Part shown: positions 1 to 34,609 of the stretch, piece by piece
How the letters are laid out: every line of letters begins with the position of its first letter
Position numbering within the stretch: the first letter of the stretch is position 1
DNA from: Candidatus Bathyarchaeia archaeon
GTDB lineage: Archaea > Thermoproteota > Bathyarchaeia > Bathyarchaeales > DTEX01
Length of the DNA stretch: 34,609 bases
Assembly (NCBI GenBank): GCA_038882715.1
Contig: JAVZNR010000013.1
Coordinates: 1-34,609 of the forward strand
Reading direction: 5' to 3'
Program-made: the position numbers and the translations under genes
The notes under the pieces: generated by a model
What the model was told of the DNA's origin: nothing
The model's input: only the letters and a program-made list of their open reading frames with translations
Databases searched by the model: none

Positions 1-70
1 TGTAACGTTTACTGAGGTGGGAACCCATGCTGAATCAACCCTAAAGGTTAGCTTCTCCCATACGTAGGTG

Positions 71-674
71 TTGGATGATCCTGAGAACTAAAAGTGATGT
101 GAAATCGGCTCACCCGCAATCGGCTCACCGTCTTAATAACAAAGAACTAAAAGTCGCGAAAATAACAAAACACTCGAAACTCGACTTTATACGTCTTAAT
201 AACAAAGAACTAAAAGGCATCAGGGGGATTAGAAGCGTGGTTCTTTTCACCGTCTTAATAACAAAGAACTAAAAGTTTCTTGGCTCATCATGGGACTCAT
301 GGTTCTCAATAGTCTTAATAACAAAGAACTAAAAGTAACGAAATGCATTGACTCTGAGCTTGAATATGTCTTAATAACAAAGAACTAAAAGAATTCGCAT
401 CCCCTATGATGCTGAGCTAATAGCGTCTTAATAACAAAGAACTAAAAGATTATTGTTAGTGATTACCAAAAAAATGCCCATGTCTTAATAACAAAGAACT
501 AAAAGGCGTCAAAAGCCTTCACAACGGGGATGCTGAGTCTTAATAACAAAGAACTAAAAGTTTTTACCGGGCTGGCATTATTAACAAAAGACGTTTGTCT
601 TAATAACAAAGAACTAAAAGTAGAAGTGCCGTTAGCTATCAGAGTGTCGCGTCTTAATAACAAAGAACTAAAAG
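71..674. CRISPR. CRISPR array, 10 perfect 24-nt repeats plus one degenerate repeat
   Basis: Ten identical 24-nt repeats, beginning GTCTTAATAA and ending ACTAAAAG, start at 130, 193, 252, 312, 368, 425, 482, 537, 597 and 651. Spacers are 30-39 nt and all different. An eleventh unit at 71-94 keeps only the last 11 bases of the repeat intact. Repeat length and the A/G-rich 3' end resemble the 24-25 nt type I repeats of Sulfolobales and relatives, where that end supplies the crRNA 5' tag; this would put transcription left to right. The degenerate repeat at the left, and a TATA-like element to the right near 833-843, argue instead for a leader on the right. Orientation is therefore left open. No cas gene is visible in the window, so processing and interference would need proteins encoded elsewhere. 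I saw no spacer matching the rest of the window by eye. Confidence 0.97.
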
Positions 675-816
675 CTTAGGATCCTAGTAACAAGAATTAA
701 GAGTTATGTTCTTAATGAAAGCCGCCAGCCGCACTAACATCACATTATTCTTCCACTTAACGGATTGGAAAAATAGAAGACATATGAATATATGAAAATA
801 TGTTTGGTGTCCTCCC

Positions 817-832
817 TACAGGAGCTCCTGTA
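817..832. repeat. 16-nt perfect palindrome next to a TATA-like box
   Basis: TACAGGAGCTCCTGTA is its own reverse complement. It abuts the minus-strand element TATATAATATT (832-842). Read leftward, the palindrome would lie between the TATA box and the expected start site, which is a classic archaeal repressor position. The array begins about 140 nt further left. A role as operator is inference; a simple hairpin is equally possible. Confidence 0.5.
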
Positions 833-919
833 ATATTATATACCCTATTTATGTATCGCAAAATTGAGGTTTAAATTAAGGAGATATGTGCTGGTGGTTG
901 GGTTGCGCATGGCTATGCA

Positions 920-947
920 TGTTCGTTTAGCGTCTACTAAACGAACA
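920..947. repeat. Hairpin with 11-bp perfect arms and 6-nt loop
   Basis: The arms TGTTCGTTTAG (920-930) and CTAAACGAACA (937-947) are perfectly complementary and are separated by CGTCTA. No T-run follows on either strand, so it does not look like a plain terminator. A smaller GCAT-GGCT-ATGC hairpin lies immediately upstream. It could be part of a structured RNA or a protein-binding or recombination site. Confidence 0.6.
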
Positions 948-948
948 C

Positions 949-1010
949 GTCCAGAAGCCGATTTTTCAAAAACCCACCTAGGCGCCGATTAATATGGGCA
1001 TTTTCTGGAC
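949..1010. repeat. Long-range inverted repeat enclosing a direct repeat
   Basis: GTCCAGAA at 949-956 is the reverse complement of TTCTGGAC at 1003-1010. Between them GCCGATT occurs twice (957-963 and 984-990). It lies directly after the 920-947 hairpin, so the 920-1010 stretch could fold as two adjacent stems. Function is unknown. Confidence 0.45.
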
Positions 1011-1054
1011 TTCGATTCCCGCTGTAGGCTGAGACTGAACCTGTGTCAGTAGTT

Positions 1055-1240
1055 TCAAATTCGGTTGAGAAGAGGGCTCTGGGCCTCCTCTCGCTTCAGG
1101 TTGGTTGTTACTTGAGTATCAGTTGGCTGGAAACTGTCTAAGGCCCTGAGACATCTTTTCGCTAAATGAACATTTTCTTCTGCTAGTTTGAGAGCGGCAT
1201 TAGGATTTTTATAGGCAGAAGACAAACGTTCAGTTCCCAA
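1055..1240 (-). CDS. Possible small hypothetical protein (weak)
   Basis: A 61-codon open frame starting at TTG, downstream of the integrase on the same strand. The predicted peptide is charged and helical with no recognisable domain, and no good Shine-Dalgarno sequence precedes the TTG. The frame stays open for about ten further codons upstream. It may be a real small protein of the integrase-linked element, or a chance frame in the intergenic region. I give it low weight. Confidence 0.2.
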   Translation of the reverse strand: MGTERLSSAYKNPNAALKLAEENVHLAKRCLRALDSFQPTDTQVTTNLKREEAQSPLLNRI

Positions 1241-1272
1241 CTTTCGCTTGGATGAGTTTTGCGGCTTAACAA

Positions 1273-2331
1273 CTATCCAGTTATCTTTATTTTTCCATCC
1301 TTCATTAGCTGTAGGAGTCTCTTTAATGCTTCAACCTCTTCGGCTGTGAAGTATAGGTCTTCCTCCTGGCTTGCGGCGGCTTCTATTGATAGGGCTAATC
1401 CGCATCTGTTGCATATCTTAGCCTCGATCGGATTTAGGAATCCGCATCTTGGGCAGGTCTTAGGCTTTATCATTGGCTCCTCATGCTCGGCCTCCCTTAA
1501 GCCGTATATGCCTAGAATGTCCTCGTCTATGTCTCTTCCGCTTAGGTGCACGTATATGCTGGGCATTCTGCTGCCCTGCCTCCAGCCGAAGTATGCGTTC
1601 ATCTGGGCTTCAGTCAGCTTCTTAGCCAAAAATGTTGCCCTGCTATGTCGGAATGCGTGTGGATGAACATTCTTTTTTAAACCGGCTCTGGCAGCTGTCT
1701 CCTTCAGTATCTTGCTGAAGGCCCCGTAGCTGAGTGGCTTGCCATCGTGGAGTCCGCAGAATAAAGGCGCGTCCTTCCTATTCTTTTTCGGATGGTTCTG
1801 AATCCAGTTTAATAAATAGGGCATGGAGGCTACGACAGGCACGCGCCTAGATCCCGTCTTACCCTTAAGAATTAGGGTTACATACTTCTCGTTAAACTGC
1901 GCATCCGCTATGCGCATGGATGCTAGCTCGCCTATGCGCGCCCCACTCTCATACAGCGTGATTATGAACGCCTTGTCCCTTATGTTTGAGGCTGCCTCAA
2001 CAAGGCGCATAACATCCTCCTCCGTTAGGAGCTCGCTCGGCAGCAGCGTATCCTTGCTCTTCAGGGTTGTTGTTATCCACTCCACCTCAGGCGGATACCT
2101 CTCCCCGTCCCCCTTCAACCACTTGAAAAACTTCTTTAAGACAACCTTATAATTCTGCTTTGTCCAAGCACTCAATCGCCTATTACGCTCAAGGCTGGCG
2201 ACAAGCCGCTCAACATCCTCCCTAGTAACCTCCATGAAATCCTTCTGCATGAAACGGCTTACTCTAGCAAGCGTCTGCACATACTTGTAAACCCTAGCGG
2301 GACACAAGCCAGTGCTGAAGCAGTACTCCAT
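1273..2331 (-). CDS. Tyrosine recombinase/integrase with C-terminal zinc ribbon; N-terminus out of frame
   Basis: Site-specific tyrosine recombinase that would cut and rejoin DNA at specific sites, for example to integrate or excise an element. The 352-residue frame holds most of an N-terminal SAM-like core-binding domain and a C-terminal catalytic domain. Catalytic residues are visible: the Arg in GARIGEL, the His and Arg of HPHAFRHSR, and the Tyr in SIYVHLSG. After the catalytic domain comes a four-cysteine zinc ribbon (CPRCG and CNRCG), common in archaeal integrases, and a short helical tail. The first ATG of this frame lies inside the core-binding domain. The missing N-terminal residues are encoded just upstream in another frame (2344-2459), so a one-base deletion has probably split the gene. 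It sits just downstream of tRNA-His, a typical integration site, and ends with TAG. Confidence 0.88.
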   Translation of the reverse strand: MEYCFSTGLCPARVYKYVQTLARVSRFMQKDFMEVTREDVERLVASLERNRRLSAWTKQNYKVVLKKFFKWLKGDGERYPPEVEWITTTLKSKDTLLPSELLTEEDVMRLVEAASNIRDKAFIITLYESGARIGELASMRIADAQFNEKYVTLILKGKTGSRRVPVVASMPYLLNWIQNHPKKNRKDAPLFCGLHDGKPLSYGAFSKILKETAARAGLKKNVHPHAFRHSRATFLAKKLTEAQMNAYFGWRQGSRMPSIYVHLSGRDIDEDILGIYGLREAEHEEPMIKPKTCPRCGFLNPIEAKICNRCGLALSIEAAASQEEDLYFTAEEVEALKRLLQLMKDGKIKITG

Positions 2332-2343
2332 AAAGCGCCTAAT

Positions 2344-2459
2344 ATGTTATGTTCAACATTAGCGTCAACAAAACCAGCATACTCACGGAGTCCACTCAGA
2401 AAACTCTCCAAGCGCCCCGGCAAATTATAAATGTCCCTTTCAGCAACCGCTCGCCCCAT
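2344..2459 (-). pseudogene. Out-of-frame N-terminal piece of the integrase gene
   Basis: An ATG at 2459, shortly after the tRNA-His 3' end, opens a frame of which the first 38 codons (ending ...VEHN) look like the start of an integrase core-binding domain. The expected continuation, IRRFMEYC, is in the frame of the downstream integrase ORF, entered by re-reading one base near 2344-2346. A single-base deletion explains this. Beyond the junction this frame continues out of register to a stop at 2259. A sequencing error is the main alternative. I see no obvious slippery heptamer, so programmed frameshifting is unlikely. Confidence 0.65.
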
Positions 2460-2503
2460 AAATAATGCTGTGAAATGATTCTGTCCTTAAACTTTTGGTT
2501 GGA

Positions 2504-2635
2504 GGCCGCCGCCGGGATTTGAACCCGGCCTCCGGGCTCCACAGGCCTATACCACCAGCATTACTATGCATGGTGTCCGTACGCTACCAGGATCCGCGAC
2601 CTTAAACTGACTCATGTCTCTACGTTACGGCGGCC
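2504..2635 (-). tRNA. tRNA-His (anticodon GTG) with two introns at non-standard positions
   Basis: Read on the minus strand, G-1 (2635) and acceptor GCCGCCG (2634-2628) pair with CGGCGGC (2511-2505) and discriminator C73 (2504). The extra G-1:C73 pair is diagnostic for tRNA-His. The T-arm is CCGGG-TTCAAAT-CCCGG. The anticodon loop is CTGTGGA (2544-2538), anticodon GTG. A full cloverleaf needs two segments removed. About 28 nt (near 2592-2619) interrupt the D-loop between AG and CCTGGTA; the flanking D-stem ACGT/GCGT then pairs. About 30 nt (near 2547-2576) interrupt the 5' strand of the anticodon stem around 29/30, restoring CGGGC against GCCCG. The second segment is a strong hairpin with CACCA/TGGTG arms, as expected of an archaeal intron. 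There is no intron at the usual 37/38 position. CCA is not encoded. Exact splice points are uncertain because I could not draw a perfect bulge-helix-bulge. Confidence 0.8.
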
Positions 2636-2664
2636 ACCCACATACTTTTCTTTTGAAGATTTGG

Positions 2665-2672
2665 CTTTTAAG
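2665..2672 (-). promoter_or_regulatory. TATA box of the tRNA-His gene
   Basis: On the minus strand the sequence reads ATACTTAAAAGCC, with the CTTAAAAG core 30-37 nt upstream of the tRNA 5' end. This is the usual distance for an archaeal TATA box, with an A-rich BRE-like stretch just before it. It could also drive the integrase if transcription continues past the tRNA. Confidence 0.5.
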
Positions 2673-2768
2673 TATTTCTTAAGGTTAAGCATTTTTCGGG
2701 AAGATCCAAAAATATATTTGTGGTTTGAGAATATCTGATGATTGATGAGATTTAATGAGGGATGTATT

Positions 2769-3557
2769 ATGAAGCTGGCAATACAGGAGAATTTAATTCC
2801 GGGGAAAACGTTTTTCGAGAAGCTTCAGAACGCGGAGAAATATGATTTTGACGGAGTTGAGGTCTGGGGAAACAATCTTCCACAACGGTTTAAAGAGATT
2901 AAAGATGCTTTAAGTGTATCAAGGGTTAAGATTTCGACTGTTTGCAGCGGATATGAGGGGGATCTTCTCGGGCCAGATCGCAGAATGAGAGAACTTGCTA
3001 TCGAAGGTATAAAGGAGAGACTTAAACTTTGCGCAGATCTCGGGGGCGTCGGTGTGATAACTGTGCCAACTTTCGGCGGCCCAAAGATTACGGATCTATA
3101 TCCATTGTATCCTGACGTTAAAGAGGTTGAGAAAAGGATCCTTATAGAGGAATGTAGGATTTTGGGTAAATGGGCTGGCGATGTCGGCGCATATGTTCTG
3201 CTTGAGCCTTTAAATCGTTATGAAACCCATCTAATTAACAGGCTTCAGCAAGCTGTTGAAGTATGTGAGGCTGTTGGAATGGAGCATATAAAAATCATGG
3301 CTGACTTCTTCCACATGAATATTGAAGAGGCGGACATAGCTAGAAGCATTGAAGCGGCTGACGGCTACATAATGCACGTTCACTTAGCAGACAGCAACCG
3401 ACTACTACCGGGATATGGCCACACAGACTTTAAATCAGGCTTTGAGGCGCTTAAAAAGATCGGCTATAAGAATTTCATGGCTCTTGAATGCGGGATACCC
3501 GGAGACCCAGATATTGAATTACCAAAATGTGTAAAATACTTAAGGAGCCTAATTTAG
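2769..3557 (+). CDS. Sugar phosphate isomerase/epimerase-like TIM-barrel protein
   Basis: Member of the xylose-isomerase-like TIM barrel superfamily (AP endonuclease 2 fold), whose enzymes isomerise or epimerise free or phosphorylated sugars with a divalent metal. The 262-residue length is typical. Visible family features are the opening MKLAIQE strand, Glu in the VLLEPLNRYE segment, Asp and His in IMADFFHMN, His in MHVHLADSNR, and Glu in MALECG; these acidic and His residues normally bind the metal. The ATG at 2769 is chosen over the one at 2742 because GAGGG lies just ahead of it and the family begins with this strand. The Gfo/Idh/MocA gene follows after 44 nt on the same strand, so the two probably act on one sugar or inositol pathway. 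The actual substrate cannot be read from the sequence. Confidence 0.85.
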   Translation: MKLAIQENLIPGKTFFEKLQNAEKYDFDGVEVWGNNLPQRFKEIKDALSVSRVKISTVCSGYEGDLLGPDRRMRELAIEGIKERLKLCADLGGVGVITVPTFGGPKITDLYPLYPDVKEVEKRILIEECRILGKWAGDVGAYVLLEPLNRYETHLINRLQQAVEVCEAVGMEHIKIMADFFHMNIEEADIARSIEAADGYIMHVHLADSNRLLPGYGHTDFKSGFEALKKIGYKNFMALECGIPGDPDIELPKCVKYLRSLI

Positions 3558-3601
3558 AGGAAAAGGATTAAAAGTCGAGACTGTTCTGAGGATTGATTGG
3601 A

Positions 3602-4615
3602 TTGGAGAAGACTCGTGTTGGATTTATAGGGTGCGGTGGTATAGCGTTAAGGCACATGGAAGAGATCGTTAAAATCCCCCATACTTCTCCAGTAGCGTTT
3701 TGTGACGTTGAGTTGAGCCGGGCAAAAGCGGCTGCTGATAAATTTGGTAGTGAGGGCGCGTTTATCTTTGAAAGGGCCGAGGAAATGTTCAGTAGAGTTG
3801 ATCTCGACGCGGTTTACATCTGCGTTCCACCATATGCGCATGGCGCTGAGCTACTAGCCATAGAGCATAATGTGCCGTTCTTCGTCGAGAAGCCAGTAGA
3901 TCTTTATCTTGAGAGGGCGAGAAGGATAGCCTCAGAAGTCGAAAGGAAAAAGATACTTACGAGCGTCGGCTACATGAACCGCTATAGGAGAGGAGTCCAG
4001 TTGGTTAGAGAGATACTTCGCGAGGACCCGCCAATACTGGTCTTAGGCGGCTGGATCGGTGGCACACCAAAGCCATCGCCGGATACACCAATATGGAGAT
4101 GGTGGATAAGGAAGGAGAAAAGCGGAGGACAATTTCATGAGCAGGTGACGCATACAGTTGACTTAGCTAGATTTCTTTGCGGTGAAATAGAGGAGGTTCA
4201 CGCTTACCCTGCAAAGGGCTTCAATAGAGATGTCCCGCCCGAATATAACGTCGAGGATGCGAGCGTGGTTAACGTGAAGTTTACTAGCGGAGCTGTTGGA
4301 AGCTTCTGGGCTTCCTGCTCATCTAATGCTGGCGGCGGAGTAACATTAAGCGTATACGCCAATAGGACAACAGCGTTATTTACCCGTTGGGAGCACGATT
4401 TGAAACTGTTGCGCCTAAACGCGGAACCATTAGAAATTCCCGGTGAACCAAACATATTTGAAATAGAGGATAGGGCCTTCATAGAAGCTGTACAATTAAA
4501 TGATCCGTCTAAAATCTTATGCACGTACATGGATGGATTAAAAACGATGGAAGTAACTATAGCAGCTAACATATCTATGGAAACCGGGAAACCTGTTAGG
4601 CTTCCGTTACCCTAA
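3602..4615 (+). CDS. Gfo/Idh/MocA family NAD(P)-dependent dehydrogenase
   Basis: Cytoplasmic oxidoreductase of the glucose-fructose oxidoreductase/inositol dehydrogenase family, which oxidises sugar or inositol hydroxyls with NAD(P). The N-terminal Rossmann domain shows VGFIGCGGIALRH, and the conserved EKPVDL motif follows near residue 95. The C-terminal half is the α/β substrate domain, with a conserved HEQVTHTVDLARFL helix carrying the catalytic His. I chose TTG at 3602 because GAGG at 3588-3591 lies 10 nt upstream; the TTG at 3593 is only 1 nt from it. Length, about 337 residues, is normal. It probably forms an operon with the preceding isomerase gene. The nearby fucosidases suggest, but do not show, deoxysugar catabolism. 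Confidence 0.88.
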   Translation: MEKTRVGFIGCGGIALRHMEEIVKIPHTSPVAFCDVELSRAKAAADKFGSEGAFIFERAEEMFSRVDLDAVYICVPPYAHGAELLAIEHNVPFFVEKPVDLYLERARRIASEVERKKILTSVGYMNRYRRGVQLVREILREDPPILVLGGWIGGTPKPSPDTPIWRWWIRKEKSGGQFHEQVTHTVDLARFLCGEIEEVHAYPAKGFNRDVPPEYNVEDASVVNVKFTSGAVGSFWASCSSNAGGGVTLSVYANRTTALFTRWEHDLKLLRLNAEPLEIPGEPNIFEIEDRAFIEAVQLNDPSKILCTYMDGLKTMEVTIAANISMETGKPVRLPLP

Positions 4616-4678
4616 ATTGAGAAGACCTACGATTTCACTGCACTGGCTTCCATTATTCATTCTGGTTTCGGCGATATT

Positions 4679-5087
4679 TTAATCGCATAGGCTGGAGATT
4701 CTCTTACCGTATTGAGCGCCGGCCCTCTTAAAAAGTTCCGCCCATTCTCTGGGGTTCCACCTCTTACTCTCCTGATTAAAGGTTTGAGCGAATCTGTCAT
4801 ATGAGAAGCCCTCTCCATAAATTTTCAGGTGATAGTGGTGTGTTGGGCTGCCCCTAATTCTCATGGAGTTGAAGTACCACTCAGCATAAGGATTATTAGT
4901 GAACCAGAATTCCCATCCCCATTTAGAAACTACCTCCATTAGCTCACCGGTAAGGGGAGCCCAACCGGGTACGGAATATAGTCCCCAATGTACAAGTATT
5001 CCAAATTTAGCATCATGAAACCACTCTGAACATTTATGTTTCCTTATAGATCTTAAATCAGGTTTAAAAAGGGGGCCTATCAGCCAT
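4679..5087 (-). pseudogene. N-terminal remnant of a GH29 α-L-fucosidase
   Basis: Reading from the ATG at 5087, with TTAGGAG just upstream, the gene shows the GH29 start: WFHDAKFGILVHWGLYSVPG, then YAEWYFNSMR, GSPTHHYH, YGEGFSYDRFAQTF and WNPREWAELFKRAGAQY. It then ends in eight unrelated codons and a TAA. An intact GH29 enzyme would continue with the HHDGF motif and the catalytic Asp, so more than two thirds is missing. A one-base shift in the C5/T5 run about 15 nt after the ATG is also needed to enter this frame. It faces the intact GH29 gene across a shared upstream region but is clearly a different paralogue, with insertions absent from its neighbour. It is therefore a relic of a former divergent fucosidase pair, not a functional enzyme. 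Confidence 0.82.
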
Positions 5088-5159
5088 AGTTAACTCCTAA
5101 CTTTTGTCGATCTAACATTAAAATTATCGTTTCAGCGCTTAAAATGATTTAATTAAAGT

Positions 5160-5206
5160 TATAAATAATACTTACGGTTCATAATCTTAATCTTAGTTTG
5201 AGGAGG
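5160..5206 (+). promoter_or_regulatory. Promoter and ribosome binding site of the GH29 gene
   Basis: TTATAAATAATA (about 5159-5170) is a good archaeal TATA box about 50 nt before the start codon. A strong Shine-Dalgarno AGGAGG lies at 5201-5206, 10 nt before the ATG. The region also served the divergent GH29 remnant, whose own Shine-Dalgarno lies at 5095-5099. Confidence 0.55.
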
Positions 5207-5216
5207 ATTAATAGAT

Positions 5217-6434
5217 ATGTCTTCTGAGGCAAGGTTTGAGGTTCCTGAAAGGTTAAGATGGTGGGTTGAGGCGAGGTTCGGCATGTTCATTCACTGGGGT
5301 CTATATGCTATTCCAGCTCGTGGAGAATGGGTCATGTTCTTTGAGCGCATACCGAAGTCCGAATATGCTAAGCTGGCTCGAAGGTTCAACCCCAAGAGAT
5401 TTAATGCAGATGAGTGGGTTGCGTTAGCTGAGGAGGCTGGTATGCGCTACATGGTTCTAACAACTAGGCACCATGACGGGTTCTGTCTTTGGGATAGCCA
5501 AGTTTCAGATTTTACGTCCGTTAAAGCTACGCCGGCAAAGAGGGATTTTATAGCCGAATACGTTAAGGCTTGCCGCAAGGCTGGCATGCGAGTAGGATTC
5601 TATTATTCGCTCTTGGATTGGCGTTGGCCAGAGTACTGGGATGGACCAGCCAAAAATTCGGAGGGCTGGGCTAGGTTCCGCGATTACGTGCACGCCCAAG
5701 TCCGCGAGCTGATGACAAACTATGGTAAAATAGATATACTCTGGTATGATGGGGCATGGCCATATAAGGCTGAGGACTGGCAGTCGGAGCGTCTAAACAC
5801 CATGGTTCGCAGCTTACAACCAGATATAATTATAAATAATCGCTCCGGTTTACCCGAGGACTTTGAGACCCCGGAGCAACACATAAGATACTATGATAGA
5901 CCATGGGAGTCCTGCATGACTATAGATGAGTCTTGGTGGGGCTATCATGTCGGAGACAAGCATTTAAAGAGTCCGCTAGAAATTATTAGGCTGCTTGTCC
6001 GATGCGTCGCGGGAAACGGAAATCTGCTCCTCAACGTTGGGCCTAAAGCCGACGGAAGCATACCGGAAGCCTATAAGCGTAGGCTTAGAGCTGTTGGCGA
6101 ATGGCTTAAACGGAATGGCGAATCAATCTACGGCGCTAGCGCAGCACCCTTTGGAGCGGCGCATTTGGGGCATGTTACGGCTAAGGGTAATAGGGTTTAT
6201 TTGCATGTTTTCTATTGGCCGGGTAAAAGCGAGATATGTGTCGCTGGAATAAAGAATAGGGTTGTTGAAGCTAGCATGCTGGCAACTGGGAAAACATTGC
6301 CGTTTGAGCAGCGTGAAGATCGCTTATTTATTAAGGGGCTTCCGAGGAGAGCGCCTGATCCAATAGACACGGTTATTGCGATCGACCTTGAAGGTAAACC
6401 TGAAACCGTTTCGCCCTCATTCTGGATGAAATAA
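5217..6434 (+). CDS. GH29 α-L-fucosidase
   Basis: Glycoside hydrolase family 29, a retaining enzyme that releases α-L-fucose from glycans or glycosides. The 405 residues begin directly with the catalytic (β/α)8 domain. Motifs in order are RWWVEARFGMFIHWGLYAIP, WVALAEEAGMRYMVLTTRHHDGF with the substrate-binding His pair, and DILWYDGAWPY, whose Asp is the expected nucleophile of the WYDG motif. Later come WWGYH, NGNLLLNVGPKADG and a short C-terminal β-domain. No signal peptide is present, so it probably acts in the cytoplasm on imported oligosaccharides. The start is well supported by a strong AGGAGG. It lies downstream of the isomerase and dehydrogenase genes on the same strand, so it may belong to a small sugar-use locus. 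Confidence 0.92.
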   Translation: MSSEARFEVPERLRWWVEARFGMFIHWGLYAIPARGEWVMFFERIPKSEYAKLARRFNPKRFNADEWVALAEEAGMRYMVLTTRHHDGFCLWDSQVSDFTSVKATPAKRDFIAEYVKACRKAGMRVGFYYSLLDWRWPEYWDGPAKNSEGWARFRDYVHAQVRELMTNYGKIDILWYDGAWPYKAEDWQSERLNTMVRSLQPDIIINNRSGLPEDFETPEQHIRYYDRPWESCMTIDESWWGYHVGDKHLKSPLEIIRLLVRCVAGNGNLLLNVGPKADGSIPEAYKRRLRAVGEWLKRNGESIYGASAAPFGAAHLGHVTAKGNRVYLHVFYWPGKSEICVAGIKNRVVEASMLATGKTLPFEQREDRLFIKGLPRRAPDPIDTVIAIDLEGKPETVSPSFWMK

Positions 6435-6493
6435 GCTGGATGAAAGCGTCTTTCTTAAAGTTAATTAACACCTAAACTCTTTTATTTTTCTCT

Positions 6494-6742
6494 ATGAAGT
6501 ATGTCGTTAGGGTTGAGGTTAAATTAAAGCCAGGTCACTCTGATCCTGAAGGTGAAACCACTAGAGACGCTCTTGTAGAGCTGAAGTACCCTGTTAAATC
6601 TGTTAGGGTCAGTAAGGTTTATGAGATAGTTTTTGAGGCAGAATCCGTCGATGATGCCAAAGTTATGGTTGAAGACATGTGTAAGAGGCTTCTCGCAAAT
6701 CCCGTTAAAGATGACTATGAATACTATATAAAGGAAGCGTGA
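6494..6742 (+). CDS. purS: Phosphoribosylformylglycinamidine synthase subunit PurS
   Basis: Small structural subunit of the three-part FGAM synthase in purine biosynthesis; it bridges PurL and PurQ and helps pass ammonia. The 82-residue size and features fit: KYVVRVEVKLKPGHSDPEGET at the start, then a central VKSVRVSKVYEI strand and a C-terminal helix with MCKRLLANPV. No Shine-Dalgarno precedes the ATG; TTTTATTTTTCTCT lies directly upstream, so the message may be leaderless or nearly so. It is followed after 4 nt by purL. Confidence 0.95.
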   Translation: MKYVVRVEVKLKPGHSDPEGETTRDALVELKYPVKSVRVSKVYEIVFEAESVDDAKVMVEDMCKRLLANPVKDDYEYYIKEA

Positions 6743-6746
6743 GACT

Positions 6747-9128
6747 ATGAGGCAGATCTACATTAAAAGAGACGTGCCTTTTGATCTGTATGAAGTTAAC
6801 CTGCTTGACGCTAGCGATGAAGATCTAGTGAAGATAAGTGATGAGATGGGTTTAGCTTTGAACCTGGAGGAGATGCAAGCCATAAAAACCTACTTTATGA
6901 AGAAACTTAGAAACCCAACTGATGTTGAGCTGCAGGCTATTGGGCAGACTTGGAGCGAACACTGTTTCCATAAAACCTTTAAGGGCTTAGTTATTCTTCC
7001 AGATGGGAGAAAAATTGACTCATTATTTAAAACATTTATAGCGAGAGTTACACGCGAGCTAAACAAGCCATGGTGTATATCGGTCTTTGAGGATAATGCC
7101 GGAATAATCCATTTCGAGGGCGACTATGGGATAGCGGTTAAAGTTGAAACCCATAATCACCCGTCAGCTATAGAACCATTTGGCGGCGCAGCAACCGGCG
7201 TTGGGGGAGTAATACGCGATATTCTCGGAGTTTGGGCTGATCCAATAGCGTGCACAGATGTCTTAGGTTTCGGCCCACTAGACTACGATTACGCTAAGAT
7301 CCCGCCCGGGATAAAACATCCGAAATATATTTTTAGGGGCGTTATCGCGGGAATAGGGCATTATGGAAATAACATGGGTATACCGACAGTTAACGGAGCC
7401 ATATATTTTGATGAGAGCTATGTGGGGAACGTAGTCGTATATTGTGGTTGTGTTGGCATACTGCCCATAAGCAGATATATTAAGAGGGCTAGGGCTGGAG
7501 ATCATCTAGTTTTAGCCGGCGGCAGGACGGGTCGCGATGGAATACATGGCGTAACGTTCGCGTCACTAGAGTTAACTGAGAAGTCCGAGGAGACTGCTAG
7601 ACCCGCTGTCCAGATAGCCAACCCGATAGAGGAGGAGAAGCTCAAGAGGGCAATAATATCTGTTAGGGATCTTGGTTTAGCATCTTCAATAACTGATTTA
7701 GGTGGAGGTGGTCTATCAAGCGCGATTGGCGAAACAGCGCATAAGTTTAACTGCGGCGCATATGTTGAACTTGATAAAGTCCCACTTAAGTATCCAAATA
7801 TTGCGCCGTGGGAGATTTATATATCAGAGTCTCAAGAACGCATGCTCCTAACTGTCCCAGAAGAGAATTTAGACAGAGTCCTAGAAATTTTCCGCGATGA
7901 AGATGTTGAAGCAACATCATTAGGCAAGCTAACAGACGACAGGGTCTTAAAGATATTTTATAAGGGTTTTAATGTCGCAGACATTGACATACCATTTTTA
8001 TTTAGTCCGCCTAGATCATGCAAGACAGCCATGTTTGTTAAGCCTAGACTTAAGGAGCCAGTCTTTGAGGAGCCAAAGGATTTAACAGATCCCCTTTTAA
8101 AGATACTCTCTTCACCGGGCGTCGCTAGTAAAGAATCCGTTGTAAGAACATATGATCATGAAGTTAAGGGGAACACTGTCCTAAAACCATTTTGTGGAAA
8201 GAATAATGGTCCGAGCGACGCAGCTGTCATAAAACCCTTAGATAATTCATGGAAGGGTGTTGTGATATCGTGTGGCATGAACCCACAGTATGGTAAAATC
8301 GACGCTTACTGGATGGCTGCTTCGGCTATTGATGAAGCCATAAGGAATAATGTGGCTGTTGGCGGCAGAAGGATAGCGTTACTTGACAATTTTGTTTGGG
8401 GTAACCCTGAGAAGCCCGATAGAATGGGGTCGCTTGTCAGGGCTTGTATGGCCTGCTATAAATTCGCTAGAGGCTTTAAAACACCGTTTATTTCTGGAAA
8501 AGATAGCCTATATAACGAGTCGCCGCTCGGCCCGGTTACGCCAACTCTTCTAATAACAGCTGTAGGGATTATACCCGACGTTAGGAGAATTGTTTCTATG
8601 GATTTAAAGGAGCCGGGGGATTTGCTCTATATCGTTGGGCGCACTTATGCTGAGCTCGGCGGGTCAGAATATTATAGGCTTCTAGGCTTTCTTGGAAAAA
8701 CGGTTCCGAAAGTCAGGCTTAGGGAGGCTGAGCGAAACATGAAAGCGATAATTAGGGCTATTGATGGAGGATATGTAAGGGCGTGCCACGACTTATCCGA
8801 AGGAGGATTAGCGGTAGCTGCAGCCGAGATGGCTCTTGCTGGCGGACTAGGCTTAGAAATATGGTTGGAGAATGTTCCAAGGGCAAATGAGGTTTATAGA
8901 AGCGACTATATACTGTTCTCGGAGTCAAATAGCCGCTTCCTAGTGGAGGTCCCGGAGAAATATAGAGATAAGTTTGAGACAGCGGTTAGAGGGGCGGTTT
9001 ACGAGCCGATAGGTCGGGTTAAAAGCGATAAATCATTCGTTATCTACGGATTCAACGGGAGACGCATTATAGAGGCGGATATAGATTCCCTAATAAACGC
9101 TTGGAAGAACCCTTTGGTTAGAGGCTGA
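6747..9128 (+). CDS. purL: Phosphoribosylformylglycinamidine synthase subunit PurL (small type)
   Basis: Catalytic subunit of FGAM synthase: ATP-dependent conversion of formylglycinamide ribonucleotide to its amidine using ammonia from PurQ. The 793-residue small form lacks the glutaminase and N-terminal PurS-like domains, which are encoded by the flanking genes. The duplicated AIR-synthase-like fold is visible. The first half has QTWSEHCFHKTF, KVETHNHPSAIEPFGGAATG and DLGGGGLSSAIGE. The second half has GKNNGPSDAAVI, ISGKDSLYNE and CHDLSEGGLAVAAAEMA. Spacing of 4 nt from purS and 6 nt to purQ shows one operon. I see no missing motif. Confidence 0.97.
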   Translation: MRQIYIKRDVPFDLYEVNLLDASDEDLVKISDEMGLALNLEEMQAIKTYFMKKLRNPTDVELQAIGQTWSEHCFHKTFKGLVILPDGRKIDSLFKTFIARVTRELNKPWCISVFEDNAGIIHFEGDYGIAVKVETHNHPSAIEPFGGAATGVGGVIRDILGVWADPIACTDVLGFGPLDYDYAKIPPGIKHPKYIFRGVIAGIGHYGNNMGIPTVNGAIYFDESYVGNVVVYCGCVGILPISRYIKRARAGDHLVLAGGRTGRDGIHGVTFASLELTEKSEETARPAVQIANPIEEEKLKRAIISVRDLGLASSITDLGGGGLSSAIGETAHKFNCGAYVELDKVPLKYPNIAPWEIYISESQERMLLTVPEENLDRVLEIFRDEDVEATSLGKLTDDRVLKIFYKGFNVADIDIPFLFSPPRSCKTAMFVKPRLKEPVFEEPKDLTDPLLKILSSPGVASKESVVRTYDHEVKGNTVLKPFCGKNNGPSDAAVIKPLDNSWKGVVISCGMNPQYGKIDAYWMAASAIDEAIRNNVAVGGRRIALLDNFVWGNPEKPDRMGSLVRACMACYKFARGFKTPFISGKDSLYNESPLGPVTPTLLITAVGIIPDVRRIVSMDLKEPGDLLYIVGRTYAELGGSEYYRLLGFLGKTVPKVRLREAERNMKAIIRAIDGGYVRACHDLSEGGLAVAAAEMALAGGLGLEIWLENVPRANEVYRSDYILFSESNSRFLVEVPEKYRDKFETAVRGAVYEPIGRVKSDKSFVIYGFNGRRIIEADIDSLINAWKNPLVRG

Positions 9129-9134
9129 TTCTTC

Positions 9135-9944
9135 ATGAAGATTAGGGATATAAGGGTCTGCATAGTTAGGGTTGGTGGAACAAACTGTGATGCTGAGACT
9201 AAAAGGGCATTTGAGGATCTTGGAGCTAAAGCGTCAATACACCACCTGAATGAAGTGTCTAGGAAGAGGAATCTATTAGACTACCATATACTAGTGTTTC
9301 CGGGAGGATTCTCATATGGTGATTATGTCAGGGCTGGAGCCATACTGGCTAAAACCGTGATGTCTAGGATTGGTAAAGAGATAAAATCCTTTATGGATGA
9401 AGGTAGACCGATACTTGGGATATGTAATGGTTTCCAAATTCTGGTTGAGGCCGGCTTGCTTCCGGGGTTAAATGGGATAAGCGCTTATCCGGAGGCCGCC
9501 TTAGCAACAAATATTCCGATAGGTTACAGATGCATGTGGGTTTATCTAAAGCATGAAGGTAACGGTAACTGCGCTTCAACATGGCTTATGCCTAAAAAGC
9601 GTATCCTCCGTATGCCAGTTGCCCACGCTGAGGGAAGATTCATCCTACCTGACGAGAAAATGCTAAATAGGCTCTTAGATAATGGGCAGATAATCCTAAG
9701 ATACTGTGATGAGAATGGGGAATATGCTGAAGGGCGTTTCCCAGACAATCCGAACGGTTCGCTTTTCGATATAGCTGGCATATGTAACCCAGACGGCACA
9801 GTGTTTGGTTTAATGCCACATCCAGAGAGAGCATATTACGGCTGGCAGCTACCAGACTGGACTAGAATGGGGAAGCCGCCAAAGTACGGGGATGGTAAAC
9901 TAATATTTGAATCTCTAGTGAAATATGTTGCAAAGAAGTTTTAA
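9135..9944 (+). CDS. purQ: Phosphoribosylformylglycinamidine synthase subunit PurQ (glutaminase)
   Basis: Class I glutamine amidotransferase subunit that hydrolyses glutamine and channels ammonia to PurL. The catalytic Cys is in ILGICNGFQIL and the His/Glu pair in GLMPHPERAYYG, completing the triad. The N-terminus, ICIVRVGGTNCDAET-like (here VCIVRVGGTNCDAE), binds within the PurLSQ complex. The oxyanion segment FPGGFSYGDYVRAG is present. At 269 residues it is slightly longer than bacterial PurQ, as in other archaea. It is the last gene of purSLQ; the next start is over 100 nt downstream. Confidence 0.96.
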   Translation: MKIRDIRVCIVRVGGTNCDAETKRAFEDLGAKASIHHLNEVSRKRNLLDYHILVFPGGFSYGDYVRAGAILAKTVMSRIGKEIKSFMDEGRPILGICNGFQILVEAGLLPGLNGISAYPEAALATNIPIGYRCMWVYLKHEGNGNCASTWLMPKKRILRMPVAHAEGRFILPDEKMLNRLLDNGQIILRYCDENGEYAEGRFPDNPNGSLFDIAGICNPDGTVFGLMPHPERAYYGWQLPDWTRMGKPPKYGDGKLIFESLVKYVAKKF

Positions 9945-10051
9945 GAAGCGAACGACCCTTAAAATCAATGCAGCTGAAAACGAATAAGATTTTTAGAGGC
10001 AAATTTAATACAACGCATTATTCAACTCAGAGAGCTTGAGGTGATAAGAGA

Positions 10052-11101
10052 ATGAATGAAAAAACCGAAAACTTGGAGGTCAAAGCTGTGTTAGTTGGGG
10101 TTGGGGCAATAGGCTGCGAAATAGGTAGGCTTCTATTAAGAAAAAAAGGCGTAAAAATAGTCGGAGCCGTGGACGCCGCGCCAAATAAAGCTGGCAGAGA
10201 TTTGGGTGAGGTTATGGGGCTCAATGAAAAGCTTGGGATAACGGTTCTTAAAGATATCAGTGAATTAAACGTTAAAGCGGACATAGCTATACATGCAACT
10301 GTGTACGCTTTAGGTAAGGCTTATCCGCAGATAATTGAACTAGTTAAGCGGGGTCTTAACGTCATATCGACGTGTGAGGAATTATCTTATCCATTCATTG
10401 TGAGCGAAGAGCTTTCAAAGAACATTGATGATTTAGCTAGAAAGCATGGCGTTACGGTGCTCGGAACTGGAATAAACCCTGGCTTCTTAATGGACACTCT
10501 TGTAATATTGCTGACAACGGTATGTCAAGATATTAAACGCATATATGTGGAAAGAGTTATGGATGCCGCCAAGCGCAGATTGCCTTTTCAGATTAAAATC
10601 GGGGCAGGTTTAAGCGTTGAAGAGTTCAAGGAGAAGATTTCCAGAGGCGATATAACCGGGCACGTTGGTCTAAAGCAGTCCATCGCGATGATAGCTGATG
10701 CTTTAGGCTTAAGACTAGAGAGGATAGAGGAAGAACCCATAGTGCCAATAGTGGCGGAAAGCGAGGTGAAAAGCGATTTCATAACCGTGAAGCCGAGCTC
10801 AGTAGCGGGTTTACTCCAACGGGCCCATGGAGTTATTAACGGTGAACAAATGATAACTTTATCCTTTAAGGCTTATATTGGAGCAGACGAAGAATATGAT
10901 TCAATAATTATCGATGGCGTACCCTCAGTTAATGAGAAGATATCTCCATGCGTTCATGGAGACAAAGGTACAGCGGCCGTAATCGTGAACATGATACCCA
11001 GAGTTATTAATGCGCCTCCCGGACTGAAGACCATGAAAGACCTTCAAGTCCCATCAGCTATTCTAGGGGACATGAGAGCGTTTATAATGGGAAAACGTTA
11101 A
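10052..11101 (+). CDS. 2,4-diaminopentanoate dehydrogenase-like / DapB-fold oxidoreductase
   Basis: NAD(P)-dependent oxidoreductase with a dihydrodipicolinate-reductase-like Rossmann domain. The nucleotide motif is VGVGAIGCEIGRLLLRK near residue 15. GTGINPGFLMDTL and a later GHVGLKQSIAMIADALG are typical of the 2,4-diaminopentanoate dehydrogenase (Ord) group that acts in ornithine fermentation. The 349-residue length fits that group better than lysine-pathway DapB, which is about 250. The acetamidase/formamidase gene follows after 12 nt, so the two are co-transcribed and likely share an amino-acid or amine breakdown route. Substrate is not proven; the family contains many uncharacterised archaeal members. 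Confidence 0.78.
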   Translation: MNEKTENLEVKAVLVGVGAIGCEIGRLLLRKKGVKIVGAVDAAPNKAGRDLGEVMGLNEKLGITVLKDISELNVKADIAIHATVYALGKAYPQIIELVKRGLNVISTCEELSYPFIVSEELSKNIDDLARKHGVTVLGTGINPGFLMDTLVILLTTVCQDIKRIYVERVMDAAKRRLPFQIKIGAGLSVEEFKEKISRGDITGHVGLKQSIAMIADALGLRLERIEEEPIVPIVAESEVKSDFITVKPSSVAGLLQRAHGVINGEQMITLSFKAYIGADEEYDSIIIDGVPSVNEKISPCVHGDKGTAAVIVNMIPRVINAPPGLKTMKDLQVPSAILGDMRAFIMGKR

Positions 11102-11113
11102 GGTTACTGTTGA

Positions 11114-12055
11114 GTGGTGGCACCGTTGAAAAGAATCAGTTTTAAAGATATTGGTTTAAGGTATACTTTAAGCCCATATGAAAAACCAGTAAGCTACGTG
11201 AAACCCGGTGAAACAATAGTTATTGAAGTTGAAGATGCTTCATCGGGACAGATTAGGAAAGAAAGCGATTTAAGGGATAGAGGCAAGGTTCCCTTTGGAA
11301 ACCCTCTAGTTGGACCAATATATGTTGAGGGGGCCAAACCGGGCGGGTCAATTATTGTATCAATAAGGGAGATTAAGCCGACAATAGGACAGGGAGCGAT
11401 ATATTCTTCAGAGTTCAATGAGAGATATCTCACAGAGATTCCCATACTAAGGTTTATGGGAACCGCTTTTCCACGTAAAACAAAAATATGTAAGATCGTG
11501 GGCAACATGATCTTATTCAACAGCCTGAAGCTTCCCTATAAGCCCATGGTTGGCACAATAGGAACGGCGCCACACCCACAGGTTGATAGCATCTCTTCAA
11601 GCATGCTTCCCGGAAGGCATGGTGGAAACATGGATCTGCCAGATGTTTGCCCTGATAGCAGAGTGAGCCTGCCAGTATTTCACGAGGGCGCCTTACTCTA
11701 CGTAGGGGACGCGCATGCGATACAGGGTGATGGCGAAATATTTGGCACAGCGGTTGAAATGCCTGCTGAAATAACTTTAGAAATCGGGGTTTCAGAGGAA
11801 AGCATAAGCTGGCCGAGGATAGAGAATGAAAAAGAGGTCATGTGCGTTGCTACTACAAGCGCTGGGAGGAGCCTCGAGGATGCTATAAAAATAGCCTTTT
11901 TGGAGCTGGTCACTTGGATGGAAGAGAAGTATGGTATAAGTAGACTCGAAGGGTTAATGCTATGTTCCTTAGTTGGAAGGATTAGTGTTGGAAACCTGTG
12001 GACCGTTGCGGCGAAGATTGAGAAGAAGTATTTGGAGTTAAGCGCTAGCAAATGA
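11114..12055 (+). CDS. Acetamidase/formamidase family amidohydrolase
   Basis: Hydrolase family that splits short amides such as formamide or acetamide into ammonia and the acid. The 313 residues show GTAPHP near 155, GRHGGNMDLPD, VFHEGALLYVGDAHAIQGDGE and GTAVEMP, the acidic and His motifs that bind the active-site metal in this β-sandwich family. The start used is GTG at 11114, within GTTGAGTGG; the TTG at 11126 is an alternative. It forms a pair with the preceding diaminopentanoate-dehydrogenase-like gene. I infer that the pair removes nitrogen from a fermented amino-acid intermediate; the real substrate is unknown. Confidence 0.88.
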   Translation: MVAPLKRISFKDIGLRYTLSPYEKPVSYVKPGETIVIEVEDASSGQIRKESDLRDRGKVPFGNPLVGPIYVEGAKPGGSIIVSIREIKPTIGQGAIYSSEFNERYLTEIPILRFMGTAFPRKTKICKIVGNMILFNSLKLPYKPMVGTIGTAPHPQVDSISSSMLPGRHGGNMDLPDVCPDSRVSLPVFHEGALLYVGDAHAIQGDGEIFGTAVEMPAEITLEIGVSEESISWPRIENEKEVMCVATTSAGRSLEDAIKIAFLELVTWMEEKYGISRLEGLMLCSLVGRISVGNLWTVAAKIEKKYLELSASK

Positions 12056-12139
12056 TCCTAGACAAAAATATTCACGCGAGATGTTCGGCAACATTAACTG
12101 CTCCGCCTTTTAATTAATTTATCGAGAGGAGCTAAAATA

Positions 12140-13258
12140 TTGACGCATTTAGTAGACTTATTTGAGAGAAAAAAGAAGATTAAAGCGGATCTAGAAGATA
12201 AATTAAGCTCCGACTCTAGGAGGATTGCCAGCGAGGATTCTCATTCAAAGAGGATGCCTAGGCCTTGCGGCATGACTATACATACTGGTGTTGGCTGCAG
12301 CTATCTATGCGCTTATTGTTACATATATGATATGGGTTTTTCAGCCATACCTAAACCATATCCTTTAGAGCCTGAAGAGATCGCTTACGCTCTCTCATTG
12401 AATCCATATATAATTCCTGAGAAGACTCTGGCCGCATATGGCTCGGTAACTGAGCCTTTTCTACCTGAAACAGCCAGCAGGGCAATAGAATATATGAGGG
12501 AGATTTGGAGATGGCTGAAAATGCCCGCTCAATTATCAACAAAATCTTTTTTAACGGATGAAATTATCTCTGGCATTTCAGCCAGCGACCCGAACACTAA
12601 TGTGCTCATAACCATCATTACGTTTTCTAATAGGAGGTTAGAGCCAAAGGCTCCAGATCCATTAAGAAGAATTGAAGGAGCCGAGAGAGCTTTAAAGAGG
12701 GGTTTAAAGGTATCATTATTTATTAGACCAATAATTCCCGGAGTAACTGATAAAGAAGCTGATAAAATACTTACTTTTGCCGCTAACAAAGGTATAAAAT
12801 CGGTTGTTCTGGGGTCTCTAAGAGCTACTGAAAGGATCATTAGAAGACTTGAGAGAAGCGGGGTTAGAAGGGAGGAGATCGAGAAAAGGTTAGTTAAGCC
12901 GTTTAAAGGCAAAGAACAGATTGAAGTGAAATCTTTAGACTTAAAGAACAAAATTAGGGAGGCGGCAGAGAATTTAGGGTTAAAAGTCTTTAGGGCTGCG
13001 TGTGAAGCAAATACCTATTATCATGGACAGTATTGTGCAATGTGTAATTTAGGGCCTTGTAACGCAGATATGAAGCGAGAAGATTTGGAGGAAAGCGCTG
13101 TTAGAGATCTTCTAGAGTATTTAGGTGTATCGTGCTCTAGCGTTGAGGTGGACGACAGGGTCATAAAGATCCAGTTAAAGAAAGCGTGTGTAGACTGGCG
13201 TGCAAAATATCTTATAGGTGTTACGACACATCGGAAAGTAATTTTTAACAAAATATAA
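12140..13258 (+). CDS. Radical SAM protein, SPL/Rv2578c-like
   Basis: Radical SAM enzyme with cluster motif CSYLCAYCYIYD (CxxxCxxC) near residue 55, which binds the [4Fe-4S] cluster that cleaves S-adenosylmethionine. The overall pattern, AYGSVTEPFLPETASRAIEY followed by QLSTKS and LITIITF, matches the spore-photoproduct-lyase-like group (COG1533). The C-terminal part has a further cysteine group (CEANTYYHGQYCAMCNLGPC) that may hold an auxiliary cluster. The start is TTG at 12140, with GAGAGGAG about 8 nt upstream. Length, 372 residues, is slightly above average. It stands alone between the amidase pair and the PhoU/RCK_C gene. Its substrate is unknown; most archaeal members are uncharacterised and are not true photoproduct lyases. 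Confidence 0.85.
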   Translation: MTHLVDLFERKKKIKADLEDKLSSDSRRIASEDSHSKRMPRPCGMTIHTGVGCSYLCAYCYIYDMGFSAIPKPYPLEPEEIAYALSLNPYIIPEKTLAAYGSVTEPFLPETASRAIEYMREIWRWLKMPAQLSTKSFLTDEIISGISASDPNTNVLITIITFSNRRLEPKAPDPLRRIEGAERALKRGLKVSLFIRPIIPGVTDKEADKILTFAANKGIKSVVLGSLRATERIIRRLERSGVRREEIEKRLVKPFKGKEQIEVKSLDLKNKIREAAENLGLKVFRAACEANTYYHGQYCAMCNLGPCNADMKREDLEESAVRDLLEYLGVSCSSVEVDDRVIKIQLKKACVDWRAKYLIGVTTHRKVIFNKI

Positions 13259-13350
13259 TTTTATCTTTTGTCGCTTAAAGATCTGCGTCGAAATGTAGTT
13301 AAATTTATTTAAAAGTCCTAGAAAAATAGTATTTGGGGAGAATTATAAGA

Positions 13351-14589
13351 ATGCGCAAGAAGGAGAGAATAAAGTATCAGCCTGTACCTGTAAGGGAAAT
13401 TCTTCTGGAGATGAAGAATCTCTCTGAGCTAATGATTGATCTAGCCTATTCTGCGGCATTGTTTAACGATCGGGACTTAGCGGAAGATGTCATTGAGCTG
13501 GAAGAGAAGGTTGATACTCTCGCCTTCCTCTTAAACATGGAGATAATGATAGCGGCTAGGGATGCCGAGGATGCAAGAATGCTTTCTGGGGTCGCTAAGG
13601 TTGCTTCGGCTGCAGATAAAATTTCTGATGCCGCTGGTGATATAGCTGCCATAATTTTACAGGAAATTGGCGTCCACCCGATTATAACTGAGATCTTTGA
13701 GAAAGTTGGAGAGAGACTGTCGAGAATAAAGGTTCCATCAGATTCACCAATCATAGGTAATAGACTGATTGATTTGGATCCAGCTTCAATGGGAGTAGAT
13801 GTGATAGCTATTCGTAGAAATAAAGACTGGATAATAAATCCCGGGAATTATGAGAAAATAAGGGATGGCGACGTTTTAATTGTGCGGGGTGTCTCCGCAG
13901 GGATAAATGGTCTGAAAGAGAAAATTGGTGAAAAGCTCTTAAAGAGCGAGGAGGCGATGCTTAAGGAGTTAAGGGGTGAAAAATGGTTTAGGGAAATAGT
14001 TGAGCGGTTTGTTGAGCTCAAAGATATCTCTGAGCTGATGATAGCTTTGGCCTACTCAGCGCTCGTGATGAATAGTAGAGATCTGGCGGAAGAAGTGCAT
14101 GCGCTTGAAGAATACGTTGATAAGATGCATACGGACTTTGAATTACTGGTTTTATCAAGCAAACTTGATGAGAGCGACGTCAAGGGGACTCTTGGCCTCA
14201 TAAGGCTTGGTGTTGCCGCAGAGAAGATATCTGACGCGGCGGCCGAGATAGCTGAAGTTATTCTAAGGGAGATTGAGCCGCATCCCATTATTAAGATAGC
14301 TATAAGGGATGCGGAAGAGACAATAGTATATGTTCGAGTTAGCGCGAAGTCGCCGCTAGTGAATAAAATGTTAAAGGAAGCTCGTATACCAGAGGAGACA
14401 GGGATGTGGGTTCTCGCCATAAAGAGGGACAACAAGTGTATAAGGCCGAAACCTGATACGAAGATTGAGGCTGGTGACATCCTAATAGCGTCTGGTTACT
14501 CGAATGGGAAGGAGGATTTGATTAAATTAGCGTCCCCCGAATCTAATCACTTAGATACGGAAATAGGCGTTTGGGAAGAAAACTCATAA
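13351..14589 (+). CDS. Tandem PhoU–RCK_C (TrkA-C) regulatory protein
   Basis: Soluble protein of two fused repeats, each a PhoU-like helical domain followed by a TrkA-C/RCK_C ligand-binding domain. Repeat 1 has KNLSELMIDLAYSAALFNDR and repeat 2 has KDISELMIALAYSALVMNSR, showing internal duplication; AADKISDAAGDIA and AAEKISDAAAEIA also correspond. RCK_C domains bind small ligands such as c-di-AMP or ions in potassium transport regulators, and PhoU-RCK_C fusions often sit next to cation transporters. ATG at 13351 is preferred over TTG at 13333 because GGGGAG lies 10 nt upstream. No membrane segment is present. The membrane pyrophosphatase lies next to it in convergent orientation, and no obvious partner channel is in the window. 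Confidence 0.85.
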   Translation: MRKKERIKYQPVPVREILLEMKNLSELMIDLAYSAALFNDRDLAEDVIELEEKVDTLAFLLNMEIMIAARDAEDARMLSGVAKVASAADKISDAAGDIAAIILQEIGVHPIITEIFEKVGERLSRIKVPSDSPIIGNRLIDLDPASMGVDVIAIRRNKDWIINPGNYEKIRDGDVLIVRGVSAGINGLKEKIGEKLLKSEEAMLKELRGEKWFREIVERFVELKDISELMIALAYSALVMNSRDLAEEVHALEEYVDKMHTDFELLVLSSKLDESDVKGTLGLIRLGVAAEKISDAAAEIAEVILREIEPHPIIKIAIRDAEETIVYVRVSAKSPLVNKMLKEARIPEETGMWVLAIKRDNKCIRPKPDTKIEAGDILIASGYSNGKEDLIKLASPESNHLDTEIGVWEENS

Positions 14590-14657
14590 ACGCATCCCAC
14601 CATATTGCCAGGCGTTTTCCACGTTAAGAAAGTTATCTGAAAATAAGAGCCTAAGGG

Positions 14658-16637
14658 TTAAAGCATATGTGTAGCGTAAATTAGCGCTGCCGTTCCAATC
14701 AAATTTATGAATATGTCTAATGACGGTCCGGCGGCATCTTTTAGTGGGTCGCCGACAGCATCGCCTATAACTGATGCTACATATGCTGCGTCTTCTTTCT
14801 CTTTTCTTTCACTTGTCTCAATACGTTTTTTAGCGTTATCCCATGCTGCACCACTTATACACATGAGTAAGGAGAGCGGTAATGTTGTAACGAGATTCCC
14901 GACGATGAAGCCTCCCATAGCTTCTGGGCCTAGGAGCAATCCGACCATGAATGGCGCAATGACTGAGAGTATCGCTGGATAAAACATTCCTTTTAGGGCG
15001 GCTTTCGAGCTTATGTTTATGCATTGTATGTAGTGAGGTTTACGCCTACTTTCTTTGCGTTTAGAGTTGCCTCCAAGTTGTCTTCGAATAGATTCGATCA
15101 TTATATGGGCGGCTTTACTAACCGCTCTTATCACCAGCGAGCAGAGGACGAATGAAAGGGAGCCGCCGATAAGCATCCCGGCTACCACCACCGGATTTAC
15201 CACATTGACAGCATTTAGTTTTGCAGCGCTCAAGTAAGCTGAGAAGATTGCGACCTGTGCTAACGCTGAGGTTCCAATCGCGTAAACCTTACATGTCGCC
15301 TTAGTCATATTGCCAATGGAGTCAAGCACATCCATTGTCCTACGCAGATCCGCATCGATCTTTGACATTGTTATTAAGCCATTTGCATTATCAACTATGG
15401 GCCCATAAGCCGATATCGAGACAAACGTCGCCATAGTGGATAAGAAGCCGATGGCTGAAAGTGTTATGCCATATAATCCCTCAAAATAATATGCTAGGAG
15501 GATAACCGCCGAAAGCGTCAAGGTAGGCATCAAAACCGCCTCTAAACCTGCGGATAGACCGGTCAGAACATTTATTGCGGGTCCTGATTTAGAAGCGAGC
15601 ACGACGTTTTTAACAACTTTTCCTTCAGGTGAAGTGTAGCGATTGGTTATTTGGGCTAGCAGCAATATTGCTATAATCCCCACAAGCGTTGCATAGAAAG
15701 CCTTTAAATCACCAAAAAGTATTTGCGATATTACGGCTGAGGATATGGACGCAAAGAGCGCTGGAATATATATCCCCAAATATACGGATCTTTTCAAGTC
15801 TCTGCTTAGAGCTCTAGACAGAAAGAGGCCTATTGCCGAAGATACGAGGCCGGCTCCTAGAACTAGTAGTGGATAAGTTAGCCCCGCGACGCCGCGTATC
15901 GACGCCCCAAGTATCATCGCTGCGATAAGTGCGCAGACATAAGACTGAAAAACGTCTGAGCCGGTGCCAGCAACGTCGCCGACGTTATCGCCAACCTGAT
16001 CCGCGATCACGGCTGGATTACGTGGATCATCTTCAGGGAGCCCTATCTCAATCTTGCCGACTAGATCTGCGCTTATATCTGCTGCTTTAGTGTATATTCC
16101 TCCACCTACCCGTGCAAATAATCCCGTTAAGCTCGCTCCAAAGCCTAAGCCAACTAGGTTTTCTGGGCTTTCGCATCCAAAAGCTGAAAATATTAGGTAT
16201 AGTCCACTAACAACTAATAGGCCGAATCCGGTTAATAGTAAACCTGTGGATATGCCGCCTTCAAAGGCTATCGCGAAGGCTTCTTTGAAACCTTCTTTTG
16301 CGGCTTCAGCAGTTCTAGAGTTTGTATTGATGGCTATTAACGTACCCAGATATGCTGAGAGGGCTGAAAAAGCTGATCCTATGGAGAAAGTTATGGCTAT
16401 AGATAGGTTAAAGAATAAGCCCACCACTATAGCTAAAATTACGCTGAATACAAAAACCGCCAAAAACTGCTGGTTTAAGTAGGTTACAGCCCCATCCCTA
16501 ATGATTTTTGAGATCGCATATATTTTTTCAGAAATATCGCGTCTTCGGAGAATGTTATAGACTAGGAAAATGGAGAAAACTTGAGCAAGAGCGCCCGCTA
16601 TAGGAGCTATCAGCATTATCATATTCAAGCCGCTCAA
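14658..16637 (-). CDS. hppA: Membrane-bound proton-translocating pyrophosphatase
   Basis: Integral membrane pump that uses pyrophosphate hydrolysis to move cations out of the cytoplasm, saving energy from biosynthetic PPi. The 659 residues are strongly hydrophobic with about 15-16 membrane segments. Substrate motifs are present: EDDPRNPAVIADQVGDNVGD near residue 200 and DAVGDPLKDAAGPSLD near the C-terminus. GNMTKATCK carries Lys where K+-dependent enzymes have Ala, the established mark of K+-independent, H+-pumping types. The start is uncertain: TTG at 16637 is 1 nt from GGGGA, while the TTG four codons later, or the following ATG, have better spacing. It diverges from the MATE gene. Confidence 0.95.
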   Translation of the reverse strand: MSGLNMIMLIAPIAGALAQVFSIFLVYNILRRRDISEKIYAISKIIRDGAVTYLNQQFLAVFVFSVILAIVVGLFFNLSIAITFSIGSAFSALSAYLGTLIAINTNSRTAEAAKEGFKEAFAIAFEGGISTGLLLTGFGLLVVSGLYLIFSAFGCESPENLVGLGFGASLTGLFARVGGGIYTKAADISADLVGKIEIGLPEDDPRNPAVIADQVGDNVGDVAGTGSDVFQSYVCALIAAMILGASIRGVAGLTYPLLVLGAGLVSSAIGLFLSRALSRDLKRSVYLGIYIPALFASISSAVISQILFGDLKAFYATLVGIIAILLLAQITNRYTSPEGKVVKNVVLASKSGPAINVLTGLSAGLEAVLMPTLTLSAVILLAYYFEGLYGITLSAIGFLSTMATFVSISAYGPIVDNANGLITMSKIDADLRRTMDVLDSIGNMTKATCKVYAIGTSALAQVAIFSAYLSAAKLNAVNVVNPVVVAGMLIGGSLSFVLCSLVIRAVSKAAHIMIESIRRQLGGNSKRKESRRKPHYIQCINISSKAALKGMFYPAILSVIAPFMVGLLLGPEAMGGFIVGNLVTTLPLSLLMCISGAAWDNAKKRIETSERKEKEDAAYVASVIGDAVGDPLKDAAGPSLDIFINLIGTAALIYATHML

Positions 16638-16800
16638 TCCCCAGCAAGGAATAGGTACACATCTACTATTTTCAGTAACCTTTCCACCGCTATAAGGAAA
16701 ATAGTTAGTTAGGAAGCCCGGATATAAACATTACTCGTTAATAACCAAAACCATGTTAAACTTGGCATAAAAACTTTTAAGTGGTAACCTTGGCTTAATT

Positions 16801-18201
16801 ATGCTCATGGCCGATGAAGATGGCGGCTTAAACGAAGACATTTCAATAAGTAAATATCGAGACAAGATAGTCCACGGCCCAATTTTTCACATGCTATTAT
16901 GGTTGGGCGCCCCTCCCCTTCTAAATCAGTTAATCATTATCGCCTATAACACCGCAGACGCATACTGGCTAAGCCAATATAGCGATGTCACTGTAGCTGT
17001 TCCAAGGCAGACTTGGCCCATTATCATGCTTTTTCAAGCTTTAGCTATGGCTTTAACCGCGGCATGCTTAAGCACAGTCTCTCAATATATCGGTGGAAAA
17101 GCGTATAGAGAAGCCAGCCGTTCAGCATCAAGATTCTTCACGGTGTTATTTTTTGCTGGAGGCATCCTTTGTATAGCGCTTTTGGCTTTGAGAGAGTGCA
17201 TTTTCTCATATATCATATCTACGCCGCCAGAGATTTTCAACGATGTGATCAAATACTCCGGTATAATTGCCTTTGATATTTTCCTGAACTATATATCGTT
17301 AACCTTCACAACGCTCCTCCAAAGTGTAGGAGATACAAGGAGCCCCGCCATGGTTAATGCTGTAGCGGTTGGTTTAAACATATTATTGGACCCATTTTTG
17401 GTTCTAGGGATACATCCTTTTCCGAGGCTAGGGGTTATAGGAGCCGCCATAACAGATGTTATGGGCAAAAGTATATCAGTGCTGATGCTAACATATATTA
17501 TTAGAAAGAATTACCCGGACCTTAAGATAGCGTTCACCAGAGACATAGATTTTGAATGGGCTGCTTTGGTTGCTCGCATAAGCTCACCTATCCTTATCCT
17601 AGGACTAACGAATGGATTCGCCTTCCTAATGCAGCTAAGGATAGTGAACGAGCTTGGCATAGTTACGGCCACGTCTTACGCAATAGGTTTCGTCATAATG
17701 GATATAGTCGACGCAGCTCTTTTCGGCCTTGGCGGCGCAACCGCTATAATGGTCGGGCAGAGTCTGGGAGATGGAAATATTAAGAGGGCTAAGGAGGTTG
17801 CATATAAATCTTGTCTACTGGTATTCACGCTAGTATCTTTGGGAGCCGCGCTCGTCTACCCGATCAGGATGTATTTAATCGAAATATTTACCGATGACTC
17901 GCTAATATTAGCTGAAACCGACTCTTTCCTTCAAAAATTGTTGCCTACGCTGCCATTTTTCGGTTTATTTATGGTCGCTATATCAACAGGTAGAGGCTCC
18001 GGCCACACTTTCACCCCAACGTTAATTGGAATATTTAGGCTATGGGGAATTAGGGTAGGATTAGGCTACATGCTAGCCTTTTTGCTCGGCATGGGGTCTG
18101 CTGGGGCATGGTTAGCTATAGCATTAAGCAATCTTATTGGAGGAATTGCAGCGCTCATCTGGATAAAATATGGGGATTGGGCTAAACCAGTAGTTAAATG
18201 A
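16801..18201 (+). CDS. MATE family multidrug/cation exporter
   Basis: Membrane antiporter of the MATE family that exports drugs or metabolites in exchange for H+ or Na+. The 466 residues form about 12 hydrophobic segments with internal pseudo-symmetry. Family features include LLWLGAPPLLNQLIIIAYNTAD near the start, LLQSVGDTRSPAMVNAVAVGLNILLDPFL in the middle, and ISTGRGSGHTFTPTLIGIFRLWGIR near the end. No clear Shine-Dalgarno precedes the ATG. AAACTTTTAAG lies about 30 nt upstream, which would give a leaderless transcript from a TATA box. It is divergent from hppA across about 160 nt. The substrate cannot be inferred. Confidence 0.92.
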   Translation: MLMADEDGGLNEDISISKYRDKIVHGPIFHMLLWLGAPPLLNQLIIIAYNTADAYWLSQYSDVTVAVPRQTWPIIMLFQALAMALTAACLSTVSQYIGGKAYREASRSASRFFTVLFFAGGILCIALLALRECIFSYIISTPPEIFNDVIKYSGIIAFDIFLNYISLTFTTLLQSVGDTRSPAMVNAVAVGLNILLDPFLVLGIHPFPRLGVIGAAITDVMGKSISVLMLTYIIRKNYPDLKIAFTRDIDFEWAALVARISSPILILGLTNGFAFLMQLRIVNELGIVTATSYAIGFVIMDIVDAALFGLGGATAIMVGQSLGDGNIKRAKEVAYKSCLLVFTLVSLGAALVYPIRMYLIEIFTDDSLILAETDSFLQKLLPTLPFFGLFMVAISTGRGSGHTFTPTLIGIFRLWGIRVGLGYMLAFLLGMGSAGAWLAIALSNLIGGIAALIWIKYGDWAKPVVK

Positions 18202-18242
18202 TAAACCATTAGAAAACAAGAAATATAGCCGGCATTATTGAA

Positions 18243-18698
18243 TTATTGCTGTAGCCTGCTTCGCTCTACTTGCGATACACGCAGCTTTAATCGTAAAACC
18301 CCATTCACATAGGACTTCTCCACTAACTTTGCATCCCTAGGTATCTCCACTCTTCTGAAAAAGTTTCCGCCCCCTTTAATCTCTAACACACCATCAGCAA
18401 ACTTTACTCTTACTTCTTCTGGCGGCCCAGGAACCTTTGCCACAAAGGTTATGTTCTCTCCCTCTTCAATGATATCATACAGCCATTCATGCTCCTCCGC
18501 AATAGTTTTCTGCGCGCCAAGAACCCTTTTAAACTCCCTCACCCAATAAATTAGCGCCAAAACTATTATAGATCCGAGAATGACCCCTAGTAGCCCTCCT
18601 TTAACCTTAAATATTAAGATTAGAAGCGCGACCGCTATGGCAACGCTAACGCCTAGGATAAAGTTTAACAACATTTCATCCGAATTAGTTTTTGACAT
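18243..18698 (-). CDS. Membrane-anchored Hsp20/α-crystallin-like protein
   Basis: A 151-residue protein with two hydrophobic N-terminal segments (about residues 9-30 and 32-48) forming a membrane hairpin, then an Hsp20/p23-like β-sandwich. The C-terminal domain shows ITFVAKVPGPPEEVRVKFAD, VLEIKGGG, RRVEIPRD and NGVLRLKLRV, the strand pattern of the α-crystallin domain. Ordinary Hsp20 proteins are soluble, so membrane anchoring is unusual. It starts 13 nt after the UPF0182 stop and is probably co-translated or co-transcribed with it, which suggests a chaperone role for that large membrane protein or for the envelope. No C-terminal I-x-I/V motif is seen. Confidence 0.72.
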   Translation of the reverse strand: MSKTNSDEMLLNFILGVSVAIAVALLILIFKVKGGLLGVILGSIIVLALIYWVREFKRVLGAQKTIAEEHEWLYDIIEEGENITFVAKVPGPPEEVRVKFADGVLEIKGGGNFFRRVEIPRDAKLVEKSYVNGVLRLKLRVSQVERSRLQQ

Positions 18699-18711
18699 TG
18701 TTTCTCTACCC

Positions 18712-21561
18712 TTAAGTAAGATCTATCACTATGTAATGAAGCTCTACTACCCCTTCCACGTTTACCAGTATCCCAGCGTTTAATCTTCCGTTGCTTTTCC
18801 AAACAAAGACCCTCTTCACGCCATAATATTCGCATACCTTAATAAAATTATTTAGTAAATTCTGGACATTAGCCCAATCATCATCAGAGATATATTTGAC
18901 ACTTCCAATGAAAAAGGATACATTAGGATGAATTTCAGATGGCTCAAGTACACTTAAGCCCGCACCTTTAATCTCCTCAACTATATTGAAAATTCTCTCT
19001 TCTTCACCAGCCCCCGGCTTTGGCAGCGGGGCCTGAACCCCTGCGATTTTGAAAAGGAAGTAATAGAAGCTTTCTTTAATCGTTGAGCCTAATCCCACAT
19101 AGTATTCGCCAGTGAAGTCCGCTCCAACAGTTGCTATGACACCAATTTGGGTGACAACGCCTCCCCCTGGAGCAGTATAAACCGGTATTATGAAAACATC
19201 GTATCTACCGATCCTATAGAAAATTTGATTTCCTACGCGCGGCTCTCTAAGCAGAGTCTTTAGAGATGTGAAATCGGGATTTCTTTCTAGAGCCTCATTT
19301 ACAGCTGTTGGACCTAAAAGTTTAGTTTTACTTTCTAAGGGAACCTTGTAGAATATTATTTCTCCAGTATAAGGATAATCGTTCCTAACGACAATGTAGC
19401 CAGCCAGATTCTCCCCAAGAGCTCCTCGCAGTTCAAGCGAAAGTATTCCAACAAATTCTGTTTCGTTAAAGCCATGAGGTTGCGCAATAATGTAGTACGT
19501 GTCAATCCCCTTAGGTATGACATAGAACTCCTTGGCGGTAATGAAGGTTGCTGGGTCGGTCACATGAAAGAAATTGTACATGCTAACCCTCCACTCAAAG
19601 AGCTCCTCCGGATATCTAAGTTGATTCTTCAACCAATCTGGAACCTCTGTGTAGACATATTCGCTATAAGCTTTCTTGAACATCTGGCTGAAAAAATCGT
19701 TTCCGATAATAATTATCTGGACGTCTCCATCATATACATCTATTAATGCGTAGCCTATTAGTCTACCAAACCTATTCCCGTCGCTCCACGGCACGTAACT
19801 CGCATCAAGAAACACTATTAGCGGCATAGTCCAATATGTTCTCTCGCCATCAGTTACAGGCCATATATCGACCCGCTGCCCATTGAATTCATACGTGAAA
19901 TACGGGAACAGGAGCTGCATGCGGTCAAAGACATCTCTATATCTTAGGATTCTCATAACTGTAGTTGGATATGAAAGGAGAAAATTTGGTTCAAATATCC
20001 AGCTTAATGGTGGAGCTACGTCGACGCCACCTTTACCAATATAAAAGTGTCCTCCCACCTCCGTGCTGGAGACTCTATCTTTTGGAAATGCGACCCAGGT
20101 TTCTCTAAAAAGGCCACCTTCACCATAGTATACTCTCCTTTGCGGAAAGAACTTAGAGGCATCAACTATTTTTCCCGTATGGGCATCGAGCATGAGAAAG
20201 CCGTTGGGCACATGGGTATAAACAAAATGAGATGCATACCATCTATCTTCCGGCCTAACGGTTTGAGGCAATATTAAATCCATTGAAGCGCTCCAGTATA
20301 GCGAGCCATTAAAGCGCAGAATGTCAACCTCAGTAAAATCAACGTAAGGTATTAAGCCTATCTCAGGTCTAAGCTTATCGAACGATGCTTGTTGATCCCA
20401 TAGGCGCACTTTATCTAGGAGCCCCTCAACCTGCTTAATATATTCATCTATCTCATTGGGAGAGATCGATGAAAGGCCGAATACATACGGGGCCTCCTTT
20501 ATATTGTTGATTTCAGCCAAATGCCTGTTTACAGAAATCATTTGCGCGATATATGGTCCAAGCATCTCAACCTTTCTCACATCAGCAATACTATTATTTA
20601 GCACCATAAGCGCGCTAAAAATGGCTATAATTAAGGTTAAGACTATTATGCGAGCATAAATCTGACGCCTAAAAACTTTATTTAAGCTGGAACTAAGAGC
20701 CCTTTTATCTAGGATGGTAAATATTGATAAGGTGAGACATACCGCTATTAACCCGAGAATCTGATATTTAGTATTATAATCGATGAAAGACGAGAAGAAC
20801 CTTGTTAACGTAAACCATAAGATGAAAATGGTTATCAAGGCTTGAATCGTCGGCATAAATCTCCTTAGGCTAGGGGTTTCGAGATCCCATAGATAGGCTG
20901 CGACAAACGGCATTACCATGCGTATGATATGCGTTACTAAAACTAGAAGCGTTAAGCGGATTAAGAGAGCACGGAGTAAGGGTGGGATCAAAAGGGTTAA
21001 GGCTGGAATTAGAGGTATAAGGTTTTCCTCTGCATACGTTATGTTTATTGGAGGAGTGATGAATGGGAGGCTAAAGATTTTTGGGAGCATTTCAAGGTTT
21101 GGGTTCCAGCCCATTATGATCGCGTCAACTGTTATGCCGAACGTCACGTTGCTTAAGAGGCTCATGCCAATTAAGATCTTTGTAACCTGCCATAGAATGA
21201 ATTTAAATAAGGGCATTTTAAAGCCGTCGAAGTCAAGCCATATAGGGGAGACCTTCTCCAAATCTCCTCTTAAGTGGATGACTTTAACTATTAGGTTGAT
21301 AAACCACCACGTTACAGATCTTCTGTTCTTGAAGTCTACTCTGAAAAAAGCAACCGCTGCCAATACGAGGCCGCCTAAAAGGCTAAAATATATAGGTCTC
21401 AAAAACAGGTCCCCGAACTCCATAAAATTAAGCCAAAAAGACACTATTTCGCGGCTGAGTAAAATGGAAAAAACTAAAGTAACGGAGAGAATTAGAAGTA
21501 TCCAGTATATGATGCGTATTCTACTCCTTATTCCACCGCTCATTATATTTAACTCAACCAT
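18712..21561 (-). CDS. UPF0182 (COG1615) large membrane protein
   Basis: A 949-residue protein of the UPF0182 family. About seven transmembrane segments lie in the first 330 residues, followed by a large hydrophilic region of roughly 620 residues that is probably outside the membrane. Recognisable family stretches include YASHFVYTHVPNGFLMLDAHTG and ILRYRDVFDRMQLLFPYFTYE. The function of this family is not known in any organism. The start at 21561 is an ATG without a clear Shine-Dalgarno; an ATG six codons later is possible. It is flanked by the PLD-like gene upstream (68 nt) and the anchored Hsp20-like gene downstream (13 nt), all on the minus strand. I read these as an envelope-related operon. 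Confidence 0.85.
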   Translation of the reverse strand: MVELNIMSGGIRSRIRIIYWILLILSVTLVFSILLSREIVSFWLNFMEFGDLFLRPIYFSLLGGLVLAAVAFFRVDFKNRRSVTWWFINLIVKVIHLRGDLEKVSPIWLDFDGFKMPLFKFILWQVTKILIGMSLLSNVTFGITVDAIIMGWNPNLEMLPKIFSLPFITPPINITYAEENLIPLIPALTLLIPPLLRALLIRLTLLVLVTHIIRMVMPFVAAYLWDLETPSLRRFMPTIQALITIFILWFTLTRFFSSFIDYNTKYQILGLIAVCLTLSIFTILDKRALSSSLNKVFRRQIYARIIVLTLIIAIFSALMVLNNSIADVRKVEMLGPYIAQMISVNRHLAEINNIKEAPYVFGLSSISPNEIDEYIKQVEGLLDKVRLWDQQASFDKLRPEIGLIPYVDFTEVDILRFNGSLYWSASMDLILPQTVRPEDRWYASHFVYTHVPNGFLMLDAHTGKIVDASKFFPQRRVYYGEGGLFRETWVAFPKDRVSSTEVGGHFYIGKGGVDVAPPLSWIFEPNFLLSYPTTVMRILRYRDVFDRMQLLFPYFTYEFNGQRVDIWPVTDGERTYWTMPLIVFLDASYVPWSDGNRFGRLIGYALIDVYDGDVQIIIIGNDFFSQMFKKAYSEYVYTEVPDWLKNQLRYPEELFEWRVSMYNFFHVTDPATFITAKEFYVIPKGIDTYYIIAQPHGFNETEFVGILSLELRGALGENLAGYIVVRNDYPYTGEIIFYKVPLESKTKLLGPTAVNEALERNPDFTSLKTLLREPRVGNQIFYRIGRYDVFIIPVYTAPGGGVVTQIGVIATVGADFTGEYYVGLGSTIKESFYYFLFKIAGVQAPLPKPGAGEEERIFNIVEEIKGAGLSVLEPSEIHPNVSFFIGSVKYISDDDWANVQNLLNNFIKVCEYYGVKRVFVWKSNGRLNAGILVNVEGVVELHYIVIDLT

Positions 21562-21629
21562 AAAGCGATCTGTGATAAAATAAGTAACTAGGTGACATAT
21601 ATATTAATGCTCCTTCAAAACATTCGCTA

Positions 21630-22337
21630 TTAGACACTATTGCTCCATATTTTCTCAAACTCCCGCTCGTAGAGCTCAGCAACATATTTACTCCTTACAA
21701 TTATCAGGTTCTCGTTATTCTCTTTTTCAGCAGTTTTTGACCAGTTATAACTCCCAGTAACAACTATTTCTCCGTCTATTATCATAACTTTGTTATGCAT
21801 GGATCGCGGGTTCGTGTCATTGCGTACCGGTACCCCAGCGGCCTTCAAGCTCCAATACTCGCTGTACTGGGTTACCTGGCTCTCTTCAAAAACAACTTTA
21901 ACATCGACATTTCGGCTATACGCTTCAACTAGCGCCTTACCAATTGAGTCAAGTGTAAAGCTGTAGATTAATATGTGAATAGAGTTATTTGCACGATTTA
22001 TCCAACCTATGATAGCGTTCTCACAGCCGCCTTCAGGTGAAAAATAGATGCCTAAAATCTCTATCTTCAGCTGCCTTTCTAGCTCAGCTATATGTTCTTC
22101 TAGAAGCGCTATCCTCTCGCTGTAAACAGTTATGTTACCCTCAAGCCACATTTGAAGGATACTTACAAGCCCACTTAATTCCTCAATCTTCCTTTCTTTC
22201 TCAGCTAACTTAACTTTTATTCTTTCCCTCTCTTCCCTATACTTTACTTCGCTGATGTAGCCTCCTATAATTAACCCAACTATTAACATGAATATCATTG
22301 AAACTAAGCTCGTACGAGACTTTCTTGTCAAAGGCAA
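21630..22337 (-). CDS. Membrane-anchored PLD-like (HKD) hydrolase with coiled coil
   Basis: The 235 residues start with a signal anchor (about residues 10-28), then a charged coiled-coil region (about 32-90), then a single phospholipase-D-like domain. The catalytic motif is MHNKVMIIDGEIVVTGSYNW, i.e. HxKxxxxD followed by GSxNW, typical of the Nuc/minimal PLD nucleases that work as dimers with one HKD each. The active domain probably faces outside the cell, tethered by the coiled coil. Possible activities are extracellular DNA degradation or lipid hydrolysis; the sequence does not separate them. It precedes the UPF0182 gene on the same strand. Confidence 0.85.
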   Translation of the reverse strand: MPLTRKSRTSLVSMIFMLIVGLIIGGYISEVKYREERERIKVKLAEKERKIEELSGLVSILQMWLEGNITVYSERIALLEEHIAELERQLKIEILGIYFSPEGGCENAIIGWINRANNSIHILIYSFTLDSIGKALVEAYSRNVDVKVVFEESQVTQYSEYWSLKAAGVPVRNDTNPRSMHNKVMIIDGEIVVTGSYNWSKTAEKENNENLIIVRSKYVAELYEREFEKIWSNSV

Positions 22338-22418
22338 AACCTCCTCTCCAACAATTATTAAATAGCAATTTTAGAGACTTAATAGATAAATTTAAAAATC
22401 TCATCAGAGGGGACTGAG

Positions 22419-23663
22419 TTGAGCGTAGTAGATTACGTTAATGAGACACCTCTTATAGACGTTCATACGCACATAGATTTTAAGAGCCCTGCAGCCGTGA
22501 ACCCCGTGCAAATAATGCTTTACCATTACATAGCTACTGAACTTAGAAGCTTGGGGCTTCCAGTTAATGAGATCATGGCTAAAAGCAGAGATCCTGTTGG
22601 CGACCTAATTCAGCATTTTAAATTTATTAAAAACACAGCTACCTATTGGTGTCTTAACCGCATCTTATATGACCTTTATGACTTCCAGGAAGATCTTAAC
22701 TTAAGCAACTGGTCTAAGCTAAAAGAGATTATGAAGTTAAAAGAGTCAGATAGCGGGTGGGCTGACAAAGTTAGGGCTAAAACGAAAATAACGAAGATTT
22801 TTCTAACAATAAATCCGCTTACGGAGCTAAAGCCCGAATTTGATAAAAATCTTTACGTAGCTTCGCTGAGACTTGATCCTGTTATAAGCGGGTTGTCTAG
22901 AGAATCTATTAGAAAACTTGAAGAGGTTTACGGGGAGCAAGCGTCTAGACTCAGTAGATTGAAGGATGTTTTAGCAAGCAGATTTGAAGCCTTTAAGGGA
23001 TACAGTGTTTCAGTAGCAGCTTCCGTGCAGAGCTTTGAAACCTACAAGCCGACACACACGAGTCTCGCTGAGGACGCTTATATTAAGCTTTACTCTGGTA
23101 AACCTATCTCCGGGGCCGAGTTGATGCGTTTAAGGTCAGCAGCATTATCTATGGTATTGGACTTGTGCCGAGAATATCGTCTCCCAATACAACTGATGCT
23201 GGGTGTGGCTAGAGATTTGCCGGGGGCTTCTCCGCCGGATTTAGCGGTTTGCTTTAAACAAAGAGGTCTTTGCTATCTATGCTATTTCCTCCATCAGTAT
23301 AGGGATGTGGACTTTCACATAATCTCCGCCTACAGATTTCAGTCTCACGAGCTGACCGTTATGGCGAAAAATTATCCTAACGTTTATATGGATGGCTACT
23401 GGTGGTACTGCTTCTTCCCGGAAAGCATAAGTCAGCACCTGCTTGAGAGAATACAGATACTGCCGGCTGGGAAGACATGCGGCTTCTTCAGCGACGCGTA
23501 CGTCCTCGAATGGATCTATGGCAAGGCAGCTTTAGCAAGGAAAGTAACCGCTGAAGCCTTAGAAAACATGGTTAAAAGAGGTTTCTACACCATAGAGACA
23601 GCTAAAGAAATAGCTAATCAAATCCTGTGGGAAAATGCTGCAAGGCTCTTCAAAATCCAATAG
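22419..23663 (+). CDS. Amidohydrolase-superfamily protein (uronate isomerase-like)
   Basis: Metal-dependent TIM-barrel hydrolase or isomerase. The metal-binding DVHTHID motif lies near residue 17. Further on, DFHIISAYRFQSHEL and CGFFSDAYVLEWIYGKAALA provide the later His and Asp positions. The overall length (414 residues) and the final EIANQILWENAARLFKI helix match the amidohydrolase-2 and glucuronate-isomerase-like groups. The start is TTG at 22419, with AGAGGGG upstream. It stands alone between the divergent envelope cluster and the convergent Fe-S gene. Substrate cannot be assigned; a uronate or other sugar acid would fit the sugar genes at 2.7-6.4 kb but this is speculation. Confidence 0.75.
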   Translation: MSVVDYVNETPLIDVHTHIDFKSPAAVNPVQIMLYHYIATELRSLGLPVNEIMAKSRDPVGDLIQHFKFIKNTATYWCLNRILYDLYDFQEDLNLSNWSKLKEIMKLKESDSGWADKVRAKTKITKIFLTINPLTELKPEFDKNLYVASLRLDPVISGLSRESIRKLEEVYGEQASRLSRLKDVLASRFEAFKGYSVSVAASVQSFETYKPTHTSLAEDAYIKLYSGKPISGAELMRLRSAALSMVLDLCREYRLPIQLMLGVARDLPGASPPDLAVCFKQRGLCYLCYFLHQYRDVDFHIISAYRFQSHELTVMAKNYPNVYMDGYWWYCFFPESISQHLLERIQILPAGKTCGFFSDAYVLEWIYGKAALARKVTAEALENMVKRGFYTIETAKEIANQILWENAARLFKIQ

Positions 23664-23810
23664 TGTTGCTTTCACCGCTGAACTACGAAGTTCTCATAAA
23701 AAATATACAATTTCAGATAATTACTCTCCATGATTTTCGCGGGATTCTGTAATCACGGCTGGCGGATTTTATGGAGGTTTAGCGTAATTATCTTATGGTC
23801 TTTAGTCTAA

Positions 23811-24368
23811 TCATATGGTAATCTCTAATTTTATTGGTTGTAGCATTTTCTCTAAGTAGGCTTTGTTGTCGCCGTATTTTGGCTGCTGGATTTGGGCGCA
23901 TTCCTGTAGGTTTTTCTCCCCATTTGCAAGTTTGACCGCGAATGGGAAACATCCTTGCTCTCCACATTCTTTGCAGTTTGTTTTTGGCAGATGCTTATAT
24001 ATTTCGAGCGGATTAAGTCTTTGCCTAGCCTCCAGAAGCCCTGAGTCTGGCGCGCCGTGCGCCTTATAATATTCGTAGGCTTTATCAATCATAGCCTTAA
24101 GTTTCTCTAGGAGCCTTAACGCTATCTCCTCTCTCAAAACGCAGCCGAGATTAATCTTTCCAGAGGAATAAACGGTTATGAGCTTACCGTCTAATGTGAA
24201 TGTTACGGAGTTGAATGCTTTAGCGTACTGTGAGCGTGGAATAGCCAGGTAGAGAATCGGAATAACTTCGCCAAGCGGTCTATCTGCCTGAGCAGTTATC
24301 TTAATCTTCCTAGGCTCAAGAAGACATGGAGTCCTTTCTGTAATCACAATATTGATTCTTCCACTCAT
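23811..24368 (-). CDS. CdhD/AcsC-like [4Fe-4S] domain protein
   Basis: 185 residues in two parts. The first ~110 are a mixed α/β region I do not recognise. The C-terminal part has NCKECGEQGCFPFAVKLANG and a last Cys about 16 residues after the third (C-x2-C-x4-C-x16-C), the Fe4S4 domain that binds a cluster in the corrinoid Fe-S protein of acetyl-CoA synthase/CO dehydrogenase and in RnfB-like proteins. No corrinoid-binding or TIM-barrel domain is present, so this is not a complete CdhD. It starts 14 nt after the ArsR-type gene stop and is probably repressed by it. With the divergent HdrA-like and ferredoxin genes it may be part of an electron-transfer or redox-sensing module. Function unknown. 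Confidence 0.7.
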   Translation of the reverse strand: MSGRINIVITERTPCLLEPRKIKITAQADRPLGEVIPILYLAIPRSQYAKAFNSVTFTLDGKLITVYSSGKINLGCVLREEIALRLLEKLKAMIDKAYEYYKAHGAPDSGLLEARQRLNPLEIYKHLPKTNCKECGEQGCFPFAVKLANGEKNLQECAQIQQPKYGDNKAYLEKMLQPIKLEITI

Positions 24369-24382
24369 GCTTAAGCCACCTG

Positions 24383-24697
24383 CTAAACAATTTCTTCGAT
24401 AATCACTCTAGAGAGTCTAGCTATAAAATCAGGAGTAATCACATCAAGTATATGTAATACTGTGGGATCACTAATTAAATAAAATCTTCTATTTTTTTGT
24501 TTTCGGCACTTTATGATACCGCAACTCTTCAAAATGGACAAGTGCCTAGAAACCATCGGCTGAGGTATCCTCAAATGGGAAACTATTTCACAAACACATT
24601 TTTCACCATCACGTAAATACTCAAGGATTTCAAGTCTTGTCGGATCTGCCAAGGCTTTGAATATCTTGGCTTTATATTTATTCTTCAAGATTTCCAC
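24383..24697 (-). CDS. ArsR/SmtB family winged-helix repressor
   Basis: 104-residue DNA-binding repressor. The winged helix shows ALADPTRLEILEYLRDGEKC, then SHLRIPQPMVSRHLSILKSC as recognition helices, and a β-wing with CRKQKNRRFY. CVCEI matches the cysteine-rich ELCVC motif of metal-responsive ArsR proteins, and CGIIKC adds two cysteines, so it may sense a metal, a thiol or redox state. The start is GTG at 24697. It is the first gene of a minus-strand pair with the Fe-S protein, and it diverges from the HdrA-like gene across 76 nt. It probably regulates both sides. Confidence 0.9.
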   Translation of the reverse strand: MEILKNKYKAKIFKALADPTRLEILEYLRDGEKCVCEIVSHLRIPQPMVSRHLSILKSCGIIKCRKQKNRRFYLISDPTVLHILDVITPDFIARLSRVIIEEIV

Positions 24698-24773
24698 AAT
24701 GAATAATAGTAATATAGCAATATTTAAATATAACCATGGTTTTCTTTATTTAATTCAAGAAGGTGAAGGATGC
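24698..24773. promoter_or_regulatory. Shared divergent promoter with palindromic TATA element
   Basis: The 76-nt gap between the ArsR-type gene and the HdrA-like gene holds ATATTTAAATAT (24720-24731), a perfect 12-nt palindrome able to act as a TATA box in both directions, at workable distances from both starts. Close by is the A/T-rich imperfect dyad AATATAGCAATATT (24710-24723). An ArsR operator here would control both transcripts. AAGGTGAAGG gives the HdrA-like gene a ribosome site. Confidence 0.45.
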
Positions 24774-25154
24774 ATGAGTGAAAGAAATCTGCCGAGATTT
24801 ATAATGTGTATATGTACTGGTGAATGCCCGGGTTTCTCGAAGCTTGAGTTATGGAAGCTCATAAATTATGTTAGGAACGAGTTGGAAGTTGAGTATGCTA
24901 TTGTTCACCCGCAGCTTTGCGTTGATGACGGCGATAGGTTCTGGAGAGATTATTTGAAAGAGAGCAGCAAGGATATTGTCTACATTATTGGCGGATGTGA
25001 CCCAAAGATGCAGAAGAAGCTCTTCGGCGGGATCTTCAGGGAGAAGGGTCTTGATCCTGATAGGCAGCTGGTCTCATTAGACCTAAGAAACATAAGTACG
25101 GAGGAAGCCATGAAGAAGGTTGCTGAAGCAGTCAGTAAAATCGTTGGAAGGTAG
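24774..25154 (+). CDS. Stand-alone HdrA N-terminal-like domain protein
   Basis: 126 residues resembling only the N-terminal domain of heterodisulfide reductase subunit A. CICTGEC stands where HdrA has its first cysteine pair. VHPQLCVDDG corresponds to the second Cys segment, and IIGGCDPKMQKKLF with GLDPDRQLVSLDLRNIS matches the HdrA stretch around ...CSPRMHE..F...GLNPYLFEMANIRE. The FAD and ferredoxin domains of HdrA are absent. ATG at 24774 is chosen because AAGGTGAAGG precedes it; a start at 24657 would overlap the divergent gene. It is followed by two ferredoxin-type genes. I infer that these together form a split HdrA-like electron carrier; the partner enzyme is not visible. Confidence 0.7.
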   Translation: MSERNLPRFIMCICTGECPGFSKLELWKLINYVRNELEVEYAIVHPQLCVDDGDRFWRDYLKESSKDIVYIIGGCDPKMQKKLFGGIFREKGLDPDRQLVSLDLRNISTEEAMKKVAEAVSKIVGR

Positions 25155-25203
25155 CGCGATTCTTTCTAGAACCAACTGAGATAATTGTGGAGGTGAATGG
25201 TTT

Positions 25204-25491
25204 ATGAGCGAAATATATATGGGAATTCCTAGAAGAGAGATTCCATGGTTCCCAAAAATAGATTATGAGAAATGCACTGGATGTCTAACATGCGTTAAGA
25301 TTGATTCGGCGAACGGCCATGATGTCTACGCTATTGAGGGAAATCCCCCACGGCCAGTCGTTAGGAACCCATATGGCTGCGTTGTCGGCTGCGAGACATG
25401 CGCAAAAATGTGCCCGAGCGGAGCAATAACCTTCCCATCAAGAGATGAACTAAGAAAAATCCTTAAGAAGCTGAGGCAAAAATACTCCTGA
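25204..25491 (+). CDS. Ferredoxin-like 4Fe-4S protein
   Basis: 95 residues with two cysteine groups: CTGCLTCVKID near residue 22 and GCVVGCETCAKMCPSG near residue 60. The second is a complete C-x3-C-x2-C-x3-CP group. The first has only three cysteines, lacking the usual fourth with Pro, so one cluster may be a 3Fe-4S or use another ligand. A 40-residue insert separates them. The gene starts at ATG 25204 after GGAGGTGAA, 49 nt after the HdrA-like gene, and is likely in the same operon. It probably carries electrons for the HdrA-like protein. Confidence 0.82.
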   Translation: MSEIYMGIPRREIPWFPKIDYEKCTGCLTCVKIDSANGHDVYAIEGNPPRPVVRNPYGCVVGCETCAKMCPSGAITFPSRDELRKILKKLRQKYS

Positions 25492-25607
25492 TAGGCAGCA
25501 TAATCTTTTGTCTCCCTTAACTCCTCCAGAACCCTTTCTTTCCATTAACAGCTTGGAGAGACTTAAATCACTGCACTGCCTATATACTATGTTGTGGTGA
25601 AATCCGT

Positions 25608-25961
25608 TTGGAGAGGCGAGTGGTTTGGTATCCAACGATTTTTCCAGAGAGATGTGATGGATGCAAAGGTTTTGATGCACACAAATGTGTTAAGTTCTGT
25701 CCACATAATGTTTTCGGGATTCGTGATGGTAAGGTCATTGTCGTTAACCCGCAGAACTGTATATATGGCTGCGTAGCATGTGAGTATGTTTGCCCAAGGA
25801 GAGCTATAGCCTTCCCAATGCGTGCTGCTACTAGACAGGTTGCCCAAAGAGATAAAGGCTTGCTTAAAAGGGTTAAATGTAGAGGATGTGGAAAAATCTT
25901 CTGTACAAATGAGGAAACAGATTTGTGCTTCGACTGCAGGAAGAACCTAAACTTAAAATAG
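25608..25961 (+). CDS. Two-cluster ferredoxin fused to a zinc-ribbon tail
   Basis: 117 residues. Two 4Fe-4S groups are visible: RCDGCKGFDAHKCVKFCP (residues ~15-32) and NCIYGCVACEYVCPRRAI (~50-67), eight cysteines in all. The C-terminal ~30 residues have CRGCGKIFC and CFDC, a four-to-five-cysteine ribbon that probably binds zinc or another cluster. Such a ribbon on a ferredoxin suggests contact with nucleic acid or a protein partner rather than simple electron shuttling, but this is inference. The start is TTG at 25608 with GGTGA upstream. It resembles the preceding ferredoxin in arrangement and may be its diverged duplicate. The next gene starts 36 nt further on. Confidence 0.78.
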   Translation: MERRVVWYPTIFPERCDGCKGFDAHKCVKFCPHNVFGIRDGKVIVVNPQNCIYGCVACEYVCPRRAIAFPMRAATRQVAQRDKGLLKRVKCRGCGKIFCTNEETDLCFDCRKNLNLK

Positions 25962-25996
25962 CCTTTATTAGTTTCGAAAAATTGAGGGGGATTTCC

Positions 25997-26317
25997 TTGA
26001 GCGGCAGGGTTATTAGGGTTGACTCGTGGGAGGAGTTTAAGCAGCTGGTTAAGAAGCATGATGCTAAGGAGCTAGCCTATCGAATTGAGATGGGTGTTCC
26101 GGCAAGGCACTTAACTGGTCTTAGGCTGATTCTACCAGTAACTGGCATGCAGTATGTCTTCATAGACACGGCAAGCGGAGATAGGCTGAAGAGGACCGGA
26201 ATAAAATTGAGGGTCGATGATTTAGGCAACATGTATATTAGCGACGAGGATGTCGTAAACTTCGTTAGGTCCGAATTGGGAAGAGATATAAAACTATACT
26301 CCTACTTCACAATGTGA
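25997..26317 (+). CDS. Small conserved-looking hypothetical protein
   Basis: 106 residues, soluble, mixed α/β with no motif that I recognise. TTG at 25997 is chosen because GAGGGGGA lies just upstream and because an earlier start would overlap the ferredoxin gene. The sequence has a central basic patch (GVPARHLTGLRL) followed by a β-rich stretch (PVTGMQYVFIDT) and an acidic C-terminal helix. It lies at the end of the HdrA-like/ferredoxin operon and may be its fourth component. It converges with the MBL-fold gene 40 nt away. Function unknown. Confidence 0.65.
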   Translation: MSGRVIRVDSWEEFKQLVKKHDAKELAYRIEMGVPARHLTGLRLILPVTGMQYVFIDTASGDRLKRTGIKLRVDDLGNMYISDEDVVNFVRSELGRDIKLYSYFTM

Positions 26318-26357
26318 TCTGTGCTAAATTTCCTTCAATTGACTACGATTATTCGCT

Positions 26358-27314
26358 TTATATCACATAGAGATTTCCGACACTACCCCAAACAAATGCA
26401 TCTGGCATAGCATTAAGTATTGCGTGAGCAGCACGCCAACCCGTGCAATGTGAGGGCACTATAAGACGTGGCCTTATTTTCCTAAGCTCCTCCACTGTTT
26501 GATTTATGCGACCCTCAAATTCCTTACCCGCAAGGTGTAGGCCACCTAAAACAGCGTAAACCTCTTTTGTACCAGCGAGCTGCCGCGCATAGAGCAGCGT
26601 ATTTATTATTCCAGCGTGGCTGCATCCGGACACCACAACTAAGCCCTTCCGCTTAATATAGATTACTAATGCTCGTTCATCCCATATCCATGGATCCGGC
26701 TCCCACCTTCCATCGATGAAAGCCCTATGCTGCGGATAACCGGTCTCAAAGTGGGTGGTTCGCGGGATCTCGCCGGTTATAAGCACCAGCCCATCAGCTG
26801 CCAAGTATGGTTGTCTTGCTTCAATGTATTTCGCCGGCTTCACCTCATCCTCTGAAGGGATAACCGGATATTTCCTTATTTCTCCGCTTGAGCTAATAGT
26901 GCCCCTTTTCCTAAACATGTCGTCGTGAATTATGATCGGCAAACCGCTCTTATTTATGGCCTTGGCGACTTTCGGTAAGCCGCCGAAGTGATCGTAATGT
27001 CCATGAGATAGGACTATGCATTCCACTTCAGCTAGGTTTATTCCCATCCTCCTTGCATTCATGATCACACCGCTTGGGCTTCCTCCAGCGTCGAAGAGTA
27101 AGCTATGAGACTCATTTCCCTCAAATACCCGGATGAGTATTGAGAAGCCATGTTCAGCAATTGGATATCGTGAAGCACTCTTAACCCAATCTCTGAAGCA
27201 TTTAACCTCCTCTCTTGGGGAGGTTGATAGAAAGTCTATAGAGTTGTCCACTAGACTAATTATCTCAACCCTTTCAGCCTCTCTAAACTCTGAAAAACGA
27301 CCATTTCCACCCAT
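26358..27314 (-). CDS. MBL-fold metallohydrolase, COG1237 type
   Basis: 318-residue metallo-β-lactamase-fold protein. The dinuclear metal motif is VLSHGHYDHFGGLPK (HxHxDH) near residue 105, with GCSHAGIINTL near 230 and VPSHCTGW near 292 supplying further His ligands. This layout is that of COG1237, often annotated as 7,8-dihydropterin-6-yl-methyl-4-(β-D-ribofuranosyl)aminobenzene 5'-phosphate synthase, an enzyme linked to methanopterin synthesis. Most family members have no proven activity. It begins 13 nt after the Lrp-type gene on the same strand, so the two form an operon. COG1237 genes are often neighbours of Mrp and NifX-like genes, as here. Confidence 0.85.
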   Translation of the reverse strand: MGGNGRFSEFREAERVEIISLVDNSIDFLSTSPREEVKCFRDWVKSASRYPIAEHGFSILIRVFEGNESHSLLFDAGGSPSGVIMNARRMGINLAEVECIVLSHGHYDHFGGLPKVAKAINKSGLPIIIHDDMFRKRGTISSSGEIRKYPVIPSEDEVKPAKYIEARQPYLAADGLVLITGEIPRTTHFETGYPQHRAFIDGRWEPDPWIWDERALVIYIKRKGLVVVSGCSHAGIINTLLYARQLAGTKEVYAVLGGLHLAGKEFEGRINQTVEELRKIRPRLIVPSHCTGWRAAHAILNAMPDAFVWGSVGNLYVI

Positions 27315-27327
27315 AGAAAGCCTCCAT

Positions 27328-27909
27328 TTAAAGTGGGCCTCTATAGTAGATTGTTGCTGGGCATCCTACACATTTTCCGCTTACATATCTCGCGCACGGC
27401 TCACAGTCAACTCCACATGGCGCTTCGCTCTTATTCTTGCTAGCAAGATGCTCTCTTACGAGAAGAAGATGCGAGAAATATATGTCGCTTACTGGATAGA
27501 ACTCCGATCTCCTTACGCCAGCTCCGCTCCTAATAGAACACTTCTCAACCGATATGCTCTCCAAAGTACTCTGATCCTCAGCTACAACGATAGCCACTAG
27601 GTTATATCCGCCCAAAGTCTTAAATATTTGAACAACCCTAGGGCAATCCCTAAATCTATCGAGAAGATTCTGCATGGCTTCAGCACTCTCCATCTCAAGC
27701 AGAACTATCGCTGGAAAAAGCCCAAAATAGAATGGATTCATCAGCGCCGAGACTCTAATAGCGTTCTGCTTAAATAATCTCTGTAGTCTCTTCCTAATTC
27801 CCATGCTTGTATAACTGGTGCTCTCGGCAAGTTTCTCTAATGTTGCCCTACCATTTAACTGGAGCGCAGAAATTATCTTCCTATCCACTTCGTCCATTTT
27901 TCTTTTCAC
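27328..27909 (-). CDS. Lrp/AsnC-type regulator with C-terminal cysteine cluster
   Basis: 193 residues. The N-terminal winged helix (DEVDRKIISALQLNGRATLE and GIRKRLQRLFKQ) is followed by an Lrp-type ligand domain (LGGYNLVAIVVAEDQSTLES). The last 30 residues carry CGVDCEPCARYVSGKCVGC, a C-x3-C-x2-C-x7-C-x2-C group absent from ordinary Lrp proteins, probably a metal or Fe-S site. The GTG at 27909 or the ATG four codons later may be the start. It is divergent from the Mrp gene and upstream of the MBL-fold gene. I infer that it senses metal or cluster status and controls both sides. Confidence 0.82.
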   Translation of the reverse strand: MKRKMDEVDRKIISALQLNGRATLEKLAESTSYTSMGIRKRLQRLFKQNAIRVSALMNPFYFGLFPAIVLLEMESAEAMQNLLDRFRDCPRVVQIFKTLGGYNLVAIVVAEDQSTLESISVEKCSIRSGAGVRRSEFYPVSDIYFSHLLLVREHLASKNKSEAPCGVDCEPCARYVSGKCVGCPATIYYRGPL

Positions 27910-27986
27910 TAGTTTATTTTCTAAACATAAAAAATATTTAAATAGTTTACGATATTAAATTATATTTCAACAAATCGGTGAATAAA

Positions 27987-28865
27987 ATGAGCGGCGAGAC
28001 AGAAGCTCCAGAAGAAAGGCAAAGGTTTATTGAGGAGCAGGAAAGGCTGCTGAGGATTAGGATGGAAAAGATTAGGCATAAGGTTGCTGTTATAAGTGGT
28101 AAGGGCGGGGTTGGAAAAAGTACTATAGCAGTTAACCTTGCAATAGCCTTCGCCATGAACGGCTATAAAGTAGGCATTTTAGACGCGGATATTCACGGGC
28201 CGAGCATACCGAAAATGCTTGGGTTGAGTGGAAATAGGCTTGAGGTTGGCCCTCCAGGCGTTTTTCCAGCTGTAGGGCTGTTTGGCATACGAGTTGTCTC
28301 AATGGATTTCCTCCTACCAAATGAGGATTCGCCTGTAATATGGCGTGGGCCGCTAAAAATGGCTGCTATACGCCAGTTCCTATTAGACATTGTCTGGGAT
28401 GGACTCGATCTGCTGCTAATAGATTTGCCTCCTGGAACCGGGGATGAACCGCTCAGTGTCGCGCAGCTGCTGCCTGAAATGGATGGCGTAATAATAGTGA
28501 CTATTCCATCGGAGGTCTCGCAGATAGTCGTTAAGAAGGCTGTTAACTTCGCTAAGGCGCTCGGCTTACCAGTCATAGGCATTATCGAGAATATGAGTGG
28601 GTTTGTATGCCCAAACTGCGGGATGAAGATCGACATATTCCAATCTGGTGGCGGAGAGAAAATAGCTGAAGAGATGGGAATACCATTTTTAGGTAAAATA
28701 CCAGTAGACAGGGATATATGTGAAGCCTCGGATAGAGGTAAACCATTTATAATCGAGCACTATAATTCGCCGTCGTCAAAGGCCTTCAAAGAGATCGTTA
28801 GGAAAATCGAGGACTTTCTAAATCGAAAGGAAGAGTGCTCTAAAGGTAGCGAAGGGAAGAGTTAG
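27987..28865 (+). CDS. Mrp/NBP35 family Fe-S carrier ATPase
   Basis: P-loop ATPase that holds and transfers Fe-S clusters. The deviant Walker A motif is [10 protein letters not shown] near residue 37, with [15 protein letters not shown] as switch region, and [12 protein letters not shown] as the other nucleotide motif. The cluster-binding CPNCG (CxxC) occurs near residue 210. About 30 charged residues precede the P-loop. ATG at 27987 is chosen since GGTGA lies 5 nt before it; a GTG nine bases earlier is possible. The gene is intact, unlike the two decayed genes directly downstream. It is divergent from the Lrp-type gene over about 77 nt. Confidence 0.95.
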
Positions 28866-28866
28866 A

Positions 28867-28990
28867 ATGAAAGTTTATGTGTCGGCATCGGCAGATGATC
28901 TAAATGCGCTCCGTAAACCCCAGATTTGCTAGATGCCGTTACTTTATGATTGTGGATTCATAAAGCATGAAATTTGAGGCCATGTGGTGA
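28867..28990 (+). pseudogene. Remnant of a NifX/MTH1175-like protein
   Basis: An ATG one base after the Mrp stop reads MKVYVSASADDLNALRKPQ, then hits a TAG. One frame over, the sequence continues RFARCRYFMIVDS, a TAA, then SMKFEAM. Joined, this matches the N-terminal half of the dinitrogenase Fe-Mo cofactor (NifX/NafY, MTH1175-like) family, whose members begin MKVAVSA...DDLDAPVDPRFGRC.YFLIVD. At least one frameshift and one stop are present, and the rest of the domain is lost. In other anaerobes this small protein is encoded next to Mrp. Functional expression is unlikely. Confidence 0.75.
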
Positions 28991-29000
28991 AATATAGCGT

Positions 29001-29972
29001 ATGAGACCGCTAGCGTTTGGACCTGTGCCCTCAAGGCGCCTAGGAAGGAGCCTCAGAATAATAACGTTCCATATAAGGTATGCACATACTCATGTGTTTA
29101 CTGTCAGCTGGGCAAAACAACAAATAAAATCACTAGAAGACGGAGATTCTATAGATCGGAAGATATTCTGGCTGAAATTGAAAAGAAGGTTGAAGAGCTG
29201 CGTCTAAAAGGCAAATGTTGATTACTTAACTTTTGTCCCGGATGGCGAGCCAACGCTAGATGTTAATTTAGGTAGGGAAATTTCACTTTTAAAGAGGATA
29301 GGCATTCCCATAGCTGTTTTAACGAACGCTTCTCTGCTCTGGAATAAAAGCGTAAGAAGGAGCCTATTGGAGGCGGATCTTGTATCATTGAAGGTGGACG
29401 CTGTCAGCGAGGAATTATGGAGATTGGTGAATAGACTCTATAAAAGTCTTCATCTAAGTAAGGTTTTAGAAGGCGTGAGAAGGTTTGTTGAGGAATTTGA
29501 TGGAGTAATAATAAGTGAGGCAATGATAATTGATGGGATAGTATATAACGGAGAGTTCGAACGCATAGAAAGTCTTCTAGGGGAGTTAAAAAATCTAAGC
29601 GCAGCCTATATCGCTGTGCCGGTGAAGGCCGCCATCTGAAAAATAGGTCAAGCTGGCTGGGAGAGAGGCTCTAAATGAAGTCTTTCAAATATTCTCAAGA
29701 ATTCTTGGAGTTAATAGGGTGAAATTCCTGGTAGAACATGAAGGAAACAACTTTACATTTACTGGAAGGATAGAGGATGAAATACTGGGATAGCAGCAGT
29801 TCACCCACTACGGAAAGAAACTATGATGAGGCTCTTAGAGAAAGCTAAGGCAGACTGGCAGATAGTAGAAAAACTTCTGCAGGAAGGCAAACTGATAAAG
29901 CTTGAACATAACGGAAATGAATATTATAGGGCAAGCCAACTTAGAGTTGGCGAGGAGAGAGTTTCTCCCTAA
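29001..29972 (+). pseudogene. Decayed radical SAM protein gene (COG0731-like)
   Basis: The pieces, in order, reconstruct one enzyme of about 310 residues. From ATG 29001 comes FGPVPSRRLGRSLRI. A shift near 29059 gives NNVPYKVCTYSCVYCQLG with the CxxxCxxC cluster motif. Near 29217 a second shift gives YLTFVPDGEPTLD and on to VPVKA. Near 29628 a third shift gives PPSEK, a TAG at 29644-29646 where the family has Trp, then VKLAGREALNEVFQIFSRIL. Near 29790 a fourth shift gives IAAVHPLRKETMMRLLEKA and a C-terminal winged-helix-like stretch ending with TAA at 29970-29972. Four frameshifts and a nonsense codon in one gene, while the upstream Mrp gene is clean, indicate real pseudogenisation rather than random error. 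Confidence 0.88.
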
Positions 29973-30171
29973 AATAAGCCTTCAGTGAAAACATAGAGAA
30001 TAAAAATGAGAAGTGTGAATTTTTGGCTCAGACAAGTCGGTCTCATAATTTCTCAGCAATCTATAATTCATCATTATTCTAACTGATTATATTGGAGGTA
30101 TATAAAGGGTTTACTTGCCATATCTCAGTAGGCCACCTCTCTGTGAGGCGAATCAGCATTTTATAATCATT
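29973..30171. other. Intergenic region between converging units
   Basis: About 200 nt between the radical SAM pseudogene and the metal permease, which converge. It is A/T-rich and contains a TATA-like GGTATATAAAGG (30097-30107), but no gene follows it in that direction. No convincing ORF or RNA gene is visible. Confidence 0.4.
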
Positions 30172-30978
30172 TCATCTTTTAATCTTTGTTAGATAGGTTA
30201 GTGAGAAGATGGCTGTGGATGTTATCGCTATTGCACCACTTGTAGGTATGTTTAACTGAAGCGATATGGCTATACCGGCAACTCCAGAGAACGTCGCCAT
30301 TATGATTGATGTAAGCATCATTTTACCTAAATCCTTTGTTATTATGCTTGATGATGCTGCTGGGAGTATTAGGAGCGTGACTGAAAGTAGAACACCGACA
30401 GCTCTTGCTATTACCGCGGCGACTACAGCTGACGTTATGAAGAGAAGAGAATCATAAAGCCTGACCCTCAGACCTAGGGTCTCAGTCGTGTCTATGTCGA
30501 AGCATATGTAGATAAACTCCCTATGAAATACTAGAGTTATGATTGTCGCCGCCGTAGACGCTATAGATAGGTTCAGCAAATCCACGTTAGAGAGGAGCAG
30601 TAGGTCGCTTATTAAGTAACTGTCCACAAAGACTCTCTTCTCCAGCGGAAGGTAACTCCTTATAACCGCGTAGAGCGCCACGCTTATAGCTAGCGCCACG
30701 CTGAGCATTGTTCCTAGGGACCGCTGACCACTCCTGCCAGCGTAAGAGATGAGGACTGCTGTTGCGATGCAGAATAATACGACTATGGGGAATGGATCTG
30801 GTAGGGTTGGGAGGAATGTTTGGATTAGGGCGCCTAAAGCTGCGCCTCCTAGCGCTGCGTGAGATATTTCGGGAGTTATGTATAATGATCCTCTCAGAAG
30901 CATTATGACTAGAATTGGCATGGATAGTGACGTGAATAATACGCCTAGGATTGCTCGAAGGATTATTGGATCAAACAT
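30172..30978 (-). CDS. Metal ABC transporter permease (ZnuB/MntB-like)
   Basis: 268-residue inner-membrane permease of the ABC-3 family for Zn2+, Mn2+ or Fe2+ uptake. About eight hydrophobic segments are visible. The family stretch ISHAALGGAALGALI appears near residue 38, and the C-terminal TLGLRVRLYDSLLFITSAVVAA segment contains the conserved coupling region for the ATPase. It overlaps the ATP-binding gene by 8 nt and is the last gene of the regulator-binding protein-ATPase-permease operon. The metal specificity is not evident. Confidence 0.93.
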   Translation of the reverse strand: MFDPIILRAILGVLFTSLSMPILVIMLLRGSLYITPEISHAALGGAALGALIQTFLPTLPDPFPIVVLFCIATAVLISYAGRSGQRSLGTMLSVALAISVALYAVIRSYLPLEKRVFVDSYLISDLLLLSNVDLLNLSIASTAATIITLVFHREFIYICFDIDTTETLGLRVRLYDSLLFITSAVVAAVIARAVGVLLSVTLLILPAASSSIITKDLGKMMLTSIIMATFSGVAGIAISLQLNIPTSGAIAITSTAIFSLTYLTKIKR

Positions 30979-31744
30979 GTCTATCGCCTAAGATAACTAT
31001 TCGCTTACCCTCCCTCTCAATCATTCTCAGGCATGGGTAAATAGGCTTAAGCTTGTCTTCACTTAAGACCTCATGCGGTTCACCGTATAGGCACACGCTT
31101 CTATTCAAGACCAGAACCCTATCAGCCAGATCCATTATCGGATCGATCTCATGCTCAACAACTATAATCGTCTTTCCACTATCCTTAAGCATTTTAAGGA
31201 GATTAAGAAGTCTATCTTGAGTCTCAAGATCTAAGCCAGCAAAGACCTCATCGAGGAGTAGCAGTGGTGGGTTAGATGCCAATGCCCTAGCTATGAGCAC
31301 TCTCTTCTGCTGCCCTCCGCTTAATCCGCTGAAAAAGGAATCCCATTTATCTTCCATACCTAGGTGCGCTAGGGCCCTTTTAGCATCCTCAACATCCCTT
31401 TTAGAGATGAATCTTGGCGGCCCCCTCCTAAGCAATATTCCCATTAAGACGACGTCGCCAACCTTTAATGGGGTCTCATAGGAGATTCTATCCTTCTGCG
31501 GAACATAGCCTATAAACTTTCTAACATTATCCCTAAATGGATCTAAACCAAAAACCCTAACCTCACCGCTAAATGGCTTAATTATGCCCAATATAGTCTT
31601 CAATAGGGTTGTCTTCCCAGCCCCATTCGGTCCAACAACGACGATTAATGACGGCTTCTCAACATCGAAGCTCACAGAATCCAGTACCAGCTGGTCATCT
31701 AGCATCACAGAGACATCTTTAATGGAGATAATGCTTCCGCTCAT
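30971..31744 (-). CDS. Metal ABC transporter ATP-binding protein (ZnuC/MntA-like)
   Basis: 257-residue ABC ATPase that powers metal import. Walker A GPNGAGKTT near residue 38, the Q-loop at VPQKD, signature LSGGQQKR, Walker B LLLLDEVFAGLD and switch His in VVEHE are all intact. The N-terminus overlaps the binding-protein gene by 4 nt and the C-terminus overlaps the permease gene, which shows tight translational coupling. Membership of the ABC-3 metal group is deduced from the neighbours. Confidence 0.96.
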   Translation of the reverse strand: MSGSIISIKDVSVMLDDQLVLDSVSFDVEKPSLIVVVGPNGAGKTTLLKTILGIIKPFSGEVRVFGLDPFRDNVRKFIGYVPQKDRISYETPLKVGDVVLMGILLRRGPPRFISKRDVEDAKRALAHLGMEDKWDSFFSGLSGGQQKRVLIARALASNPPLLLLDEVFAGLDLETQDRLLNLLKMLKDSGKTIIVVEHEIDPIMDLADRVLVLNRSVCLYGEPHEVLSEDKLKPIYPCLRMIEREGKRIVILGDRHV

Positions 31745-32775
31745 AATCCAACTCTCCTCTTAATTAGCAGCACGCTCTCAAAAATTACTGTCAATAGAAG
31801 AACCAAGATTGTTAGGAGATAAATGTTGGCGTTATCTCTAGATGCAATTCTCCGCTCCGAGAGGAGGGCATTATAAATCTGCCCAGCATTATAATACATT
31901 AACGCAGTATAATCTTCTAGACGGCCTGATGAGACTGAAAGTATGTATGCTATTGGGCATCCCGTCTCCTCAGAGATCATTTTAATGGTTCTTTGAGCCT
32001 CCTCCATCAGTAGGGCTACATCGGAGACTATTAGGCAAGCATATTCCCCAGATTTAAATCCCTTATAAATACTGCTTAAAACCCCTGGACGCACAGTTCC
32101 CCCCTCGTCAACAAGCACGGAGCATGCTTTCAAACCCATAGCTTCAGCAACATAGTGCTCCGCATAGAAACCTATCACAACTCTCCTATTAAGCGTACCA
32201 TGCCTAGCCGAGAGTTCAGAGAGGAAGGCTTTAAGATTTAAAACATTCCTCCTAAACCTCTCATAGTTGTCGGAAAGCCTTGCGGATAAATCAGGTCTCA
32301 ACCTTGAGATCTTTTCCTTAACCTCCTCAGCTATTAGGAGAGCGTTTTCCGGAAGTAGCCAGAAGCCATGAATATTCCTCTCGCCATTCAAGTCGAGTAT
32401 CTTAATCCAGCTCAAATTCATCGCATTTACAGATATAAGGTCTGGGCTTACACCCTTCTCCTCAGCGACTAAGTTAACCAGCTTCTTCTCCCACTCCATA
32501 TGCCCAGTTATAACTATTAGGTCTGATCTACGCGCAATATTGACGGCCTCTAGAGTTAGAGTAAAGCTGTGCGGCTCAACTGCCCCAGAAACAATTGAGT
32601 AGACTTCCCCAGCCTCACCAATTATTGGGGAAACAATTGATCTAAGAACATCTATCGAAACGACCACTATAATTATTCCACTACTAAAGTTAGTGGCGGC
32701 CTCTGAGGCACGAGTAGTTAAGAGCAGCGACATTAAAGCGACTATAGTTGCTATATCGATTTTATTAGACAGCAT
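31741..32775 (-). CDS. Metal-binding ABC lipoprotein-like receptor (ZnuA family) with C-terminal membrane anchor
   Basis: 344-residue extracellular solute-binding protein of the cluster A-I metal receptor family. A signal sequence lies at about residues 7-28. Metal ligands are probably the His of AVEPHSFTL and ITGHMEWEKK and the His/Glu of GFYAEHYVAEA. The long backbone helix SRLRPDLSARLSDNYERFRR is typical. Unlike bacterial lipoproteins it has no lipobox that I can see. Instead a hydrophobic segment at the C-terminus (about residues 316-338), followed by KRR, probably anchors it in the membrane. The start is an ATG with GGAGGT just upstream, and it overlaps the regulator gene by 25 nt. Confidence 0.88.
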   Translation of the reverse strand: MLSNKIDIATIVALMSLLLTTRASEAATNFSSGIIIVVVSIDVLRSIVSPIIGEAGEVYSIVSGAVEPHSFTLTLEAVNIARRSDLIVITGHMEWEKKLVNLVAEEKGVSPDLISVNAMNLSWIKILDLNGERNIHGFWLLPENALLIAEEVKEKISRLRPDLSARLSDNYERFRRNVLNLKAFLSELSARHGTLNRRVVIGFYAEHYVAEAMGLKACSVLVDEGGTVRPGVLSSIYKGFKSGEYACLIVSDVALLMEEAQRTIKMISEETGCPIAYILSVSSGRLEDYTALMYYNAGQIYNALLSERRIASRDNANIYLLTILVLLLTVIFESVLLIKRRVGL

Positions 32776-33188
32776 GAACCTCCCCGTGGGATATATTTGT
32801 TATGTGGACACCTTTCAGGGTGCCCTAGAACCCTACACATTGAATCAATAATCTTGTCAGAAATATATAGTTCAATTCTACGCGCGCAGTCACAGGCATC
32901 ATCTAAGCTGACTGAGAGAAATCTATGTGCGTATGTCTCAAATACTCTATGATTCCTTATAATTCTGTTGATCTCTCTAAGCCCTAACTCTGAGAGACTA
33001 ACCCCTCTCCAAGGCTCCCTTACAATCATGCCCTTCTCATAAAGCTTCTTAAGGGTCTCACTCGCGGTGGCGCATGAAACCCCTAAGGCGTTTGCCACGT
33101 CTAGGCTTCCAACGACGCTTTTTTCAGAGAGCAAACTAAATATAACTTTAAGATATTCTGTCTCCCTCTCAGTCAGTCTCCTCGACAT
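32751..33188 (-). CDS. DtxR/MntR family metal-dependent repressor
   Basis: 145 residues. The winged helix (TERETEYLKVIFSLL, then SLDVANALGVSCATASETLKKL) is followed by the dimerisation and metal-binding domain. Probable ligands are the HRVFETYAHRFL region and the strongly conserved GHPERCPHNKYIP. There is no SH3-like domain, as in MntR-type and many archaeal members. It is the first gene of the metal-uptake operon and overlaps the receptor gene by 25 nt. Two DtxR-box-like palindromes lie just upstream, so metal-loaded protein probably represses its own operon. Confidence 0.94.
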   Translation of the reverse strand: MSRRLTERETEYLKVIFSLLSEKSVVGSLDVANALGVSCATASETLKKLYEKGMIVREPWRGVSLSELGLREINRIIRNHRVFETYAHRFLSVSLDDACDCARRIELYISDKIIDSMCRVLGHPERCPHNKYIPRGGSCCLIKSI

Positions 33189-33206
33189 ATTTTAGTCTCT
33201 CCAAGA

Positions 33207-33238
33207 TTTAGGCATATCCTAAATTAGGTTAAACCTAA
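33207..33238 (-). promoter_or_regulatory. Two DtxR-box-like operators upstream of the metal-uptake operon
   Basis: TTAGGTTAAACCTAA at 33224-33238 is a perfect palindrome around a central base, very close to the known DtxR/IdeR box (TTAGGTTAG.CTAACCTAA). Next to it, TTTAGGCATATCCTAAA (33207-33223) is a second dyad with arms TTTAGG/CCTAAA. A further CCTAAA half-site lies at 33255-33260. The operators sit between a TATA-like CTTAAATT and the regulator start codon. Binding by the adjacent regulator is inferred. Confidence 0.75.
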
Positions 33239-33297
33239 ATTTAAGTATTATGAGCCTAAAAAGGATTGAAAAACTTTGACAGCGGTTTAATATTTGC

Positions 33298-34609
33298 TCA
33301 GCTTCCCTCCTCTAAATCCATGTCCCTCATATAGTATGTATGAGTTAATCTAATCTCACTTTCAACAGCATTTTTCAGCCTCTCATACTTTACTCTCAAA
33401 TTCTTCAGCTCCTTAATTTTCATGTCTGGATCTTCTAATGCTTGGTAAATTATAGCCCCTTCCGCTTCTCTAGGAATGGGCAGCTCCATAAGGTGGCATA
33501 CTGTGGGCACTATATCCGTTAACCAAACAGTTCTACTTACGATCGCACCCTTCTTTATCCCTGGACCAGCCATTATGAGTAAACCTCTTAAGTCACCTAT
33601 ACTATATGTTGTCGTCGGCAGGAAAGCTCCATGCTGACCTCCAAATTCAGGCCTTAAGGCGAATATAACGTCGCCAATTCTCTCGCCATAAAGTCCAATT
33701 ATTCTGGCATCTTCCCTCCTAATGGCGAATAATATGGGTTTAAGCCCAGTTTCAGGGTCAGTATAGTCATATAGCACCTTAATTATTTGATCTACAACTT
33801 TATCGTACTCATCCGGCTCAACCACGCCATTCGGATCTCTACCCTTAAGATTCACATATATATAACATGATCTTTGAGGGATGGCCTTAGTCTTACTCCA
33901 ATCTATCACCCTGACGCCATTCTCCTCCTTATATGCGAGTAGCCCAGCCTTCTCAAGGACGGTTCTGGGATCAAATTTATGGGTTGTAGCTTTGGCCCCG
34001 TGATCTGACGTTAAAATCACTATGGTCTTATCTAGGTCAACTTTACTTAGGATGCCACCAACCATTCTATCTAAGCTCTTATAGAATTCAAGCTAGATTT
34101 TAGAGAATAGGCTATTCTCCTCCCTACTGGGGGATGTGAGTGGATCAACCTTATTTATGAATGCATGGTAGGCCCAATCTGGACAGTGCGCGTGCATTAT
34201 GAATATTGACCATGAGGGGTATTCATCCATAAGTTTGCAGGCTGCTTTAGCAAGCCATCTATGCTCCATATCGATTGCTTCTAAGAACGTTTCTCCGTCA
34301 ATCCAGCCTAAAGTTAATGCACGATAGATTCCATGAGAGGGAGGGGGATAAGCATCCTCAAACTCTAGCTTGCTTGCGACATCCTCAGGGTAACTCCAGC
34401 CCGATAAGGCTCCTATTGGCATCACATATATCTTAACGCTAGATCCATCGGGTGAAAGATCCAGCAGCTTAACTCTAAAAGCGGCTTTAATGCCACCTCT
34501 CTCTGTCTCAAACACATCCTTAATTACGGGGCTCCAAGAATTCACTTTAAGCCTAGCAAATGCCGACTTGAAGTCTTTTGACTTAGATATTATAGCTTCC
34601 TCAAAACCT
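33298..34609 (-). CDS. Alkaline-phosphatase-superfamily phosphodiesterase, 5'-truncated by the window, with an in-frame TAG
   Basis: The minus-strand frame is open from the right edge to TGA at 33298, broken only by TAG at 34093-34095. Before it lies a GTG-start-like stretch (34545) preceded by further in-frame codons, so the true start is outside the window. After it, LEFYKSLDRMVGGILSKVD runs directly into TIVILTSDHGAKATTHKFDP. Metal-binding features of the type I phosphodiesterase/nucleotide pyrophosphatase fold are visible: HAHCPDWAYHAF upstream of the TAG, SDHGAKA after it, and GQHGAF (metal His) later. The final TDIVPTVCHLMELPIPREAEG is typical of the superfamily. The single stop may be a nonsense mutation, a sequencing error or, less likely, a recoded amber codon. 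Confidence 0.8.

Follow-up and report, generated by a model that had tools for sequence, protein, structure and literature searches.

Here, we find that a locus in a Bathyarchaeia archaeon is, with a probability of about 0.95, a functional, single-copy and twice-interrupted tRNA-His(GTG) gene that would be spliced by the pathway set out below. It lies in the window, the whole 34,609-nt stretch of DNA analysed, which is contig 13 of a 1.64-Mb, 22-contig MAG. Sequence and comparison are the basis for the gene, both intron positions, the splice motifs, the uniqueness in the assembly and the enzyme genes. It is a well-supported case of a known kind of gene, and its lineage is one for which the literature searched gave no such case.

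The interrupted gene

The gene occupies 2635–2504 on the minus strand, the strand of all its parts given below, with 2635 as G-1 and 2504 as C73. It reads G-1 GCCGCCG TA ACGT AG (28 nt) CCTGGTA GCGT A CGG (30 nt) GC CTGTGGA GCCCG GAGG CCGGG TTCAAAT CCCGG CGGCGGC C73. Exon 1 (2620–2635) holds the encoded G-1, the acceptor 5′ strand GCCGCCG, U8 A9, the D-stem 5′ strand and A14 G15; it pairs with 2504–2511 and is the same in intronless orthologues. Intron 1 (2592–2619) is the 28-nt insert in the D-loop at position 15/16. Exon 2 (2577–2591) supplies the D-loop CCTGGTA, the D-stem 3′ strand, A26 and C27 G28 G29, and is followed by intron 2 (2547–2576), the 30-nt insert in the anticodon stem at position 29/30. 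Exon 3 (2504–2546) comprises G30 C31, the anticodon loop CTGTGGA with its GTG, the anticodon stem 3′ strand, the variable loop GAGG, the T-arm, the acceptor 3′ strand and C73.

Taking both inserts out leaves a 74-nt tRNA-His(GTG) with G-1:C73 and a T-arm. Its D-stem is formed by 10–13/22–25 with one G-U, and its anticodon stem is full, C27 G28 G29 joining G30 C31 against G39–G43. The sequence-only reading had supposed that a cloverleaf appears only after removal of about 28 nt from the D-loop and about 30 nt from the anticodon stem, and the lengths are exactly 28 and 30 nt. ARAGORN calls tRNA-His(gtg) once both inserts are spliced out, and no gene for the unspliced and both singly spliced forms. 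The His identity that it proposed also holds, by G-1:C73 and the GTG anticodon, and, as it stated, there is no 37/38 intron, since the anticodon loop CTGTGGA is uninterrupted. Thus, the coordinates 2504–2635 and the two-intron structure are confirmed at the sequence level.

The variable-loop nt 48 counts against this reading. It is G, so 15:48, usually the Levitt pair, would be G:G.

The unspliced gene is called neither by ARAGORN nor by Rfam, nor by RF00005 over the genome. These tools would report histidine decoding as absent. A putative promoter, the TATA-box-like CTTAAAAG, lies at 2665–2672, 30–37 nt upstream of G-1, and A/T-rich boxes resembling CTTAAAAG are also upstream of the gene in three relatives (L043, L044 and L045).

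Splice motifs

Each intron has its predicted splice sites in bulges of 3 nt next to a central helix of 4 bp and an h′ helix, in the relaxed HBh′ form. The strict hBHBh′ form is seen in neither, as the exon-side helix h is missing in both and the central helix of intron 1 has a mismatch, which counts against the reading; for lack of h they are classed as HBh′ in the terms of PMC4090602.

The bulges of intron 1 are AG↓A and AT↓C. In its central helix, the exon strand ACGU of nt 10–13 (2622–2625) faces the intron strand GCGG (2594–2597) with three of the four pairs, C11-G, G12-C and U13.G, and an A10:G mismatch, where G023 and one G075 copy (G075b) have an A-U pair. Its h′ is GAC/GUC and covaries. 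The first three h′ pairs of D-loop introns average 2.86/3, compared with 2.26 after an exchange of 5′ and 3′ parts among species. Among 14 distinct introns, none of the 20,000 permutations reached the observed value, a count that is no formal probability because the intron sequences are related.

The bulges of intron 2 are GG↓A and AG↓G. The exon strand GUAC of nt 24–27 (2579–2582) pairs fully (4/4) with the intron strand GUAU (2549–2552), which is GUAC in the f3 genome G002, giving G24:C there. The 5-bp h′, CACCA/UGGUG, is followed by a GCAU/AUGC hairpin. All five h′ pairs form in 6/6 introns tested, and the permutation test (664/20,000) is weak because these introns vary little.

Splicing machinery and proposed pathway

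The sequence-only reading had suggested a check for a heterotetrameric endonuclease, which is borne out at the gene level by a catalytic alpha and a non-catalytic beta chain. The two EndA genes encode alpha (L001, 189 aa) and beta (L002, 190 aa). The alpha chain has its nearest relatives among the alpha chains of A. pernix and of the Sulfolobus type, and it has the catalytic triad Y126/H134/K165 and a K43 aligned to A. pernix K44, the lysine of the Crenarchaea-specific loop that is required for broad specificity (PMC6379350). In the beta chain, Ser stands where M. jannaschii has the catalytic His, which is thus lacking. The subunit genes thus have the features of a broad-specificity (alpha-beta)2 EndA, with the quaternary assembly predicted. 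An RtcB gene is present, and Thg1 was not detected in the genome search, consistent with the gene-encoded G-1.

Very probably, judging from these genes and motifs, the cell excises both introns with the known archaeal tRNA-splicing enzyme. The gene would be transcribed from its own promoter, and each intron with its flanking exon nucleotides would fold into the relaxed bulge-helix-bulge. The (alpha-beta)2 EndA would then cut between bulge nt 2 and 3, at AG↓A...AU↓C for 15/16 and at GG↓A...AG↓G for 29/30. RtcB would ligate the exons, and RNase P would keep the encoded G-1. We infer transcription, cleavage, ligation and charging of the tRNA alike.

Orthologues and the history of the introns

The pattern TGTGRN{13,14}GGTTCRANNCC has a match in 86 of the 121 genomes of the order, and about 80 tRNA-His genes were read; those of G063 (L179) and G016 (L184), with a D-loop variant outside the script's pattern, were read by eye. 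In several relatives, purL is close to the gene. Across other MAGs, orthologues that share this gene neighbourhood have zero, one or two introns. The interruptions are not due to chance, because these orthologues share the same insertion points and a near-identical mature tRNA. Families f1, f3 and f5 have in common the acceptor GCCGCYG, the variable loop GAGG and the C73-TCCA end, and form one clade (100/100) in the PurL tree of 31 rows.

The D-loop intron is 18–32 nt long and always at 15/16 in the three families. It is present in 9/9 tRNA-His genes read from the window's genus (eight genomes), in g2, g4 and g5, in one of the five g3 genomes read, in f3 G002 and in f5 G019. G072, G043, G039, G078 and G012 lack it and read straight through as GTAACGTAGTCTGGYAGCGTACAGGC. 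Most simply, the comparison suggests that it is ancestral in the f1/f3/f5 clade and was repeatedly lost (g3, G012).

The anticodon-stem intron, 21–30 nt long at 29/30, occurs in the present genome (G000), one of the two copies of G075, G063, G059, G035, G031, G016 and f3 G002, and is missing in G023 and most orthologues. The two-intron g1 genes of G000, G075 (copy a), G059 and G031 have G28:C42 where intronless genes have A28:U42, a compensatory change. As G023 lacks the intron although its sister G035 has it and the pair sits within a group of carriers, clean loss does occur, at least once by this phylogeny. Within the same overall explanation, a tentative history with somewhat lower than even odds is that f3 and genus g1 each acquired the intron independently, as opposed to inheritance followed by many losses. 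The PurL tree sets f3 G002 apart from g1, and g2–g5 and f5 members are without the intron, yet A-ACCA...TGGT-GTA-AG is common to the introns of f3 and g1, which suggests common descent. The clean loss in the nested G023 and the infirm placement of G002 in the tree also speak against a double gain.

Alternatives to the functional gene

The same comparisons bear on whether the locus might be a decaying tRNA-His pseudogene with random insertions, histidine being decoded by another tRNA. Standard finders do miss it, and an integrase gene is 170 nt away; integration beside a tRNA can leave pieces of it behind, as it apparently did at other loci of the genome. However, each exon nucleotide is kept or compensated across the clade, which disfavours decay, and the BHB pairing is preserved in both insertions. 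The locus is also the only tRNA-His detected: the tRNA-His pattern has a single match in the genome, and a survey for T-arm plus CCA, read by hand, gave 42 places made up of named tRNAs, three apparent att fragments and three chance matches, leaving no other tRNA-His and no intact CCA-encoding tRNA without an assignment. A second complete tRNA-His, the observation that the sequence-only reading held against itself, was thus sought by both searches and not found, although one could sit in the missing part since the MAG is about 95% complete. We consider the pseudogene extremely improbable.

Only slightly less improbable, and still highly so, are real introns whose true splice points are shifted by at least 1 nt, so that the mature tRNA differs from the one proposed. 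A 1-nt shift of intron 2 to 28/29 is possible and the central helix of intron 1 is imperfect, but the shift leaves the product unchanged, and intron 1 has essentially a single placement in the alignment to intronless orthologues. A functional tRNA-His with G-1:C73, GTG and a sole copy is what the data favour. A recent transposition of the introns into this gene was also considered and rejected, as blastn-short found no match between them and other tRNA loci of the genome. Nor did any split tRNA-His fragments turn up.

The C73-U-CCA end

The gene does not encode a direct C73-C74-C75-A76 end. It encodes C73-U-CCA, with TCCA (2500–2503, minus strand) right after C73 and thus an extra U before the CCA. 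As a departure from the standard His 3′ end, this too counts against the reading of a functional tRNA-His. This end is kept in every f1/f3/f5 orthologue, whereas the flank beyond diverges. Trimming of the trailer and addition of CCA could still yield a mature C73-CCA end. A register with a 7-bp acceptor, a 6-bp T-stem and U73 fits f1, f3 and f5, where nt 48 is G; it is not preferred because other lineages with the C-U-CCA end have C48.

Certain further families of the phylum also have C-U-CCA or C-A-CCA tRNA-His genes. Within one genus, G250 has the extra nucleotide and G198, G224, G229 and G375 have C-CCA, among the members read.

Host lineage and known systems

The best PurL matches (72–88%) are all Bathyarchaeota MAGs, with SKW196 at 88% and the JZ bins at 80–87%. 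The source organism is, by this marker, a member of Bathyarchaeia and outside Thermoproteales. The near-relative bins presumably come from hot springs. Hot springs are also the setting of PMC8407382.

Multiple non-canonical BHB introns in tRNAs are known from Thermoproteales (Pyrobaculum and Thermoproteus), as treated in two reviews (PMC4090602, PMC4033280) and counted in PMC8450103. The present gene is similar in its several short introns, non-canonical sites including 29/30, relaxed HBh′ motifs and an (alpha-beta)2 EndA, here predicted from genes. It differs in the host and in that 15/16 is absent from the intron sites listed in the available text of PMC4090602, where 29/30 is among them. 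The introns that were taken as informative about lineage are indeed present, but they are a weaker marker than implied because the host belongs to Bathyarchaeia and not to Thermoproteales. For the same reason, the contribution lies in the lineage, the mechanism being known already.

The intron gain polymorphism at tRNA-Thr(GGU) of Caldiarchaeum subterraneum (PMC3293823) is alike in that orthologous tRNA loci vary in intron number with a recombinase gene nearby. In contrast, it is different species across a deep clade that vary at tRNA-His, with clean loss documented. Standard archaeal tRNA-His shares G-1:C73, GTG and the gene-encoded G-1 (PMC10100707 for G-1), and differs by lacking the extra U between C73 and CCA and the G48 in the variable loop.

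No report of such twice-interrupted tRNA genes in Bathyarchaeia was found in the literature searched, which covered few subscription papers. With this gene, Bathyarchaeia join the archaea that have multi-intron tRNA genes with relaxed BHB motifs, here together with an alpha-beta EndA that has the crenarchaeal loop, a pairing that fits the idea of tRNA disruption and endonuclease type evolving together. Moreover, the orthologues with zero, one and two introns, several in one syntenic locus, make a natural series for intron gain and loss.

Permuted tRNA-Arg and other disrupted tRNAs

The genome also has a circularly permuted tRNA-Arg(GCG) at C7:52334–52499 (L038, L142), in the order 3′ half, CCA, 19-nt spacer and 5′ half. 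It has a strict BHB at 37/38 with the central helix CTGC/GCAG, bulges GG↓A and AA↓A and a 9-bp h′, and ARAGORN calls tRNA-Arg(gcg) from the rejoined halves. The permuted order is found in 13 genomes (genus g1 and three of g3; relatives L143–L154) with spacers of 9–34 nt, and the first six h′ pairs form in 78/78 cases. The normal order is seen in G051 and G035, and no normal-order tRNA-Arg(GCG) appeared in the T-arm survey of the present genome. Known archaeal permuted tRNAs, the Thermofilum iMet and Tyr, join at 59/60 (PMC3218864), unlike the 37/38 here.

This permutation and the C73-U-CCA end look more surprising than the interrupted tRNA-His. It is slightly better than an even bet, from these genes, that this Bathyarchaeia clade is a second archaeal hotbed of tRNA disruption comparable to Thermoproteales, combining the doubly interrupted tRNA-His, the genus-conserved tRNA-Arg(GCG) permuted at 37/38 and a tRNA-His with an 8-bp acceptor and U-CCA. 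If so, RNase P would retain G-1 without Thg1, and the histidyl-tRNA synthetase must accept the extra nucleotide.

By hand reading, many other tRNAs of the genome have non-canonical introns (L032, L033, L034, L035, L036, L037 and L039), apparently three in tRNA-Trp(CCA) (L036). RF00005 and the T-arm/CCA survey gave no gene in the genome for the Tyr(GTA), Lys(CTT), Val(TAC), Val(CAC), Pro(TGG), Thr(TGT), Ser(GGA) and Leu(CAG) tRNAs, some of which may be disrupted beyond the reach of these searches or fall within missing parts. In family f6 (L193, L228, L130, L132), several genomes have a second tRNA-His-like gene with a non-adjacent 5′ acceptor strand, possibly a further disrupted or partial copy.

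Integrase gene and possible mobile elements

A tyrosine integrase with a C-terminal zinc ribbon lies at 1273–2331 (minus strand), just downstream of tRNA-His. It is absent beside the gene in most relatives, and G075 has a decayed C-terminal integrase remnant directly after its tRNA-His (L177, about 2526–2760). The tRNA-His as its att site was rejected, and an integrated element there is unproven, because no second tRNA-His 3′ end was found and most relatives lack the integrase.

Duplicated, att-like tRNA 3′ ends occur elsewhere in the genome: Pro at C4:124338–131365 (L232), Gly-like at C1:6408 (L229) and Leu-like at C19:2467 (L230). The 3′ end of L040 (C4:131342), at first a candidate split-tRNA half, matches that of tRNA-Pro(GGG) at a distance of 7 kb. 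We interpret L040 as an att copy, and likewise L229 and L230, in which a common upstream element-like sequence is fused to different tRNA 3′ ends. The window also has a CRISPR-like array at 110–674, with ten copies of GTCTTAATAACAAAGAACTAAAAG spaced by 54–63 nt.
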